Below, piece after piece: positions 1-64,000 of a stretch of 64,000 nt of DNA. The translations under genes and the position numbers were made by a program. The notes beneath the pieces were generated by a model, which made no database searches, was not told the origin of the DNA, and was given only the letters and a program-made list of their open reading frames with translations. The stretch is from Streptomyces lienomycini (GTDB taxonomy: Bacteria > Actinomycetota > Actinomycetes > Streptomycetales > Streptomycetaceae). Positions within the stretch are counted from its first letter, which is position 1, and every line of letters begins with the position of its first letter. Location of the stretch: positions 5,217,501 to 5,281,500 of the forward strand of contig NZ_CP116257.1 of NCBI RefSeq assembly GCF_027947595.1. The letters are read 5' to 3'.

Positions 1-749
1 CCGCCTACCGGCAGGTGCTCGAAGCGTTCCCCGAGGGCCGGGTCGTGGTGCGGGTGCTGGACGCCGGCGCCGACAAGCCGCTGGACTTCCTCACGCCGGG
101 TGACGAGCCGAATCCGGCGCTCGGCGTGCGGGGTCTGCGGACGCTGCTCGACCACCCGGACGTGCTGCGTACACAGCTGACCGCGCTGGCGAAGGCTGCG
201 GAGGGACTGCCCGTCTACCTCGAGGTCATGGCGCCGATGGTGGCGGACCGGGCCGATGCCAAGGCGTTCGCGGACGCGTGCCGCGAGGCCGGGCTGCGGG
301 CGAAGTTCGGCGCGATGGTGGAGATCCCGTCGGCGGCGCTGCGGGCGCGCTCGGTGCTCCAGGAGGTCGAGTTCCTGTCGCTGGGGACGAACGACCTCGC
401 GCAGTACACCTTCGCCGCCGACCGCCAGGTCGGTGCGGTGTCCCGGCTGCAGGACCCGTGGCAGCCGGCGCTGCTCGACCTGGTCGCGCTGTCCGCCGAG
501 GCGGCGAAGGCCGAGGGCAAGAGCTGCGGTGTCTGCGGTGAGGCCGCCTCGGATCCGCTGCTGGCGTGTGTGCTGACCGGTCTGGGTGTCACCTCCCTCT
601 CCATGGGTGCGGCGTCGCTGCCGTACGTCCGGGCGACCCTGGCCAAGTTCACGCTGGCCCAGTGCGAGCGTGCGGCGGCGGCCGCCCGTGCCGCGGAGAG
701 CGCCGAGGAGGCGCGGAACGCCGCACAGGCGGTGCTGTCCGGCGAGTAG
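1..749 (+). CDS. ptsI: Phosphoenolpyruvate-protein phosphotransferase (PTS enzyme I), C-terminal part
   Basis: Enzyme I of the sugar phosphotransferase system takes phosphate from PEP and passes it to HPr in the cytoplasm. The window opens inside the gene; the visible frame starts at base 3 and gives about 248 residues of the C-terminal PEP-binding TIM-barrel domain. Visible family motifs are VVVRVLDAGADKPL with the substrate-binding Arg, the GTNDLAQYTFAADR loop, and SCGVCGEAASDP with the active-site Cys near the end. The family is normally about 555-575 aa, so over half of the gene lies upstream. The stop is followed after 35 bp by a strong hairpin. Family and role are secure. Confidence 0.95.
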   Translation, partial: AYRQVLEAFPEGRVVVRVLDAGADKPLDFLTPGDEPNPALGVRGLRTLLDHPDVLRTQLTALAKAAEGLPVYLEVMAPMVADRADAKAFADACREAGLRAKFGAMVEIPSAALRARSVLQEVEFLSLGTNDLAQYTFAADRQVGAVSRLQDPWQPALLDLVALSAEAAKAEGKSCGVCGEAASDPLLACVLTGLGVTSLSMGAASLPYVRATLAKFTLAQCERAAAAARAAESAEEARNAAQAVLSGE

Positions 750-784
750 GTGCCGGGTGCTGCTGTCGCCGTGATGGCTGTGGT

Positions 785-819
785 GCGGGGCGTTCCACCC
801 TTCGGGTGGGGCGCCCCGC
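785..819. terminator. Bidirectional terminator between ptsI and the convergent gene
   Basis: Inverted repeat with GCGGGGCG at 785-792 pairing with CGCCCCGC at 812-819, continued inward by CCACCC-TTC-GGGTGG with G-T pairs. It lies between two convergent genes, 35 bp after the ptsI stop and just before the end of the minus-strand gene. It lacks a T-tract, as is common in Streptomyces. Confidence 0.7.
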
Positions 820-825
820 TCTCGT

Positions 826-1728
826 TCAGTGGTGGTGTCCCGGTGGCAGGTGGTCCTCTCCGAGGTCGGGCGGCGCGCAGTAGTCCACGTTGGATTCCGG
901 GGAGATGAGGTCGCCCGACTCGACGTCGGTGCAGTAGGCGTCGAAGACCTCACCGGCTGTGAGGGGTTCGAGGCCGTATCCCCGAAGGCGCCAGCCGTGG
1001 ATGCGCTCCGGGCCGCTCGGGGGGCTGATGCGCATGACGAGGCCGCCGGGGCTGTGGGTGGCCAGGCCGAGGGCGAGGACGCTGGTGAATTCCCGTACCT
1101 CGGTCTCGTCGATGTGGGGCGTGCCGTCGGTCTCCTCGTCGGCGAGGAGGACGGAGACGAGGGTTTCCGCCGGGTGCCCCGAGACGCTGCAGACCAGGTG
1201 TCGGTTGCCGGGCGGCGCTGTTTCGAGGACGCGGTGCAGAAGGCGGGAGGCTCGGGCGAAGGCCGCCCGGCCGAGATCCTCCCCGCAGGTGGCGCAGCTG
1301 CCGAGACGGGCGAGCAGGCCGGCCGTGTACTCCCAGGTGGCCTGGCGGACGGCTTCGTCGACGAGGGCGGGGAGCAGGTCGGCGAGGGACTGGCCCTCGT
1401 AGCGCACGGTGGGGCCGTGGGCGGCGAGTTCGGCGGTGTACCGGGAGCGGCTGGCGGGTGCGTCGGCGTCGAGGCCCGCCGCCGTGCAGTAGTCCGCGTA
1501 CTCCTCCGGGTCGAAGAGCGCGATCGTGGTGTGGGTGCCCTGTGCCGCCCGTGCCCTGAGCAGGGCTTCCACCTGGCGGAGGTAGGCGGCGTGGTCGTGG
1601 AAGGTGAAACTGCGGTAGCGCCGCATGGCGCGGAAGTCGTGTTCGTCGGTGAGCAGGCCGATGGTGCCCGCGATTTCGCGGCGCAGGACGCGTCGCATGG
1701 TGTGTTCGCTCTGGTCGGTGTGCGCCAT
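826..1728 (-). CDS. Unrecognised 300-aa protein
   Basis: I do not recognise a family. The start at 1728 (MAHTDQSEHTM) was preferred over one 33 bp upstream because AGGGGG lies just before it. The protein is soluble, with no signal peptide or membrane segment. A CATCGEDLG segment near the middle is a possible half zinc site. The N-terminal third is rich in Arg, Tyr and Phe (FRAMRRYRSFTFHDHAAYLRQVEALL), and the C-terminus is acidic and ends in GHHH. Codon use is typical of the host. It converges on ptsI and reads away from the acetoacetyl-CoA synthetase side; nothing links it functionally to either. Probably a Streptomyces-specific conserved hypothetical. Confidence 0.8.
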   Translation of the reverse strand: MAHTDQSEHTMRRVLRREIAGTIGLLTDEHDFRAMRRYRSFTFHDHAAYLRQVEALLRARAAQGTHTTIALFDPEEYADYCTAAGLDADAPASRSRYTAELAAHGPTVRYEGQSLADLLPALVDEAVRQATWEYTAGLLARLGSCATCGEDLGRAAFARASRLLHRVLETAPPGNRHLVCSVSGHPAETLVSVLLADEETDGTPHIDETEVREFTSVLALGLATHSPGGLVMRISPPSGPERIHGWRLRGYGLEPLTAGEVFDAYCTDVESGDLISPESNVDYCAPPDLGEDHLPPGHHH

Positions 1729-1848
1729 GTTTCCCCCTGTGCACGGTCGATCAATGCTCACTCACAGTAATCGGGAGCACTGACAACGGCGTCGGGCGGG
1801 CGCGGCCGGCCGGTCGTCGCTGGGGCGGCCGGCCGGTTGGTGTGCTGG

Positions 1849-3825
1849 TCAGGGGCGCTTGCGGGCGAGGTTCTCGTAGAAGTGGAGCAGGTCGAGGTTG
1901 TCGATGGAGCCGGCGTTGACGGCCTTGTCCAGGGGGGTGCCCTGGAGGAGCCGCTTGACCGGGACCTCGATGCGTTTGCCGGTCAGGGTGTGTGGGATGC
2001 CGGGCACGTCGATGACCTCGTCGGGCACGTGGCGCGGGGAGAGCTGGGTGCGGATGGTCTGTTTGACGCGGTCCAGGAGGGCCTCGTCGAGGGTGGCTCC
2101 GGGTGCCAGGTGGACGAACAGGGGCATCCAGTAGCCGCCGTCGGGCTGTTCGATGCCGATGACGAGGGATTCCTTGATCTCGGGGAGTCGCTCGACGGCT
2201 TCGTAGATGTCGGCGGAGCCCATGCGGACGCCCTGCCGGTTGAGGGTGGAGTCGGAGCGGCCGTGGATGACGACGGAGCCGCGCGAGGTGAGGGTGATCC
2301 AGTCGCCGTGCCGCCAGACGCCGGGGTAGGTGTCGAAGTAGCTGTCGTGGTAGCGGCTGCCGTCGGGGTCGTTCCAGAAGCGGATCGGCATCGAGGGCAT
2401 GGGGTTGGTGACGACCAGCTCGCCGACCTCGTCGGTGAGGGGGTCGCCGTTCGGGTCCCATGCCTGGAGGTCGGTGCCGAGGCCGGGGGCCTGGAGTTCG
2501 CCGATGTGGACCGGGAGGGTGGGGACGGCGCCGGCGAAGCAGGAGCACACGTCGGTGCCGCCGCTGACGGAGGCGATCCACAGGTCCGCCCCGCTGTCGG
2601 CGAACTCGTCGTGCAGCCAGCGGAAGCCGTCGGGCGGGAGGGGGGAGCCGGTGGTGGCGACGCACTGGATCGCGGAGAGGTCCAGCTCGCGGGCCGGGTG
2701 GACGTCGGCCTTGCGGCAGGCCATGACGTAGGCGGCGGAGGTGCCGAAGAGGGTGGCGCCGGTGCGTTCGGCGATGCGCCACTGGGCGTCCGTGGCGGGG
2801 AAGCCGGGGCTGCCGTCGTAGAGGACGATCGTGGTGCCGGTGAGCAGGCCGGAGACGAGGAAGTTCCACATCATCCAGCCGGTCGAGGTGTACCAGAAGA
2901 AGCGGTCCTCGGGGCCGAGGTCGCAGTGCAGGCCGAGCTGTTTGAGGTGCTCGACGAGGATGCCGCCCTGGGACTGGACGATGGCCTTGGGCAGTCCGGT
3001 GGTGCCGGAGGAGTAGAGCACCCACAGGGGGTGGTCGAAGGGCACCTGCTCGAACACGGGTTCCGTGTCGGCGGCCGTCAGGGTTCCCCATTCCAGGGCG
3101 CCTTCCGGGGCGGCGGTGCCGAGGAGCGGGATGTGGATCACCGCGCGGAGGGTGGGCAGTTCCCGGCGCAGTTCGGCGACGGTGTCGCGGCGGTCGTGTT
3201 CCTTTCCGCCGTAGCGGTAGCCGTCGACGGTGAAGAGGACGACGGGTTCGACCTGCTGGAAGCGGTCCAGGACGCTGCGGGCGCCGAAGTCGGGCGCGCA
3301 GGAGGTCCAGACGCCGCCCACGGCGGCGGTGGCGAGGAGGGCGACCACGGCCTGGGGGATGTTGGGGAGGTAGCCGCTGACGCGGTCGCCGGGGCGTACG
3401 CCGAGGGCACGCAGTTCGGCGGCGAGGGAGCCGACCTGGCGACGCAGCTCGGCCCAGGTGACGGGGGCCGGGTCGTGGGTCTCGTCGACGTACAGGAGGG
3501 CGGGTTCGTCCGGGCGGGTGCCGGCCGCGCGCAGGGCGTGTTCGGCGTAGTTCAGCGTGGCGCCGGGGAACCACTGGGCGCCGGGCATGGTCCGGTCGCC
3601 GAGCACGCGCGCGTAGGGGGTCGAGAACCGGACGTCGAACCACTCCGTGACGGCTTTCCAGAAGGTGTCCAGTTCGTCGACGGACCACTGGTGCAGCGCG
3701 GGGTACCCGCCTTCGGCGGGGGCTCCGTGGTGCTCGGCCGCCCAGGTCTGGAACCTGGTGATCCGCGCCCTCGCGATGCGCTGCGGTTCTGGCTGCCAGA
3801 GCGGCTGGGGGTTCACGGTCGACAT
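1849..3825 (-). CDS. Acetoacetyl-CoA synthetase
   Basis: A 658-aa ANL-superfamily (acyl-adenylate forming) enzyme that activates acetoacetate to acetoacetyl-CoA with ATP. The N-terminus (LWQPEPQRIARARITRF, then QWSVDELDTFWKAV and WFPGATLNYAEH) is the pattern of acetoacetyl-CoA rather than acetyl-CoA synthetases. The ATP-binding P-loop YSSGTTGLPKAIVQ lies near residue 272, SGGTDVCSCF near 430, the hinge region WRHGDWITLTSRGSVVIHGR near 510, and the C-terminal catalytic Lys in TGKRIEVPVKRLL near 617. The ATG at 3825 has GGGAG upstream; a longer upstream extension reads through the promoter region and looks non-coding. Divergent from the GH31 gene across about 210 bp. Confidence 0.93.
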   Translation of the reverse strand: MSTVNPQPLWQPEPQRIARARITRFQTWAAEHHGAPAEGGYPALHQWSVDELDTFWKAVTEWFDVRFSTPYARVLGDRTMPGAQWFPGATLNYAEHALRAAGTRPDEPALLYVDETHDPAPVTWAELRRQVGSLAAELRALGVRPGDRVSGYLPNIPQAVVALLATAAVGGVWTSCAPDFGARSVLDRFQQVEPVVLFTVDGYRYGGKEHDRRDTVAELRRELPTLRAVIHIPLLGTAAPEGALEWGTLTAADTEPVFEQVPFDHPLWVLYSSGTTGLPKAIVQSQGGILVEHLKQLGLHCDLGPEDRFFWYTSTGWMMWNFLVSGLLTGTTIVLYDGSPGFPATDAQWRIAERTGATLFGTSAAYVMACRKADVHPARELDLSAIQCVATTGSPLPPDGFRWLHDEFADSGADLWIASVSGGTDVCSCFAGAVPTLPVHIGELQAPGLGTDLQAWDPNGDPLTDEVGELVVTNPMPSMPIRFWNDPDGSRYHDSYFDTYPGVWRHGDWITLTSRGSVVIHGRSDSTLNRQGVRMGSADIYEAVERLPEIKESLVIGIEQPDGGYWMPLFVHLAPGATLDEALLDRVKQTIRTQLSPRHVPDEVIDVPGIPHTLTGKRIEVPVKRLLQGTPLDKAVNAGSIDNLDLLHFYENLARKRP

Positions 3826-4038
3826 GGGGCGGCTCCCGGACTGTGCGCTTCGTGTGCGTCCTGCGCGCACGGGCTGGGGTGTGCGCGTGACGCGGCTGAC
3901 AGGGACGATGCCATGTGATCGACTTCCGCACCAGGGCGCTCCCCACATAGTCGCTGACATGAAGATGTGGTCCGGTCACGGGTGAACGGCAGTTGAACGA
4001 CGCCCCTGCGCGCGGTGGTCGATGGCAGGGTGAGCGGC

Positions 4039-6417
4039 ATGGACGGTCGTGACCTGGTGCGTTTGATGAGAACGGTCGGTTCCGCGGGGGTGGCCCAGGG
4101 GATGCGTACCGTACGGGCGGCGTGGCGCGGGCGGCGTGCCGATGCCGCCGGGCTGCGGCCGCGGGGCGCGGAGCGGGCGCGGGTGCCGGGTCAGGTGCGC
4201 GAGGCGCGGCCCGGGCCCGGGGGCGGTGTCGTCCGCTTCTCTCGCTCGGAGTTGCGTGTGCTCGTCGCGATGAACGGAGCCGTGTTCTGGGGCTGGGACG
4301 GGGCCGGGCCGCAGCCGTCGTACGCGTTGGCGGACCGGTGTCCGGAGCCGGATCCGCGGGCTGTACTGGAGCCGGACAAGGACGGCGGCTGGCGGGTGGT
4401 GGCGGAGCGGGCGACGGTGGCCGTGTCGCGGCACGGTGCGGTCGAGGTCCGGACGCCGGGAGGTGTGGTCCTGCGCCGCGAGCTGCCGCCCCGCTGGTGG
4501 GAGCCGGTCGACGGGGGTCCGGCGCGCTGGACGCTGCGGTCGGAGGTGGCGGCGGACGCCCGGTTCTTCGGGCTCGGCGGGCGGACGGCCGGCCCCCGGC
4601 TGCCGGACGGCACGTACCGGTTGTGGAACACCCTCCCGGGCCCGCGCTCCACGGGCGGTGCGGGCGCGTCGTCCGTCACGATGCCGGTGCAGATGGTGGT
4701 GGCGGACGCGGGGACGCACCTGGCCTTCCACGACAACGCGTGGGACGGCACGGTGGCCCTGCGGGAGGGCGAGGAGGGGGCGGGGTCGGGGCACGACCGG
4801 CCGGGGCGGAGTGTGCTGCGGATGGAGGGCGGGCCGTTGCGGTGCTGGGTGCTGGTGGGCACGCCCGCGCGCGTGCTGCTGACCTGGGCGTCGCTGACGG
4901 GGCCGCCCGCGCTGCCGCCGGCGTGGGCGCTCGGGCATCATCACGTGCGGTCGGGCTCCGGTGACGAGCAGGACATACGTCGGGTCGTCACCGGCCACCA
5001 GGAGCGTGATCTGCCGCTCGACGCGGTGCACCTCGGGGTCGGCCATGCCGACGCCCGGCGGGTCTTCACCGTCGACGAGGAGCGGTTCCCCAAGTTGCCC
5101 GTGCTCGCCGACGAGCTGCGCAGGGAAGGCGTCCGGCTGGTGTCGGTCGTCGAGCCGGCGGTTCAGGCCGAGCCCGGCGGCACCGTGTACGACGGCGGGA
5201 CGCGTGAGGACGTGTTCGTGCGGGGCGCCGACGGGGCGGTGGTCCGAGGTGTGGGGCGGCCCGGCGACGCGGTCTTTCCGGACTTCACGCACGCGCGGGC
5301 GCGCGCTTGGTGGGGCGGGCACTACGAGGAGCGGCTCGGGCGGGGCTTCGCCGGGTTCTGGCACGACCTCGACGGGCCCGTGTCGTTCGCCGCGTTCGGC
5401 GAGTCGACGCTGCCCCGGTCGGCCCGGCACTCCCTGGAGGGTGGGGGCGGCGATCACAGGCAGGCGCACAACGTCTACGCGTTGTGCATGGCGCGGGCCG
5501 GGTACGAGGGGCTGCGGACGCTGGCACCCGACGAGCGGCCGTTCGTCCTCTCACGGTGCGGGTGGGCCGGCACGCAGCGCTACGGCGGCACGTGGTCCGG
5601 CGATGTGGCGGCGGGCTGGCCGGGGCTGCGGGAGTCGCTGGCGCTGGTGATGGGGCTCGGGCTGTGCGGGGTGCCGCACTCGGGGCCCGATGTGGCCGGG
5701 TACGAGGGGCGTCCTTCGCCGGAGCTGTATCTGCGGTGGTTGCAGCTGGCCGCCTACCTGCCGCTGCTGCGCACCCACGCGGGGCCGGGGGCAGGGGGTC
5801 GGGAGCCGTGGGGGTTCGGCACCGAAGTGCTGGGGCACGCGCGCGTGGCGCTTGTCGAACGGCGGCGGTTGCTGCCGTACTTCGTGACGCTGTCGCATCT
5901 GGCTCGGCGTACGGGGGCGCCGTACGTGCGCCCGCTGTGGTGGTCGGCGCCGGAGGACCGGGCGCTGCGGGAGTGCGAGGACGCATTTCTGCTGGGCGAC
6001 TGCCTGCTGGTGGCCCCGGTGTTCCGGCCCGGGGTGGGCCGGCGTGCGGTGCGGTTGCCGCGGGGACGCTGGTACGACGTGGCGACGGAGCGGGCGTACG
6101 AGGGGCCCGCGCGGGTTGTCGTCGACACTCCTTTGGCGCGGATCGCGGTTTTCGCGCGCGCGGGAGCGGTGATTCCGGTGCGCGGGGTGGACGGCACGGC
6201 GGAACTCGAGGTGTGGGCGCCCGCGCGGGGACGGACCGGCGGTGGGCTGGTCGTGCCGGACGCGGGCGACGGTTGGGTGGATCCGGAGATCGAACGGTAC
6301 GTGTCCCGCTGGGAGGATCGGCGGGTGGTCGTGGAGCGGGTGGGCGAGGGCGGGCCGGGCGAGCCGTCCCGCCCGGTCCGCGTCCGTGGGTTCGTGGAGC
6401 GCCCGGCTCAGATGTAG
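4039..6417 (+). CDS. Glycoside hydrolase family 31 (alpha-glucosidase type)
   Basis: A 792-aa GH31 protein expected to cleave terminal alpha-linked glucose or xylose residues. The catalytic barrel is recognised by GFWHDLDGP (expected nucleophile Asp443) and SRCGWAGTQRYGGTWSGD (expected acid/base Asp522), with the QRY and W-S-G-D signature intact. The usual nucleophile motif is WNDMNEP; here it reads WHDLDGP, so the Asn and Glu after the nucleophile are changed. There is no signal peptide, so it is probably intracellular. The start at 4039 follows AGGGTGAG; an in-frame start 24 bp upstream has no ribosome site. It overlaps the convergent NUDIX gene by 10 bp. Substrate not predictable. Confidence 0.9.
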   Translation: MDGRDLVRLMRTVGSAGVAQGMRTVRAAWRGRRADAAGLRPRGAERARVPGQVREARPGPGGGVVRFSRSELRVLVAMNGAVFWGWDGAGPQPSYALADRCPEPDPRAVLEPDKDGGWRVVAERATVAVSRHGAVEVRTPGGVVLRRELPPRWWEPVDGGPARWTLRSEVAADARFFGLGGRTAGPRLPDGTYRLWNTLPGPRSTGGAGASSVTMPVQMVVADAGTHLAFHDNAWDGTVALREGEEGAGSGHDRPGRSVLRMEGGPLRCWVLVGTPARVLLTWASLTGPPALPPAWALGHHHVRSGSGDEQDIRRVVTGHQERDLPLDAVHLGVGHADARRVFTVDEERFPKLPVLADELRREGVRLVSVVEPAVQAEPGGTVYDGGTREDVFVRGADGAVVRGVGRPGDAVFPDFTHARARAWWGGHYEERLGRGFAGFWHDLDGPVSFAAFGESTLPRSARHSLEGGGGDHRQAHNVYALCMARAGYEGLRTLAPDERPFVLSRCGWAGTQRYGGTWSGDVAAGWPGLRESLALVMGLGLCGVPHSGPDVAGYEGRPSPELYLRWLQLAAYLPLLRTHAGPGAGGREPWGFGTEVLGHARVALVERRRLLPYFVTLSHLARRTGAPYVRPLWWSAPEDRALRECEDAFLLGDCLLVAPVFRPGVGRRAVRLPRGRWYDVATERAYEGPARVVVDTPLARIAVFARAGAVIPVRGVDGTAELEVWAPARGRTGGGLVVPDAGDGWVDPEIERYVSRWEDRRVVVERVGEGGPGEPSRPVRVRGFVERPAQM

Positions 6418-6944
6418 CGGCCCTCGAAGAAGGCGCGTACGGCCCGGGTGTGCAGGGCGAAGGCGAGCTCCTCCGATCCGCGCAGCAGGTGCCATCCCTC
6501 GGTCTCGTCCGTCGCGGCGGACGGCGGGAGTCCCTCGGCCGGCCGCTCGGGCAGCAGCCCGAAGAGCAGCAGGTGACCGTCGGCCGAGCTCATGGCGTCG
6601 GCCAGCCGTACGTCGCGGCTCGCCGCGTCGATGCCCGTCTCCTCCCCGAGTTCGCGGACGACGGCCTGCCGCCAGTCCTCCCGGTCGTCGACGTAGCCGC
6701 CGGGCAGGGCGACTCCCCCGCGCGCGGGGGCCACGGTACGGGTGACGACGACCAGGGCGGTGCCCTGCGTGTCGTACACGGGCTGGAGGGCCACCGCGAC
6801 CGGCAGGGGGTTGCGGTAGGCCGCGGTGCCGCACGCGGGGCAGGTGCGGGGCCAGCCGGAGACGCCCTCTCCGTAGGGCGATCCGCAGCTCGAACAGTGG
6901 GATCCCGGCGCGGAGTTGGGAAGGGAGGTTTCGGTTTCGGACAC
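6408..6944 (-). CDS. NUDIX hydrolase with N-terminal zinc ribbon
   Basis: A 178-aa NUDIX protein that probably hydrolyses a nucleoside-diphosphate-linked compound. Residues about 17-39 hold two CxxC pairs (CSSCG and CPACG), a zinc ribbon as in NudC-like and ADP-ribose-type NUDIX enzymes. The NUDIX box G-x5-E-x7-RE-x2-EE-x-G is complete (GYVDDREDWRQAVV then RELGEETGI). The gene converges on, and overlaps by 10 bp, the GH31 gene. Cytoplasmic, no transmembrane segment. The substrate (NADH, ADP-ribose, mutagenic nucleotide) cannot be read from the sequence. Confidence 0.9.
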   Translation of the reverse strand: MSETETSLPNSAPGSHCSSCGSPYGEGVSGWPRTCPACGTAAYRNPLPVAVALQPVYDTQGTALVVVTRTVAPARGGVALPGGYVDDREDWRQAVVRELGEETGIDAASRDVRLADAMSSADGHLLLFGLLPERPAEGLPPSAATDETEGWHLLRGSEELAFALHTRAVRAFFEGRYI

Positions 6945-6991
6945 GCGGCGGACTGTATCCGATCATGGAGGGGGCGGCTCCGGCAGGCCGG

Positions 6992-7801
6992 TCAGCGGCG
7001 TCCTGCGAGCGACTTGGCGGAGACCGGGAAGTCGAAGTAGGTGTCCGGGTAGGGCTCGGGCTTGTACGTGAAGTGCCACCACTCCTCGGGGAGGTTCACC
7101 AGGCCGACGGCCTCCAGGGTGTTCTTCAGCAGCATCCGGTTGGCATGCCGAGCGCCCTGGATGCGGGGGTCGAGGGTGTGTGAGCGGGTGTCGAAGCAGT
7201 CGTAGCCGGTCCCCATGTCGACGGAGTTGTCGGGGAAGCGCTCGTCCTGCGGCGCGAAGCAGGACTTCAGGGGCTGTCCGGGGTGGTACGGACGGGTGGG
7301 CTTCGCCGGGAGCCTCACGATGGTCAGGTCCATGGTCGAACCGCGGCTGTGGCCGGACTTCTCCGCGATGTAGCCGTCGGCGAACAGCCGGGTCTTGTCC
7401 ACGTCCGGATAGAACTCGGCCTTCATGGCCTGGTCGTCGAGGTCCTCGGCCCAGCGGACGAAGTGGTCGACGGCGCGCTGGGGCCGGTAGCAGTCGTACA
7501 CCTTGAGGGAGTAGCCCTCGCGCAGCAGCCGGGTCTGGGCGAGGTGCAGGGCTTCGGCGGCGGGCCGGGTGAGGATGCACAGGGGCTGCCGGTAGCCGTC
7601 GACGCGTTCGCCGACGAAGTTGTGGGCCGTGGCGTAGCGCATCTCCTCGATGATCGTCGGGTCGACGCTTCTCAGGGCCACGAAGTCCTGCGGTGCCCTC
7701 GGTTCGGGCCGTGCCTGGGCGGTGGCCGGGACGGCCGTGACGGCGAGTACGGCGGCGAAGGCGGTGACCAGACCGCGGAGGCTGGTGGAGATTGGTGTCA
7801 T
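6992..7801 (-). CDS. Secreted D-alanyl-D-alanine dipeptidase (VanX/DdpX, M15D family)
   Basis: A 269-aa zinc dipeptidase of the M15D family that splits D-Ala-D-Ala. A Sec-type signal peptide is visible (MTPISTSLRGLVTAFAAVLAVTAVPATAQA), so it acts outside the membrane, unlike cytosolic VanX of resistance clusters. Zinc-site motifs are SGHSRGSTMDL (S-x-H-x-x-G-x-x-x-D) and PEEWWHF with the catalytic Glu and final His ligand. The ATG at 7801 follows GGGGAC; a longer upstream frame would destroy the signal peptide. No vanH, vanA or vanS neighbour is present, so a role in peptidoglycan dipeptide turnover is more likely than glycopeptide resistance. Confidence 0.9.
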   Translation of the reverse strand: MTPISTSLRGLVTAFAAVLAVTAVPATAQARPEPRAPQDFVALRSVDPTIIEEMRYATAHNFVGERVDGYRQPLCILTRPAAEALHLAQTRLLREGYSLKVYDCYRPQRAVDHFVRWAEDLDDQAMKAEFYPDVDKTRLFADGYIAEKSGHSRGSTMDLTIVRLPAKPTRPYHPGQPLKSCFAPQDERFPDNSVDMGTGYDCFDTRSHTLDPRIQGARHANRMLLKNTLEAVGLVNLPEEWWHFTYKPEPYPDTYFDFPVSAKSLAGRR

Positions 7802-7853
7802 GTCCCCTGCATCTATCAGGGTTCGGTTCGGCGGGGGAAGGGGCCGGGCGTGT

Positions 7854-8459
7854 TCAGGTCGTGACGGGCCGGCGGCGGTCCGCCGCCTGGGCCATCGCGT
7901 GCTGGACGACACCGATGAGGACCTCCTTGACGGACTCCCGGTCCCGGGCGTCGCACATCACCAGGGGGACGCCGGCATCGAGATCGAGGGCCTGGCGGAC
8001 GGTCTCGGCCGGGTAGCGGGCCGATCCCTCGAAGCGGTTGACGCCCACCACGAACGGGATGGAGCGCCGCTCGAAGTAGTCGACGGCGGCGAAGCAGTCC
8101 TCGAGGCGCCGCGTGTCGGCGAGCACGACGGCACCCAGCGCGCCCTCGGACAGTTCGTCCCACATGAACCAGAACCGTTCCTGGCCGGGCGTACCGAAGA
8201 GGTACAGCACGAGATCCTCGCGCAGCGTGATCCGTCCGAAGTCCATGGCCACCGTGGTGGTGTGCTTGCCCTCGACGCCGCTGACGTCGTCGACGGGCCG
8301 CCCGGCCTCGGTGAGCAGTTCCTCGGTGCGCAGCGGCCTGATCTCGCTGACCGCGCCGACGAGGGTGGTCTTGCCCACCCCGAAGCCGCCGGCCACCAGG
8401 ATCTTCAGTGTGACGGGCTCGACCGGCGGCTTGCCGCGCTGAGAACGCCCGAAGATCAT
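7854..8459 (-). CDS. cvnD: Conservon Ras-like GTPase CvnD
   Basis: A 201-aa small GTPase, fourth member of a conservon, the actinomycete modules thought to work as a membrane-associated signalling complex resembling eukaryotic GPCR systems. The P-loop GGFGVGKTTLV lies near residue 24, LFGTPGQERF is the G3 switch II motif, and GVNRFEG takes the place of NKxD, as in other CvnD/MglA-like proteins. The start at 8459 is supported by AAGGAG upstream; there is a 46-bp gap from cvnC. It ends the operon and is followed by the vanX-like gene, also on the minus strand. Confidence 0.93.
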   Translation of the reverse strand: MIFGRSQRGKPPVEPVTLKILVAGGFGVGKTTLVGAVSEIRPLRTEELLTEAGRPVDDVSGVEGKHTTTVAMDFGRITLREDLVLYLFGTPGQERFWFMWDELSEGALGAVVLADTRRLEDCFAAVDYFERRSIPFVVGVNRFEGSARYPAETVRQALDLDAGVPLVMCDARDRESVKEVLIGVVQHAMAQAADRRRPVTT

Positions 8460-8505
8460 CGATCTCTTCTCCTTAACGTGCCGCCCGACGCGGCCGGGGG
8501 CCGGT

Positions 8506-8901
8506 TCACAGTGCCCTCAGTCCGTTGATCACGTCGCGCAGGATGTTCTCGTCCGGCAGTTCGGCCGGGGGTACGGGCCGGTTGACGTGGACGAGTTCGA
8601 TGTCCACGAGGTCGCCGACCAGGACGCGCACGACCCCGACGGGGAGGTCCAGTTCGGCGGCGAGTTCGGCGACGGACTGCGGGGTGTCCCGGCACAGGCC
8701 GACGATGTCGACGTGCTCCGGGGAGAGGGTGACGTCCGCCTCCGGGTCGTCCGCGTGGGGCTCCGTGACGACCACCGCGATCAGATCGAGGCGGTGCTGG
8801 GCCGCGCTGGTGGTGCGGCCGCGTGTCATGGCGTACGGACGGACGACGGGGCCGGCCTCGTCGTCGAACCAGTGGTTTCTTCCCTGACCGTCTGCGCTCA
8901 T
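8506..8901 (-). CDS. cvnC: Conservon protein CvnC (DUF742)
   Basis: A 131-aa DUF742 protein, the third conservon component, in which a winged-helix-like region (VDIVGLCRDTPQSVAELAAELDLPVGVVRVLVGDL) is evident in the second half. The family is thought to help tether the small GTPase; it is not a proven DNA-binding protein. The N-terminus GRNHWFDDEAGPVVRPYAMTRGRT is the conserved start of the family. It lies 10 bp after cvnB, consistent with one transcript. Confidence 0.93.
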   Translation of the reverse strand: MSADGQGRNHWFDDEAGPVVRPYAMTRGRTTSAAQHRLDLIAVVVTEPHADDPEADVTLSPEHVDIVGLCRDTPQSVAELAAELDLPVGVVRVLVGDLVDIELVHVNRPVPPAELPDENILRDVINGLRAL

Positions 8902-8911
8902 GTCATCCCAC

Positions 8912-9346
8912 TTACCCGCCCGAGGGCAGATCGGTGCGCGGAGCGGTGCCCAGGTGCACGCCGACCCGCTTCACGAGGAGGGTCATCTCGTACGCGACCT
9001 GCCCGACGTCCGAGTCGGCGTCCGACAGGACGGCCAGGCAGCTGCCGTCGCCGGCGGCGGTGACGAAGAGGAAGGCGTCGTCGAGTTCGACGACCGTCTG
9101 CCGGACGCTGCCCGCCTCGAAGTGCCGGCCCACGCCCTTGGCGAGGCTGTGGAATCCGGACGCCACGGCGGCCAGGTGTTCACTGTCCTCCCTGGTCAGG
9201 TCCTTGGACGCGCCCGTCGCCAGGCCGTCGCCGGACAGGACGACGGCCTTGTGGATGCTCGCGACACGGTCCACCAGGTCGTCGAGGAGCCAGTTCAGCT
9301 CCCCGGACTTGGTCGCGCTGTGGCCGGTCGTCTTCGGTGCGGTCAT
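8912..9346 (-). CDS. cvnB: Conservon roadblock/LC7 protein CvnB
   Basis: A 144-aa roadblock/LC7-domain protein, the presumed GTPase-activating partner of CvnD. The segment LNWLLDDLVDRVASIHKAVVLSGDGLATGAS is the diagnostic start of the fold. The ATG at 9346 overlaps the cvnA stop in an ATGA arrangement, implying translational coupling, and GGGGGAC lies upstream. A much longer open frame through cvnA in this phase is an antisense-like artefact of GC-rich sequence and is not part of the gene. Confidence 0.93.
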   Translation of the reverse strand: MTAPKTTGHSATKSGELNWLLDDLVDRVASIHKAVVLSGDGLATGASKDLTREDSEHLAAVASGFHSLAKGVGRHFEAGSVRQTVVELDDAFLFVTAAGDGSCLAVLSDADSDVGQVAYEMTLLVKRVGVHLGTAPRTDLPSGG

Positions 9347-12168
9347 CGACCGTCCCCCTTGTTCGTTCCTCGTGGTGCTGATGGTGCTGATGGTGCTGTG
9401 CCGTCGGGGTCGTCGTCGCTCACGGCGTTCTCCTCGCGGCCGCGCTGCCAGCCGCGCTGGAGCGACGCCATGCGGCTGCGCACTTCCTCGGCGTCGCGGT
9501 CGGCGGGGTCGGAGCGGTCCTCGGTGGCGGGGTCGGGGCTCTGCCTGAGCTGAGGGGCGAGGCTGGCCTGGCGTACGCGCCGGGGCAGCGCGCCGGCCTC
9601 GGCGTTCGCGGACGCGGCGTCCTCGCGCGCGGGGGACGCGTCCCGGCGCCGGGCGGGGAGGGACGGCAGGGCGTCGGGCTCCGTACGGTCGGCACCGCGC
9701 GTGTCGGCGTCGCGGGCTCTGTCGCCACCGCCACCGCCGCCTCCACCATCGCCATCGCCACCATCGCGGCTTTCGGCGGGAGCGTCGCCGGTGCGGGGCT
9801 CGCGGCGTCGGGCGGGCAGGGCAGGCAACTCGTCGGCACTGTCCCGGGCGGCCCGTTCGGGGACGGGGCGGCCGTGCGAGCTGACCAGCTTGGGCGTCCG
9901 GCGGCGGGGCAGCGCGACCGGTGCGTCCGCCCCGTTGCCGTCCTCGGTCGGCTCGTCGTCGCGACGGGGCGCCGGGCTTCGCCGGTCGGTGCGGCGGGCC
10001 GCCCGGTCGTCGTCGGCCGCGGCCAGTGAGCGGCGCGGCCGGAACAGGCCGCCGCGTTCGCTGTCCTGGTCGCCGAGCGAACCCGGCAGGCCGTCGAGGG
10101 CGTCCAGGTCGACGGGCGGCTCCAGTTCGACCGGCCCGTCCAGCAGCGGCGTGGCCGCCCGGTCCGGGAGCCGTGCGGGCACGTGGGAGAGGGCGGAACG
10201 GCGGTTGTCCTGCCGCTCCCTCCCCTTGGCGGGCTGGGGGCGGTCGAGGCGGAAGCCGACGCCGTTGGTGTCGGGGGCGTCGTCGGTGAGCAGCGCGTCG
10301 GGGACGAAGACGATCGCGGTGGTACCGCCGTAGGGAGAGGGCTGGAGGGAAACCCGGACGTTCTGCCGCTGGGCGAGCCGGCTGACGACGAACAGGCCGA
10401 GCCGGTCGGTGTCGGACAGCTCGAACTCGGGTGTTTCGGCCAGCCGGAGGTTGGCGTCGAGGAGGGCGTCGGCGGCCATGCCGAGGCCGCGGTCGTGGAT
10501 TTCGAGGGTGAAGCCGTTGGCGACGCGCTCGCCCAGGACCTGCACGGCGGTGTGCGGGGGTGAGAAGACCGTGGCGTTCTCCAGGAGTTCGGCCACGAGA
10601 TGGGTGAGGTCGGCGACCGCCGGTCCGGTGACGGCGATGCGCGGCAGCCTGCGGACCTCGATGCGCTCGTAGTCCTCGACCTCGGCGACGGCGGCGCGTA
10701 CGACGTCCATGAGCTGCACGGGTTTGCGCCACTGCCGGGACGGCGCGGCGCCGGAGAGGATGACGAGGCCCTCCGCGTGCCGGCGCATGCGCGTGGTCAG
10801 GTGGTCCAGGCGGAACAGGTCGGCGAGTTCCTCGGTGTCCTCCGTCCTGCGCTCCATCGTGTCGAGCAGGGTGAGCTGCTTGTGCAGGAGTACCTGGCTG
10901 CGGCGCGCGAGGTTGACGAAGACCTCGGAGACACCGGCGCGCAGTTCGGCCTGTTTGACGGCGGCCTCCACGGCGGCCCGCTGGAGGGTGTTGAGTGCCT
11001 GGCCGACCTCGCCCATCTCGTTCTTGTCGTACTCCAGGCGCGGGACCTCGGTCTCCACGTCGACCTCTTCGCCCGCCGAAAGGCGGCGCATCACGCTGGG
11101 CAGGCGGACGCCGGACGCCTCGTGGGCCTCCAGGCGCAGTTGCTTGAGGTCGCGGATGAGGGAGCGGCCGACGCGCACGGACAGGAAGACGGAGTAGAGC
11201 AGGGCGATCAGACCCAGCGCTCCGGCGACGACCACCTTGGCGATGACGTTCGTGGCGACCGGGTCGACCCGGTCCTGGTAGCGGTCGGCAGCCTGGTCGT
11301 CGAGGTCGCCGAGTTCCTCCAGGGCACTGCCGGCGGCGGTGTCCCAGCTCTTGGCGGTGACGCCGTGCGGCGGGCCGGGCTCGGCGGAGACGGCGGCCTG
11401 TTCCGCGGATCGCAGCGGAGCGGAGGAGGCGTTCTTCCAGAAGCGCTGGTAGCGGCCGCGTTCGGCGGAGGGCAGCAACGGCAGGTTGATGTCGTACATC
11501 ATGGTGCGCTGCGCCACGAGGTCGGAGACGTCGCGTATCTCGGTCCGGGTCAGCCGGCCGGTGACCAGGGCGGAGCCCAGGAGGGCGTCCTCGCGGGAGA
11601 GCAGTTCGCGGGCGCGGGAGACGTTGACGAGCGCGCGGTACTGCTTGTCCAGGCCCACGTTGTCGACGACCTCGAGGTTGGCGAGCAGTTCGTGGCAGGG
11701 GTCGACCAGGCGGTTGTAGAGGACGAGGGCCTGCGCGCGGTCCACGGTGCCGTCCCCGACGCTGCGGCGCAGGGAGCCGATGCCGTCGAGGGCGTCCAGG
11801 ACGGCGGTGAGCCGTTCGTCCCCGGCCCGGCCGAGGTCGTCCCGCACGTCGGCGTCGGCGGCGTTGCGGCGGACCTCGGCGACCGCCTCGTCGGTGGCGG
11901 TGCGGCTGCGCTGCAGGGCGGCGAGTCCGTCCGAGGCGCGCGGGTCGGCGAGGTGGACGAGGGTCTGGCGGCGTTCCTGCTGGAGGACGCGGACGGTGTC
12001 CTCGACCGGGTAGCCGACCTTCTCGACCACGGTCGAGACGCTGAACAGCCGTCCCGCCTCACGCCCCGTCAGTACCGTGGCGAACGCCCAGATCGCGGTC
12101 AGGGACACCAGCGGCACGAGAAGCAGCGCCACGATCTTCCGGCGGATCGACTTCCCGCGAAAGCGCAT
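9343..12168 (-). CDS. cvnA: Conservon sensor histidine kinase-like protein CvnA
   Basis: A 941-aa membrane sensor that starts the cvnABCD operon. Order: transmembrane segment near residues 12-34 (IVALLLVPLVSLTAIWAFA), an extracellular nitrate/nitrite-sensing type domain to about 315, a second membrane segment (VVVAGALGLIALLYSVFLSV), a HAMP-like linker, then a GHKL ATPase domain with the N-box LVAELLENATVFSPP and DRGLGM. The last 300 residues are a low-complexity, charged tail with a Gly tract and repeated LPALPARRR-like motifs, probably disordered. The start at 12168 follows GGGGGAGG. The module has no cvnE/P450 gene. Signal unknown. Confidence 0.93.
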   Translation of the reverse strand: MRFRGKSIRRKIVALLLVPLVSLTAIWAFATVLTGREAGRLFSVSTVVEKVGYPVEDTVRVLQQERRQTLVHLADPRASDGLAALQRSRTATDEAVAEVRRNAADADVRDDLGRAGDERLTAVLDALDGIGSLRRSVGDGTVDRAQALVLYNRLVDPCHELLANLEVVDNVGLDKQYRALVNVSRARELLSREDALLGSALVTGRLTRTEIRDVSDLVAQRTMMYDINLPLLPSAERGRYQRFWKNASSAPLRSAEQAAVSAEPGPPHGVTAKSWDTAAGSALEELGDLDDQAADRYQDRVDPVATNVIAKVVVAGALGLIALLYSVFLSVRVGRSLIRDLKQLRLEAHEASGVRLPSVMRRLSAGEEVDVETEVPRLEYDKNEMGEVGQALNTLQRAAVEAAVKQAELRAGVSEVFVNLARRSQVLLHKQLTLLDTMERRTEDTEELADLFRLDHLTTRMRRHAEGLVILSGAAPSRQWRKPVQLMDVVRAAVAEVEDYERIEVRRLPRIAVTGPAVADLTHLVAELLENATVFSPPHTAVQVLGERVANGFTLEIHDRGLGMAADALLDANLRLAETPEFELSDTDRLGLFVVSRLAQRQNVRVSLQPSPYGGTTAIVFVPDALLTDDAPDTNGVGFRLDRPQPAKGRERQDNRRSALSHVPARLPDRAATPLLDGPVELEPPVDLDALDGLPGSLGDQDSERGGLFRPRRSLAAADDDRAARRTDRRSPAPRRDDEPTEDGNGADAPVALPRRRTPKLVSSHGRPVPERAARDSADELPALPARRREPRTGDAPAESRDGGDGDGGGGGGGGDRARDADTRGADRTEPDALPSLPARRRDASPAREDAASANAEAGALPRRVRQASLAPQLRQSPDPATEDRSDPADRDAEEVRSRMASLQRGWQRGREENAVSDDDPDGTAPSAPSAPRGTNKGDGR

Positions 12169-12586
12169 GGCCTCCCCCAGCTCGACCCCCACCGGCGGGG
12201 GTACACATGTGCGTCAACAAACGGCGCGAGCCTACTACTGACGCACAGGTAACTCGAAGACCCGCCCGGAGGCCGAACCTCCGCCACGTGGGTGCGCGAT
12301 GGTCAGTTGTCCCGTCATTACGGGAGATTGCCTCCCGGGATCCGTGGGGGGACGGGAGGGAGCCCGCCGGTCGTGACGGGCGGATTGGCCGAAATTCTTC
12401 GACTGCGCGGGATTTTCGGGAATCTTGGGGCCTGGTCGTTCGTCCTTCACTACGGGAAACGGAGGCGGAATCGGCCACAGGAGCCGCATCCCGCCCCCGG
12501 GCGGCGTAAAGCAGCGCAAGCCGGGCAGCCAGAGGGGAGCCGTGTCGTGGGACACGGACGAGTGTCTGCCGGCGGTGGGGAGTGAC
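12169..12586. other. Intergenic region upstream of cvnA and a divergent membrane protein gene
   Basis: About 420 bp without a supportable gene. It should hold the cvnA promoter (leftward) and the promoter of the two-TM protein gene (rightward). The clearest structure is an inverted repeat with 9-bp arms at 12208-12216 and 12239-12247 (TGTGCGTCA / TGACGCACA), reported separately. No convincing consensus -35/-10 pair was identified. Confidence 0.6.
12208..12247. repeat. Inverted repeat upstream of cvnA
   Basis: Perfect 9-bp arms, TGTGCGTCA at 12208-12216 and TGACGCACA at 12239-12247, separated by 22 bp (about two helical turns between arms). It lies about 40-80 bp upstream of the cvnA start codon, a position suitable for a dimeric operator or two half-sites. 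No regulator is assigned. Confidence 0.5.
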
Positions 12587-13171
12587 ATGGTGATGGGCAC
12601 GGCGGAGCGGCGCAGGGCGCCCGAGGAGGACCCCGCGGACGGGGCGACGGTCCGATCGGCCTCCGGAGCACGTGGTCGCGGCGTTCCCGCGGCCGGGCAG
12701 GACACGCCGGCACGTGAACACGCGGCGGACGAGGGGCGGGAGAGGCCGCACGCCCCGGCGGCGCGTGAGCGGCCGCCCGGCTACCGGCCGCTGTGGACGG
12801 AGGAGCCCGCGCGGCGCCGTCGGCTGCCGGACCCGGTGCGTACGGCCGCGGTGCGGGCGATACTCGTCGTCGCCGTGACGTTGATCATGGCGATGGTCGC
12901 CTTCCTGAGCACGCTGGCCGAGTCGTGGCTGGCGTTCCCGATGGTGGTCGGCAGTGTGGCGGGCACGGTGGTGGCCACCTGGGGCGTGCTGGACGTCTGG
13001 GTGACGCGCCAGGTGTGGAACCAGCGGCACGGTGTGGTCTCTGCGCCGAGCAGCACGGCGCGGGCCATGCGGCGCGAGCGTCGCCGGGCCAGGCGGCAGG
13101 CGCGGTCCGCGGAGCGCGGCCAGGAGCGGATACGCAGGCAGGGCGGCGCGGGCCGGCTGTCGCACTCCTGA
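12587..13171 (+). CDS. Unrecognised two-TM membrane protein
   Basis: A 194-aa protein of unknown function. Residues 1-85 are polar and Arg/Pro-rich; two hydrophobic segments follow (AVRAILVVAVTLIMAMVAFLS and LAFPMVVGSVAGTVVATWGVL), then a strongly basic C-terminal tail (MRRERRRARRQARSAERGQERIRR). The start at 12587 was chosen because GGGGAG lies 5 bp upstream; GTG at 12542 is an alternative with a badly spaced site. Divergent from the conservon and convergent with the SMC-like cassette. The basic tail would face the cytoplasm in a two-helix hairpin. Confidence 0.75.
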   Translation: MVMGTAERRRAPEEDPADGATVRSASGARGRGVPAAGQDTPAREHAADEGRERPHAPAARERPPGYRPLWTEEPARRRRLPDPVRTAAVRAILVVAVTLIMAMVAFLSTLAESWLAFPMVVGSVAGTVVATWGVLDVWVTRQVWNQRHGVVSAPSSTARAMRRERRRARRQARSAERGQERIRRQGGAGRLSHS

Positions 13172-13301
13172 GCGGACTCCGGCCGCCGCTCGGCGGCCCG
13201 GCGCTCAATCGCGGCGAGGCGGGGCACCCGCTCGGGCCCCGCCGCCGCCCGGCTCCTCTGACCAAGCCCGGCTTTCCACCGGGCTTCCCTCCCGGCGTCG
13301 G

Positions 13302-16300
13302 TCAGGCGGGCGTCTGGGCGGGCCGCTTGTACATACGGGTCGCTGTGATCTCGCTGTGCACCGCGTCGCCCTCCCCCTCGGCGCCCGGCGTCGGCTGGGG
13401 CAGTCCCGGCCTCAGGTGCTCCTCCACGCTGATGTACTTCAGTCCGGCCCTGAGGTCGGCGTCGTTGCGCAGCCGGATGACCAGCGGGAACTCGGCCAGG
13501 GCGGTCGTGTCGAACAGGCCCGTGGTGTACAGGAGCTGGACCCCGAGCGCGTCCGAGACGGCTCGCTGCAGCTCCAGCAGGTAGGTGGCGTTGGCACGGC
13601 CGATGGGGTTGTCGAGGAACAGCGTGCCGGCGTGGCGGTGCCGGTCACGGCCCCGGTCGTTGCTGCGCAGCGCCGCCATCGTGCAGTACAGGGCGATGGC
13701 GGCGGTGAGCAGCTGGCCGCCGGAGAAGACGTCGCCCATCTGTCCGACGGGGACGCGTTCGGCGCGCAGTACGGCGTCGGGCTTGAGGATCTCGACGGCG
13801 ACGCCCTTGGGCTGCAGGGCGGCGGCCACACCCCGCAGCAGGAGGGACATGCCGTCGCGGCGCAGGTCGGAGTTCTTCTTCACGGCCGCGCGGGTGGCCT
13901 CGTCGACGACCTCGCCGAGCCGCTCGGTGAGGGTGGCCTGGTCGGGCTCCTCGAAGCGGATCCGCAGGAACTCCTGACCGGACCACTCGCCGAGCCCTTC
14001 CGGCAGCCGGGAGAGCCGCTGGGCGGAGCGGAGCGTGGCCAGGGCGGACTCGACCAGGCCACGCAGCCGGTCCACGATCGAGTCGCGGTTGCGCTCCAGC
14101 TGGGCCAGCTCGTCGGTGAGGACGCGCAGCCGTGGGGCGAAGGCGTCCGCCCACTTGGCGGCGTGGTCGGGCAGCGCGGCGGCGGGAAGCTCGCGGATCT
14201 GCTGGCGGGCGGGGGTGCGGACCTGCTCGTAGCGGGTGGAGTTGGCGTGCCGGACGAGTACGTCGCTCGCCTCGCGTACGGCGGCCTCGGCGGCGGACAG
14301 GTCGGCGGCGCAGCCGCGCAGCGAACGGCGGGCCTCGGCGGCGGCCCGGCGGGCCTCCTCCAGGTCCCCGGCGTACGGCTCGGACTCCTCCGGCTCCTCC
14401 TCCGGAGCGGGTTCGCGCAGCAGGTCGCGGAGCATGGCGGCGATCTCGTCGAAGCCGCCGGCCGCGTCCTCGGCGGCGCGGTGCGCGTCGAGCAGTTCGG
14501 CATGGGCCTCACGGGCCCCGGTGAGCGCATCGGTGCGGGAGGCGAGTTCGGCGGTCGCCGTGCGCAGCAGCGTCTGGGCGTGCTCGGCGTCGCGCGGAAC
14601 GAGTTCGCCGGGGAGGTCGGTGTGGGTGTCGCCGTCCTCGGGCGCGTGCCGTTCGGCCTCGCCGCGCAGTCGGCCGAGCTGTTCGCTCGCGGTCGACATG
14701 CGGGTCTCCAGGAGCTGCACCAGCTCCTCGGCGCGGGCGGCGGCGGCCTGCCGGGAGGGCCCGTCGGAACCGTCGGGCGACTCCAGGAGCTGCCCGGCCC
14801 GGGTGCGGACCTTGTTGCTGAGCCGGTCCAGCTCCGCGCGGGCGGCGCTCTCGTCGCTCTCCGCACGGGCCTGTTCGGCGCGCAGGTCGGCGCCGACGCC
14901 GACCTTCTCGTACAGCTGGGAGGCGGCGCGGTAGGCCTCGCGGAGGTCGGGCAGGGACACCCTGACGGTTCCCTTGCCGCTGCGGGGGGTGTCCCCGGTT
15001 CCGTCTCCGGTTCCGGCTTCTGTTCCGTCTCCGGTCTCGTCCTCGGGTACGTCGTCGGGGGCGCCGGCGATCTCGGAGCGTTCGGCTCGCAGTGCGCGGG
15101 CGGTGCGGCGGGCGTCGTCGGCGGCGCGCTGGGCGGCACGCCGGTCCTCGTCGGCGGCGCGGGCCCGCTCCAGACAGGCCTGGGCGCGGGCCTCGGCCTC
15201 GGCGCCCTCGTCCGCGAGTTCACGGACCCTGACCTGCCAGCCGGCGCGTTCGCGCAGCCGGAAGGCGAGTCCGGCGAGGGCGTCGGCGGCGCGGCGGGCC
15301 TTCTGCGCGGCCTCCTGCCGCTCGTCCCGCAGGTGAACGGTCTCGGCGGCGCTCTCGTCGGCATCGGCCCGTGCGGTGCGCGCCTCGGTCAGCTCGGCCT
15401 CGGCCTCCTCGGCGAAGGCGCGGGCCTCCTCGGCGGTCCGGGCCAACTCCGCCAGGCGCCCGGCGGGGCAGCCGGTGCGCCAGGAGGCAAGCCTCGCCGC
15501 CAGCTCCCGGTCCTTGCCGAGCCGGGCGGCGAGGGTGCGGATCTCCTCGTCCCGTTCTCCCGCCCGTGCGCGCAGCGCGTGCCGCTCCTCGTCGGCGGCG
15601 TGCTCGTCGTGCATCGCCGGGTTCGGCGGTACGAGGAAGACGTCGCCGGTGTCGGCCGACTCGGCGGCCGGGGTCGGTGCGAGGAGAGCGGCGGCCGTGC
15701 CGACGGCGACGGCGGAGCGCGGCAGCAGGGCGGCGTCGCCGAGGACCTCGCGGGCGCGGATGTGGGAGTCCGGGTCGGTGATGATGACGCCGTCGACCAG
15801 CTCGGGGCGGGCGGACAGCACGCGCGCGTGGTCGGCGGGGTCGACGGCCTGGGCCAGGTATCGCCAGCCGGGCAGGGCCGGGATGCCGTGTTCGCCGAGG
15901 AACTCGACCGTGGCCAGCACGTCCGGTCCCGGGGGCAGCAGTCCGCCGTCGCCGAGCGCGCCGAGGATGCGGGAGTCGTCGGCCGCGGCGGTGCGCAGTT
16001 CGAACAGTTGGCGTTCTGCGGCGGAGACGGTGTCTTCGAGCAGTTCGCGCAGTTCGTCGGCGAAGCGGTCGAGTTCTTCGGGGGTCAGCGCGCCGTCCGG
16101 GGTCCTGGGGGCGGCGGTCCGGTCGTCCCGGTCCGTGTCCCGGCGGGGCTGGGGGATGCCGGGGCGGGTCTCGGCGGCCAGGCCGAGCAGGTCGGCGAGC
16201 CGTTCCTCCGCGGCCAGTGCCTCGGCGGTGCGCCGCTCGCCCTCGTGGGCGCGCTCGGCAGCGGTCGCCGCGTCCGCCGCGCGGGCGGCGGTCAGTTCGG

Positions 16301-18017
16301 CGCGGCTCTCGGCGGCGGCGGCCTCACGGGCGTGTTCGGTGGCCCGGCGGGCGGCCTCACGAGCGGTGTCCCAGGCGGCGACGGTCGTCTTCTCGGCGTC
16401 GCTGGCCGCGAGGGCGGCGCGGGCCGGGTCGGCGTCGGGCGCGCTGTCGTCCAGCCAGCCCACGCGGACGGCCTCGGCGGTCTCCTGCTCGACCTCGGTG
16501 AGGCGCTGGCGCAGGTGACCGGCCTCGCTGCGGGCCCGCTGCGCCTCGGTGGCGGCGCCGGTGGAGTCCCGGTGGGCGGCCTCGCTGACCTCCTGGAGGG
16601 CGGCGGACCTCTCCTCCTCCTCGTTGGCGTGGTGCTCGGCCTTCCCGGCGGCCGCGTGCAGAGCACGGACGAGGGCGACGGCGGCCTTGGCGCGGGCGGC
16701 GAGCGCGGGGGCCGCGTCCCGTTCGGCCTCCTGGATGGCGGCGGACACGCGGGTGACGCGGTCGGACGCGGCGCGGTGGCGCAGGACGGCCTCGGCGGCC
16801 TGCCAGGCGGCGTGCAGGGTGCGGGCGTCGGCCAGTTCGCGCTTCTGCGCGGCGGCCGACTTCTCGGCGCCGGTCAGGGCCAGCGAGGCGTGCCGGTAGG
16901 CGAGTTCGGCGGCGATGAGGCCGCTGCGGTCACGGGCGGACTCGGCGTGGGTGACGGCGTACGCGGCGGCCGTGACCCGCTGGGCGAGATCGCCCGCGCG
17001 GACCCGCTCCCGGGCACCGCGGGCGGAGAGCCGGCGGGCGAGGTTCCTGGTGCGGCGTTCGGCGGCGGTGTGGATGTCCCGCGCGCGGGTGCGCGCCTCG
17101 GCGGCCTCGACGATCTGGCCCAGGAGGTCCACGGACCCGGCGGTGAAGTCGCGTTCGGCGATCAGCTCGGCGCGGCGGCCCAGCTTGTTGCCGAAGCCGC
17201 CGACGAGGTCGGCGAGTCCGTCGGTGTCGCGGGTGTCGGTGACGGCCCGCAGCAGCAGGTCGGTGAAGTCGGAGTCCTTCTTGACCGCGAAGAGTCCGGC
17301 GGCCTCGCCCTCGTCGGCGTTCATCTCGCGCTGGTAGCGGAAGAGTTCCGGGTCGAGGCCGAGGTCGCCGAGGTGCTCGATCCAGCGGTCGTGGATCTCC
17401 TCCCAGTGCACCTCCAGATGCGGGTAGCCCTTGCCGGCCTCCGTCAGCGCGTCCCGGAATCCCTTCATGGTGCGCCGCCTGCCCTGTGCGCCGGAGGCGC
17501 CCTCGACGGGCGGGCGTACGGCGGTGGCCTCGGCGACCGGCAGGTTGTCCAGGGTCAGTCCGGGACCGGGTCGGAAGGAGTACCAGGCCTCGGCGAACTT
17601 GCGCGGGTCGCCGGAGACCTGCCGCCCGCGCCACTCGCTGACCTTGCCGACGACGACGCACTCGCCGGTCTGCACGTGCTGCCACTCCAGCGCCACGTGC
17701 CCGCAGTCGTCGGCGAGCAGGAACTTGCGCAGCACGCCGGAGCTGGCGCCGCCCAGGGTGTTGCGGTGGCCCGGCAGCATCACCGAGAAGATCAGCTTGA
17801 GCAGCACGGACTTGCCGCCGCCGTTCTCCAGGAACAGCACTCCGGCGGGTGCGGGCCGACGCGGTGGGCCGACCGGTTCCTCCTCGAAGAACTCCGCCTG
17901 CGTGGGCGCGGGGTCGGGCACGGGCTCGCCCACACCGCGCAGGTCAAGCACGGTGTCGGCGTAGCGTGCACCGGCGGGTCCGATGGAGTAGAGGCGGACC
18001 CGGGACAGCTCGTACAT
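13302..18017 (-). CDS. SMC/MukB-like (MksB/JetC-type) ATPase, large subunit
   Basis: A 1571-aa protein with the architecture of an SMC-type chromosome or plasmid-binding ATPase. Walker A is LENGGGKSVLLKL at residues about 63-75. A very long Ala/Glu/Arg-rich coiled coil fills about 280-1330, interrupted near 680-800 by a non-helical, hinge-like block (HGIPALPGWRYLAQAVDP, VDGVIITDPDSH). The ABC signature GDVFSGGQLLTAAIALY lies near 1430 and Walker B GTLFLDNPIGRAN near 1467. Walker B reads DNP where canonical SMC has DE. Size, motif order and partners fit MksB, JetC or the TIGR02680 group. It is the last gene of the cassette, 62 bp after the MksE-like gene. Subfamily is inference; the SMC-like fold is well supported. 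Confidence 0.85.
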   Translation of the reverse strand: MYELSRVRLYSIGPAGARYADTVLDLRGVGEPVPDPAPTQAEFFEEEPVGPPRRPAPAGVLFLENGGGKSVLLKLIFSVMLPGHRNTLGGASSGVLRKFLLADDCGHVALEWQHVQTGECVVVGKVSEWRGRQVSGDPRKFAEAWYSFRPGPGLTLDNLPVAEATAVRPPVEGASGAQGRRRTMKGFRDALTEAGKGYPHLEVHWEEIHDRWIEHLGDLGLDPELFRYQREMNADEGEAAGLFAVKKDSDFTDLLLRAVTDTRDTDGLADLVGGFGNKLGRRAELIAERDFTAGSVDLLGQIVEAAEARTRARDIHTAAERRTRNLARRLSARGARERVRAGDLAQRVTAAAYAVTHAESARDRSGLIAAELAYRHASLALTGAEKSAAAQKRELADARTLHAAWQAAEAVLRHRAASDRVTRVSAAIQEAERDAAPALAARAKAAVALVRALHAAAGKAEHHANEEEERSAALQEVSEAAHRDSTGAATEAQRARSEAGHLRQRLTEVEQETAEAVRVGWLDDSAPDADPARAALAASDAEKTTVAAWDTAREAARRATEHAREAAAAESRAELTAARAADAATAAERAHEGERRTAEALAAEERLADLLGLAAETRPGIPQPRRDTDRDDRTAAPRTPDGALTPEELDRFADELRELLEDTVSAAERQLFELRTAAADDSRILGALGDGGLLPPGPDVLATVEFLGEHGIPALPGWRYLAQAVDPADHARVLSARPELVDGVIITDPDSHIRAREVLGDAALLPRSAVAVGTAAALLAPTPAAESADTGDVFLVPPNPAMHDEHAADEERHALRARAGERDEEIRTLAARLGKDRELAARLASWRTGCPAGRLAELARTAEEARAFAEEAEAELTEARTARADADESAAETVHLRDERQEAAQKARRAADALAGLAFRLRERAGWQVRVRELADEGAEAEARAQACLERARAADEDRRAAQRAADDARRTARALRAERSEIAGAPDDVPEDETGDGTEAGTGDGTGDTPRSGKGTVRVSLPDLREAYRAASQLYEKVGVGADLRAEQARAESDESAARAELDRLSNKVRTRAGQLLESPDGSDGPSRQAAAARAEELVQLLETRMSTASEQLGRLRGEAERHAPEDGDTHTDLPGELVPRDAEHAQTLLRTATAELASRTDALTGAREAHAELLDAHRAAEDAAGGFDEIAAMLRDLLREPAPEEEPEESEPYAGDLEEARRAAAEARRSLRGCAADLSAAEAAVREASDVLVRHANSTRYEQVRTPARQQIRELPAAALPDHAAKWADAFAPRLRVLTDELAQLERNRDSIVDRLRGLVESALATLRSAQRLSRLPEGLGEWSGQEFLRIRFEEPDQATLTERLGEVVDEATRAAVKKNSDLRRDGMSLLLRGVAAALQPKGVAVEILKPDAVLRAERVPVGQMGDVFSGGQLLTAAIALYCTMAALRSNDRGRDRHRHAGTLFLDNPIGRANATYLLELQRAVSDALGVQLLYTTGLFDTTALAEFPLVIRLRNDADLRAGLKYISVEEHLRPGLPQPTPGAEGEGDAVHSEITATRMYKRPAQTPA

Positions 18018-18079
18018 GGCGGACTCTCGTAAGTCTTCGGGAAGTCGGGGACGTTCGGGTTCGGGGTTCGGGGCGGGCG

Positions 18080-18961
18080 TCAGGAGGAGTGGAAGGGGAG
18101 GCCCGCGTCGGCGACCAGGTCCAGGTCGTCCGTCTCCTCGGCGGGCAGCAGGGTGGCGGTGCCGTCGGTGACCGGGACGACGCCCAGGTCGAGCAGCTCG
18201 GCCAGGGCGGCGCTGCCCGCCATGTCGCGCACCTGGAGCTGGTAGCGGGCCGTCGTGCGGTAGGTGCCGCCGTTGTCGTCGCCGGTGCGCTGGAGGAAGC
18301 CGGACTCGGTGAGGAACGCGGCGGCCTTGCCGACGATGCCGGTGGTGGAGCCGGGGAGTCTGCGCGCGTCCTTGGTGGCGCCGGTCGCGCTGCGCCGCAC
18401 CCAGATCCGCCAGGCGGCCTCCAGGCCCGGTGCATCGGTGGCCGGGTCGGTGTTCTCGCCCTGCTGCTCGGCCCGTTCCTCCAGTCTCCGGCAGGCCTGG
18501 CGGACGAAGGCGTCCACGCCGTTGACCGTGACGCGGCCGATGTAGCCGTCGTCGGCGAGGTCCTCGGGGCGCGGGTAGGCCATGGCGGCCACGGCGAGGT
18601 GGGCGAGGCCGTGCAGGAAGCGGTCGCCGGAGTCGGTGGCGGCGCGACGCGCGTAGTCGCCCATGCGGACGGCGAACACCGAGTCCTCGGCGGCGGTCAC
18701 GGCCATCCCCGCGCGCGGGGACACCTCCAGGACGATCAGCCCGAGGCCGGCTGCCACGGCGTCGGCGAGCCGTGCGAAGGGCGGGTCCTCCCGGTAGCGG
18801 CGGAGCAGGTCGGCGTACTCCTGGTCGCGGGCGGGCAGCAGCTTGGGCTGGAGGCCGAAGGCGACGAGCCGCGCCGCGTCGGCGGCGTCGGCGGGCGTGA
18901 CGGCCGCGGTGGCCGGCGCGGCGCCCGCCCCGGGTTCGCTCCGGTCGACGTGGTCGGTCAC
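18080..18961 (-). CDS. MukE/MksE-like (KITE-type) subunit of the SMC-like cassette
   Basis: A 293-aa cytosolic protein with no motif I can assign by itself. Its size, its place between a kleisin-like and an SMC-like gene, and the C-terminal winged-helix-like part (IVGKAAAFLTESGFLQRTGDDNGGTYRTTARYQLQVRDMAG) fit a MukE/MksE/JetB-type winged-helix partner that bridges kleisin and ATPase. GTG at 18961 follows GAGGAG at good spacing and overlaps the stop of a 29-codon mini-ORF. The product name rests on gene context, so it should be treated as inference. Confidence 0.7.
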   Translation of the reverse strand: MTDHVDRSEPGAGAAPATAAVTPADAADAARLVAFGLQPKLLPARDQEYADLLRRYREDPPFARLADAVAAGLGLIVLEVSPRAGMAVTAAEDSVFAVRMGDYARRAATDSGDRFLHGLAHLAVAAMAYPRPEDLADDGYIGRVTVNGVDAFVRQACRRLEERAEQQGENTDPATDAPGLEAAWRIWVRRSATGATKDARRLPGSTTGIVGKAAAFLTESGFLQRTGDDNGGTYRTTARYQLQVRDMAGSAALAELLDLGVVPVTDGTATLLPAEETDDLDLVADAGLPFHSS

Positions 18962-19047
18962 GGTCGGTTCTCCTCGAGGTGCTGTGGCGCGAAGTCGTGC
19001 TGCGGCGCGAGGCCGGGGTGGCGGGTGAGGGGGCGCGGGCCGGTCAT
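18958..19047 (-). CDS. 29-aa mini-ORF bridging the MksF- and MksE-like genes
   Basis: Encodes MTGPRPLTRHPGLAPQHDFA and nine more residues ending in NRP. Its ATG overlaps the TGA of the upstream MksF-like gene (ATGA) and its TGA overlaps the GTG of the downstream MksE-like gene (GTGA), so the three frames form an unbroken translational relay with no untranslated gap. Third positions are almost all G or C. The ribosome site of the next gene (GAGGAG) lies inside it. It may be a coupling leader and not a functional peptide. Confidence 0.45.
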   Translation of the reverse strand: MTGPRPLTRHPGLAPQHDFAPQHLEENRP

Positions 19048-20570
19048 GCCGCCTCCGTCCGGTCGGCGGCCATCCCCGCCGCGTCCAGCAGTGCCGTGCC
19101 GACGATGAGGTCGGCGCCGCCGAACCCGGGGTCGTCCAGCTCGGTGCCGTCGTCCACGGCGAAGAGCAGCTTCGGCTCGCCCTGGCGGTAGGCGGTGCCG
19201 ACCGGAGGGCTGGCCGCGTGGACGGCGAGCAGGGCGACGAGATAGGGCAGTTCGGCGTCACGGGCGCGGGCGTCGGCGAGCAGCCCCGACAGCCGGCGCG
19301 GGGCATCGTGCGGCAGGTCTAGCAGCTCCATGGCGGCGGCGAGCTGCTCCTCGCTGAAACGGCTGTCGTCCGGGGTGGCGATCAGGTCGGGCTCCGGCAT
19401 CTCGGCGCCCAGGTGCTCCCGTTCGACCGGCGGGGTCAGGAGAATGTCGACGAGGTCGCCGACCCGGACGGAGACGGGGGTGCGCAGCCCGGTGCCGCGG
19501 GCGAAGAAGGCGTCGGTGACGCGGAGCGCCTGTTCCAGGGGCAGTGGGAGCACGGGGGCCACGAGGTGGCCGTACAGGTCGAGGCCGGAGGTCGTCAGGG
19601 GGGTGGCGAAGGCCTGCCGGTCCTGTTCGGCGCGGAAGAGCGGGCCGGCTTCCAGGAGGCGGGACTGGAGCTGGGTGTGGCGGCGGATGCAGTCCTTGAC
19701 GATGTCGACCAGTTCGGCGGCGCGGCGCTTGTGCTCGGCGTCCTCGGTCTCGTCGCGGGCCTTGCGGATGTTGGTGAGGATCGCGTTCTCGTGCCGGTAC
19801 CGGTCGGCGACGTGGTCCAGGGCTTCGGCGATCATGTCGGGGACGGCGCTGAGCCAGTCCACCGCGCGCACGTTGCGCCGGGTGGCGTCCAGGGCGCGGC
19901 GCAGGGTCTCGGAGTACTGCACGGTCCGGTACCGGGCCTGTTCGGCGGCGAGCTGGGCGTCGGCGAGGCGGCCGCGGTTGATCAGCACCTCGAGTTTGAC
20001 CTCGGCGGCGATCTGGGCGCTGGTGACGTCGGTGTCCAGGGCGCCGACGAGGACGTTGACGGCCTCGTCGGTGGTGCGCAGGTAGACGGTGCCGCCGGGA
20101 CCGGGCACCTCTTCGAGCAGCTTGAAGTCGTAGTCGCGGCGCACGTAGGTGCCGTCCGGTCCGAAGGTGCCGTACACCGCGCGGAAGCCGCGGTCGACGC
20201 TGCCGACGTTGATCAGGTTCTCCAGGACCCAGCGGGCCACCCGCTCGTGCTCGGCGGCGGGGCGGCGCGGGGCCTGGGCGGCGACGCGGGGGATCAGTCT
20301 GGCCACTATCTGGTCGTGGTCGGCGCCGGTGTCGAAGTCCATGTTCAGCGTGACGAGGTCGATGGCGGCGAGGGCGACTTCGGCCATGCCGTAGACCGAG
20401 TACTCACCCGCGAGGTTGGCCTTGCGGGCATCGAGGTCGTGCAGCGGCGCCGTGCAGGCGAGCGCGCGCAGCCGCCGCGCCAGTCCCTCGTCGGCGGCCG
20501 GGCCCGGGGCGGGGCGCGGCCCCGCGCTGAGCTGGGGCGGAACGCTGTCCGTCGATGCAGGCGAAGTCAC
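19044..20570 (-). CDS. MukF/MksF-like (kleisin-type) subunit of the SMC-like cassette
   Basis: A 508-aa protein starting the cassette. The N-terminal half is helical with winged-helix character (ERVARWVLENLINVGSVDRGF, YVRRDYDFKLLEEVPG, YLRTTDEAVNVLVGAL). A long helical stretch follows near residues 190-320 (AQLAAEQARYRTVQYSETLRRAL, DKVADRY-type heptads, AELVDIVKDCIRRHTQLQSRLLEAGPLFRAE), and the C-terminal part is mixed. This resembles MukF/MksF/JetA kleisins. GTG at 20570 lacks a Shine-Dalgarno sequence but has a TAGTCT -10-like hexamer 7 nt upstream, suggesting a leaderless mRNA; ATG at 20600 is the alternative. Family assignment is from architecture and neighbours. Confidence 0.72.
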   Translation of the reverse strand: MTSPASTDSVPPQLSAGPRPAPGPAADEGLARRLRALACTAPLHDLDARKANLAGEYSVYGMAEVALAAIDLVTLNMDFDTGADHDQIVARLIPRVAAQAPRRPAAEHERVARWVLENLINVGSVDRGFRAVYGTFGPDGTYVRRDYDFKLLEEVPGPGGTVYLRTTDEAVNVLVGALDTDVTSAQIAAEVKLEVLINRGRLADAQLAAEQARYRTVQYSETLRRALDATRRNVRAVDWLSAVPDMIAEALDHVADRYRHENAILTNIRKARDETEDAEHKRRAAELVDIVKDCIRRHTQLQSRLLEAGPLFRAEQDRQAFATPLTTSGLDLYGHLVAPVLPLPLEQALRVTDAFFARGTGLRTPVSVRVGDLVDILLTPPVEREHLGAEMPEPDLIATPDDSRFSEEQLAAAMELLDLPHDAPRRLSGLLADARARDAELPYLVALLAVHAASPPVGTAYRQGEPKLLFAVDDGTELDDPGFGGADLIVGTALLDAAGMAADRTEAA

Positions 20571-20577
20571 GGTGCAC

Positions 20578-20608
20578 AGACTAGGTCCTCGGTCTGACAT
20601 CGGCCCAA
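20578..20608 (-). promoter_or_regulatory. Candidate leaderless promoter of the SMC-like cassette
   Basis: Read on the minus strand: TTGGGC at 20608-20603, a 19-bp spacer, then TAGTCT at 20583-20578, followed by 7 nt and GTG at 20570. Transcription would begin at or next to the start codon. The spacer is 1-2 bp long for a housekeeping promoter, so this is tentative. Confidence 0.35.
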
Positions 20609-20663
20609 ACGACGCAGACGGGCCCCTCGGCGACACGGTGGCCGGCCGCCGTGCGGCCCTGGC

Positions 20664-21359
20664 CTACCCCTCGTCCCCGACCCGCCGCAGGTAGACCTCC
20701 ACGACGCGTTCGAGCGAGTCGTCGAGGTAGACCGCGAGCAGTCGCGCCGCCGCTTCCCGCTCGCCGTTCTCCAGAGTCGCGAGGAGCTCCGCGTTCCGTG
20801 CGATGTAGGGCTCGTGCAGGCGCCGGGGATCGTCCACGACGTGGAAGGCGAGGCGCAGTTCGGCGAAGACGCTGCGCATCAGTTCGTCGGTGCGTTCACT
20901 GCCGGCCAGGGCGACCAGTTCCCGGTGGAAGTGGATGTTGGCCGTGCCCACGGTTTTCCAGTCACCTTCGCGAGCCGCCCGCCGCCCCTCGTCGACGGCC
21001 TCGGAGAGACCGTCCAGCGTGTACGGCGGGTCGCCGAGGCCCCGGACGACGGCGCACTCGACGAGAGAGCGGGTCCGGTAGATGTCCTCGACGTCCTCGA
21101 CGGTGAGCACCCGCACGAAGACGCCGCGGTTCAGTTCGTGGACGAGCAGGCGTTCGTGCGTGAGCAGCCGGAACGACTCGCGCAGGGTGTTGCGGGAGAC
21201 GCCGAGCGCGCCACCGATGCTGTCCTCCGACAAACGGGTCCCCGGTGGGAAGTAGCCCTCGGCGATCCGGCTCCTGAGGATGTCCGAGACGCGCTCCGCG
21301 GTACTGGTCCGCCCGAGGAGGGCGCGGTCGTCGGCCAGTCCCGTCAACTGCTCTGCCAT
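20664..21359 (-). CDS. GntR-family regulator, FadR/FCD subfamily
   Basis: A 231-aa transcription factor. The N-terminal winged helix is visible (RVSDILRSRIAEGYFPPGTRLSEDSIGGALGVSRNTLRESFRLLTHERLL), followed by an all-helical FCD ligand domain with the metal/ligand His and Arg pattern (DIYRTRSLVECAVV, FHRELVALAGSERTDELM, HEPYIARNAELLATLENGE). It is divergent from an MFS-DUF1445 operon across about 165 bp that contains a 19-bp palindrome, so it probably represses that operon and itself. The ligand is likely a small carboxylate, by analogy with the subfamily. Confidence 0.93.
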   Translation of the reverse strand: MAEQLTGLADDRALLGRTSTAERVSDILRSRIAEGYFPPGTRLSEDSIGGALGVSRNTLRESFRLLTHERLLVHELNRGVFVRVLTVEDVEDIYRTRSLVECAVVRGLGDPPYTLDGLSEAVDEGRRAAREGDWKTVGTANIHFHRELVALAGSERTDELMRSVFAELRLAFHVVDDPRRLHEPYIARNAELLATLENGEREAAARLLAVYLDDSLERVVEVYLRRVGDEG

Positions 21360-21407
21360 GCCCGGAATTCAATCGCAGATATCAGAACGAAACAACAGGG
21401 GTATTGA

Positions 21408-21426
21408 GGGATCGTTCAACGATCCC
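21408..21426. promoter_or_regulatory. Palindromic operator candidate for the GntR regulator
   Basis: GGGATCGTT and AACGATCCC flank a central C, a perfect 19-bp palindrome in the divergent GntR/MFS spacer, 49 bp upstream of the GntR start and 98 bp upstream of the MFS start. The GTT-N-AAC core is common in FCD-type GntR operators. Confidence 0.6.
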
Positions 21427-21523
21427 CTACGGTGCCACCAAGCGCCACTCGCCGTACCGCTCGACGTACCGCTTGGCGTTCCGCTCGACCAGCACCCTCC
21501 GTCCTCCCACTGCGAGGTGCACC

Positions 21524-22846
21524 ATGAGCACTCCCCCTCCCCCTCAGGCCCCGACCGCCGGTGCCCCTCCGTCGGGCGCGGGTGAACACCCCGCGAACGA
21601 CGGTCCGTTCGGCTGGCTGCGGGCTCTCGGTCCGCGAGGCCGCCGCGCCTTCGGCGGCGCGTTCGGCGGTTACGCCCTCGACTCGTACGACTACTTCACC
21701 CTGCCGCTGACCATGGTCGCGCTGGCCGCCTACTTCGGTCTGGACAGCGGCCAGACCGGCTTGCTGACGACGGTGACCCTGGTCGTCTCGGCGATCGGCG
21801 GCGCCCTCGCGGGTGTCCTGGCGGACCGGATCGGCCGGGTCAAGGCACTGCTGCTCACCGTGATCACCTACGCCGTGTTCACCGTGGCCTGCGGCTTCGC
21901 GCCCAACTACGAGACGCTGCTCGTCTTCCGCGCCCTTCAGGGTCTCGGCTTCGGCGGCGAGTGGGCGGTCGGCGCCGTCCTGGTCGCCGAGTACGCGAGC
22001 GCCAGGCACCGGGGGCGCACGCTCGGCGCGGTCCAGAGCTCCTGGGCCGTGGGCTGGGCCCTCGCGGTGGTCGTGTACACGCTGGTGTTCTCACTGGTCG
22101 GCGACGATCTGGCCTGGCGTGTCATGTTCTGGACGGGCGCGCTCCCGGCGCTGCTCGTGGTGTGGGTGCGGCGCAGCGTGCACGACGCGCCCAGGGCCGC
22201 CGAGGCCCGTGAGAAGGGTGCGGGCAAGGGCTCGTTCGCCGCGATCTTCGAGCCGGGCACGGCGGACTCACCGGGCCTGTTGCGCGTCACGCTCTTCGCG
22301 AGCCTGCTCTCCACCGGGGTCCAGGGCGGCTACTACACCCTGGCCACCTGGGTGCCGACGTATCTCAAGGACGAGCGCGACCTGTCGGTCGTCGGCACCG
22401 GCGGTTACCTGACGTTCCTCATCTCGGGCGCGTTCCTCGGCTACCTCACCGGCGGTCATCTCACCGATCTGCTGGGCCGCAGGCGCAACATCTGGCTCTT
22501 CGCGCTGCTGTCGGCGGTCTGCATCCTGGCGTACGCGAACATCCCGAGCGGCGCCGACGCCCTGCTCCTGGTGCTCGGTTTCCCGCTCGGCTTCTGCATG
22601 TCGGCGATCTTCAGCGGATTCGGTTCGTATCTGAGCGAGCTGTACCCGACGGCGGTACGGGGCGCGGGCCAGGGGTTCACGTACAACACCGGACGCGCCG
22701 TGGGCGCCGTCTTCCCGACCACGGTCGGCTTCCTCGCCGACAGCTGGGGCGTGGGCGGCGCGCTGGTCTTCGGCGCCATCGGCTACGGCATCGCGGCGCT
22801 GGCTCTGCTGTGGCTGCCGGAGACGCGCGGAAGGGAACTGGCATGA
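21524..22846 (+). CDS. MFS transporter, sialate/aromatic-acid type
   Basis: A 440-aa major facilitator with about twelve membrane segments. The loop 2-3 signature is [12 protein letters not shown] (A-D-R-x-G-R) and a second copy in the C-half is [14 protein letters not shown]. The N-terminal 40 residues are Pro/Ala-rich. The general pattern ([42 protein letters not shown]) resembles metabolite:H+ symporters of the MhpT/ShiA/NanT type, so an organic acid is the likely substrate. ATG at 21524 follows GAGG. It overlaps the downstream DUF1445 gene in an ATGA arrangement, so the two proteins probably serve one pathway. Confidence 0.9.
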
Positions 22847-23703
22847 ACCACCTGAACCACCCGATGCACATGAATCCCCCGCGGCACTCGACCGGGGACC
22901 GGCCACTCGCCCTCGTCGACGAGCACGCGCACGCGTGGAGCCCGAAAGCGGCCCGTTCCCGATTCCGGGAGGGCCTGACCGGACCCACGGCAGGCGTCGC
23001 GGCCGACCACACCCAGGCCAACCTGATCTCGGTGCCCGCCGACTGGGCGTACGACATGCTGCTGTTCTGCACCCGCAACCCGCAGCCCTGCCCGGTGCTC
23101 GACGTCACGGACGCCGGGTCCTGGACCACGGTGCTCGCCGACGGCGCGGACCTGCGCACCGATCTGCCGCGCTACCGGGTGTGGCGGGACGGCGAGCTGG
23201 TGGACGAGCCGACGGACGTGCGGGCGCGCTGGCGGGACGACCTGGTGACGTTCCTGCTCGGCTGCAGCTTCACCTTCGAGTGGGCGCTCGCTGCGGCGGG
23301 CGTCCCGATCCGCCATGTCGAGCAGGGCCGCAACGTCCCGATGTACGTCACCTCGCGCGAGTGCCGTCCGGCCGGGCGGTTGCACGGGCCGATGGTGGTG
23401 TCGATGCGTCCCGTGCCGCCCGCGCACCTGTCGGCGGCGATCCGCGAGAGCGGGCTGCTCCCGGCGGTGCACGGCAGTCCGGTGCACTGCGGCGATCCGT
23501 CGGCACTGGGCATCGACGACCTCGACCGGCCGGACTTCGGCGACGCGGTGGAGCGCGAGCCGGACGACATCCCCGTCTTCTGGGCCTGCGGTGTGACCCC
23601 GCAGGCGGCGGTCATGGCCTCGCGGCCGCCTTTCGCCCTCACCCACGCGCCGGGCCAGATGTTCCTCACCGACGCCCGTGACGAGCAGTACCGCGTGGGG
23701 TGA
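22843..23703 (+). CDS. DUF1445 putative hydro-lyase (D-glutamate cyclase-like)
   Basis: A 286-aa protein of the DUF1445 family, annotated as putative hydro-lyase and related to the mitochondrial D-glutamate cyclase domain. Typical family segments are [69 protein letters not shown] and [16 protein letters not shown]. Family members normally start at a segment equivalent to [13 protein letters not shown], here near residue 33, so the His-rich extension [16 protein letters not shown] may be an added N-terminus or a start upstream of the true one. Translation is coupled to the transporter by ATGA. The substrate is likely what the transporter imports. Confidence 0.87.
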
Positions 23704-23959
23704 TCCCGGGTGCCGGCGCCGGCGGCTCACCGACGACGAGGGGCTGCCGGGTGTGCGAACCGGTGACCGAGCGGAACGTGCCGATCGGCGCGCGGGTTCC
23801 GTACCGCGTTCGGCCCGCCGTCGCCGGTGGGCGCCGTCTCCGGCGCCGCAGGTCCGCCGCGCGGGCGGCGCACACCCCGCGGCGGGCGGGGCGCTGTCGG
23901 CCGGGCCGGGACGTTGCGGCGGGCCGACACAAAACGGAGGCCCCCGACCGGCACTCCGC

Positions 23960-23992
23960 GGGCCGCGGGCACGGGCGGCCCGCCCGCGGCCC
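23960..23992. terminator. Bidirectional terminator between DUF1445 and HEAT-repeat genes
   Basis: Perfect 11-bp arms GGGCCGCGGGC (23960-23970) and GCCCGCGGCCC (23982-23992) with an 11-nt loop, immediately next to the stop codon of the minus-strand gene. It lies within the roughly 290-bp convergent spacer 23704-23992, in which I see no gene. Confidence 0.6.
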
Positions 23993-25411
23993 TCACACCG
24001 CGGGGGCGTCCGGGCCGAAGCGGCTGCGTACCGCCGTCTGGACCTCGTCCTCCTCGGCCGGGTCGGCGGCGAGCCTGCGCAGCCGTTCGACGACGCGGTT
24101 GTCGCCGGTCTCGGCATGGCGCGCGGCGACCTCGCGGGTGGTCTCCTCGCAGTCCCACAGGCACTCGATGGCGAAGCCGGCCGCGAAGGACGGATCGGTG
24201 GCGGCCAGTGCGCGGGCGGCCCGCCCGCGCAGGTGGGAGGAGGCGGTTTCGCGGTAGATGTGGCGCAGTACGGGGGCGGCGCAGGCGATACCGAGCCGTC
24301 CGGTGCCGTCCACGAGGGTCCACAGGGTCGGCGCGTCGGGGCCTTCGCCGCGCACCGCCTCCCGGAGTGCGGCGAGGACGAGGTCCCGGTCCTGCGCGGC
24401 GCCCCGGCAGGCGAGCACCCGTCCGGCGGCGGCGCCCAGGGCGTCGGGACGGTGCGTCCAGCCGCGCGCGCGGTCGACGGCGGCGACGCTGCGCATGCGT
24501 TCGTAGGCGGCCACGGCGGCCTCGACGACGGGCACCGAGCCGGTGGCCACGGCGCCCTCGACCAGGTCGAGAACCTCCGGATCGTTACTGTCCGCGAGAT
24601 AGCGCAGGGCGGTGCAGCGGGCGCCCTCGGTGCCGGACCGGGCGGCCTCGACGATCTCGGGGCGGTCCTCGGGACCGGCGACGGCGGTGAGGCAGCGGGC
24701 GGCCGGCACATGGAGCGGGGTGCCGCGCTCGACGCCCTGCTCGGCCCACTCGAACACGGCCCGCACGCTCCAGCCCGGACGCGGTCCGGTGGAGTTCATC
24801 TGGCGCTGCCAGCGGTCGAAGCAGCCCGTTTCCTGGGCGGCACGCACGCGGGTGGCGATCGATGCGCGGGGGTCGTCGGCCCACAGACGCCAGGGCCGGG
24901 GTTCGAAGGCGTCGCGCACGGCGACGGCCAGCTCGGCCTCGCCCTCGGCGTCGCGCGGGAAGCGGGCCAGCACGGGCGCGGCGAGGGCCCGCAGGCCGGC
25001 GTCGTCGTCGCGCAGCGCCAGCTCGTCCAGGGCCCACGCCCAGTTGACGCCGTGGGCGGCGTACCGGCGCAGCAGCCGGAGCGCGTCCAGCCTGCCGTAG
25101 GAGGCGAGGTGACCGAGGACGGCGAGGGCCAGCCCGGTGCGCGACTCGTCGGCGTCCAGGACGTCCTCGGGGGCGAAGAGGTGGGCCTCGATCGCGTCCA
25201 GCTCGCCGTTCAGGTCGAGGTAGAGGCGGGCGTAGTAGAGGGAGCGGTTCTCGACCTGCCAGTCGTGGCGCGGATCGTGGAGCACACAGTGGTTCAGAGC
25301 CGCGAGCGCTTCGGCGCGCGGAGCGGTGAGCGCGTGCAGCGTGCCGTCGCCGCGACCCCGCTGAAGCAGGCCGAGCAGCGTACCGCTGGGCGCTATGACC
25401 GGATCGAACAT
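23993..25411 (-). CDS. HEAT-repeat protein of unknown function
   Basis: A 472-aa soluble protein built from helical repeats in its second half (ALRYLADSNDPEVLDLVEGAVATGSVPVVEAAVAAYERM, HLRGRAARALAATDPSFAAGFAIECLWDCEETTREVAARHAETGDNRVVERLRRLAADP), resembling HEAT or PBS-lyase repeats used for protein binding. The N-terminal part (TLHALTAPRAEALAALNHCVLHDPRHDWQVENRSLYYARLYLDL) is conserved-looking but unassigned. ATG at 25411 is preceded by GTGAGG; a GTG at 25426 (MRLFP extension) is the alternative and overlaps the stop of a small upstream frame. No partner can be named. Confidence 0.83.
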   Translation of the reverse strand: MFDPVIAPSGTLLGLLQRGRGDGTLHALTAPRAEALAALNHCVLHDPRHDWQVENRSLYYARLYLDLNGELDAIEAHLFAPEDVLDADESRTGLALAVLGHLASYGRLDALRLLRRYAAHGVNWAWALDELALRDDDAGLRALAAPVLARFPRDAEGEAELAVAVRDAFEPRPWRLWADDPRASIATRVRAAQETGCFDRWQRQMNSTGPRPGWSVRAVFEWAEQGVERGTPLHVPAARCLTAVAGPEDRPEIVEAARSGTEGARCTALRYLADSNDPEVLDLVEGAVATGSVPVVEAAVAAYERMRSVAAVDRARGWTHRPDALGAAAGRVLACRGAAQDRDLVLAALREAVRGEGPDAPTLWTLVDGTGRLGIACAAPVLRHIYRETASSHLRGRAARALAATDPSFAAGFAIECLWDCEETTREVAARHAETGDNRVVERLRRLAADPAEEDEVQTAVRSRFGPDAPAV

Positions 25412-25422
25412 GGGAAACAGCC

Positions 25423-25617
25423 TCACATCAAGCGTCGACGCAACCGGGGAGCACGCGTTACCTGGCCGTGCGCCAACACGTCGGAGCGCCCGCCGTCTCT
25501 TGCTTGCTGAAGACCATGTTCCTCTGCCTCTCGTCGGTGGCCCTTGCGGGCCGTGTCACGGCCCGCGCGGTGCGGCAACATCTGCCCAGCCATCACGTCC
25601 GTGAACCACGTCGTCAT
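25423..25617 (-). CDS. Possible small protein upstream of the HEAT-repeat gene
   Basis: A 64-aa frame beginning MTTWFTDVMAGQMLPHRAGR, basic overall, with no hydrophobic segment or known motif. Its TGA lies in ATGTGAGG, directly overlapping the alternative GTG start of the HEAT-repeat gene, which would couple the two. The first half has host-like codons with G/C at third positions; the second half is weaker. No good Shine-Dalgarno sequence is seen before the ATG at 25617. It may be a real small gene or chance. Confidence 0.35.
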   Translation of the reverse strand: MTTWFTDVMAGQMLPHRAGRDTARKGHRREAEEHGLQQARDGGRSDVLAHGQVTRAPRLRRRLM

Positions 25618-25743
25618 GATGGCCCGGCGGTCACATCTGCCGCGACCGAAATTTCGGCGGCCCTGTACCGCCTCCCCCGTTTTCAGTGTTTTACCTGGTC
25701 AGAAAATGTGGAGCTCCCCGGAAGGGATCACTCCGGCATCCCG

Positions 25744-26136
25744 TCACCGGGTGCCGAACAGCTCCAGCAGGTCCGTCCGGGCGAACATCCGCGCCGTGTC
25801 GACGGCCGACGGTGTGCCCGCCGCGGGATCCGCGCCCGCCTCCAGAAGCGCCTTGGTCACTTCCGTCTCCCCCTTGAAGGCGGCTCCGGCGAGTGGCGTC
25901 TGACCCCGGTCGTTGACACGGTCGGCGTCGGCGCCCCGGGCCAGCAGCGCGCGCACCGCGTCGGCGTGGCCGTGGTAGGCGGCGAGCATCACGAGGGAGT
26001 CGCCGCGGTCGTTGGTGAGGTCGGCCGGAACGCCGGCGTCCACGTAGGCCACCAGGTCCTCGGTCCGCCCCTGCCGGGCCAGATCGAAGATCTTGGTCGC
26101 CAGCTCCACGACCTCGGGGTCGGGGGCTTCACTCAT
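25744..26136 (-). CDS. Ankyrin-repeat protein
   Basis: A 130-aa cytosolic protein composed of ankyrin repeats, which mediate protein-protein contact. Three units are visible: LTNDRGDSLVMLAAYHGHADAVRALLARGADAD, then VNDRGQTPLAGAAFKGETEVTKALLEAGADP, and a degenerate terminal unit (SAVDTARMFARTDLLELF). The start at 26136 (MSEAPDPEVVEL) follows GAGAGGTGG; an in-frame start 12 bp upstream is less likely. No transmembrane segment or partner gene is evident; the nearest same-strand gene is the HEAT-repeat gene about 330 bp downstream. Confidence 0.88.
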   Translation of the reverse strand: MSEAPDPEVVELATKIFDLARQGRTEDLVAYVDAGVPADLTNDRGDSLVMLAAYHGHADAVRALLARGADADRVNDRGQTPLAGAAFKGETEVTKALLEAGADPAAGTPSAVDTARMFARTDLLELFGTR

Positions 26137-26517
26137 CGGCCGGACCACCTCTCACTTGCGAATCACTTGGGAACGTTGCGAACACGTCGCGCGCCTCCGG
26201 CATCTCGGGACGATCCGGGCGCCTCGGACGGGACGAACGCTGGGGACCACGTGTGCGCACGACCGCGAGCGGTGCGGCCGTGCGAGTGAATACGCCAGGG
26301 TACTGGCTCGGAGGTCACCGGGGTCGCCATGCCCGGGGGTAAAGATCGACTCGGATCCGGGCGGGCGCAACAGGGCCGTGCAACCGGCCCAGCCGACACT
26401 CCACCACTTGGGGCAATTCAGTCGAATTTCCCCCATTTGCACCTTTTATCGTATGGATACATGCTGTGAGCCTGGAAGTACTCATGGTGACTGTCCCCGT
26501 GAACCAGGAGAACTCAC
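26137..26517. other. Divergent intergenic region, ankyrin gene and smeA
   Basis: About 380 bp with no supportable gene. The last 120 bp before smeA is AT-richer than the surroundings (for example 26440-26462) and is the expected site of the sporulation-specific smeA promoter. I could not match a canonical WhiG-type promoter with confidence. Confidence 0.5.
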
Positions 26518-26712
26518 ATGATCCTCTCGATCTCAGGCGTGGTCCTGCTCGGCATCGTCGTCTTCATCTTCTTCCGCAAGGACGGCCTCAAGGCCTCGCA
26601 CCTGCTGGTCGCCGTGCTGTTCGGCTTCTACCTCGCGAGTACGGCCATCGCCCCGAGCATCAAGGCAGGCGGTGAGAGCCTGGCGGGCCTCCTCGGCGGC
26701 ATCAAGTTCTGA
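26518..26712 (+). CDS. smeA: Small sporulation membrane protein SmeA
   Basis: A 64-aa protein with two hydrophobic segments (MILSISGVVLLGIVVFIFF and ASHLLVAVLFGFYLASTAI) joined by RKDGLK, and a Gly-rich tail. Size, topology and position directly before an FtsK/SpoIIIE-like gene match SmeA of S. coelicolor, a sporulation-septum protein that recruits the translocase SffA in aerial hyphae (literature knowledge). AGGAG lies 9 nt before the ATG. It is 55 bp from sffA, so the pair is probably one operon dependent on the whi sporulation regulators. The sequence itself shows no certain promoter. Confidence 0.88.
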   Translation: MILSISGVVLLGIVVFIFFRKDGLKASHLLVAVLFGFYLASTAIAPSIKAGGESLAGLLGGIKF

Positions 26713-26767
26713 CCGCCCGCTCCCCCCACGCCCGACATCCGCACGTACGCACTCCCAGGAGGCAGCA

Positions 26768-28579
26768 GTGGCCCGGCGGCCCCTCCCCCGCATTCTGAGC
26801 AACGGCGGCGCGCAGCTCGCCCGGAGCCGGGAGCTGGCCCGGACGGCGGCCGACGGCGCCACCGACGTCCTCCAGCCGCTGATCACGATCGCCCGCGGTC
26901 TGCGCCGACTGGCCGCGGCCGCGGGGCGCAGATGGACCGAGACCCCCAAGGACCGGCGCGGCGCGCTGCTGTTCCTGGTGGCCTCGGTGGTCCTGGTCGT
27001 GGCACTCGTGCCGTACGGCCCGCTGCTCGCCGTCATCGCCTTGATGGCGGCGGCAGCCTGGCAGGGCAGGGACCGCACCCCACCGGCGCCCCAGGGGCCC
27101 GACGACACCCAGAGCAAGCGCCTGCAGTCGCTCTACGAGGCGCTCGTCCCGTACTTCTCGGTCGCCGAGGACCCCGAGCCCCTGTACGCCCACGGCGGCG
27201 ACTGGGAGAAGGCGTTCCCGGCGTACGAGTTCGACGGCGGCGGCCGCTTCGCCCACCTGGTGATCCGCTACCCCGCCTACTTCACCGACGGCGAGGCCGC
27301 GTCCCGGGTCCGGATCGAGCACCTGCTCGCCGCGAAGTCCGGCCGGGGCAGGGAGTACCGCTTCACATGGGACGAGGAGGCCAACCACCTCTCCGTCGAC
27401 GTGCTCCCCGCGCTCCCCACCGACATCACCGCCCAGCGCTTCGTGACGACGCCCGGCGAGACCGTCCTCGGCTTCACCGACCCGACCGGGGTCCAGCGCA
27501 CGCTCCCGCTCACCCACGGCGCGGAGCAGCGGGACGTACCGCCGGTCGTCTGGCGCACCGGCATCCGCTCGACCGAACCCCACCTGCTGGTCCTGGGGCA
27601 GCCGGGCACCGGCACGTCCACCCTGCTGCGCTCGGTCGCCCTGCAGGCGCTGCACCACGGCGACCTGCTGATCGTCGACGGCGGCGGCACCGGCGAGTAC
27701 GCCTGCCTGGTGGGGCGGGACGGCGTCCTGGCGGTCGAGTGCGGCCTCACCGGCGCGCTGACCAGCCTGGAGTGGGCCGCGGCGGAGACGGAACGCCGGC
27801 TGATCTCCGTCAACCGGGCCCGCCAGGAGGGTCTGGCGGCGCCGGACGACACCCGGCGGCCCCTGTGGGTCTTCCTGGACCGTCCGACCGCCTTCACCCA
27901 CCTCGCCGACACGAACGGCCGCCGGGACCCGCAGACCCTGCTCCAGGTTCCGCTGCGGCACGGCCGGGCGGCCAACGTCACGGTGGTCGTCGCCGACCAG
28001 CTGGACGCCCTGGACGGACTCACCGACGCCGTACGGCAGCACACGCGCGCGCGTGTCGTCCTCGGACCGGCCACGGCGGACGAGCTGACGAGCGCGCTGG
28101 GCGCACCCCCGCGCACCACGCCCGTCGACCAGGTCCCGCCCGGCCGGGGGTACGCCCGTCTGGGCGGCGGCCCGGTGCACCGGCTCCAGGTCCCGGCCAC
28201 CCCGGACCCCTACGACGACGCGACGAGCGACGCACACCGGCAGGCGGTGCTCGACCTGCTCCCCCCGCGCACGACACCGGCGGACGGGGAGCAGGCGCCC
28301 CTCCCCCCGGAAGCCGAGGCGGAGGCGGAGGCGTCGGCGAGGGCCGTGTCCATGGAGAAGCCGGACAGGATGGACGCCCCGGACGACCTGACCGGGGGCG
28401 AGCCGGACACCGGGGGCGAGCCGGACCCCGGGGGCGAGGCGGATACCGGGAGCGAGGCGGTGGAGGCCGGGACGGACACCGCCCCGGTGGTGGTGGCGGT
28501 GGAGGCGGCCGGGACGACGGCCGAGCCGGTTCCCGCTGAGACAGTCCCCGGCAAGGCCGTCGCGGCGGAAACCTCCTGA
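26768..28579 (+). CDS. sffA: FtsK/SpoIIIE-like sporulation protein SffA
   Basis: A 603-aa protein with two closely spaced N-terminal membrane segments (GALLFLVASVVLVVALVPYGPLLAVIALMAAAAW) and a cytoplasmic FtsK/SpoIIIE-type P-loop domain. In S. coelicolor its orthologue acts at sporulation septa in chromosome segregation and spore maturation. The P-loop reads LGQPGTGTST near residues 276-285, so the conserved Walker A Lys is replaced by Thr; the B-like strand is PLWVFLDRP. The last 90 residues form an acidic Pro/Glu tail with repeats (GGEPDTGGEPDPGGEADTG). GTG at 26768 has AGGAGG at 5-nt spacing. Confidence 0.87.
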   Translation: MARRPLPRILSNGGAQLARSRELARTAADGATDVLQPLITIARGLRRLAAAAGRRWTETPKDRRGALLFLVASVVLVVALVPYGPLLAVIALMAAAAWQGRDRTPPAPQGPDDTQSKRLQSLYEALVPYFSVAEDPEPLYAHGGDWEKAFPAYEFDGGGRFAHLVIRYPAYFTDGEAASRVRIEHLLAAKSGRGREYRFTWDEEANHLSVDVLPALPTDITAQRFVTTPGETVLGFTDPTGVQRTLPLTHGAEQRDVPPVVWRTGIRSTEPHLLVLGQPGTGTSTLLRSVALQALHHGDLLIVDGGGTGEYACLVGRDGVLAVECGLTGALTSLEWAAAETERRLISVNRARQEGLAAPDDTRRPLWVFLDRPTAFTHLADTNGRRDPQTLLQVPLRHGRAANVTVVVADQLDALDGLTDAVRQHTRARVVLGPATADELTSALGAPPRTTPVDQVPPGRGYARLGGGPVHRLQVPATPDPYDDATSDAHRQAVLDLLPPRTTPADGEQAPLPPEAEAEAEASARAVSMEKPDRMDAPDDLTGGEPDTGGEPDPGGEADTGSEAVEAGTDTAPVVVAVEAAGTTAEPVPAETVPGKAVAAETS

Positions 28580-28631
28580 CGCCGTGGCCGGGGCGGCGCG
28601 ACCCACCGCGCCGCCTCCCGCCGCACCACGT

Positions 28632-28656
28632 GTGCGGGGCGTGACCCGCCCCGCAC
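28632..28656. terminator. Terminator between sffA and the MocR gene
   Basis: Perfect 10-bp stem GTGCGGGGCG (28632-28641) and CGCCCCGCAC (28647-28656) with a 5-nt loop, between the convergent sffA and MocR-type genes; suitable for both strands. Confidence 0.65.
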
Positions 28657-28664
28657 GGTTCGGG

Positions 28665-30164
28665 TCACGCCACGAACGTCCGCGGTGCCTCGCCGCCCCC
28701 GGCCCCGCCGCTCTCCACCAGCCGGGCCGCCGCCGCCAGTCGTACCGCCGCCTCCTCGGCCACCGCGCCGCCGACGGTGAACGGCAGCCTGACGTAGCCC
28801 TCGAAGGCACCGTCGACCCCGAAGCGGGGCCCGGACGGCACGCGTACGCCCACCCGCTCCCCCGCCTCGGCGAGCCGGGAGCCCGACAGGCCCCCGGTCC
28901 GCACCCACAGGGTCAGCCCGCCGCGGGGCACCTCGAACTCCCAGTCGGGCAGCTCCCGCCGCACCGCCGCCACCAGCTCGTCCCGGTTCCGCCTGGCCTG
29001 TTCCCGGCGCACCGTCACGGCCTGCTCCCAGCCGCCGGTGCTGAACAGCCAGTTCACGGCGAGCTGCTCCAGCACCGGCGTGCCCATGTCGGCGTACGCC
29101 CGCGCGGCGACCAGGCTGCGGATCACGTCGGGCGCGGCACGGACCCAGCCGATGCGCATCCCGGCCCAGAAGGCCTTGCTCGCGGAGCCGACGGTGACGA
29201 CGGTGGACCCGGCCGGGTCGAAGGCGCACACGGGTCGCGGTTTCTCCACGTCGTCGTCCAGCCGCAGCTCGCTCATCGTCTCGTCGGCCACGAGCACCGT
29301 CCCCGCCGAGCGGGCCGCGTCCACCAGGCGCCGTCGCTGGTCGTCGTCGGCGAGCGCGCCGGTGGGGTTGTGGAAGTCGGCGACGACGTAGGCGATGCGG
29401 GGCGCCGCCTCGCGCAGCACCTGGCGCCAGCGGTCCACGTCCCAGCCGGCGAGTCCCTCGGCCATCGCGACGGGCACCAGCCGGGCCCCTGCCTCGCGCA
29501 TCAGCTGAAGGATGTTGGCGTAGGACGGGGACTCCACGGCGATGCGCTCGCCGCGTCCGCCGAAGAGGTGGCAGATGGCGTCGATCGCGCCCATCGCGCC
29601 CGTGGTCACCATGATCTGCTCGGGCATGGTGGGGATGCCCCGCGCGGTGTAGCGCTCGGCGATCATCGCGCGTAGCGCGGGCAGTCCGGCCGGGTAGTCG
29701 CCGTGGGTGTGCGCGTACGGCGGCAGCTCCTCCAGGGCGCCCTGCACCGCGCGGGTGAGCCAGGGCTCCGGTGCGGGCAGGGCCGCGCAGCCCAGGTCGA
29801 TCACCGAGCCGAGGGCCTCGGGCGGCAGCGGTTCGAGACCGCGGGCCGGCAGCGGGTTCCCGGCCGGGACCGCGGTCCAGCTGCCCGCGCCGCGCCGGGA
29901 CTCCAGGAAGCCCTCGGCGCGCAGCGCCTCGTAGGCGGCGGCGACGGTGGTGCGGCTGACGGTCAGCGCGAGGGCCAGCTCGCGTTCTGCGGGCAGCCGG
30001 GCGGCGACCGGGACACGGCCCTCCAGCACCAGCAGCCGGACACCGTCGGCGAGCGCCCGGTAGGCCGGCGGGCGGCGGGTGCCGGGCCCGGCCGGACGGT
30101 CCTGCTGGGAGCCGAGCAGTCGGGCGAGCTGGCCCGCCCCCACGGCCGAGGTCCACTGCGCCAT
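28665..30164 (-). CDS. MocR-type regulator (GntR helix-turn-helix fused to aminotransferase domain)
   Basis: A 499-aa PLP-dependent regulator of the MocR subfamily. The winged helix occupies about residues 30-100 (YRALADGVRLLVLEGRVPVAARLPAERELALALTVSRTTVAAAYEAL), followed by a fold-type-I aminotransferase-like domain with the PLP-binding region SASKAFWAGMRIGW (Schiff-base Lys) and NPTG. These proteins usually sense PLP or an adduct and do not catalyse transamination. It is divergent from a yczE-like gene, the known MocR/YczE pairing, so it probably controls that gene. ATG at 30164 has GGAAGGTGG upstream, at a somewhat long spacing. Confidence 0.92.
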   Translation of the reverse strand: MAQWTSAVGAGQLARLLGSQQDRPAGPGTRRPPAYRALADGVRLLVLEGRVPVAARLPAERELALALTVSRTTVAAAYEALRAEGFLESRRGAGSWTAVPAGNPLPARGLEPLPPEALGSVIDLGCAALPAPEPWLTRAVQGALEELPPYAHTHGDYPAGLPALRAMIAERYTARGIPTMPEQIMVTTGAMGAIDAICHLFGGRGERIAVESPSYANILQLMREAGARLVPVAMAEGLAGWDVDRWRQVLREAAPRIAYVVADFHNPTGALADDDQRRRLVDAARSAGTVLVADETMSELRLDDDVEKPRPVCAFDPAGSTVVTVGSASKAFWAGMRIGWVRAAPDVIRSLVAARAYADMGTPVLEQLAVNWLFSTGGWEQAVTVRREQARRNRDELVAAVRRELPDWEFEVPRGGLTLWVRTGGLSGSRLAEAGERVGVRVPSGPRFGVDGAFEGYVRLPFTVGGAVAEEAAVRLAAAARLVESGGAGGGEAPRTFVA

Positions 30165-30265
30165 GGAAATCAGTCCACCTTCCCGGAATTGGCCATGGTT
30201 GACTCTCCTTCTCAAGCCACAGGGTGTCATGCGGCAGGCCACTACCACCACACAGGGGGCACCTC

Positions 30266-30931
30266 ATGTCCAGGCGGTCCGGGAAGTCCACGCACCTCGC
30301 ACGGCGGCTGACCCAGCTCTACGGCGGCCTCGTGCTGTACGGGGCCAGTTCGGCCCTGCTGGTCAGGTCCGGGCTCGGTCTGGAGCCGTGGAACGTGCTG
30401 CATCAGGGCCTCGCGGAGCACACCGGCCTGTCGATGGGCGTGGTGCTCACGATCGTGGGCGCGGCCGTCCTGCTGCTGTGGATACCGCTGCGCCAGCGGC
30501 CGGGCCTCGGCACCGTCTCCAACGTGCTCGTGATCGGCGCCGCCATGGACGCCACGCTGGGTGTCGTGCCCGACGCCCATGGTTGGAGCCTGCGGATCGC
30601 GATGATGGTGGCGGGCATCGTGCTGAACGGCGCGGCGACCGGGCTGTACATCGCGGCCCGGTTCGGTCCCGGCCCGCGCGACGGCCTGATGACCGGGCTG
30701 AACCAGCGCACGGGGCTCTCGGTGCGCCTGGTGCGGACCGCCGTCGAGATCACCGTCGTGGTGACGGGCTTCGCCCTCGGCGGCACGGTCGGCCTCGGCA
30801 CCCTGCTGTACGCCGTGTCGATCGGCCCGCTCGCCCAGGTGTTCCTGCGCGTGTTCGCCGTGCCGACGGCACCGGACGGCAGCACGGTGGTTGCCGCCGC
30901 TCGGCCCCGGCGCGCGATACTGCGTCGGTGA
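30266..30931 (+). CDS. YczE/YyaS-like integral membrane protein
   Basis: A 221-aa membrane protein with five to six helices (LYGGLVLYGASSALLV, VVLTIVGAAVLLLWIPL, VSNVLVIGAAMDATLGVV, IAMMVAGIVLNGAATGLYIAA, VEITVVVTGFALGG). The conserved GLGLEPWNVLHQGL and ARFGPGPRDGLM segments are hallmarks of the YczE family. The family is of unknown function and is often next to MocR regulators, as here. AGGGGG precedes the ATG at 30266. It overlaps the next gene by GTGA, implying coupled translation. Confidence 0.88.
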   Translation: MSRRSGKSTHLARRLTQLYGGLVLYGASSALLVRSGLGLEPWNVLHQGLAEHTGLSMGVVLTIVGAAVLLLWIPLRQRPGLGTVSNVLVIGAAMDATLGVVPDAHGWSLRIAMMVAGIVLNGAATGLYIAARFGPGPRDGLMTGLNQRTGLSVRLVRTAVEITVVVTGFALGGTVGLGTLLYAVSIGPLAQVFLRVFAVPTAPDGSTVVAAARPRRAILRR

Positions 30932-31695
30932 CCACGCCGATACGCCACCCGTACCTCGACCATCCGGGCCCGATCCCCTTCGCCCACCGGGGCGGGGCGG
31001 CGGACGGCCTGGAGAACACGCTGCGGCAGTTCCGCCGGGCGGTCGGGACGGGCTACCGGTACATCGAGACCGACGTGCACGCCACGCGGGACGGGAGGCT
31101 GGTCGCCTTCCACGACGCGACCCTGGACCGGGTGACGGACGGGGCCGGCCGGATCGCCGACCTGCCGTGGGAACGGGTGCGCCACGCGCGCGTGGCGGGC
31201 GAGGAACCGGTGCCGCTCTTCGAGGAGCTCCTGGAGGCCCTCCCCGAGGTGCGCTGGAACATCGACGTGAAGGCGGAGCCGGCGCTGCGGCCCCTCCTGG
31301 AGCTGATCGCGCGGACGGACGCCTGGGACCGGATCTGCGTGGGCTCGTTCTCCGAGGCACGCGTGGTCCGCGCCCAGCGGCTGGCCGGTCCTCGCCTGGC
31401 CACCTCGTACGGCACCCGGGGCGTCCTCGGTCTGCGGCTGCGCTCCTGGGGCGTGCCCGCCGGGCCGCGCCGCTCGGCGGTGGCCGCGCAGGTTCCCGAG
31501 GCACAGTCGGGCATCCCGGTGGTGGACCGCCGCTTCGTGCGGGCCGCCCACGCGCGCGGGCAGCAGGTGCACGTGTGGACGGTGAACGATCCGGACCGGA
31601 TGCACCGGCTCCTGGACCTGGGAGTGGATGGCATCATGACCGATCACATCGACACACTGCGCAAGGTCATGGAGGACCGCGGCGTCTGGGCATGA
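30928..31695 (+). CDS. Glycerophosphodiester phosphodiesterase
   Basis: A 255-aa GDPD-family enzyme that hydrolyses deacylated phospholipids (glycerophosphodiesters) to glycerol-3-phosphate and alcohol. Visible signature: FAHRGGAADGLENTLRQF (catalytic His and Arg, metal-binding Glu), YIETDVHATRDGRLVAFHDATLDRVTDG (E-x-D and catalytic HD), and a C-terminal HVWTVNDPDRMHRLLDLGVDGIMTD. No signal peptide, so cytosolic. The start GTG at 30928 overlaps the stop of the YczE-like gene by 4 nt. Confidence 0.93.
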   Translation: MTTPIRHPYLDHPGPIPFAHRGGAADGLENTLRQFRRAVGTGYRYIETDVHATRDGRLVAFHDATLDRVTDGAGRIADLPWERVRHARVAGEEPVPLFEELLEALPEVRWNIDVKAEPALRPLLELIARTDAWDRICVGSFSEARVVRAQRLAGPRLATSYGTRGVLGLRLRSWGVPAGPRRSAVAAQVPEAQSGIPVVDRRFVRAAHARGQQVHVWTVNDPDRMHRLLDLGVDGIMTDHIDTLRKVMEDRGVWA

Positions 31696-31749
31696 GCCTT
31701 GGCGGGGCCCCGGGGGACGGTGCGCACTCACGGGGAAGCGAGGGCACGG

Positions 31750-33096
31750 GTGGGTACCGACACCCTGCACAGCGAGGCGGCCGACGGGGCCGCCGACCGG
31801 CGGCGCGAACAGCGGGGCTGGTACTTCTACGACTGGGCGTGCTCGGTCTACTCCACGAGCGTGCTCACCGTGTTCCTGGGTCCCTATCTGACGTCGGTCG
31901 CCGAGTCGGCGGCGGACGCGGACGGGTACGTCCACCCGCTGGGCATACCCGTGCGGGCCGGGTCGTTCTTCGCGTACTCGGTGTCCCTGTCGGTGATCGT
32001 GGCGGTGCTGGTGATGCCCCTGGTGGGGGCCGCCGCCGACCGCTCGGGGCGCAAGAAGCCGCTGCTGGCCGCCGCCGCGTACACCGGCGCGGCGGCCACG
32101 ACCGCCATGTTCTTCCTCGACGGCGACCGCTATCTGCTGGGCGGGCTGCTCCTGGTCGTCGCGAACGCCGCGCAGTCGGTCGCGATGATGCTCTACAACT
32201 CCTATCTGCCCCAGATCGCCCCGCCCGAGGAGCGCGACGCCGTCTCCTCGCGCGGCTGGGCCTTCGGATACGCGGCCGGTGGCCTGGTGCTGGTCGTCAA
32301 TCTGGTCCTCTACACCGGCCACGACTCCTTCGGGCTGAGCGAGAGCGCGGCGGTCCGCGTCTGCCTGGCCTCGGCGGGGCTGTGGTGGGGCGCCTTCGCG
32401 CTCATTCCGCTGCGGCGGCTGCGCGATCGTCGCGCGGTGGCCCGGGAGGCGGCGCTGCCCGGGTTCCGGCAGCTCGCGGCGACCGTCCGCGACATGCGCC
32501 GCCGCCCGCTGACGCTGGCCTTCCTGCTGGCGTACCTGGTCTACAACGACGGCATCCAGACGGTGATCTCCCAGGCGTCGGTGTACGGCTCCGAGGAACT
32601 CGGCCTGGGGCAGTCCACGCTCATCGTGGCGGTGCTGCTGGTGCAGGTCCTGGCGGTGGTGGGCGCGCTGGCGCTCGGCCGGCTGGCCCGGACGTACGGG
32701 GCCAGGCGCACGATCCTCGGTTCGCTGGTCGCCTGGACGGTGACCCTCGCGGCGGGGTACTTCCTGCCGGCCGGGGCACCGGCGTGGTTCTTCGTACTGG
32801 CCGCCGGGATCGGCCTCGTCCTGGGCGGCAGCCAGGCGCTGTCCCGGTCCCTGTTCTCCCACCTGGTCCCGCCCGGCAAGGAGGCCGAGTACTTCTCGGC
32901 GTACGAACTGAGCGACCGCGGGATGAGCTGGCTGGGGCCGCTGCTCTTCGGTCTCACCTACCAGCTCACCGGGAGCTACCGCGACGCGATCATCTCGCTG
33001 GTCGCCTTCTTCGTGATCGGTTTCGTGCTGCTGGCGCGGGTACCGGTGCGGCGGGCGATCCGGGACGCGGGCAATCCGGTACCCGAAAGGATTTAG
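31750..33096 (+). CDS. MFS transporter, UMF1/Atg22-like
   Basis: A 448-aa permease with about twelve membrane segments of the UMF1 branch of the major facilitator superfamily (vacuole-effluxer Atg22-like). Typical start WYFYDWACSVYSTSVLTVFLGPYL; signature loops PLVGAAADRSGRKKPLLAAAA and GRLARTYGARRTILG; the conserved ALSRSLFSHLVPPGKEAEYFS and ELSDRGMSWLGPLLFGL segments. GTG at 31750 is chosen because GAGGG lies 6 bp upstream. It starts 54 bp after the phosphodiesterase gene and may be co-transcribed. Substrate unknown; yeast Atg22 exports amino acids. Confidence 0.9.
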   Translation: MGTDTLHSEAADGAADRRREQRGWYFYDWACSVYSTSVLTVFLGPYLTSVAESAADADGYVHPLGIPVRAGSFFAYSVSLSVIVAVLVMPLVGAAADRSGRKKPLLAAAAYTGAAATTAMFFLDGDRYLLGGLLLVVANAAQSVAMMLYNSYLPQIAPPEERDAVSSRGWAFGYAAGGLVLVVNLVLYTGHDSFGLSESAAVRVCLASAGLWWGAFALIPLRRLRDRRAVAREAALPGFRQLAATVRDMRRRPLTLAFLLAYLVYNDGIQTVISQASVYGSEELGLGQSTLIVAVLLVQVLAVVGALALGRLARTYGARRTILGSLVAWTVTLAAGYFLPAGAPAWFFVLAAGIGLVLGGSQALSRSLFSHLVPPGKEAEYFSAYELSDRGMSWLGPLLFGLTYQLTGSYRDAIISLVAFFVIGFVLLARVPVRRAIRDAGNPVPERI

Positions 33097-33178
33097 CACT
33101 CGGCGCGAAAGGGCTGTAGTGTACGCGTTTGGCCTGCCAGGCGTACCGTTACTGCGCGTCAAAGGTGCCGAATCGCTA

Positions 33179-33204
33179 TGTCACCTCTGTCGACAGAGGT
33201 GACA
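33179..33204. repeat. 26-bp perfect palindrome upstream of rbpA
   Basis: TGTCACCTCTGTC followed directly by its reverse complement GACAGAGGTGACA. It lies 83 bp after the transporter stop and 83 bp before the sigma-R type promoter of rbpA. It could fold as an 11-bp hairpin with a TCGA loop and serve as a terminator for the transporter, or act as a DNA operator site. Confidence 0.6.
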
Positions 33205-33286
33205 AACCGGACGTCGGCGGGTACTGCACTGGTTGCAAGGCTGCGGCTGCGACGGCGACGCAGGGCCCGGATCGGGAGTCCGGACG

Positions 33287-33312
33287 GGAATCTTTACCGC
33301 CGCCCGGACGTT
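33287..33312 (+). promoter_or_regulatory. Sigma-R type promoter of rbpA
   Basis: GGAAT at 33287-33291, an 18-bp spacer, then GTT at 33310-33312, an exact match to the Streptomyces SigR consensus GGAAT-N18/19-GTT. It lies about 60 bp upstream of the rbpA start. In S. coelicolor rbpA is a known member of the thiol-oxidative-stress (SigR) regulon. Confidence 0.85.
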
Positions 33313-33373
33313 GACCGGATGACGACGACAGCGACACCTGTCCTGTGGGCGACAAGCCCGGGAGGCACGATTC

Positions 33374-33748
33374 ATGAGTGAGCGAGCTCTTCGCGGCACG
33401 CGCCTCGTGGTGACCAGCTACGAGACGGACCGCGGCATCGACCTGGCCCCGCGCCAGGCCGTGGAGTACGCATGCGAGAAGGGGCATCGATTCGAGATGC
33501 CCTTCTCGGTCGAGGCGGAGATCCCGCCGGAGTGGGAGTGCAAGGTCTGCGGGGCCCAGGCACTCCTGGTTGACGGCGACGGCCCTGAGGAGAAGAAGGC
33601 CAAGCCCGCGCGTACGCACTGGGACATGCTGATGGAGCGACGCACCCGCGAGGAACTCGAAGAGGTCCTCGAGGAGCGGCTGGCCGTTCTGCGCTCCGGC
33701 GCGATGAACATCGCGGTGCATCCGCGAGACAGCCGCAAGAGTGCGTAG
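33374..33748 (+). CDS. rbpA: RNA polymerase-binding protein RbpA
   Basis: A 124-aa actinobacterial transcription factor that binds the principal sigma factor and core RNA polymerase and stimulates open-complex formation. Visible order: basic N-terminal tail (MSERALRGTRLVVTSYETDRG), a zinc-binding-like core with VEYACEKGHRFEMPFS and PPEWECKVCG, an acidic linker, and the C-terminal sigma-interaction helix (TREELEEVLEERLAVLRSG). GGGAGG lies before the ATG. It is monocistronic between a sigma-R promoter and a strong terminator. Confidence 0.96.
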   Translation: MSERALRGTRLVVTSYETDRGIDLAPRQAVEYACEKGHRFEMPFSVEAEIPPEWECKVCGAQALLVDGDGPEEKKAKPARTHWDMLMERRTREELEEVLEERLAVLRSGAMNIAVHPRDSRKSA

Positions 33749-33763
33749 CGGGAAACCCTAGGC

Positions 33764-33832
33764 GACACAACGAAGAACCGCGGGTGCCGCACACGAAGTC
33801 CGTGTGCGGCACCCGCGGTTCTTCGTTGTGTC
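33764..33832. terminator. Very strong bidirectional terminator between rbpA and fxsA
   Basis: A perfect 32-bp stem (GACACAACGAAGAACCGCGG and 12 more bases from 33764 to 33795, pairing with 33801-33832) and a 5-nt loop, AAGTC. It separates the convergent rbpA and fxsA genes. Confidence 0.9.
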
Positions 33833-33848
33833 CGGGCGGAGCCGGGGC

Positions 33849-34424
33849 TCAGCGCGTCAGCGGAGGGCGGGGGTCCTGCGGGGAGTCGTCCGGGTCGTCC
33901 CGTATGACCTCGCCCTGGACGACCTTGCCGTCCGGGCGGTGCATGCGGGCCTGGCGGAAGGCGTCGCCCAGGCTGCCCGGACCGGCGTCGCGGAGCCTGC
34001 GCTCCACCGTCCGCTGGGCGTAGCGGCTGACGGCCTTCTGCACCGGCGGCAGCAGCATGATCAGGCCGAGCGCGTCCGAGATCAGGCCGGGCAGGATCAG
34101 GAGCAGCCCGCCCAGCATCATCAGGCCGTTGCCCTCGCTGTTGGGGCGGGCGGCTTCGGGCGGTGTGCCCGACTGCTGCTGGTTGAGCGTCTCGGTGAGA
34201 TTGCGGAAGGCCCGGCGGCCGGCCGCCTTGATGACCACGGAGCCCAGGACCACGCCGGCGACCAGGAGCAGGAAGACCACGAAGCCGCTGGACGCCCCCG
34301 CGACCACCGTCAGCAGCCAGATCTCCAGCACGAGCCAGACGGCGACGCCCAGCGGCAAAAGCGTGCGCAGCCGGGAACGCGGAGGCCGGGCGGGGGACCT
34401 GGGGGTCTGAGCGCCAGTCGTCAT
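33849..34424 (-). CDS. fxsA: FxsA-family membrane protein
   Basis: A 191-aa FxsA-family cytoplasmic membrane protein. Membrane segments are LLPLGVAVWLVLEIWLLTVVA, GFVVFLLLVAGVVLGSVVI and GLMMLGGLLLILPGLISDALGLIMLLPPV; the last contains the family-typical GGLLLILPGLISDALGL. The C-terminus is polar. In E. coli, FxsA overproduction relieves exclusion of phage T7 by the F plasmid; its normal role is unknown. It lies convergent to rbpA and 80 bp after ppm1 in the same direction. Confidence 0.9.
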   Translation of the reverse strand: MTTGAQTPRSPARPPRSRLRTLLPLGVAVWLVLEIWLLTVVAGASSGFVVFLLLVAGVVLGSVVIKAAGRRAFRNLTETLNQQQSGTPPEAARPNSEGNGLMMLGGLLLILPGLISDALGLIMLLPPVQKAVSRYAQRTVERRLRDAGPGSLGDAFRQARMHRPDGKVVQGEVIRDDPDDSPQDPRPPLTR

Positions 34425-34504
34425 ACTCCCAGTGTGCCTGGCCCCGGCTCAGTGCGGCATAAGGGGGCGGTCGGGCGAAGGCAGTGGTCAGACGCAGGAG
34501 GCGG

Positions 34505-35365
34505 TCAGGCGTTCGCGTCGGACGCCTTTGTCGACTTCTCGCTCGGAACCTGCTGACCGTCGGGGGTCGCGTCGGGCCGCCTGTCGCGGCCCAGGACCTT
34601 GCCGACCCGCTCCCCCACGCCCCAGGTGGTGACCCGCCAGAGGGCCTCCACGAGGATGTCGCGGCTCATCTTGGAGTCGCCGAGTTCGCGCTCGACGAAC
34701 GTGATCGGCACCTCCACGACGTGGTAGCCGGCCTTCATCGCCCGGCGGGCGAGGTCGACCTGGAAGCAGTAGCCCTGCGAGGAGACCTCTTCGAGGCCGA
34801 GCCCCTCCAGGGTCTCGCGGCGGAAGGCGCGGTAGCCGCCGGTGATGTCGCGCAGCGGCAGATCGAGCGCGATCCGCGAGTACATGCTGCCGCCGCGCGA
34901 GATGAACTCGCGGGACTTGGGCCAGTTCACCACCCGGCCGCCGGGCACCCAGCGGGAGCCGAGCACCAGGTCGGCGCCCTTGAGGGCGGTCAGCAGCCGG
35001 GGCAGTTCCTCGGGCTGGTGGGAGCCGTCGGCGTCCATCTCGATCAGCACGCCGTAGTCGTGTTCCAGGCCCCAGCGGAAGCCCGCGAGGTAGGCGGCGC
35101 CCAGCCCTTCCTTGCCCTTGCGGTGCATGACCCGGACGTGGTCGTCCCCGGCCGCGAGTTCGTCGGCGAGTCTGCCGGTGCCGTCGGGGCTGTTGTCGTC
35201 CGCCACGAGAACGTGCGCCTCGGGGACCGCCTCGCGCACGCGCGCGACGATCGCCTTGATGTTCTCCGCCTCGTTGTAGGTCGGAATGATCACCAGGGCC
35301 GTGCCCAGGGGGCCGAACTTCCTCCCCCGCCCCGCAGCCGCGGGCGTCCCGTCGCCGTCGTTCAC
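34505..35365 (-). CDS. ppm1: Polyprenol-phosphate mannose synthase (DPM1-like)
   Basis: A 286-aa GT2 glycosyltransferase that moves mannose from GDP-mannose to polyprenyl phosphate, giving the donor for protein O-mannosylation and lipoglycans. Visible motifs: TALVIIPTYNEAENIKAIVARV, VADDNSPDGTG, the metal-binding EMDADGSHQPEEL (DxD type), and RDITGGYRAFRRETL. It has no membrane segment, so it is a peripheral cytoplasmic enzyme as in S. coelicolor Ppm1, where it is separate from the Lnt-type membrane protein. GTG at 35365 has AGGGG at 5-nt spacing; a GTG one codon earlier is possible. Confidence 0.92.
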   Translation of the reverse strand: MNDGDGTPAAAGRGRKFGPLGTALVIIPTYNEAENIKAIVARVREAVPEAHVLVADDNSPDGTGRLADELAAGDDHVRVMHRKGKEGLGAAYLAGFRWGLEHDYGVLIEMDADGSHQPEELPRLLTALKGADLVLGSRWVPGGRVVNWPKSREFISRGGSMYSRIALDLPLRDITGGYRAFRRETLEGLGLEEVSSQGYCFQVDLARRAMKAGYHVVEVPITFVERELGDSKMSRDILVEALWRVTTWGVGERVGKVLGRDRRPDATPDGQQVPSEKSTKASDANA

Positions 35366-35883
35366 CACTGCCCCTTCGTGTCCGTACACAGAGGACCACC
35401 ATAATCGCCGCGGCCTGCGCCGACGCGACAGGACGGCCGTACCGTGGTGTCGTTTTCCCGGGACCGGGGTAGGGATGGCCGATTCGGGCCGTTGTGCGAC
35501 GGATGGGGGCCCGGCACCCTTCGGGCCGGCCAGGGACCCGCCGGCTGCGGGTCGACCTGAGCCGTTGTCTACTGAGCGCCCGGGCCCCACCCGGGTCACA
35601 CCTCCCGACCGGCCGTAACGTTCCCTCGTCCCGGCGCGAGCGCTGAGCCTGGCTCCCAGTGGCGGTGCCCCGGTGCGGCACACCGTCCCTGACTCAGCGG
35701 CGCCGCGACGCGGAAGGTTCCCCGGTCGGGCGTCCGGTGGTGGACTCGGCCGAACCTACCGGCCCCCCGCCGTCGCCTGTCAACAGTCGTTCGACCTGCG
35801 CCTTTACTGTCAATGCGCAGGTCAGCGCGGAGGAGACGCAGGTCGTGGCCGGGCGAAGATCATCGCCCCGTCGGCCGTGGAGA
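35366..35883. other. Intergenic region upstream of ppm1
   Basis: About 520 bp with no supportable gene between two minus-strand genes. Part of it must hold the ppm1 promoter. The only clear structure is the hairpin at 35793-35823. Confidence 0.55.
35793..35823 (-). terminator. Hairpin downstream of the amidohydrolase gene
   Basis: Perfect 9-bp arms GACCTGCGC (35793-35801) and GCGCAGGTC (35815-35823) with a 13-nt AT-rich loop, about 60 bp past the amidohydrolase stop in the direction of transcription; likely its terminator. Confidence 0.5.
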
Positions 35884-37488
35884 TCACTCGCCCGGCCGTA
35901 CGAAGACCGTCCGGCCGCCCACCACGGTACGCAGGCAGACGGGCAGGTCCCGGCCCGGGGTGAGGTCGGGCAGGCCGGGGGTGCCGGAGCGCGGGTCGGT
36001 GGACCAGCGCGCCACCCGGTCGTCGGGGGCCTGGACGACGAGTTCGCCGGTGCGCCACACGGCGTAGTCCGCGGGCACGCCCGGGACCAGGACGCCCGCG
36101 TCGTCGCGGCCGATCGCCCGCCAGCCGCCGCGCGTGTGCGCGGTGAACGCGGCGCGGACGGAGACGCGGTGCTCCGGCGTGCGGTGGAAGGCGGCGGCCC
36201 GGACGGTGCCCCAGGGATCGAGGGGCGTGACCGGGCTGTCGGAGCCGAAGGCGAGCGGCACCCCGGCGCGCAGCAGGGACGCGAAGGGGTTGAGCGTGCG
36301 GGCCCGCTCGCTGCCCAGGCGCCGGGCGTACATGCCGTCCTCGCCGCCCCAGAGCGCGTCGAAGGCGGGCTGCACGGAGGCCGTCAGGCCCAGTTCGGCG
36401 AAGGCCGCGACGGACTCCGGAGTGAGCATCTCGGCGTGCTCGATCCGGTGCCGGGCGGCGCGGACGCGGGCGAGGCCGACCTTGTCGGCGGCGGCGCGCA
36501 CCCCCTCCACGACGGCGGTCACGGCGGCGTCGCCGATGGCGTGGAAGCCCGCCTGGAGTCCGGCCTCGGTGCAGGCGACGACATGGGCGGCGACGGCGGC
36601 GGCGTCCAGGTGCGCGGTGCCGGTGTGTCCGGCGTCGGCGTAGGGCTGGTGCAGGGAGGCGGTGTGCGAGCCGAGGGAGCCGTCGACGAAGAGGTCGCCG
36701 GCGGCCCCGACGGCGCCCAGCTCCCGCGCCTTGTCGACGTCCTGTTCGGCCCAGTAGCCGATCACCCGCGGCCCGTGCTCCTCGGCGGACAGGCGCAGCA
36801 GGCCGGTGAGGTCGTCCTCGGAGGAGATGTCCGGGCCTGCGCATTCGTGAACGGTTCCGATGCCGAGGGAGGCGGCGTGCGCGAGGGCGGCGCGCTGGGC
36901 CCCGGCGCGCTGGGCGGGGGTGACGGCCCCGAGGGCGGCGGCGCGTACGGCGTGGTGGGCGTCGCCGGTGAGCGGGCCGTCCTCGCGGGGGAGGTCGCCG
37001 GGTGCCAGGTCGAGCAGGGCGGTGGTGACGACGGCCGAGTGGACGTCGATACGGCTGAGGTAGAGGGGCCGGCCACCGGTCGCCGCGTCCAGTTCGGTGC
37101 GCGTGGGGGGCTGTCCGTCGGGCCAGCGGGCCGCGTCCCAGCCGTGGCCGAGGAGCACCCGGTCGTCCGGACGGGCGGCGGCGAACTCCCGTACGAGCGC
37201 GAGGGCGGCGGCCCGGTCGGGGGCACCGGAGAGGTCGAGGCCGGTGAGGGCGAGGCCCGTCGCCGTGGTGTGCACGTGTGCGTCGGTGAACGCCGGGGTG
37301 ACGAGCGCGCCGTCCAGGTCGACCACCTCGTCCACGCCGTCCGCGAAGGCGTCCGCGGCGCCCTCCGAACCGACCCAGGCGACCTGGCCGCGTTCGACGA
37401 CCATGGCCGTCGCGAAGGGGTCGGCGGGACTGTGGACCTCGCCGCGGCGCAGCAGGACGGTCGTGGAGGGGGTGGTGGACTCACTCAT
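35884..37488 (-). CDS. Amidohydrolase family protein (YtcJ-like, AMDHD3)
   Basis: A 534-aa metal-dependent hydrolase of the YtcJ-like branch. It shows the metal-binding FTDAHVHTTATGL (H-x-H) after a beta-sandwich start, FHAIGDAAV, HRIEHAEMLTPESV, and the late PLAFGSDSPVTPLDPW with the metal Asp. The C-terminal PADYAVWRTGELV returns to the sandwich domain. No signal peptide. Substrate unknown: relatives act on exoenzyme-type amides and N-substituted formamides. ATG at 37488 was chosen over GTG at 37494; neither has a strong ribosome site. Confidence 0.9.
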   Translation of the reverse strand: MSESTTPSTTVLLRRGEVHSPADPFATAMVVERGQVAWVGSEGAADAFADGVDEVVDLDGALVTPAFTDAHVHTTATGLALTGLDLSGAPDRAAALALVREFAAARPDDRVLLGHGWDAARWPDGQPPTRTELDAATGGRPLYLSRIDVHSAVVTTALLDLAPGDLPREDGPLTGDAHHAVRAAALGAVTPAQRAGAQRAALAHAASLGIGTVHECAGPDISSEDDLTGLLRLSAEEHGPRVIGYWAEQDVDKARELGAVGAAGDLFVDGSLGSHTASLHQPYADAGHTGTAHLDAAAVAAHVVACTEAGLQAGFHAIGDAAVTAVVEGVRAAADKVGLARVRAARHRIEHAEMLTPESVAAFAELGLTASVQPAFDALWGGEDGMYARRLGSERARTLNPFASLLRAGVPLAFGSDSPVTPLDPWGTVRAAAFHRTPEHRVSVRAAFTAHTRGGWRAIGRDDAGVLVPGVPADYAVWRTGELVVQAPDDRVARWSTDPRSGTPGLPDLTPGRDLPVCLRTVVGGRTVFVRPGE

Positions 37489-37579
37489 GGACACCAGTCT
37501 CGCCCCTCACGGGGGCCGCCCGGCAGCCGGGGCGGGTCGGGCGGCGTCCCGTGTCCGGCCCTCGCCCGCGGGCGCGGGT

Positions 37580-38020
37580 TCAGATCCGCGGCGGACGGGC
37601 CTCGTACGGGGTCGACAGGACCACGGTGGTGCGGGTCGACACACCGGCGAGGGAACGCACGCGCGCGAGCAGTTCCTCCAGCTCGTGCGGGGTGGACACT
37701 CGGACCTTGAGGATGTAGTTCTCGTCGCCCGCGACGCTGTGGCAGGCCTCGATCTCGGGGACGCCGGCGAGGCGGTCCGCGATGTCGTCGGGGGCGCTGG
37801 GATCGAAGGGTTTCACCGAGATGAAGGCGGTCATCGGCAGCCCGACGGCCTCCGGGTCGACGACCGCGGCGTAACCGCGGATGACGCCACGCTGTTCGAG
37901 CCGCCGCACCCGCTGGTGCACGGCCGACGTGGACAGGCCCGTGGCCTTGCCCAGGTCGGTGTAGCTCATCCGCCCGTCCTTGACGAGCAGCTGCACGATC
38001 TGTCGGTCCAGCTCCTCCAT
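37580..38020 (-). CDS. Lrp/AsnC-family transcriptional regulator
   Basis: A 146-aa regulator. The helix-turn-helix is at about residues 18-50 (MSYTDLGKATGLSTSAVHQRVRRLEQRGVIRGYAAVVD), followed by the RAM ligand and oligomerisation domain (FISVKPFDP, VPEIEACHSVAGDENYILKVRV, LARVRSLAGVSTRTTVVLST). Such proteins sense amino acids. It starts at 38020 and faces the small Cys-containing gene at 38288 across 267 bp, so the divergent neighbour or itself are the likely targets. It lies 91 bp upstream of the amidohydrolase gene on the same strand side but transcribed toward no clear partner. Confidence 0.92.
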   Translation of the reverse strand: MEELDRQIVQLLVKDGRMSYTDLGKATGLSTSAVHQRVRRLEQRGVIRGYAAVVDPEAVGLPMTAFISVKPFDPSAPDDIADRLAGVPEIEACHSVAGDENYILKVRVSTPHELEELLARVRSLAGVSTRTTVVLSTPYEARPPRI

Positions 38021-38287
38021 GGCGCAAGAACCTACAGTGCGGTTGATCTCCTCGGATACCTGAGCGGTCCGGGTCATGCCCCGTTCGTGATGTGACGGGA
38101 CGTCGGACCGCGGCCGGGCGGGGACAAAACCGCCGCAGGGGACACCTGTGAGCGTCATGTGACGAAGACCACACCTCTTGGGCGGTCTCCGTGATGTTCT
38201 CGTGATTACCCCGAAGGGGGGACGGGAAGTGCTTGCTGTGGTCGAGGCCGCAGTGCCGTCACGGCCCAGCCCGAGGGGGAGAATCCC

Positions 38288-38725
38288 ATGCAGAGTCTTA
38301 AGCGCCCTGGTCGTACCGCGTCCAAGCGGCAGCAGCCGGTCGTCGAGCCCGTATCGGAGGGGGTCGAACCCGACGCGTTCGACGACCCGGAGCCCGACGC
38401 CTACGACACCTTCGAGATGTACCGGGTGATCTGCCCGGACTGCGCGCAGCCCATCGCCCTGCTGGCGGACGAGGAGGCGCTGCCGGAGCACGCGTTGTGC
38501 GCCTCGCCGTGGAATCCGTTCGGGCTCACGGTCTGCGCGGGCACCGGCCGCAGGGCCACCGACGCGCGCCCCGCGGACGAGTCCTTCCAGCCCCACGAGC
38601 AGGACACCGCCCTGCTGTTGACGCTCCCCCGGGGCCTCGACTGGCGGACCCAGCCCTTCTCCCACGTGGGCGGCCCGGGCTCGCGCCCGATGCGGGTGCC
38701 GACGATGCGGCGCGAAGCGGCCTGA
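38288..38725 (+). CDS. Small conserved-looking protein with a Cys cluster
   Basis: A 145-aa protein of unknown function. The N-terminus is basic, then an acidic stretch (SEGVEPDAFDDPEPDAYDTFEMYRV), and a probable zinc-binding core with ICPDCAQPIALLADEEALPEHALCASPWNPFGLTVC (C-x2-C with two more Cys). GGGGGAG lies before the ATG. It is divergent from the Lrp regulator. I recognise the pattern as common in Streptomyces but cannot name a function. Confidence 0.8.
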   Translation: MQSLKRPGRTASKRQQPVVEPVSEGVEPDAFDDPEPDAYDTFEMYRVICPDCAQPIALLADEEALPEHALCASPWNPFGLTVCAGTGRRATDARPADESFQPHEQDTALLLTLPRGLDWRTQPFSHVGGPGSRPMRVPTMRREAA

Positions 38726-38972
38726 GGCTTCCCGGCACCTCCCTCCGGGAGACGCCGCCGCCTTCCTCCGTCCCCGACCGCGCCACGGCTCGCAGACCGC
38801 CGTGGCGCGAGCCGGTGTGCCCTGCCGGAGGCGTTCGCCGGCAGTCGGCCGCCGATGGCCGACGGCATGTCAGGCCGCCCACGGCAACGAGGGCATGGCG
38901 ACGGACGCCCGCGAACTCACGCTCGAATGCCCCCGCCGGTGACCTGTGCGCGCTTCGCCGCGTTGCCCGGGT

Positions 38973-39308
38973 ATGACCCACACGTCCTCGGCGACCGGGC
39001 TCCGGCGCCGTGTGTTCGTCCCGGTGTCCGCGGGACCGGTCCCCCCGGCCCCGCGCGTCCCGGACCCGCCGATCTACCGTGAACTGATGCGGACCTGGGC
39101 CGACGGCGGCCGCACCCTGCCGGGGCGGCACGACCCGGAGTGGGCCAGGCTCGCGGAACCCCCGCGCCAACTCGGCGACTTCTTCGCCACGGGTGACTTC
39201 TTCGCCACGGACGGATGTCGCGCCACCGGTGACTTCCGGGTCACCGGTGACTTCCGGGTCAGCCCCGACTTCACCGGCTCTCGGGACCCGCGAGGTGACG
39301 GGCGATGA
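38973..39308 (+). CDS. Small Arg/Pro-rich protein with GDF repeats (hypothetical)
   Basis: A possible 111-aa protein, MTHTSSATGLRRRVFVPVSA at the start. The middle (PPIYRELMRTWADGGRTLPGRHDPEWARLAEPP) looks like a genuine actinomycete sequence motif. The C-terminus is made of short repeats, GDFFATGDFFAT and then GDFRVTGDFRV. No clear ribosome site precedes ATG at 38973. Its last 38 bases overlap the end of the convergent acyl-CoA dehydrogenase gene. Coding status is uncertain. The 247 bp before it shows no other gene. Confidence 0.5.
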   Translation: MTHTSSATGLRRRVFVPVSAGPVPPAPRVPDPPIYRELMRTWADGGRTLPGRHDPEWARLAEPPRQLGDFFATGDFFATDGCRATGDFRVTGDFRVSPDFTGSRDPRGDGR

Positions 39309-40446
39309 CCATCCGCTGGATCTGGTTGGTGCCCTCGACGATCTGCAGCACCTTGGCCTCGCGCATGTACCGCTCGGCCGGGAAGTCGGCGGTGTAGCCG
39401 TATCCGCCGAGGATCTGCACGGCGTCGGTGGTGACCCGCATCGCGGTGTCGGTGCAGTGCAGCTTGGCCATGGCGGCCTGCTTGGCGAACGGCAGCCCGG
39501 CGTCGCGCAGTCGCGCAGCCGCCAGGTACAGGGCGCGGCCCGCCTCGATCTGCGTCGCCATGTCGGCCAGCATGAACCGCAGCCCCTGGAAGTCGGCGAT
39601 CGGCTTGCCGAACTGGCGCCGCTCGGCCGCGTAGGAGACCGCCTCGTCCAGCGCCGCCTGGGCCACGCCGATCGCGCAGGCGGCGATGCCGAGCCGCCCG
39701 GACTCCAGGGCGGACAGGGCGATCGCGAAGCCCTGCCCCTCGTCGCCGAGGCGGCGGGCGTCGGGGACCCGCACGCCGTCGAGGTGGACCTGTGCGGTGG
39801 GCGAGCCCTTGAGCCCCATCTTCCTCTCCGGCACCGCGGCGCTCAGCCCCTCGGCGTCGGCGGGCACCAGGAAGGCGGTGATGCCCCGCGGCCCCTCCTC
39901 GCCGGTGCGCGCCATGACGGTGTAGAAGTCGGCGATGCCGCCGTGGGTGATCCATGCCTTGGTGCCGGTGATCACCCAGTCTCCCCCGCTCTGGCGCACG
40001 GCCTTGGTGCGCAGCGAGGCGGCGTCGGAGCCGGAGGTGGGTTCGGAGAGGCAGTAGGCGCCGAGCAGGCCACCTGCGAGCATCGCGGGCAGGTGCTCGG
40101 CCTGCTGCTCCTTGGTGCCGTGGGCGGCCAGCGCATAGGAGGCGAGCGTGTGCACGCTGACGCCGAGGCCGACGGTGAGCCGGGCCGCGGCCAGCTCCTC
40201 GAGAACCTGGAGGTAGACCTCGTACGGCTGCTCGCCGCCGCCGAACTGGGCGTCGTAAGGGAGGCCGAGCAGGCCGGAGTCGGAGAGGAGGGCGAAGACC
40301 TCGCGCGGGAAGCGTCCGGCGTCCTCCTCCTCGGCCGCGCTCGGGGCGATCTCACGCTGCGCGATGTCGCGGACGAGCGAGATCAGATCCCGTGCCTCGT
40401 CCGTGGGCAGTTGCCGGTCCACCGGCTGCGGGGCGCGGTCGGGCAT
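39271..40446 (-). CDS. Acyl-CoA dehydrogenase
   Basis: A 391-aa flavoprotein of the short/medium-chain acyl-CoA dehydrogenase family that introduces the alpha-beta double bond in acyl-CoA. Visible: the FAD/substrate loop YCLSEPTSGSDAASL, the ITGTKAWITHGG segment, ERRQFGKPIADFQGLRFMLADMAT, QILGGYGYTADFPAERYMREAKVLQIVEGTNQIQR with the catalytic-base Glu of the short-chain type. ATG at 40446 is preceded by GGGAGGAG; an earlier in-frame start overlaps this site. It probably works with an electron-transfer flavoprotein encoded elsewhere. Substrate not predictable. Confidence 0.94.
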   Translation of the reverse strand: MPDRAPQPVDRQLPTDEARDLISLVRDIAQREIAPSAAEEEDAGRFPREVFALLSDSGLLGLPYDAQFGGGEQPYEVYLQVLEELAAARLTVGLGVSVHTLASYALAAHGTKEQQAEHLPAMLAGGLLGAYCLSEPTSGSDAASLRTKAVRQSGGDWVITGTKAWITHGGIADFYTVMARTGEEGPRGITAFLVPADAEGLSAAVPERKMGLKGSPTAQVHLDGVRVPDARRLGDEGQGFAIALSALESGRLGIAACAIGVAQAALDEAVSYAAERRQFGKPIADFQGLRFMLADMATQIEAGRALYLAAARLRDAGLPFAKQAAMAKLHCTDTAMRVTTDAVQILGGYGYTADFPAERYMREAKVLQIVEGTNQIQRMVIARHLAGPESR

Positions 40447-40803
40447 GGCGACGCTCTCCTCCCTGTCGGGCACATCGGCGGACGTGCGCCTTGGGTGGAG
40501 GCGGCTCCGCCGGGTCGTTCGGGCCTGGTCGATGCTCGCACTCCCGGGTCTCGGAAGCTGCTGACCAGCGGCTGTGCGCTGTGAGTATGCCCGATCGGCG
40601 GCACGGAGTCACCAGTTAACGACCGCTTACTCCAAGAAATCCGCGGCGGGCACCGGCGGGCCCGGATCGAGGCCCCGGAAGCCGAAGTTGGTCCGCACCA
40701 TTGACCGTACTGGTCTAGTCCTCCTACGGTGACGGACCGAACGCATTACCGCGTTCATGCCAATCGGCGCGCGTTCCCTCTTCCCCCCACGAGGAGACAC
40801 CCG
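40447..40803. other. Divergent promoter region of the acyl-CoA dehydrogenase gene and chiD
   Basis: About 360 bp without a gene. The left part should carry the leftward promoter of the dehydrogenase gene, which I could not define. The right part holds the chiD promoter with its paired operator repeats (40689-40730). Confidence 0.6.
40689..40730 (+). promoter_or_regulatory. chiD promoter with paired chitinase repeats / DasR-type site
   Basis: Two 12-bp repeats start 22 bp apart: TGGTCCGCACCA (40689-40700) and TGGTCTAGTCCT (40711-40722). The second lies within ACTGGTCTAGTCC, 13 of 16 positions matching the DasR-responsive element ACTGGTCTAGACCACT. The promoter TTGACC (40701-40706), 18-bp spacer, TACGGT (40725-40730) places the DasR-type site in the spacer. 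Known for Streptomyces chitinases: DasR control and induction by chitin. Confidence 0.85.
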
Positions 40804-42060
<1,257 letters not shown>

Positions 42061-42077
42061 CCGTGTGGACGGGGGGC

Positions 42078-42113
42078 GAAGGGGCGGAGGCCGGCTCGGG
42101 CCTCCGCCCCTTC
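42078..42113. terminator. Terminator between chiD and the TetR gene
   Basis: A perfect 15-bp stem, GAAGGGGCGGAGGCC (42078-42092) and its complement (42099-42113), with a 6-nt loop, 18 bp after the chiD stop; serves both convergent genes. Confidence 0.88.
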
Positions 42114-42133
42114 GTCAGACGTCGCCCCGGCCG

Positions 42134-42796
42134 TCAGGCGCCGTCACGGCGGGCAGCGGCCGGGGCCGGGCAGGCGGGGTCCAGTTCCTCGATGGCGCGC
42201 AGGGTGCCGCCCAGCGTCCTCACCAGCAGTTCGCGCATGGTCTCGCGAGGCATCTCGGAGCCGCCGATCCAGTCCAGGGTGGCGCCCTCGACACTGCACA
42301 CCCAGGCGAGCAGGCCCATGCGGGCGAGCGAACCGATGTCGCAACGGCCGTACGCCCCCTCGGCGATGGTGGCGACGATGGCCTCGCGCACGCCGTCCCG
42401 GATGGCGTGCACCTCGGCGTCGAAGCCGACTCCGCCGCTGACGATCGTGCGGTACGCGGCCTGGTTCTGCTCGGCGTAGCGCAGGTAGCCGTCGATGGTG
42501 CGGTGGACGCGGTCCACCTGGGGCAGTTCGGTGCCGCGCGCGGCGGTGGTGACGAGACCGGCGACGGAGTCCTGGATGATCGCCAGGTAGTAGCCCCGCT
42601 TGGACTGGAAGTAGTAGTAGATCAGCCCCTTGGCGACATGCGCCTGGCGGGCGATGTCGTCCATCGAGAGCGCGTCGTACGACGTGTCCGCGAACAACCT
42701 CCGCCCGATGGCGATGAGTTCGGCGCGGCGTGCCAGCGAGCGCTCGGTGCCGCGCGCCCGGGGACGGGCATCGGCACGTTGTTGACTGATATTCAA
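42134..42796 (-). CDS. TetR-family transcriptional regulator
   Basis: A 220-aa regulator with a TetR N-terminal helix-turn-helix (RRAELIAIGRRLFADTSYDALSMDDIARQAHVAKGLIYYYFQSKRGYYLAII) and a helical ligand-binding domain with no specific signature. The only suitable start is TTG at 42796, with AGGG 6 nt upstream; no ATG or GTG is in frame nearby. It converges on chiD and is followed, upstream of its start, by a 49-aa membrane gene on the same strand. Its target and ligand are unknown. Confidence 0.9.
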   Translation of the reverse strand: MNISQQRADARPRARGTERSLARRAELIAIGRRLFADTSYDALSMDDIARQAHVAKGLIYYYFQSKRGYYLAIIQDSVAGLVTTAARGTELPQVDRVHRTIDGYLRYAEQNQAAYRTIVSGGVGFDAEVHAIRDGVREAIVATIAEGAYGRCDIGSLARMGLLAWVCSVEGATLDWIGGSEMPRETMRELLVRTLGGTLRAIEELDPACPAPAAARRDGA

Positions 42797-42878
42797 TTTG
42801 GACCCTGGTCTCCTACGGGCGTCGGGACATCCGCAGTATGGCAGGTCGGGGCGTGGGGCAGGTCACACGCGGATCACG

Positions 42879-43028
42879 TCACAGGAGGCCCAGCTGGACG
42901 ACGAGCATCGCGACGACCACGACGAGGGTCCAGCCCATGACGTGCTCGAAGATCTTCGGGCCGTCGTCCTCGGGGCCGCCGGTACGGGTGCGTGCGGCGC
43001 GGGCGGCGGTGGCGGTGTGTGCGGTCAT
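42879..43028 (-). CDS. SCO1431-type small membrane protein
   Basis: A 49-aa peptide (MTAHTATAARAARTRTGGPE, then DDGPKIFEHVMGWTLVVVVAMLVVQLGLL) with a single C-terminal membrane helix and a polar basic N-terminus. The pattern and the position one gene from chiD match the family named SCO1431 family membrane protein. ATG at 43028; the Shine-Dalgarno sequence is weak. No function is known. It is on the same strand as, and 148 bp after, the C39-like peptidase gene. Confidence 0.75.
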   Translation of the reverse strand: MTAHTATAARAARTRTGGPEDDGPKIFEHVMGWTLVVVVAMLVVQLGLL

Positions 43029-43176
43029 GGCGTCTCGCTGATCTCGGGCTTCGGCTTCGGTGGACCCCCCGGGCAACGCTGTCCACCTTGCCACCGTGAG
43101 CGGCTTTTGCGGCCGAGAGCTTGGTCACAGCGGATGTCGGAGGGGGAACCACGACGAGACGCCGCAGCGGGGTGCG

Positions 43177-44565
43177 TCAGCGCACGCCCACCGCCGCGAG
43201 CGCCCTGCGCTGGTGCGCGCTGGGACGGGCGGGGAAGTACAGGTAGCAGACGCCGCCGGTGCCGGAGACGACCTTGCCACTGGCGTTGTACCGCTTGGTC
43301 CTGAGCCAGATGTTCTCCCACTCGCGCCGCTTGTAGACGCGGCGCACGGCGTCGTTGTCGTCCGAGGCCGGGTCGTTGGCGATCACGTCGCCGTCGGCGG
43401 TGAAGCCGATGACGGTCATCAGATGGCCCGAGGTGCCGTATCCCGACCCGGTCAGCTCCTCCTCCAGGAACGACTGGGACGTGATGGCCGGGATGCCGGC
43501 CGCGACCAGCGTCTCCAGGTCGGTGAGCGAGCCGAGGCGGGTGACCACGCCCTGGAGGCCCGCGAAGGTGGCGGCGTAGGCGGCGTTGAAGGGCCAGTTG
43601 CCGCAGCCCTCGTACTGGTTGTCGTACGTGTACCGGGCGGCGTGGCAGACCTGCGGGTCGGCGTAGGAGGGGTCGACCCAGGCGAGTTGCGCCTCGGTGA
43701 GGCGGCCGCCCCAGTACTCGACGATCATCTGCGAGGAGGTGGGGCTGCACCAGGCCTCGCCGCCGTTGTCGTACTCGGGGTACTGGCCCTTGTGGATCTC
43801 CTGCGAGTAGCGCGGGACGCGCAGTTCCCGGGCGAGTCCGGGGGCGGAGGCCGGGACGGTGAAGCGGTCGGGGACGTCGGAGCCCATCGCGCCGAGCCGC
43901 CACACGGTGGGCGTGGTGCGCGTGCCGGGGCGGCGGTGGAGGGTGAGGCGGAGCCGGTAGGAGGCCAGGCGCAGGCCGGTGGAGGCGTCGTCGACCGAGA
44001 AGGTGTCGGTCCAGACGCTGCTCCTGCCGTCGCCCTGGTCGTCGACCGAGGTCCGCCGGATGTCCCGGTCGCCGTCACCGGCCGCCCAGCGGCCCATGAC
44101 GTACCAGGGCGTGTCCGTGCCGTCGGAGTAGGTGCCCTTGAGGTCGACCTGGATCCAGGTGCCGGCCGGGGTGTGCGCGTTCCAGGAGGCGATGGCCTCC
44201 GTCGCGGGCACCGCGAGCCGGTGGACGGGCGAGGTCCAGGTCGCGTACTCCCAGGCGGCGGTGGTGCCGGTGTGCGGGTCGGTGTACTCGGTGGTGCCGG
44301 CCGGGGTGCCGATCACGACGCCGGGGCGGGCGCCCGCGACGGGACGGGCGCCTTCGGCCGTCCCTCGCCGCCAGTCGTTGAAGGTGGTCCAGGCGCGGTA
44401 GTCGACGGGTCGCCGGGCGGAGGCGCGGTCGGGGTCCGGGGCGCCGCCGCCGGTGCCCGCCGCGGGTGCGGCTTCGGCGGCGGCCGGGAGCGCGCCCGCC
44501 ATGGCGGCCGCGGCGACGGCCGCGGCCAGGACGGCTCTGCGGGACGGCTGTTCGACTCTGCTCAT
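43177..44565 (-). CDS. Secreted C39-like peptidase (papain-like fold)
   Basis: A 462-aa protein exported by a twin-arginine signal (SRVEQPSRRAVLAAAVAAAAMAG, with RR-A-V-L). Residues 40-245 form an unassigned beta-rich domain (YRAWTTFNDWRRGTAEGAR, SWNAHTPAGTWIQVDLKGTY) that probably binds cell surface or substrate. The C-terminal half is a C39-like cysteine peptidase domain: VPRYSQEIHKGQYPEYDNGGEAWCSPTSSQMIVEYWG with the catalytic Cys, and GTSGHLMTVIGFTADGDVIANDPAS with His and Asp. The ATG at 44565 has only a weak ribosome site. Substrate unknown. Confidence 0.88.
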   Translation of the reverse strand: MSRVEQPSRRAVLAAAVAAAAMAGALPAAAEAAPAAGTGGGAPDPDRASARRPVDYRAWTTFNDWRRGTAEGARPVAGARPGVVIGTPAGTTEYTDPHTGTTAAWEYATWTSPVHRLAVPATEAIASWNAHTPAGTWIQVDLKGTYSDGTDTPWYVMGRWAAGDGDRDIRRTSVDDQGDGRSSVWTDTFSVDDASTGLRLASYRLRLTLHRRPGTRTTPTVWRLGAMGSDVPDRFTVPASAPGLARELRVPRYSQEIHKGQYPEYDNGGEAWCSPTSSQMIVEYWGGRLTEAQLAWVDPSYADPQVCHAARYTYDNQYEGCGNWPFNAAYAATFAGLQGVVTRLGSLTDLETLVAAGIPAITSQSFLEEELTGSGYGTSGHLMTVIGFTADGDVIANDPASDDNDAVRRVYKRREWENIWLRTKRYNASGKVVSGTGGVCYLYFPARPSAHQRRALAAVGVR

Positions 44566-44681
44566 GGGCGGGAGACCCCCAGGTGTCCGGGTCGGGCGGG
44601 GCGGGCGGTTCCGTTGCACGGTCGTGGGCCAACTATGGCCGCAGGTGCCCGCTCCTGCCAGCACTTCCACGCACGCCACGC

Positions 44682-44704
44682 CACCAATATTGGTGTCGAC
44701 CAGT
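44682..44704. promoter_or_regulatory. Overlapping palindrome and DasR-like site
   Basis: CACCAATATTGGTG (44682-44695) is a perfect 14-bp palindrome. It overlaps ATTGGTGTCGACCAGT (44689-44704), which keeps the TGGT-N4-ACCA core of the DasR element in 11 of 16 positions. It lies in the divergent spacer (44566-44837) between the C39-like peptidase and the kinase. Whether any regulator binds is untested. Confidence 0.4.
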
Positions 44705-44837
44705 GGCGGACCGGCCCCGTCCGGTACGGACCGTGGGCGGGCCCCCCGCCCCGTCCCCGGAACGGCACCGTCGCGGACGCGGGCGATTAGAGTGCGCAGC
44801 GAACCGTGCCCGCCCCTCCCTCCCCACAGGATCCGCC

Positions 44838-45458
44838 ATCCTCGACCTCGCAGCCCTGCTCCGCCGCCTTCCCCCCTCCTGCGGGCCCGTGCGCCTGGTC
44901 GGCGTCGACGGGTACGCCGGGTCCGGGAAGTCCACGTTCGCCGGGCGGCTGGCGGCCGAGTTGGGCGGGGCGCCGGTGCTGCACCTCGACGACATCGCCA
45001 GTCACGACGAGCTGTTCGACTGGACCGGGCGGCTGCTCGACCAGGTGATCGAGCCCCTGCGGCGCGGCGCCACCGCGCACTACGCCCCCTACGACTGGCG
45101 GGCCCGGCGTTTCGGAGCGCCCCGCCCGCTGCCGGCCGCTCCCGTGGTCCTGGTCGAGGGCGTCGGTGCGGGCCGTGAGGCGCTGCGGCCGCACCTGGCC
45201 CGGCTGTTCTGGATGGAGCTGCCCCAAAAGAAGGCGTGGGCGCGCGGACGGGCGCGCGACGGAGCGGAGCAGCGGACGTTCTGGGACGGGTGGATCCCGG
45301 CCGAGCGCCGGCACTTCGCCGAGGATCCCTCACGCCCCTACGCGCACCTTCTGGTACGACAGCGCGAACAGGGGTACGAGGTGCTACCGGGGCCCGCGGG
45401 AACCGCCTCCGGAGCCCACTTCCTCACGCTGGGTGACGGACCCTCCGCAATGTGTTGA
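44838..45458 (+). CDS. Uridine kinase-like P-loop protein (start uncertain)
   Basis: A protein of about 206 aa resembling uridine kinases / the AAA_18-type nucleoside kinase group: VRLVGVDGYAGSGKSTFAGRLAAEL (Walker A), APVLHLDDIASHDELFDWTG, and VVLVEGVGAGR; PLRRGATAHYAPYDW is the acceptor-site-like strand pair. It lacks a good start: an ATC at 44838 follows AGGA with correct spacing, GTG at 44889 would trim the first beta-strand, and GTG at 44733 adds a junk-like extension. The stop is certain. It might phosphorylate a nucleoside or related metabolite. Confidence 0.82.
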   Translation: MLDLAALLRRLPPSCGPVRLVGVDGYAGSGKSTFAGRLAAELGGAPVLHLDDIASHDELFDWTGRLLDQVIEPLRRGATAHYAPYDWRARRFGAPRPLPAAPVVLVEGVGAGREALRPHLARLFWMELPQKKAWARGRARDGAEQRTFWDGWIPAERRHFAEDPSRPYAHLLVRQREQGYEVLPGPAGTASGAHFLTLGDGPSAMC

Positions 45459-45507
45459 ACTGGTGAAGATCGCCGCTCGGTAACCCGCCGACGTGCCCCA
45501 ACTCCGC

Positions 45508-45537
45508 TTGACCCAGGGGCCGTACAGGTCTTACGTT
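45508..45537 (+). promoter_or_regulatory. Promoter of the candidate small RNA
   Basis: TTGACC (45508-45513), an 18-bp spacer and TACGTT (45532-45537): a good housekeeping-type promoter, followed within 10 bp by the start of a two-hairpin region. Confidence 0.6.
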
Positions 45538-45543
45538 CTGAAT

Positions 45544-45609
45544 GTGCGGCAGTTCGAAGCCGCCGGCAGACGCGAAGCCCCCGATTGTTCCCCCGTGATC
45601 GGGGGCTTC
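45544..45609 (+). ncRNA. Candidate small RNA with intrinsic terminator
   Basis: About 66-75 nt between a consensus-like promoter and an intrinsic terminator. Hairpin 1: GCGGC (45546-45550) and GCCGC (45559-45563) around AGTTCGAA. Hairpin 2, the terminator: GAAGCCCCCGAT (45574-45585), a 12-nt C-rich loop with CCCCC, ATCGGGGGCTTC (45598-45609), then GTTCTG. No open frame of sensible length is inside. A short C-rich loop recalls 6C-type RNAs, but the sequence does not match that family well. It precedes the EccA-like gene. Confidence 0.5.
45574..45609. terminator. Intrinsic terminator between the kinase and EccA-like genes
   Basis: Perfect 12-bp stem GAAGCCCCCGAT/ATCGGGGGCTTC with a 12-nt loop; shared by the candidate small RNA and possibly by read-through from the kinase gene. 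Confidence 0.75.
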
Positions 45610-45888
45610 GTTCTGCCCCGACCCCACTTCGCGGCTGCTCGGTGACGCCGAATGCTCACCCTCGGTCACCGCCGGACCGTGCGCCCCGGATGCTTCCACC
45701 TCCTGGAACGGCCCCTCCCCGCACCCTTCGGAGGAATGACCGCCGCGGGTACGATGCCCTCGGTGCGACCTACGGGAGATTGCCGCACGCACCTGCAACT
45801 CCGGTCGGCGGTGGCGCCGTTGGCCGAGGCGGTCGACGGGTGACGGCTCGTCGCCATACCGACGGGGGCACGGTAGGTGGGGGACGTG

Positions 45889-47745
45889 ATGGACTTCGGC
45901 ACGCAGGGCCCGCGGGCTCCGGCCGAACTCGCCTGGCTGCGCGGCGTGGACGCCTACACCATGGGGGCCTACCCGCAGGCGGAGGAGGAGTTCCGGGCCG
46001 CCGTACGCATCGATCCCACGATGGCCGACGGCTGGCTGGGACTGCACGCGCTGCGCGTCGACACCACGAACGCGTTGCTGCGAATGTTCCGCAACCGCGA
46101 CCGCTTCGGCGAGCAGCGCGCCCGCCACCGCCGGACGCTCAACTCCTGGTACTGGCTCGGCTGGTGGGTGCAGCCGGTGCTCGAGAACCCCCGGGACCTG
46201 CTGCTGGCGCACGCCTCGCACTGGCTGGACGGCCGGCACGTCCCGGAGCTGGACCGGGCCCTGGCCGGGCTGCCGCCCGTGGACTCCGACTCCCAGGTCC
46301 GCTTCCTGCACGCCTGCCGCGCCTACCTCGTCAAGGACTGGGAGCAGCTCGTCCGGCACACCGACCCGCTGCTCGGCGACCCCCTGCTGGGCATCGAGGC
46401 GGGACTGTTCAGCGGCATGGCCCGGGTCCGCCTGGAGATGTACGGGCAGGCCGAGCCGCTGCTGTCGGCGGCCCTGATGCGCTGCCGCAGCGAGCAGCCG
46501 CAGCGCAAGGAACTGCGCTACTGGCTGGCGCGGGCCCACGAGGGCACGGGGCGCAGCGCCGCCGCACTCCCGCTGTACCGGGCGGTGCACCGCGTCGACC
46601 CCGCCTTCATGGACACCTCGGCCCGGCTGGCGGCGATCGCCGAGAGCGACGGCTACGACGACTCCACCGACCTCGCTGGGCTCGTGCCGCCCGGCGCGGG
46701 AGCGGAGGCGCTGGACGGGCTCGACCCCCTCTTCGGCACCGAGGAGCGGGACCTCAAACTCTCCACGCCCGAGTCCCCGCTGTCCGTCCCGCTGCCCCCG
46801 CTCGGCGGCCCGTCGGTGCGGGAGAAGGCGGGCGGCCCCGACCCGTCCCTGCCGTCCGGGCCGACGGACCCGGCGCTCCTGGAGGAGGCGCTCGCCGAGC
46901 TGGAGCGGATGGTGGGCCTCGAACCGGTGAAGCGGCAGGTCAAGGCGTTGTCCGCGCAGCTGAACATGGCGCGGCTGCGGGCCGGGCAGGGCCTGCCCGT
47001 GCAACCGCCCAAACGTCACTTCGTCTTCTCCGGCCCCTCCGGCACCGGCAAGACCACCGTGGCCCGCATCCTGGGCCGCGTGTTCTACGCCCTCGGACTG
47101 CTCGGCGGCGACCACCTGGTGGAGGCACAGCGGGCCGACCTGGTCGGCGAGTACCTGGGCCAGACCGCCGTGAAGGCGAACGAGCTGATCGACTCCGCGC
47201 TCGGCGGCGTCCTCTTCGTCGACGAGGCGTACTCGCTGTCCAACTCCGGTTACGGCAAGGGCGACGCGTACGGCGACGAGGCGCTCCAGGTGCTGCTGAA
47301 GCGGGCCGAGGACAACCGGGACCACCTGGTGGTGATCCTGGCCGGCTATCCGGAGGGCATGGACCGGCTGCTGGGCGCCAACCCGGGGCTGTCCTCCCGC
47401 TTCACCTCACGGGTGGACTTCCCCTCGTACCGGCCGCTGGAGCTGACCTCGATCGGTGAGGTGCTCGCGGCGGAGAACGGGGACGTGTGGGACGAGGAGG
47501 CGCTGGACGAGCTGCGGTCGATCGCGGGGCACGTGGTGGACCAGGGGTGGATCGACGAGTTGGGGAACGGGCGGTTCCTGCGGACGCTGTACGAGAAGAG
47601 CTGTGCGTACCGGGATCTGCGGTTGTCCGTGTACCCGGGGATGCTGACCCGGGACGATCTGGCGACCTTGCGGTTGCCGGACCTGATGCAGGCGTACGGG
47701 GAGGTTCTGTCGGGCCGGGGGCCGGGGGACCCTTCGGCGGTCTGA
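45889..47745 (+). CDS. EccA/CbxX-type AAA+ ATPase with N-terminal TPR domain
   Basis: A 618-aa protein. Residues 1-240 hold tetratricopeptide-like helices (AYTMGAYPQAEEEFRAAVRIDPTMADGWLGLHALR, FSGMARVRLEMYGQAEPLLSAAL, ALPLYRAVHRVDPAFM), a variable linker follows, then a CbxX/CfqX-type AAA+ domain from about 335: VGLEPVKRQVKALSAQLNM, Walker A FSGPSGTGKTTVARILG, GEYLGQTAVKANELIDSALGGVLFVDEAYSL (Walker B DE) and VVILAGYPEGMDRLL. This is the order of EccA of type VII secretion, yet no ESX genes are nearby. ATG at 45889 has GGTGGGGG upstream. Confidence 0.9.
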   Translation: MDFGTQGPRAPAELAWLRGVDAYTMGAYPQAEEEFRAAVRIDPTMADGWLGLHALRVDTTNALLRMFRNRDRFGEQRARHRRTLNSWYWLGWWVQPVLENPRDLLLAHASHWLDGRHVPELDRALAGLPPVDSDSQVRFLHACRAYLVKDWEQLVRHTDPLLGDPLLGIEAGLFSGMARVRLEMYGQAEPLLSAALMRCRSEQPQRKELRYWLARAHEGTGRSAAALPLYRAVHRVDPAFMDTSARLAAIAESDGYDDSTDLAGLVPPGAGAEALDGLDPLFGTEERDLKLSTPESPLSVPLPPLGGPSVREKAGGPDPSLPSGPTDPALLEEALAELERMVGLEPVKRQVKALSAQLNMARLRAGQGLPVQPPKRHFVFSGPSGTGKTTVARILGRVFYALGLLGGDHLVEAQRADLVGEYLGQTAVKANELIDSALGGVLFVDEAYSLSNSGYGKGDAYGDEALQVLLKRAEDNRDHLVVILAGYPEGMDRLLGANPGLSSRFTSRVDFPSYRPLELTSIGEVLAAENGDVWDEEALDELRSIAGHVVDQGWIDELGNGRFLRTLYEKSCAYRDLRLSVYPGMLTRDDLATLRLPDLMQAYGEVLSGRGPGDPSAV

Positions 47746-47812
47746 GGAGTCGGCGGGGTGCCTCCCGGGCCGTTCGGGCACCGGGGAGGCACGACTGCCC
47801 GCGGCGGCGGCA

Positions 47813-48850
47813 CTACGTCGCCAGGGTCACCTCTCTGTGGGCCGGGTCGTTCACCTCGCCCACCAGGAGTTCCAGTACGTCCTCCAGCGCGACCAGGCCG
47901 AGCACCTTGCCCGAGGCGTCCGTGACCTGGGCCAGGTGGGTCGCCGCCCGGCGCATCACCGTGAGGGCGTCGTCCAGGGGGAGTTCGGGGCGCAGGGTCG
48001 TCATGTGGCGCCACAGGTGCTGGGGGACGGCACGGTCGGACTCCTCCAGGTCGAGGACGTCCTTGACGTGCAGGTATCCCATGAAGGCGCCCTGCTGCGC
48101 CGCTATCGGGAAGCGCGAGTACCCGGTGCGCGCGGTGAGTTCGACGATCTCCCCGGGGGTGACCGAGGGGCTGACCGTCACCAGGGACTCACGTCCGAGG
48201 AGTACGTCGGTGACCGGGCGGGAGCCCAGTTCCAGGGCGTCCTCCAGGCGCTCCTGCTCCTCGGGGTCGAGCAGTCCGGCCTGGCCGGCGTCCTCCACGA
48301 GGCGGTTGAGCTGCTCGCTGGTGAAGACGGCCTCGACCTCGTCCTTGGGCTCGACGTGGAAGAGCCGCAGGATGCCCTGCGCGCAGGCGCCCAGCGCGAC
48401 GGTGATCGGCCGGCACAGGCGGGCGAAGGCGACCAGGCCGGGGCTGAGCCACAGCGCGGCCTTCTCGGGTGCGGCCATGGCGAGGTTCTTCGGGACCATC
48501 TCGCCGATGACGAGGTGGCAGAAGATTACGGCGGCCAGTGCGATGACGTAGCCGAGCGGGTGGATCATGCCGTGCGGCAGGCGGATCCACTCGAAGACCG
48601 GTTCCAGCAGGTGCGCGACGGTCGGTTCGGCGACCGCGCCGAGCGTCAGCGAGCAGACGGTGATGCCGAACTGGGCGGCGGCCATCATCTGCGGCAGCCG
48701 CTCCAGGCCGTACAGCACCTGGCGGGCGCGGGCGGTGCCGAGCGGTTCGATCTGGCTGCGGCGCACGGAGACGAGTGCGAACTCGGCGCCGACGAAGAAG
48801 CCGTTGGCGAGCACGAGCAGGGCGGCGAAGAGGAGTTGCAGGACGCTCAT
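47813..48850 (-). CDS. CNNM/hemolysin-family membrane protein with CBS pair
   Basis: A 345-aa protein with a DUF21 (CNNM) transmembrane domain (LLFAALLVLANGFFVGAEFALVSVRRSQIE, MMAAAQFGITVCSLTLGAVAEP, VIALAAVIFCHLVIGEMVPKNLAM) followed by two CBS domains from about residue 200 (VSPSVTPGEIVELTARTGYSRFPI, DLDDALTVMRRAATHLAQVTDASGKVLGLVALEDVLELLVGEV). Related proteins affect divalent-cation (Mg, Co) transport. It lacks a C-terminal CorC_HlyC domain present in its neighbour. ATG overlaps the stop of the upstream gene by 4 nt. Confidence 0.9.
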   Translation of the reverse strand: MSVLQLLFAALLVLANGFFVGAEFALVSVRRSQIEPLGTARARQVLYGLERLPQMMAAAQFGITVCSLTLGAVAEPTVAHLLEPVFEWIRLPHGMIHPLGYVIALAAVIFCHLVIGEMVPKNLAMAAPEKAALWLSPGLVAFARLCRPITVALGACAQGILRLFHVEPKDEVEAVFTSEQLNRLVEDAGQAGLLDPEEQERLEDALELGSRPVTDVLLGRESLVTVSPSVTPGEIVELTARTGYSRFPIAAQQGAFMGYLHVKDVLDLEESDRAVPQHLWRHMTTLRPELPLDDALTVMRRAATHLAQVTDASGKVLGLVALEDVLELLVGEVNDPAHREVTLAT

Positions 48851-50178
48851 CGGGCGGCCTCCAGCACGGAGACCGGCGCGGTGCGCACCAGTCGTATCCG
48901 CTCGGCGCGGTAGTGGCCGACCTGGCGGACCGAGAGCCGCCAGCCGGGCAGTTCCGCCCGGTCTCCGACGGCGGGGATGCGGCCGAGCAGGTCGGCGACG
49001 AGTCCGGCCACGGTCTCGTAGGGGCCCTCGGGCGCCTCCAGGCCGACGCGTCGCAGGGCGTCGACGCGGCAGCTGCCGTCGACGTCCCAGGCGGGGCGGC
49101 CGTCCTCGGGCGGGGCCGGGGCGAGTTCGGGCACGTCGAGGCCGTCGTGCTCGTCGCGGACCTCGCCGACGAGTTCCTCGACGATGTCCTCCAGGGTGAC
49201 GACGCCGGCCGTGCCGCCGTACTCGTCGACCACGACCGCGATGGGCTGCTCGCTGCGCAGGCGGGTGAGCAGCGGCCGTACGGGCAGGGTCTCGGGGACG
49301 AGCAGCGCCGGGCGGGCGATCCGGCCGGCGGGGGTGCGCAGCCGGTCGTGCACGGGGACCGCGAGGGCGTCCTTGAGGTGGACCATACCGACGATCTCGT
49401 CGATCTTCTCCCGGTAGACGGGGAAGCGGGACAGGCCGGTGGCGCGGGTCAGGTTGACGACGTCCTCGGCGGTGGCCGAGGAGTGCAGGGCGCTGACCTT
49501 CACGCGGGGGGTCATGACGTGCTGGGCGGTCAGTTCGCCGAGGGACAGGGTCCGTACGAAGAGGTCGGCGGTGTCCTGTTCCAGGGCGCCGGCCCGGGCG
49601 GAGTGCCGGGCCAGGGAGACCAGTTCGCCGGGGGTGCGGGCGGAGGCAAGCTCCTCGGCGGGCTCGATGCCGAGCGCGCGGACCAGCCGGTTGGCCACGG
49701 TGTTGAGCGTGGCGATCACCGGGTGGAAGAGCCGGGCGAAGGCGTGCTGCGGGCCGGCCACGAAGCGCGCGACCTGGAGCGGCTTGGAGACCGCCCAGTT
49801 CTTGGGCACCAGTTCACCGATCACCATCTGCACGGCGGACGCCAGCAGCATGCCGACGACGACCGACACGCCGGACACGGCGCCGTCGGGGACGCCGACC
49901 GCGGTGAACGGGCCGTCGAGCAGCCGGGCCAGCGCCGGTTCGGCGAGCATGCCGACGACGAGGGAGGTGATGGTGATGCCGAGCTGGGTGCCGGAGAGCT
50001 GGAAGGACAGCTCCTTGAGGGACTCGACGACCCGGCGGGCACGCCGGTCGCCGGCCGCGGCGGCCTGCTCGGCGTCCGGGCGTTCGACGGTCACGAGGCC
50101 GAACTCGGCCGCGACGAAGAAGCCGTTGGCGAGGATCAGCAGGAACGCGGCTGCGAGGAGCAGCAGGGGGGTGGTCAT
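48847..50178 (-). CDS. CNNM/CorC-type membrane protein with CBS pair and CorC_HlyC domain
   Basis: A 443-aa paralogue of the next gene. DUF21 segment (LLLAAAFLLILANGFFVAAEFGLVTVERPDAE, QLGITITSLVVGMLAEP, VVVGMLLASAVQMVIGELVPKNW), two CBS domains (MTPRVKVSALHSSATAEDVVNLTRATGLSRFPVYRE and LLTRLRSEQPIAVVVDEYGGTAGVVTLEDIVEELVGEVRDEHD) and the C-terminal CorC_HlyC domain (SCRVDALRRVGLEAPEGPYETVAGLVADLLGRIPAVGDRAEL). It overlaps the following gene in an ATGA arrangement, so the two probably form a heteromer. The ATG at 50178 has no strong ribosome site. Confidence 0.91.
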   Translation of the reverse strand: MTTPLLLLAAAFLLILANGFFVAAEFGLVTVERPDAEQAAAAGDRRARRVVESLKELSFQLSGTQLGITITSLVVGMLAEPALARLLDGPFTAVGVPDGAVSGVSVVVGMLLASAVQMVIGELVPKNWAVSKPLQVARFVAGPQHAFARLFHPVIATLNTVANRLVRALGIEPAEELASARTPGELVSLARHSARAGALEQDTADLFVRTLSLGELTAQHVMTPRVKVSALHSSATAEDVVNLTRATGLSRFPVYREKIDEIVGMVHLKDALAVPVHDRLRTPAGRIARPALLVPETLPVRPLLTRLRSEQPIAVVVDEYGGTAGVVTLEDIVEELVGEVRDEHDGLDVPELAPAPPEDGRPAWDVDGSCRVDALRRVGLEAPEGPYETVAGLVADLLGRIPAVGDRAELPGWRLSVRQVGHYRAERIRLVRTAPVSVLEAAR

Positions 50179-50382
50179 GATGCCGCCGCCTGTGGGGTGT
50201 CACAGCAGGGGGCGGCGCAGGTACTGCAGGACGGTCCGTCCATCGCCGGAGGGAGTCACTCCTCGGGTAGCAGGAACCCCCGCGCACCGGGCGGAGCGAC
50301 AGGGGTGGGGACGCGACGGCCGCGTCCTCCTTCCCAGATTAATCACGAAAAGGGTGCCCGCGGCAGGGGCGGCGGCTCCGCG

Positions 50383-50853
50383 TCAGTCGCACGGAGCCTC
50401 GGGGAGGGCGTCGGAACGGGCCTCCACCAGGTCGCGCAGGGCGCGTGCGTCGGCGAGGGCGCGCTGCTTGGCGATGCCGGGCTGGATGCCGAGCGCGGGC
50501 AGGCTGGTGCCGTCGCTGAGGTCGAGGAAGACCCAGGGGTCGCCCTGGCGGAGGTTGACCCGGAGGATCTCCGGCCAGGCGAGGCGGCGTGTGGTGGTCA
50601 GGTTGACCACGGTGACGCCCGTCTCGTCGGCGGCGACCCGGGGCCGGGCCAGCAGGAGCAGCACGCCCGCCAGGAGGAGTGCCGTCAGCACGAAGCTGAG
50701 GCGCTCCCCCGGGCCGAGGCCGGCCAGCACCATCCCGAGCACCGTGACGGTCACGAAGGTGACGGCCGCGAGGACGATCAGGACGGCGCGGGTGCGGCCG
50801 GGGCGGAAGGTGACGGGCAGGGCCGGCAGGTCGTCCGGCGTGGTGTCGGGCAT
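50383..50853 (-). CDS. PH-domain membrane protein
   Basis: A 156-aa protein with two membrane helices (TRAVLIVLAAVTFVTVTVLGMVLAG and LSFVLTALLLAGVLLLLARP) followed by a bacterial PH-like domain (VAADETGVTVVNLTTTRRLAWPEILRVNLRQGDPWVFLDLSDGTSLPALGI), a common actinobacterial architecture. Function unknown. It is the 3'-most gene of the riboflavin/histidine run, 38 bp after hisG, and may be co-transcribed. ATG at 50853. Confidence 0.85.
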   Translation of the reverse strand: MPDTTPDDLPALPVTFRPGRTRAVLIVLAAVTFVTVTVLGMVLAGLGPGERLSFVLTALLLAGVLLLLARPRVAADETGVTVVNLTTTRRLAWPEILRVNLRQGDPWVFLDLSDGTSLPALGIQPGIAKQRALADARALRDLVEARSDALPEAPCD

Positions 50854-50891
50854 GGCGTCGCTCCGGGTCGTGCTCCTGTGCGGCGGGCGGG

Positions 50892-51749
50892 TCAGAGCCG
50901 GCAGGCGTGGATGGCCGTGGTGAGGATGGCCCGGGCGCCGATCTCGTAGAGGTCGTCCATGATCCGCTGGGCCTCCTTGGCGGGGACCATCGCGCGGACG
51001 GCGACCCAGCCCTCGTTGTGCAGCGGGGACACGGTCGGGGACTCCAGACCGGGGGTGAGGGCGACGGCCTTCTCCAGCTGCTCGACCCGGCAGTCGTAGT
51101 CCATCATCACGTAGGTCCGGGCGACCAGGACGCCCTGGAGACGGCGCAGGAACTGCTGGACCTTGGGCTCGGTGGTGGCGTCGGGCTCGGCGTCCGAGCG
51201 GCGGATGACGACGGCCTCGGACTTCATGATGGGCTCGCCGAACACCTCGAGGCCCGCGTTGCGCAGGGAGGTGCCGGTCTCGACGACGTCCGCGATGACC
51301 TCGGCGACGCCCAGTTCGATGGCGGTCTCGACGGCGCCGTCGAGGTGGACGACGGAGGCGTCGACGCCCCGGTCGGCCAGGTGGGCGGCGACGATGCCCT
51401 CGTAGGAGGTGGCGACGGTGCGGCCCTTGAGGTCGTCGATGCCGTGCGCGGTGCCGGGCTTGCCGGCGAAGCGGAAGGTGGAGCGGGCGAAGCCGAGCGG
51501 GAGGATCTCCTCGGCGTGGGCGCCGGAGTCGATCAGCAGGTCGCGGCCGGTGATGCCGATGTCGAGCTTGCCGGAGGAGACGTAGATCGCGATGTCGCGG
51601 GGGCGGAGGTAGAAGAACTCGACCTCGTTGACCGGGTCGACGATCCGGAGTTCCTTGGACTCGCGGCGCTGCTGGTAGCCGGCCTCATGCAGCATCTCCC
51701 CCGCGGGGCCTGACAGGGAACCCTTGTTGGGGACGGCGATGCGCAGCAT
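50892..51749 (-). CDS. hisG: ATP phosphoribosyltransferase
   Basis: A 285-aa long-form HisG catalysing the first step of histidine biosynthesis, ATP + PRPP to phosphoribosyl-ATP, in the cytoplasm. Catalytic region: MLRIAVPNKGSLSGPAGEML, LDIGITGRDLLIDSG, AEVIADVVETGTSLRNAGLEVFG (PRPP-binding). The C-terminal ACT-like domain (TVSPLHNEGWVAVRAMVPAKEAQRIMDDLYEIGARAILTTAIHACRL) gives histidine feedback. GAAGGAAG precedes the ATG. It follows hisE by 60 bp. Confidence 0.97.
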   Translation of the reverse strand: MLRIAVPNKGSLSGPAGEMLHEAGYQQRRESKELRIVDPVNEVEFFYLRPRDIAIYVSSGKLDIGITGRDLLIDSGAHAEEILPLGFARSTFRFAGKPGTAHGIDDLKGRTVATSYEGIVAAHLADRGVDASVVHLDGAVETAIELGVAEVIADVVETGTSLRNAGLEVFGEPIMKSEAVVIRRSDAEPDATTEPKVQQFLRRLQGVLVARTYVMMDYDCRVEQLEKAVALTPGLESPTVSPLHNEGWVAVRAMVPAKEAQRIMDDLYEIGARAILTTAIHACRL

Positions 51750-51809
51750 GAGGTCGGCTTCCTTCGCGTGACGGGTGCGTGACGGGGTGGGTGGAACGGG
51801 GAACAGGGC

Positions 51810-52082
51810 TTACAGGTGGGCGTACACGTCGTCCAGGGAGATGCCGCGGGCGACCATCATCACCTGGACGTGGTAGAGCAGCTGGGAGATCTCCTCGGCG
51901 GCGGCTTCCTTGCCCTCGTGCTCGGCGGCCATCCAGACCTCCGCGGCCTCCTCGACGACCTTCTTGCCGATGGCATGGACGCCCTTGTCGACCAGTTCGG
52001 CGGTGCGGGAGGTGGCGGGATCGCCGTTGGCTGCCTTGTGCTGGAGCTCGGTGAACAGCTCCTCGAACGTCTTCTTGGACAT
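51810..52082 (-). CDS. hisE: Phosphoribosyl-ATP pyrophosphatase
   Basis: A 90-aa HisE that removes pyrophosphate from PR-ATP in step two of histidine synthesis. Visible: [77 protein letters not shown], with the Glu-rich metal-binding helices of the MazG/HisE fold. GTGGGGG precedes ATG at 52082. Actinobacteria usually keep hisE and hisG together away from the main his operon, as seen here, next to rib genes. Confidence 0.96.
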
Positions 52083-52115
52083 GGTGGCCCCCACTTTACG
52101 CGTGCGCCGGACGGC

Positions 52116-52601
52116 CTAGCGCCACGGTTCGGATACTGAGCGGAGCGTGGCCGCCGTGGCGACGGCCGCGGTCACCGCCTCGTGCCCCTTGTCCTCGCGG
52201 GAGCCCTCGATGCCGGCCCGGTCCAGGGCCTGCTCCTCGGTGTCGCAGGTGAGGACGCCGAAGCCGACGGGGACGCCGGTCTCGACGGAGACCTGGACGA
52301 GGCCCTGGGTGACGCCCTGGCACACGTAGTCGAAGTGGGGGGTGCCGCCGCGGATGACGACGCCGAGGGCGACGATGGCGTCGTAGCCGCGGCCCGCGAG
52401 GACCTTGGCGACGACCGGCAGCTCGAAGCTGCCGGGGACGCGGAGCAGGGTCGGCTCGTCGATGCCGAGTTCACGCAGGGCGCGCAGGGCGCCGTCCACC
52501 AGTCCGTCCATCACCTTGTCGTGCCACTGCGACGCGATCACGGCGACCCTGAGGTCTCCGACGTTGCGTACGGACAGTTCCGGTGCACCCTTGCCGCTCA
52601 C
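52116..52601 (-). CDS. ribH: 6,7-dimethyl-8-ribityllumazine synthase
   Basis: A 161-aa lumazine synthase that joins 5-amino-6-ribitylaminouracil and 3,4-dihydroxybutanone phosphate, usually as a 60-mer. Conserved [83 protein letters not shown] and the catalytic-His region. GTG at 52601 follows GAGGAG. It lies 21 bp after ribBA. Confidence 0.97.
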
Positions 52602-52622
52602 GTGTCTCCTCGTCTCGCTTGC

Positions 52623-53912
52623 TTACTGGTTGCCGCAGGTGGACACGGGGGTCGTGTCCAGCCAGGGCAGGTCGTGTCCCATCCGGTCCCGCTTGGTGCG
52701 CAGGTAGCGGAGGTTGTGCTCGCCGGCCTGGACGGGCATGGGCTCGCGGCCGGTGACCTCGATGCCGTGCCGTTCGAGGGCGTCGCTCTTGTCGGGGTTG
52801 TTGGTCATCAGGCGGACCGTGCGGACGCCGAGGTCCTCGAGGATCCGGGCGCCGGCGCCGTAGTCGCGGGCGTCGGCGGGCAGGCCGAGTTCGAGGTTGG
52901 CGTCGAGGGTGTCGCGGCCGCGCTCCTGGAGTTCGTAGGCGCGCAGCTTGGACATCAGGCCGATGCCGCGTCCCTCGTGGCCGCGCAGGTAGACGACGAC
53001 GCCGCGGCCCTCGGCCTGGATGCGGTCCAGGGAGGCGTCGAGCTGGGGGCCGCAGTCGCAGCGCTGGGAGCCGAAGACGTCGCCGGTGAGGCACTCGGAG
53101 TGGACACGGACCAGGACGTCGGCGCCGTCGCCGATCTCGCCGTGCACGAGGGCGACGTGCTCGACGCCGTCGACCGTGGAGCGGTAGCCGTACGCGGTGA
53201 ACTCGCCGTGCGTGGTGGGCAGTCGGACCTCGGCCTCGCGGCGGACGGTGGGCTCCTCGCTGCGCCGGTAGGCGACGAGGTCCTCGATGGAGATGATCGT
53301 CAGGCCGTGCTTGCGGGCGAACGGGATCAGCTCGGGCAGCCGCAGCATGCGCCCGTCCTCCCCCGCGATCTCCACGATGGCGCCGGCCGGGCGCAGCCCC
53401 GCGAGGCGGGCGAGGTCGACGGCGGCCTCGGTGTGGCCGTCGCGGACGAGCACGCCGCCGGACCGGGCGCGCAGCGGGAAGACGTGCCCGGGGCGGACCA
53501 GGTCGGCGGGTTCGGCGGTGCCGCCCGCCAGGAGTCGCAGGGTGGTGGCGCGGTCGGCGGCGGAGATGCCGGTGCTCACGCCGTGCGTGGCGGTGGCGTC
53601 CACGGAGACGGTGAAGGCCGTCTTCATGGACTCGGTGTTGTCGTCGACCATCTGCGGGAGGCGGAGCCGGTCCAGTTCCTCGCCCTCCATGGGGGCGCAG
53701 ATCAGGCCGCGGCACTCGGTCATCATGAAGGCGACGATCTCCTCGGTCGCCTTCTCGGCGGCGACGACGAGGTCGCCCTCGTTCTCGCGGTTCTCGTCGT
53801 CGACGACCACGACGGGGCGGCCCGCGGCGATGTCGGCGACGGCCCGCTCGACGGGGTCGAGGGAGAGGTCGTCGATGCCGTCGGGGCTGTAGAGGATGGG
53901 TGCCGTGCTCAT
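52623..53912 (-). CDS. ribBA: Bifunctional DHBP synthase / GTP cyclohydrolase II
   Basis: A 429-aa two-domain enzyme. N-terminal 3,4-dihydroxy-2-butanone-4-phosphate synthase (residues about 10-205): [35 protein letters not shown]-terminal GTP cyclohydrolase [23 protein letters not shown] with the three zinc Cys, [22 protein letters not shown], and RLMTNNPDK. It supplies both branches of riboflavin synthesis. GGAAGGAG precedes the ATG at 53912, which overlaps the ribM stop by 4 nt. Confidence 0.97.
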
Positions 53913-54553
53913 GCGGGCGCTCCTTCCGGGAGGGGGCGGGCCGCGTCGCGCGAGCGCAGCCACCAGTCGCGCAGGCCCCACAGGACGAGCGCGCCGTAGA
54001 GGACGTAGACGAAGCCGGAGAAGGCGAAGCCGTTGGCGAAGTTGAGCGGGACGCCGACGAGGTCGACGAGCAGCCAGGCGAACCAGAACTCGACCATGCC
54101 GCGCGCCTGGGCGTACATGGCGACGACGGTGCCGACGAAGATGTACGCGTCCGGCCAGGGGTCCCAGGAAAGGGTCGGGAAGGCGGTGAACAGACCGCCC
54201 ACCGCGAGGGTGCCGACGGCGGCCGCGGCGACCAGCGCGCCGCGTTCGCGCCAGGTGGCGAACCGTACGGCGATGGAGCCGTCCTGGCTCTGCTGCCGGC
54301 CCCGGTTCCACTGCCAGAAGCCCCAGGCGGCGACGACCATGACGACGAGCTGCTTGCCGGCGCTGCCGGAGAGGTGGGCGGTGGCGAAGGCGGCGAGGAG
54401 GACGAGTCCGGAGGCGAACTGCACGGGCCAGGTCCAGATCGAGCGTCGCCAGCCGAGGGCGAGGCCGAGCAGACCGATCACGTTGCCGATCATGTCCGAC
54501 CACTTGATGTGCTGGTCGAAGAGGGTGAACGCCTCGGAGTTGAGCCAGTTCAC
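53909..54553 (-). CDS. ribM: PnuC-type riboflavin transporter RibM
   Basis: A 214-aa membrane protein of the PnuC family with six to seven helices, including the W-x-x-W type motif [17 protein letters not shown] and [34 protein letters not shown]. In Streptomyces and Corynebacterium, PnuC-like proteins encoded in FMN-riboswitch rib operons are the facilitative riboflavin transporter RibM; the operon position between ribE and ribBA supports this over nicotinamide riboside transport. GTG at 54553 and its stop are both coupled by 4-nt overlaps to neighbours. Confidence 0.88.
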
Positions 54554-55152
54554 CGGGTGCCCCCCTGCGTGCCGAGCAGCCGCTCCACGTACTTGGCGAT
54601 GACGTCCACCTCGAGGTTGACCGGGTCGCCGGGCTGCTTGATGCCGAGCGTGGTCAGGGCGAGGGTGGTGGGGATGAGGCTGACGGTGAAGAAGTCGGGA
54701 CCGGCGTCGACGACGGTGAGACTGATGCCGTCGACGGTGATGGAGCCCTTCTCCACGACGTAGCGGGCGAGGTCGGCGGGCAGGGAGATCTTCACGAGCT
54801 CCCAGTGCTCGGAGGGCTTGCGCTCCAGGATCTCGCCGGTGCCGTCGACGTGGCCCTGCACGATGTGGCCGCCGAGCCGGGCGCCGACGGCGGTGGGGCG
54901 TTCCAGGTTGACGCGGGAGCCGACGGCGAGGACGCCGAGGCTGGAGCGCTTCAGGGTCTCGGCCATGACGTCGGCGGTGAACTCGTCGCCCTCGTGGTCG
55001 ACGACCGTGAGGCAGACGCCGTTGACGGCGATGGAGTCGCCGTGGCGGGCTCCCTCGGTGACCGCGGGGCCGCGCAGGCGGAAGCGACAGGCGTCGTCGA
55101 GGGTCTCGACGGCGGTGATCTCGCCCAACTCTTCGACGATTCCGGTGAACAC
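54550..55152 (-). CDS. ribE: Riboflavin synthase, alpha chain
   Basis: A 200-aa enzyme that dismutates two molecules of ribityllumazine to riboflavin. The two lumazine-binding repeats are visible: [15 protein letters not shown] and [14 protein letters not shown] in the first half, [14 protein letters not shown] and [13 protein letters not shown] in the second. GTG at 55152 follows AGGAGG. It is the first gene of the operon after the FMN riboswitch. Also called ribC in some species. Confidence 0.97.
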
Positions 55153-55306
55153 TTCCCGGGTCCTCCTGCCTCTTCGGGCACGGACTCCGGGGCTGTCGAC
55201 GAACGACAGAAGGGACGGACGGGTACTCGGAACGACGACGCCGGACGGGGCCCGCCCGTGACGGACGTGCCCCAGAGATCGGCGGCGCGCACGTGTGCTC
55301 GCCCGC

Positions 55307-55436
55307 CGCGCACTGCCTCCCATCCGGACTTTAACCGTCGGTCCAGGAATTTCACCTGGTCAACCGGCCGCTGGAAGCGACCGGGTCGCGGACTGTAACC
55401 GCCGGTTCGGACTTTCACCGACCCCGGAGTGCGCTG
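55307..55436 (-). promoter_or_regulatory. FMN riboswitch (RFN element)
   Basis: Read on the minus strand, the region upstream of ribE shows the conserved aptamer blocks: GGGGTCGGTGAAAGTCCGAA near the 5' end, CGGTTACAGTCCGCGACCC, a variable stem, then GGTGAAATTCCTGGACCG, GACGGTTAAAGTCCGGATGG and GAGGCAGTGCGC. It is about 155-285 nt upstream of the ribE start. FMN binding is expected to reduce expression of the ribE-ribM-ribBA-ribH run. Confidence 0.95.
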
Positions 55437-55578
55437 CTTCTGGTACAGGGCCAGTGTGCCACGCCCGGCGGCCGTCCATACGGACGGAGTGTGTGGAGTG
55501 GATCACAGAGCGCTCCTCCGGCTGGACTCCACCGCGCCGTGCTGCTCCAACCGGGCCGCGATCCAGGCGCGTTGAGAT

Positions 55579-55621
55579 TGGTCCATACCTATTGACTCAC
55601 TGGTCTAGTCCTCTCTAGGGT
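55579..55621 (+). promoter_or_regulatory. Chitinase promoter with paired repeats / DasR-type site
   Basis: TGGTCCATACCT (55579-55590) and TGGTCTAGTCCT (55601-55612) start 22 bp apart. Promoter TTGACT (55592-55597), 18-bp spacer, TAGGGT (55616-55621). The second repeat, inside the spacer, is identical to that of chiD over ACTGGTCTAGTCCTC. The region 55153-55651 otherwise holds only this and the FMN riboswitch. Confidence 0.85.
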
Positions 55622-55651
55622 CTGCGCAACTTCCGTGGAGAGGAACCGACT

Positions 55652-58033
55652 GTGCCTTCCCCGTCACGCTCCAGATCCCGCCGCAGAGCGGCGCCGGCCC
55701 TGTTCGCGGCGGCCGCCGCCGTAGCCGGCCTGCTGCTCGCCGGTCTCCCGGCGACCGCGTCGCAGGCCGCCGCCCAGGACTCCTGTCGACCCGACGGGCT
55801 CTACCGGACGCCCGGCGTCGACGTCCCCTACTGCTCGGTCTACGACGCGGACGGCAGGGAGAAGATGGGCGCCGACCACCCGCGCCGGGTGATCGGCTAC
55901 TTCACGGGCTGGCGCACGGGCAAGGACGGCAAGCCGGCCTACCTCGCCTCGGACATCCCGTGGGACAAGGTCACCCACATCAACTACGCCTTCGCGCACG
56001 TCGACGGCGGCAACCGGCTCTCCGTCGGCCCGGACGGCGAGAAGAACGCGGCGACCGGCATGACCTGGCCCGGGGTCGCGGGCGCCGAGATGGACCCGGG
56101 GCTCCCCTACAAGGGCCACTTCAACCTGCTGGGCAAGTTCAAGAAGCAGCACCCGGACGTCAAGACGATGATCTCGGTGGGCGGCTGGGCCGAGACGGGC
56201 GGCTACCTCGCGGACGACGGCTCGCGCGTGGACTCCGGCGGCTTCTACTCCATGGCCACCAAGGCCGACGGCTCGGTCAACCAGGCCGGCATCGACACCT
56301 TCGCCGACTCGGCGGTCGACTTCGTCCGGAAGTACGGCTTCAACGGCGTCGACATCGACTACGAGTACCCGACCACGATGAAGGACGCGGGCAACCCGCT
56401 CGACTGGTCCCTTGCCAACGGCCGCCGGGCCGGGCTGGTCAAGGGCTACGCGGCGCTGATGAAGACGCTGCGCGAGAAGCTGGACCGCGCGGGCGCCGCG
56501 GACGGCAGGCACTACCTGCTCTCCGTCGCCGCGCCCTCCTCCGGCTATCTGCTGCGCGGCATGGAGACCTTCCAGGTCCAGAAGTACCTGGACTACGTCA
56601 ACATCATGTCGTACGACCTGCACGGCGCCTGGAACGAGTACGTCGGCCCGAACGCCTCGCTCTTCGACGACGGCAGGGACGCCGAACTGGCCGCCGCGAA
56701 CGTCTACGGCAGCGCCCAGTACGGCGGTGTCGGCTACCTCAACACCGACTGGGCCTACCACTACTTCCGCGGCTCCATGCCGGCCGGCCGCATCAACATC
56801 GGCCTGCCGTACTACACCCGCGGCCACAAGAACGTTCAGGGCGGCACCGACGGCCTGTGGGGCAAGGCGTCCGCGTCCACCTGCCCGGCGGGCTCCGGCC
56901 TGACCAAGTGCGGTGACGGCGCCGTCGGCATCGACAACCTCTGGCACGACCTCGACACCAACGGCAAGGAGTCCCCGGCGGGCTCCAACCCCATGTGGCA
57001 CGCCAAGAACCTGGAGAAGGGCATCGTCGGCGACTACGTCACCGACTACGGCTTCCCTGCGGACACGAAGCTGACCGGTACCTACGCCCGCAAGTACGAC
57101 GCGACGCTGGTCGCCCCCTGGCTGTGGAACGCCGAGAAGAAGGTGTTCCTGTCCACCGAGGACGAGCAGTCGGTCGGGGCCAAGGCCGACTACGTGGTGG
57201 ACCGCGGCATCGGCGGCGCGATGATCTGGGAGCTGGCCGGCGACTACGGCTGGAACGCCGCCAAGGGCCAGTACGAGATGGGCGACACCCTCACCTCGCT
57301 GATGTACGACACGTTCAAGTCGGCCGCGCCGTACGGCGCGAAGAAGTCCAACGCGGACCTGCCGGCGCAGGCCGTGGACGTGGACGTGGAGTTCACCGAC
57401 TTCAAGCTGGGCGACTCCAACTACCCGATCACGCCCAAGCTGCGGATCACGAACAACACGGGGACCGCGCTGCCGGGCGGCACGGAGTTCCAGTTCGACT
57501 ACGGGACCTCGGCCCCGGGGAACGCCTCCGACCAGTCCGGTTTCGGCACCAAGGTCATCCACAGCGACCACACGGGCGGCAACGTGGGCGGCCTGAAGGG
57601 CGACTTCCACCGGGTGTCGCTGAAGCTGCCGGCGTGGCAGTCGCTGGCGCCGGGCGCGACCGTCGACCTGGCGTTCAACTACTACCTGCCCGTGTCGACC
57701 CCGTCGAACTGGACGGTGACGATCGGCGGCACGGCGTACGCCCTGGCCGGTGACCTCGCCCGGGGCACGACCGTGGTGGACCCGGGGACGCAGACCCCCA
57801 CCCCCACGCCCACGCCCACGCCCACGGGTACCGCGTCCCCGGGGCCGAGCCCCAGCCCGACGGGCGGGACCGGGCAGTGCGCCGCCCCGGCCTGGGACAC
57901 GGCCTCGTCCTACGGCGGCGGCACCTCCGTGTCCCACCGGGGGCACACGTGGAAGTCCAAGTGGTGGACGAAGGGCGAGGAGCCCGGAACCACCGGTGAA
58001 TGGGGTGTCTGGCAGGACCTCGGAGCCTGCTGA
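55652..58033 (+). CDS. Secreted modular chitinase, GH18 with C-terminal chitinase domain and chitin-binding module
   Basis: A 793-aa secreted chitinase. Signal peptide (RRRAAPALFAAAAAVAGLLLAGLPATASQAAA), then a GH18 barrel (VIGYFTGWRTGKDG, MISVGGWAETGGYL, catalytic YGFNGVDIDYEYP with Glu238, IMSYDLHGAWNEYV, GGAMIWELAGDYGW), a beta-sandwich domain about 580-700 (VDVEFTDFKLGDSNYPITPKLRITNNTG) of chitinase-C type, a PTPTPTPTPTG linker and a CBM5/12-type module (YGGGTSVSHRGHTWKSKWWTKGEEPG). The first Asp of D-x-x-D-x-D-x-E is Asn231. GTG at 55652 follows GGAGAGG. Possibly chiI of S. coelicolor, from memory. Confidence 0.92.
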   Translation: MPSPSRSRSRRRAAPALFAAAAAVAGLLLAGLPATASQAAAQDSCRPDGLYRTPGVDVPYCSVYDADGREKMGADHPRRVIGYFTGWRTGKDGKPAYLASDIPWDKVTHINYAFAHVDGGNRLSVGPDGEKNAATGMTWPGVAGAEMDPGLPYKGHFNLLGKFKKQHPDVKTMISVGGWAETGGYLADDGSRVDSGGFYSMATKADGSVNQAGIDTFADSAVDFVRKYGFNGVDIDYEYPTTMKDAGNPLDWSLANGRRAGLVKGYAALMKTLREKLDRAGAADGRHYLLSVAAPSSGYLLRGMETFQVQKYLDYVNIMSYDLHGAWNEYVGPNASLFDDGRDAELAAANVYGSAQYGGVGYLNTDWAYHYFRGSMPAGRINIGLPYYTRGHKNVQGGTDGLWGKASASTCPAGSGLTKCGDGAVGIDNLWHDLDTNGKESPAGSNPMWHAKNLEKGIVGDYVTDYGFPADTKLTGTYARKYDATLVAPWLWNAEKKVFLSTEDEQSVGAKADYVVDRGIGGAMIWELAGDYGWNAAKGQYEMGDTLTSLMYDTFKSAAPYGAKKSNADLPAQAVDVDVEFTDFKLGDSNYPITPKLRITNNTGTALPGGTEFQFDYGTSAPGNASDQSGFGTKVIHSDHTGGNVGGLKGDFHRVSLKLPAWQSLAPGATVDLAFNYYLPVSTPSNWTVTIGGTAYALAGDLARGTTVVDPGTQTPTPTPTPTPTGTASPGPSPSPTGGTGQCAAPAWDTASSYGGGTSVSHRGHTWKSKWWTKGEEPGTTGEWGVWQDLGAC

Positions 58034-58095
58034 CCCCCGGCCGAACGGGCCCGGCGGCGGTGACGAAGGCCCTTGCCCGCCGCCGGGTCACCCCA

Positions 58096-58126
58096 CCGCA
58101 CCCTGCCGGGCTCTGGCAGGGTGCGG
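58096..58126 (+). promoter_or_regulatory. Hairpin over the ribosome-binding site of the sigma-factor gene
   Basis: A perfect 12-bp stem CCGCACCCTGCC (58096-58107) and GGCAGGGTGCGG (58115-58126) with a 7-nt loop ends 2 nt before the ATG at 58129. The 3' arm contains the only purine-rich Shine-Dalgarno candidate, GGCAGGG. It may also terminate the chitinase transcript. Confidence 0.7.
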
Positions 58127-58128
58127 TC

Positions 58129-59028
58129 ATGACCACCGCGACTACCCCGAGCGCCTCCGACGAGTTCGAACGGCACCGCCCCCGCCTCTTCGGACTCGCC
58201 TACCGCATGCTGGGCTCCGCCGACGAGGCCGAGGACACGGTCCAGGACGCCTGGCTGCGCTTCACGGCGGCCGACCGGACGGGGATCGAGCATCCGGGGG
58301 CGTGGCTGGCCAAGGTCGTCACCAACCTCTGCCTGACCCGCCTCACCTCCGCGCGCGCCCGCCGCGAGAGCTACGTCGGCACCTGGCTGCCGGAGCCCGT
58401 CGCCACCGCGGACGGCACGCTGGGTCCGCTGGAGTCGGCCGAGCAGCGCGACGCCGTGTCCACCGCGCTGCTCCTGCTGCTGGAGCGCCTCACCCCGACC
58501 GAGCGGGCGGTGTACGTGCTGCGGGAGGCGTTCGCGTACGGGTACCGGGAGATCGCCGGGGTCCTGGACCTGGGCGAGGCCAACTGCCGTCAGCTGTACC
58601 GCCGGGCGGCGCGGCGGGTGGGGGAGCCGGGATCCCGGTTCGAACCCGCGCCCGGGCGGCGGGAGCGGCTGGTCGCGTCGTTCCTCACCGCGGCGCGCGA
58701 GGGCGACCTGACGGGTCTGGAGAGGCTGCTCGCCGAGGACGTGACCTGGTGGAGCGACGGCGGTGGCAAGGTCTCCGCGGCCCGCCGCCCCGTCGAGGGC
58801 CGGGACAAGGTCCTGCGCCTGATGGCGGGCGTGCTGCGGCGCTACGCGACGGGCTGGGAACTCACCCTCGCCGAGATCAACGGAGCGCCGGCGCTGGTCG
58901 CGCGTTCGGGTGCGGTGCTCGTCGGCGTGCTGTCGTTCGAGCTGCGCGACGGTGCGATCGGCGAACTGCACGCCGTGATGAACCCGGACAAACTGGGATT
59001 CGCAGGCCGTCAGCTGGCCCGGCCGTGA
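58129..59028 (+). CDS. ECF41-type RNA polymerase sigma factor with C-terminal SnoaL-like domain
   Basis: A 299-aa extracytoplasmic-function sigma factor. Region sigma2 near residues 10-75 (FERHRPRLFGLAYRMLGSADEAEDTVQDAWLRF), sigma4 about 105-160 (LLLLERLTPTERAVYVLREAFAYGYREIAGVLDLGEANCRQLYRRAARRV), then a SnoaL/NTF2-like extension (LVASFLTAAREGDLTGLERLLAEDVTWWSDGGGKVSAARRPVEGRDKV) with the WWSDGGG motif of the ECF41 (SigJ) group. In this group the C-terminal domain controls activity in place of an anti-sigma factor. The next gene is the expected partner epimerase. Confidence 0.92.
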   Translation: MTTATTPSASDEFERHRPRLFGLAYRMLGSADEAEDTVQDAWLRFTAADRTGIEHPGAWLAKVVTNLCLTRLTSARARRESYVGTWLPEPVATADGTLGPLESAEQRDAVSTALLLLLERLTPTERAVYVLREAFAYGYREIAGVLDLGEANCRQLYRRAARRVGEPGSRFEPAPGRRERLVASFLTAAREGDLTGLERLLAEDVTWWSDGGGKVSAARRPVEGRDKVLRLMAGVLRRYATGWELTLAEINGAPALVARSGAVLVGVLSFELRDGAIGELHAVMNPDKLGFAGRQLARP

Positions 59029-59045
59029 GATGTCCGCCCCGACGT

Positions 59046-59073
59046 TGTCACATTCCGCGGGGGTCGCGCGGTC
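59046..59073 (+). promoter_or_regulatory. Candidate ECF41-type promoter upstream of the epimerase gene
   Basis: TGTCACA at 59046-59052, identical to the -35 signature of ECF41 target promoters, followed after 16 bp by CGGTC (59069-59073), close to the -10 CGTC. It lies between the sigma-factor gene and its partner gene, the position typical for this group. Confidence 0.6.
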
Positions 59074-59131
59074 CCAGCTGACGACAGGGCGCCCCACCCG
59101 GGGGCCCCGCGTCCGACAGGGGCTGAACAGC

Positions 59132-59896
59132 ATGACGACGATCCTGGTGACCGGCGGCACCGGCACGCTCGGCCGGCTCGTCACGGACCGGTTGCGGGCC
59201 GACGGGCACGAGGTGCGGGTGCTCAGCCGGCACAGCGAGCCGTACGCCGTCGACCTGCGCGAGGGCGGCCGCGCTCTCGACACGGCGCTCGCCGGAGTCG
59301 ACACGGTCGTGCACTGCGCGACGACCCTGCGCGGCGGTGACGAGCGGTCGGCCGCGAACCTGGTCGCGGCGGCCCGGCGGGCCGGGGTGGCCCACCTGGT
59401 CTACATCTCGATCGTCGGCGTCGACCGGGTGCCGTACGGCTACTACCGGTCCAAGCTCGCCGTCGAGAAGGCGGTGGAGGAGTCGGGCCTCGGGTGGACG
59501 GTGCTGCGGACGACCCAGTTCCACGACCTGGTGGTGGGGGTGCTCCGGGTGCTGACCAGGGTGCCGTTCGTGGTGCCGTCCCTCGGCGTCCGCGACCAGC
59601 CGGTGGAGGTGGCGGAGGTCGCGGACCGGCTCGCCGCACTGGCCGTGGGCGCCCCCGCCGGGCGGGTGCCGGACATGGGCGGTCCCGAGGTGCGCACCTT
59701 CGGGTCACTGGCCCGCGCGTACCTGGACGCGACGGGACGCCACCGGGCCGTGGTGAACGTGCCTCTCGCGGGGAAGGCTTACCGCGCGTTCCGCGAGGGC
59801 GGGCACCTCGCGCCCGGGCACGCGGTCGGCAAGGTCACGTTCGAGGAGTATCTGGCGGCACGGTTCGGCGGCGGGGAGGACGGGCGGCGCGGATGA
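59132..59896 (+). CDS. NAD(P)-binding epimerase/reductase, partner of the ECF41 sigma factor
   Basis: A 254-aa Rossmann-fold protein of the NmrA/extended SDR type: ILVTGGTGTLGRLVTDRLRADGHEVRVLSRH (G-x-x-G-x-x-G), YISIVGVDRVPYGYYRSKLAVEKAVEESGLGWTVLRTTQFHD (Y-x3-K). ECF41 sigma factors are regularly next to carboxymuconolactone decarboxylase, oxidoreductase or epimerase genes (COE), which are their targets; this one is the epimerase type. ATG at 59132 follows AGGGG. Substrate unknown. Confidence 0.9.
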   Translation: MTTILVTGGTGTLGRLVTDRLRADGHEVRVLSRHSEPYAVDLREGGRALDTALAGVDTVVHCATTLRGGDERSAANLVAAARRAGVAHLVYISIVGVDRVPYGYYRSKLAVEKAVEESGLGWTVLRTTQFHDLVVGVLRVLTRVPFVVPSLGVRDQPVEVAEVADRLAALAVGAPAGRVPDMGGPEVRTFGSLARAYLDATGRHRAVVNVPLAGKAYRAFREGGHLAPGHAVGKVTFEEYLAARFGGGEDGRRG

Positions 59897-59939
59897 GCGG
59901 ACAGGTGGGGCCGCGAACGAGCGGACGGGTGGGCGGCGG

Positions 59940-60374
59940 ATGAGCGCGCGGGCGTGGCTGCGGGCGGGACTGGGACTGCTCGCGGGCGGCCAGGTGGTGC
60001 TGGGGCTGTGGATCCTGCTGCTGCCCGAGCTGTTCTGGAAGTGGCCCTGGGTGTCGCACCTGCCGCCCTACAACGAGCATCTGCTCCAGGACTTCGGCGG
60101 GGCGAGCCTCGGACTCGCCGTGGTGCTGTGCGCGGCGGTGGCGGTGATGGAACGCCGCCTGGTGCTGACGGCCCTGGTGGCCTACCTGGTCTCCTCCGTC
60201 GCCCACCTCCTCTTCCACGCCCGGCATCTGGAGCCCCTGTCGGCGCCGAGCGCCGCGGGCTTCATGGTGCTGCTGGGGGCGGCGGTGCTGCTCCCGGCGG
60301 TACTGGTGTGGCTGGCGGCGGACGGGTCGGCGTTCCGGGAGCCGGGCCCCACGGGGAGGCGGACGGCGCCCTGA
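59940..60374 (+). CDS. Small four-TM membrane protein
   Basis: A 144-aa integral membrane protein with four helices (LLAGGQVVLGLWILLLPELFW, LGLAVVLCAAVAVM, VLTALVAYLVSSVAHLLFHA, GFMVLLGAAVLLPAVLVWLAA) and HLPPYNEHLLQDFGGASLGL between the first two. The pattern of a conserved loop after the first helix is common in DUF4345-like or similar families, but I cannot name one firmly. It begins 43 bp after the epimerase gene, so may belong to the sigma-factor target operon. Confidence 0.8.
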   Translation: MSARAWLRAGLGLLAGGQVVLGLWILLLPELFWKWPWVSHLPPYNEHLLQDFGGASLGLAVVLCAAVAVMERRLVLTALVAYLVSSVAHLLFHARHLEPLSAPSAAGFMVLLGAAVLLPAVLVWLAADGSAFREPGPTGRRTAP

Positions 60375-60400
60375 GCGGCGGCCCGCGGGCGCCGCGGGGT

Positions 60401-60463
60401 CCCGACCGGGCGGCCCGGGGGCCCGACCGGATGGCCCGGGGGCCCGACCGGACGGCCCGGCGG
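60401..60463. repeat. Three tandem 21-bp repeats
   Basis: Three adjacent copies of a 21-mer of the form CCCGACCGG-N2-GGCCCGG-N3 at 60401-60421, 60422-60442 and 60443-60463, differing by only a few bases, directly between two convergent genes. Related shorter repetition (GAGCGGAC-GGTGGG) is seen at 59894-59937. Confidence 0.7.
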
Positions 60464-60482
60464 GACACCCGTGCGTCGCGGG

Positions 60483-61685
60483 CTACCGCTCGGGCGGCGC
60501 GAACAGCTCGTCCTGGGCCCGGTCGCGGGCGGTCAGCAGCGCGCCGCGCAGGACGGCGCCGCCGCCCAGGGTGCTGGGCCGTACCTCGGTGGCCAGCGGG
60601 GACATGCGGGTGAGGCGGTCCTGGACGCGGTCGGCGAGGGTGTCGGCACCGGCCCGGCCGATCTCACCGGCGAGCACCACGCAGCCGGGGTCGAGGACGG
60701 AGACGACGGCGGCGGCCCCGAGGACGACGCGGTCGGCGAGCGCGTCGAGGAACCGCTCGGCGGCCGGGTCGCCGCCGGACGCCGACCGGCGTACCGCCTC
60801 GCGGACCAGCGCGGCGGCGGCGTGCGGCTCGGGCCGGGCGGGCCGTTCCGTCGCGCCGTGCTCCGCCGCGAGGGCGGTCACCGCCGCCGCCCCCGCCACG
60901 GAGTGGAAGCCGCCGTCGCAGTCGGTGGCCGACGGCAGGCCCGCGGTGCCCGGCACCGGCATGAAGCCGATCTCGCCCGCGCCTCCGGACACACCCTTGC
61001 GCAGGGTGCCGTCGAGGACGACGGCGGCTCCGATGCCTAGCCCGAGCCAGAGCAGGACGAAGGTGTCGCGCCCCCGGGCCGCCCCGTCGCGCTGCTCGGC
61101 CAGGGCGGCGAGGTTGGTCTCGTTCTCGACGCCGACCCGCGCCTCGGGGAACTTCTCCTGCAGCGCGGCCATCAGCCGGCGGTGCCACTCGGGCAGCCCG
61201 GTGGAGTCGCGGAGTTCGCCGCTGGCCGGGTCGATCAGGCCGGGCGCCCCGATGCCGATGGTGTGCAGCCGGTCGGCGCCGGCCTCCTTGGCCGCCCGCT
61301 CGACCAGGCCGACCGCCTGCTCCACCGCGGGGCCGGTGCCGTACTGGCCGTCGATGGGCGCGGACGCCTCGGCGAGCACCCGGCCGAGCAGGTCGGAGAC
61401 GAGTACGGCGACGCCCTCGGTGCGGACGTCGAGGGCGGCGAGGTGGGCGCGTTCGGCGACGATGCCGTACAGCTTGGCGTTCGGTCCCCGGCGCTGCTCG
61501 CCGGACTCCCCCGCCACCTCGATCAGGCCGGAGGCGGTGAGGCGTTCGACGAGGTCGGCGACGGTGGGCCGGGAGAGGCCGGTCAGCTGCTTCAACTGTC
61601 CTGCCGTCAACGGGCCGTCGCGCTGGAGGAGATCGAGGGCGAGTCGGTCGTTGATGGCCCGGGCGGTGCTCGGGGATGCGGGCAT
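60483..61685 (-). CDS. ROK-family transcriptional regulator
   Basis: A 400-aa repressor of the ROK (NagC/XylR) family. N-terminal winged helix (INDRLALDLLQRDGPLTAGQLKQLTGLSRPTVADLVERLTASGLIEVAGESG), then an actin-like ROK domain (AALDVRTEGVAVLVSDLLGRVL, IGIGAPGLIDPASGELRDSTGLPEWH, VENETNLAALAE, LLWLGLGIGAAVVLDGTL, GAGEIGFMPVPG). The usual zinc motif CxCGxxGCxE is degenerate here (TDCDGGFHSVAG). It is divergent from an MFS gene with an inverted repeat between them, so it likely represses that gene in response to a sugar. AAGGAT precedes ATG at 61685. Confidence 0.9.
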   Translation of the reverse strand: MPASPSTARAINDRLALDLLQRDGPLTAGQLKQLTGLSRPTVADLVERLTASGLIEVAGESGEQRRGPNAKLYGIVAERAHLAALDVRTEGVAVLVSDLLGRVLAEASAPIDGQYGTGPAVEQAVGLVERAAKEAGADRLHTIGIGAPGLIDPASGELRDSTGLPEWHRRLMAALQEKFPEARVGVENETNLAALAEQRDGAARGRDTFVLLWLGLGIGAAVVLDGTLRKGVSGGAGEIGFMPVPGTAGLPSATDCDGGFHSVAGAAAVTALAAEHGATERPARPEPHAAAALVREAVRRSASGGDPAAERFLDALADRVVLGAAAVVSVLDPGCVVLAGEIGRAGADTLADRVQDRLTRMSPLATEVRPSTLGGGAVLRGALLTARDRAQDELFAPPER

Positions 61686-61739
61686 GCCGGGATCCTTCCA
61701 GATCGGCGGCGCGGGGGCCCACGCCGGTAATCCACTATC

Positions 61740-61760
61740 TATCAGGCAGGCTCCCTGATA
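61740..61760. promoter_or_regulatory. Inverted repeat between ROK regulator and MFS gene
   Basis: TATCAGG (61740-61746) and CCTGATA (61754-61760), 7-bp arms with a 7-bp spacer, in the 112-bp divergent region. Likely operator for the ROK protein. It is 38 bp before the MFS start and 55 bp from the regulator start. Confidence 0.6.
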
Positions 61761-61797
61761 ATTTACGCGGCGCACTGGAACGACGGAGGGGTGGAGC

Positions 61798-63009
61798 ATG
61801 AGCACAGTGGTCTACGGGCAACGCGAGGTGAAGCGCGCCCGGTACGCGGTGGCGGCCGTGTTCGCCGTGCACGGCTCCGTCACCGGGTCCTTCGCGACCC
61901 GCGTGCCCTGGATCCAGGACCACGCCGGGGTGAGCGCGGGCCAGTTGGGCCTGGCGCTCGCCTTCCCGGCGCTCGGTGCCTCCCTGGCCATGCCGCTGGC
62001 CGGACGCGTCAGCCACCGCTTCGGCGCCCGTGCCGCCCTGCGCGGACTGCTGGCCCTGTGGACCCTGGCGCTGATCCTGCCCTCCCTCGCCCCGAACCTG
62101 CTCACCCTGTGCCTCGCCCTGTTCGTCTACGGCGCCACGGCGGGCATGTCGGACGTGGCGATGAACGCGCTCGGCGTGGAGATAGAGAACCGTCTCGACA
62201 AGTCGATCATGTCGGGGCTGCACGGCATGTGGAGCACGGGCGCGCTGATCGGCTCGGCGGCCGGCACGATCGCCGCCCACCTGGGCGCGGACGCCCGGAT
62301 CCACCACGTCCTGGCGGCCGCGGTGCTGACGGTGACGGGCCTGGTCGCCTGCACCTGGGTGCTGGACCTGCAGCCCGCCGAGGACGAGGAGCCGCCGCCG
62401 CGCTTCGCGCTGCCGCCCAGGTCGGCGCTGCTGATCGGTGCCGTCGGGTTCTGCGCGGTGTTCGCGGAGGGCGCGAGCCTGGACTGGTCGGCGGTCTATC
62501 TGCGGGACGAGTTGGAGACCTCGGCCGGTCTCGCGGCGGCGTGCACGACGGGCTTCACGCTCACCATGGCGCTGGCCCGGCTCGCCGGGGACAGGGTGGT
62601 GGACCGGTTCGGCGCGGTGCGCACGGTCCGGGTGAGCGGCGTGCTGGCCGCACTCGGCGGTCTGCTCGTCGTCGTCGGGGGCCATCCGGCGGTGGCGATG
62701 AGCGGCTTCGCGCTGATGGGCCTCGGCATCGCCGTGGTCGTCCCGCTGTGCTTCGCCGCGGCCGGCCGCGCCGGTTCCAACCCGAGCCTGGCCATCGCGG
62801 GCGTGGCCACCATCACGTACACCTCGGGTCTGGTCGCGCCGAGCGCGATCGGCGGCCTGGCCCAGGCGACCAGCCTGGTGGTGTCGTTCGGTCTGGTGAC
62901 CCTGCTGGCCTGCTGCCTGGTGGTGTTCGCGCGGGTGCTGCGGGCCGGGGACCGGGACCGGCCGAAGATCAGTCCGTCGGTCGCAGAAGTTCCCGACCGG
63001 CAGTCCTGA
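61798..63009 (+). CDS. MFS transporter (FucP/YbjJ-like)
   Basis: A 403-aa permease with about twelve membrane segments (YAVAAVFAVHGSVTGSFATRVPWI, LAFPALGASLAMPLAGRV, ATAGMSDVAMNALGVEIENRL, ALLIGAVGFCAVFAEGASLDWSAVYL). The motif DVAMNALGVEIE-type loop is typical of the FucP/YbjJ group. Beside a ROK regulator, a sugar or sugar derivative is the expected substrate. Its last 41 bp overlap the convergent thioesterase gene. ATG at 61798 has GGAGGGG upstream. Confidence 0.88.
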   Translation: MSTVVYGQREVKRARYAVAAVFAVHGSVTGSFATRVPWIQDHAGVSAGQLGLALAFPALGASLAMPLAGRVSHRFGARAALRGLLALWTLALILPSLAPNLLTLCLALFVYGATAGMSDVAMNALGVEIENRLDKSIMSGLHGMWSTGALIGSAAGTIAAHLGADARIHHVLAAAVLTVTGLVACTWVLDLQPAEDEEPPPRFALPPRSALLIGAVGFCAVFAEGASLDWSAVYLRDELETSAGLAAACTTGFTLTMALARLAGDRVVDRFGAVRTVRVSGVLAALGGLLVVVGGHPAVAMSGFALMGLGIAVVVPLCFAAAGRAGSNPSLAIAGVATITYTSGLVAPSAIGGLAQATSLVVSFGLVTLLACCLVVFARVLRAGDRDRPKISPSVAEVPDRQS

Positions 63010-63427
63010 ACGCCTCGCTCCACGGCGCCGGGCGCAGCGTCGTGGAGTCCAGCCGGACCAGCACCCGGGTGCCGCGGGCGTAGGTGGTGGCGCCGTCCGC
63101 CGAGCAGAACCGGAAGCCGTAGGTCAGCCCGGTGGTGCCCAGCCGGTCCAGCCACAGGTGGACGGCGTACGCGCCGGGCCGGGTGACCGGCGCCTCGTAG
63201 CCGATCGTCAGTTCCTTCACGGCGTTGCAGGCGTCGCCGGCCGCCGCCCAGTCGCCCTCGAACCGGACGCCGTGCCCGGCCCACAGCTCCGTCCAGGCCC
63301 GTTCGACCATCACGGGGTAGCGGGCGTTGTGCAGCAGTCCGAGCGCGTCCAGGTCGTCGAAGTGGACGGTGACGGGGACGAGCCGTCCGTGGGACAGGAC
63401 GGGCGCGGTGGGGGCTTCGGCGGTCAC
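62969..63427 (-). CDS. Acyl-CoA thioesterase (hotdog fold)
   Basis: A 152-aa hotdog-fold thioesterase of the 4HBT/YbgC type: HFDDLDALGLLHNARYPVMVERAWTELW shows the D-x-x-G-x-x-x-N-x-x-Y core with the catalytic Asp. The rest of the sheet is visible as LTIGYEAPVTRPGAYAVHLWLDRLGTTGLTYGFRF. It hydrolyses an acyl-CoA of unknown chain. It overlaps the convergent MFS gene by 41 bp. The start ATG at 63427. Confidence 0.9.
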   Translation of the reverse strand: MTAEAPTAPVLSHGRLVPVTVHFDDLDALGLLHNARYPVMVERAWTELWAGHGVRFEGDWAAAGDACNAVKELTIGYEAPVTRPGAYAVHLWLDRLGTTGLTYGFRFCSADGATTYARGTRVLVRLDSTTLRPAPWSEAFRTAGRELLRPTD

Positions 63428-63610
63428 GGGCGGGGCTCCTGGTCGTGCTCGGCGGTGCTCACGTACGGCGGTTCCCCCTCATCCTAAGCGGACGCTCACC
63501 AGGGACTTCCGGGAAGGTGCTGGTCAGCGGGGGGCGCGGGACGGGGACGGGGCGGTTACCCCTGACAATGGTCCGGACAGTCGTCAGTACAGAGAAAGCG
63601 AAACCTCACC

Positions 63611-64000
63611 ATGGACCTCGGCGTGCGCTGGAAGCTGCACGGGGACGGCAAGGTACCCGCCCCCGGAGCGGTGGTCCGTCCCGACGAACGGCTCTCGTGG
63701 CCCCGTACGGCCGGGCTCGGCGCCCAGCACGTGGTGGCCATGTTCGGGGCGTCCTTCGTGGCTCCGGTCCTGATGGGCCTCGACCCCAACCTCGCGATCA
63801 TGATGTCGGGCGTCGCGACCGTCATCTTCCTGCTCGCCACCCGCGGCCGGGTGCCCAGCTACCTCGGCTGCTCCCTCTCCTTCGTCGGTGTCGCCGCGGT
63901 GATCCGGGCCCAGGGCGGCACGAGCGCCACGGTGACCGGCGCGGTCCTCGTGGTCGGCGTCGCGCTGTTCCTGGTGGGGCTCGCCGTGCAGCGGTTCGGG
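63611..64000 (+). CDS. Uracil/xanthine permease, 5' part
   Basis: The first 130 residues of a nucleobase:cation symporter (NCS2/UraA-like) that continues past the window. LGAQHVVAMFGASFVAPVLMGLDPNLAIMMSGVATVIFLLATRGRVPSYLGCSLSFVGV is the N-terminal membrane region with the conserved Q-H and P-x-x-x-G-x-S segments of the family. ATG at 63611; a weak purine-rich stretch (GAGAAAGCGAAA) lies upstream. The preceding 183 bp spacer shows no gene. Uracil or xanthine specificity cannot be read from this part. Confidence 0.88.
   Translation, partial: MDLGVRWKLHGDGKVPAPGAVVRPDERLSWPRTAGLGAQHVVAMFGASFVAPVLMGLDPNLAIMMSGVATVIFLLATRGRVPSYLGCSLSFVGVAAVIRAQGGTSATVTGAVLVVGVALFLVGLAVQRFG

Follow-up and report, generated by a model that had tools for sequence, protein, structure and literature searches.

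The window analysed here, a stretch of 64,000 nucleotides from Streptomyces lienomycini, carries three consecutive minus-strand open reading frames, jetA, jetB and jetC (Table 1). They lie where a first-pass annotation, made from the letters alone, had placed an SMC cassette on one strand, and the ORF positions confirm the three protein lengths that it gave. They are not chance ORFs, because the proteins are kept in hundreds of genomes. The neighbours named in that annotation, a GntR regulator and a protein with two transmembrane segments, were likewise borne out, the segments by eye. Further genes of the window near the trio encode a sensor kinase, a DUF742 protein and a GTPase-type protein; none of them is a nuclease. 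A suspected identity of the adjacent conservon with the S. coelicolor cvn9/rar operon was dropped; papers place the tat genes SCO1632-1633 beside cvn9/rar.

Table 1. Features of the jetABC locus (positions in the window)
Feature	Position	Strand	Remarks
Neighbour protein gene	12539..13171	+	No Pfam match; two transmembrane segments read by eye
jetC	13302..18017	-	SMC ATPase subunit, 1571 aa, Wadjet type III JetC family
JetC Walker B LFLDNP	13605..13622	-	Residues 1466-1471; LDNPIG in 70/79 copies
JetC ABC signature FSGGQ	13713..13727	-	Residues 1431-1435; in 70/79 copies
JetC Walker A NGGGKS	17808..17825	-	Residues 65-70; in 78/79 JetC copies
jetB	18080..18961	-	KITE (MukE/JetB-like) subunit, 293 aa, GTG start
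jetA	19044..20570	-	Kleisin subunit, 508 aa, GTG start, Wadjet type III JetA family
Promoter block	20571..20614	-	Putative -10 TAGTCT at 20578-20583; abuts jetA start
GntR/FCD regulator gene	20664..21359		Neighbour on jetA side

JetA matches the PADLOC profile PDLC00567 (JetA3) with E 8.2e-187, and JetC matches the JetC3 profile PDLC00588 with E 0 as well as PDLC00589 with E 4.7e-237 across residues 1-1563. JetB has no PADLOC match, nor has the JetB of the JetD-bearing locus L032, to which it is 43% identical. The first-pass annotation had proposed a fold comparison as a check; the best matches of the predicted structures were MukF for JetA, as a kleisin, and MukE/JetB for JetB, as a KITE protein. 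Pfam and NCBIfam gave nothing informative for any of the three proteins: for JetC no Pfam family was listed at E up to 1, and for JetA the only one was LemA, below the cut-off. Sequence searches of the PDB with JetA, JetC and a JetA alignment found no relevant match, while an alignment of JetD3 found MksG (8b7f, E 4.5e-4). The profiles of JetA and JetC together with the predicted folds thus support an assignment of the trio to Wadjet type III JetABC, which sharpens the earlier description, an SMC trio of Muk, Mks or Wadjet type with no nuclease beside it. The trio has the JetA3, JetB and JetC3 components of Wadjet type III and is at the same time a kleisin/KITE/SMC set of three genes without a nuclease, as in MksBEF-type systems. 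JetA is not a ScpA-type kleisin as in SMC-ScpAB; the single PF02616 (ScpA) match in the genome (C1:5606925-5607587) lies away from the trio.

JetC also has the architecture described earlier, with Walker A, SGGQ signature and Walker B motifs and a long coil with a hinge-like break; coil and break were located by a crude composition count only, in which a stretch richer in proline and glycine (about residues 641-800) interrupts the region of coiled-coil type. Nine of the 79 JetC copies lack FSGGQ and LDNPIG: eight run off the end of a contig, and in L133 JetC is split into two ORFs. The Walker B aspartate is followed by asparagine, and the same motif is found in the JetC of JetD-bearing type III loci (L032, L077).

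The JetD Toprim nuclease, which belongs to Wadjet type III, was found neither at the locus nor elsewhere in the complete 7.86 Mb genome, when searched for with PF09983, PF09664, PDLC00590 and two JetD3 alignments; the searches with PF09664 and PDLC00590 are weak evidence, as they matched no control genome. The JetD profile, which as a positive control matched 20 of 20 JetD loci, also gave no match in the window or at 113 orthologous loci (101 from Streptomyces, 12 from Frankiaceae; 111 of them distinct, since two pairs sit on the same contig). Because the nuclease profiles and alignments match nothing in the complete genome, the earlier suggestion that the nuclease gene lies at another place is disfavoured. 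Related genomes do have a linked nuclease, which the first-pass annotation named as a finding that would speak against its proposal, but only in separate second copies of the genes and at none of the 113 orthologous loci.

JetA is present in 289 of 295 Streptomyces genomes. Among the 288 of good quality only G315 and G389, each in more than 1000 contigs, gave no match. In the family Streptomycetaceae, 120 of 121 genomes have JetA (G547 the JetD-bearing copy only), and a core-type copy occurs in 119 of the 121 and in 16 of 17 genera. In all 21 Streptomyces loci that were opened, jetABC were together and at a shared locus. The distribution of JetD3, by contrast, is patchy (28/295 genomes). In all 20 JetD3 loci that were opened, JetD3 is accompanied by further jet genes belonging to a second set, which is complete in 18 of them; in G182 JetD is accompanied only by the end of JetC, a true remnant. 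Both JetD3 and a second JetA were found in 21 of the 295 genomes, at least two JetA without JetD in 4, JetD only in 7 (five of these being weak matches, E 2e-6 to 6e-4) and neither in 263. The association of JetD3 with a second JetA (Fisher p 2e-22, from counts by eye) is indicative, because the genomes are related.

The core trio is under strong constraint. Compared with the window, median dN/dS is 0.068 for JetA (80/80 loci), 0.135 for JetB (79/80) and 0.149 for JetC (79/80). JetC is a single full-length ORF in 69 of the 80 loci; in nine it is truncated by or missing at a contig end, and in two it is split. The promoter block is strongly conserved in the 74 of 80 loci that were aligned (six were left out, having jetA elsewhere in the locus), whereas the DNA further upstream is not. 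A 29-base part of it matched at 18 of 21 further core loci with 0-8 mismatches, against a minimum of 10-13 in shuffles; at L064-L066 it did no better than shuffles. If TAGTCT is the -10 element, the jetA mRNA would be leaderless. A 20-base element of the promoter was rejected as a regulon marker, since the genome holds one exact site and one with three mismatches, compared with two for the reversed control.

In a tree of JetA only (54 rows, L075, L076 and L113 left out; L074 was left out for JetB) there is one JetD-less clade (99/96). In a concatenated tree of JetA, JetB and JetC with more JetD-bearing relatives (63 rows; L075, L076, L077, L113, L115, L231, L234 and L235 were left out as duplicates or partial sets) a JetD-bearing clade of seven stands beside the Frankiaceae copies (56.5/75). 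The same clade was placed there with 85/83 using 33 of the 63 rows; of these 33, two are less than half filled and several deviate in composition. Forcing the JetD-less rows together was not rejected (p-AU 0.18). Because JetD-less clades nest among JetD-bearing ones, loss is the simplest direction of change, and JetD would have been lost once or twice. Loss of a JetD-docking surface was sought and not found: of the columns conserved in JetD-bearing copies, none by the strict and two by a looser definition were specifically lost in the JetD-less ones, and the conserved columns lost numbered 13 and 6 in the two JetD-less clades and 10 to 120 in five control clades. As these columns were not specifically lost, some partner may still dock on JetABC. 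Type I JetB carries an IFDR motif (PMC10586767, in the part of the paper available to us), for which no evident counterpart was seen by eye in the JetD-bearing or the JetD-less group.

Taken together, the comparisons suggest that a defence system may have been turned into a second chromosome-organising machine. We consider it probable, by a moderate measure, that the trio is a Wadjet III motor that lost JetD and now serves the chromosome as a second condensin which does not cut, in parallel with MksBEF of P. aeruginosa. Of the alternatives in the first-pass annotation, an orphan condensin beside SMC-ScpAB fits better, because ScpA is present elsewhere in the genome.

A nuclease-independent defence, in which JetABC would sense small circular DNA by full extrusion and then silence, sequester or mis-segregate it, appears unlikely, though worth keeping in mind. 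The family is a defence family, motor and conserved columns are as in the JetD-bearing relatives, and in the part of PMC10586767 available to us Smc5/6 anti-viral immunity is discussed, as is compaction of circular DNA as a possible mode; the near-universal presence in the genus and the strong constraint, however, are unlike the patchy JetD-bearing copies. Still less likely, in our view, is a Wadjet with an unrecognisable nuclease, or with one of another family from an unlinked gene. The conserved columns could still serve such a partner, and two of the nuclease models matched no control genome. In Frankiaceae, where a JetD-less orthologue exists and JetA occurs in 19 of 35 genomes, a PF09983 nuclease is encoded elsewhere in 6 of 11 trio-bearing genomes, and JetD3 is matched in 5 of the 19 JetA-bearing ones, so that JetD may conceivably act in trans there, a point that also weighs against the condensin reading. 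Some conserved neighbour ORFs in Frankiaceae match no Pfam family. Against this stand the empty JetD-family searches of the S. lienomycini genome, the lack of JetD near the 113 orthologous loci and the conserved neighbours that were identified (GntR, sensor kinase, DUF742, GTPase-type and, in Frankiaceae, TerD and a ParE-like gene), none of which is a nuclease. That the trio is a decaying Wadjet remnant on its way out is hardly credible despite the missing JetD, the true remnant in G182 and the two split JetC genes, because it is near-universal, linked, mostly full-length and under low dN/dS (JetA about 0.07) and has a conserved promoter.

As a second condensin, the complex would be built from JetC dimerised via its hinge, with JetA and JetB bound to the SMC heads, and, like the JetABC of Wadjet, would use ATP to extrude DNA loops. 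With JetD gone, no cutting would follow, and therefore the motor could serve the chromosome; it may help to compact or segregate the large linear chromosome alongside SMC-ScpAB, with multigenomic hyphae and spore formation as plausible settings. The wider proposal, for and against which we see the balance as about even, is that of an overlooked second condensin throughout the Streptomycetaceae. It would have arisen when Wadjet III lost its nuclease, in one or two events during the evolution of Streptomycetaceae and Frankiaceae; it would act on the linear chromosomes of multigenomic hyphae and might partly compensate when SMC is lost. The trio is a candidate redundant factor when Streptomyces smc mutants are interpreted. 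If true, this would add another example, the second, of an SMC machine for plasmid defence made housekeeping, now in the Wadjet type III lineage, and one close to fixation in a model family of bacteria in which SMC deletion and Hi-C have already been used. The step from defence to condensin is directly testable, because 21 of 295 genus genomes hold a second JetA with JetD besides the nuclease-less set. The passages of two Streptomyces SMC papers available to us name no such complex, and a literature search, with preprints and most subscription papers outside its scope, yielded no paper in which we recognised a description of a Streptomyces Wadjet lacking JetD.

Among known systems the trio is closest by profile to Wadjet type III (JetABCD), with which it shares the JetA and JetC families and the order jetA-jetB-jetC; the second copies in the genus consist of these genes plus JetD3. 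It differs in lacking JetD, both locally and genome-wide, and in being near-universal at a shared locus rather than patchy. MksBEF of P. aeruginosa, as described in the part of PMC10586767 available to us, has, like the trio in its ScpA-bearing host, three genes and no nuclease, whereas the trio belongs by profile to the type III JetA and JetC families; its loss of JetD may have been separate from that of MksBEF. With MukBEF the trio shares the structures predicted for its kleisin and KITE subunits, which match entries for MukF and MukE, and it differs from MukBEF in that JetC has no Pfam match at E up to 1 and the Streptomyces host retains ScpA. In Borrelia burgdorferi, whose chromosome is linear, MksB works beside Smc and favours contacts over long distances (PMC10406323, in the part available to us), a role of an Mks-type SMC to which that proposed here would be analogous; that part of the paper describes Borrelia as without MksE and MksF, whereas the Streptomyces trio is complete.

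The MukBEF/Mks-like SMC trio without an adjacent nuclease that the first-pass annotation had described was borne out, and its identity can be sharpened: the evidence supports a Wadjet III JetABC that lacks its nuclease and belongs to the core gene set of the Streptomycetaceae. With a profile from a 14-sequence JetD3 alignment, which found JetD in 20 of 20 positive-control loci, no JetD was detected beside the trio or elsewhere in the 64 kb window, nor in 21 and 80 further Streptomyces loci and 12 Frankiaceae loci (111 distinct loci; two of the 80-locus set share a contig with two of the 21-locus set). The 80-locus set consists of close relatives only (JetA 92-99% identical), and 14 of its 80 loci are shorter than 17.5 kb. 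The genome search for a JetD-like nuclease that the annotation had proposed was run with five models and gave no match in the complete genome (7.86 Mb, one contig). Of these models PF09983 works as a probe, having matched one control and type III JetD genes, and the three-sequence and 14-sequence JetD3 alignments both found JetD in other genomes; PF09664 and PDLC00590 matched no control genome either, so that their negative results carry little weight.

Where JetD does occur, it is usually part of a second system. The three-sequence alignment gave matches in 28 of 295 genomes of the genus, five of them weak, and none in 261 of the 289 JetA-bearing ones. Twenty-one of the 28 fall among the 25 genomes with at least two JetA matches (Fisher p 2e-22; tallied by eye, uncorrected for relatedness, and with some double matches perhaps being split genes); the 295-genome samples for JetA and JetD3, whose listed identifiers agree, were taken as identical. 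Among 20 strong JetD loci inspected, 18 have JetA, JetB and JetC beside JetD, with jetC in two ORFs in loci L112 and L117; L115, at a contig edge, has only JetB and JetC, and in L113 (L076/L113, genome G182) JetD is accompanied by the end of JetC only, a broken second Wadjet III.

The 14-sequence alignment matched in 12 of 80 further genomes (our own, 19 Frankiaceae with the trio and 60 of 93 family genomes from other genera). In the nine strongest, the starts of JetD and of a non-core JetA are about 6.6-6.9 kb apart, with JetB and JetC between them; in genome G172 a partial JetD adjoins a different JetC type, and the matches in G596 and G532 are fragments. PF09983 nucleases were found away from the trio in 6 of 11 trio-bearing Frankiaceae genomes. 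Genome G388 has two equal-scoring JetD genes, one near each end of a single chromosome, which is the arrangement that a Wadjet III copy within terminal inverted repeats would produce. In G243 the neighbour of the JetD in the second Wadjet III is a 1060-aa ORF that by eye resembles an SbcC/Rad50-type ATPase (see table).

Across the class, JetA matches were obtained in 34 of 246 genomes (22 from the genus, 11 from one other family, one doubtful match); JetA is present in 289 of 295 Streptomyces genomes (286 of the 288 good ones) and in 120 of 121 Streptomycetaceae genomes from 17 of 17 genera. One of the latter, G547, lacks core-type JetA, its sole match (L233) being a JetD-bearing Wadjet III copy; with it left out, core-type JetA is present in 119 of 121 genomes and 16 of 17 genera. 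The other family is the Frankiaceae (trio JetA in 19 of 35 genomes; 12 of the 19 loci inspected).

All three genes are under constraint, the median dN/dS against the 80-locus set being 0.068 for JetA (80 found), 0.135 for JetB (79) and 0.149 for JetC (79). jetC forms one full-length ORF in 69 of the 80 loci; it is cut at a contig edge in eight, one locus stops short of it, and in L133 and L209 it is spread over at least two ORFs through either a real change (frameshift) or a sequencing error. Of 79 JetC copies 78 carry Walker A and 70 carry FSGGQ and LDNPIG; the nine lacking the latter two motifs are the eight contig-edge copies and L133. An Asn following the Asp of Walker B is also seen in JetD-bearing type III JetC and is therefore no sign of decay.

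In a JetA-only tree all JetD-less copies form one clade. In concatenated trees the Streptomyces copies and the Frankiaceae copies each form a clade (100/100 each) nested among JetD-bearing ones, a JetD-bearing clade may adjoin the Frankiaceae copies, and a single JetD-less clade has a p-AU of 0.18. Given this nesting, loss of JetD, once or twice, is the simplest direction.

JetA, JetB and JetC stand together in all loci of the 21-locus set; a two-TM gene and conservon genes follow beyond jetC in 17 of the 21, and a GntR gene lies on the jetA side in 16, the fetched stretch being short on one side in some loci. We regard the GntR gene as part of a different, apparently metabolic unit unrelated to the trio, because in the window it is adjoined by genes for an MFS transporter and a D-glutamate cyclase-family protein. 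Measured along the contig, the distance from the locus to the nearer end is 33% of the length in our genome and between 8 and 18% in seven relatives. In the 12 Frankiaceae loci the trio sits in another neighbourhood: 12 of 12 have a TerD-domain gene that lies upstream of jetA and points away from it, with a ParE-like gene nearby, and further conserved ORFs in these loci matched no Pfam family.

Features at the trio locus and at loci compared with it
Feature	Coordinates	Strand	Remark
Conserved block with putative -10 and CAGAC/GTCTG inverted arms	window 20571-20614	-	directly 5' of jetA start
GntR/FCD regulator, MFS transporter, D-glutamate cyclase-family gene	window 20664-23703		beside jetA
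Conservon-like cluster: NIT + HATPase_c sensor kinase-like protein, DUF742 protein, ATP/GTP-binding protein	window 7854-12192	-	beyond jetC; taken by us to be a conservon
Gene presumably of roadblock type	window 8912-9340		
TerD-domain gene, Frankiaceae (example)	L068:7118-7705	-	
JetD gene, G388	G388:C1:66621-67607		
JetD gene, G388	G388:C1:8038782-8039768		
1060-aa ORF, G243	L077:4256-7438	+	

The block of about 44 bases abutting the jetA GTG is strongly conserved across 74 loci of the 80-locus set, and a 20-base element of it is unique in our genome as an exact match. A 29-base part has 0-8 mismatches in 18 of 21 core loci, against a shuffle minimum of 10-13, and does not rise above shuffle level in L064-L066, seven Frankiaceae loci and four JetD-bearing copies tested. 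TAGTCT in the block would give a putative leaderless jetA promoter.

According to two papers, JetABC extrudes DNA and JetD cuts when extrusion is complete (PMC10586767, PMC12647877). Judged by its family, the complex of JetC with JetA and JetB is expected to be a dimeric loop extruder driven by ATP; such a motor, lacking JetD, could not finish in cleavage. Another partner is possible, since the columns conserved in JetD-bearing complexes show no specific loss in JetD-less ones. That the trio is nearly fixed and under constraint points to a housekeeping function. As the host genome retains ScpA, the trio would be a second condensin.

An actinobacterial survey of defence systems found that Wadjet is enriched towards the ends of Streptomyces chromosomes (PMC10482375); its detection rules presumably require JetD and so omit the trio. 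MksB is described as acting on the linear chromosome of B. burgdorferi (PMC10406323). The nearest precedent for a nuclease-less trio is MksBEF of P. aeruginosa, described as probably a JetABCD that lacks JetD and as having a part in organising and segregating the chromosome (PMC10586767).
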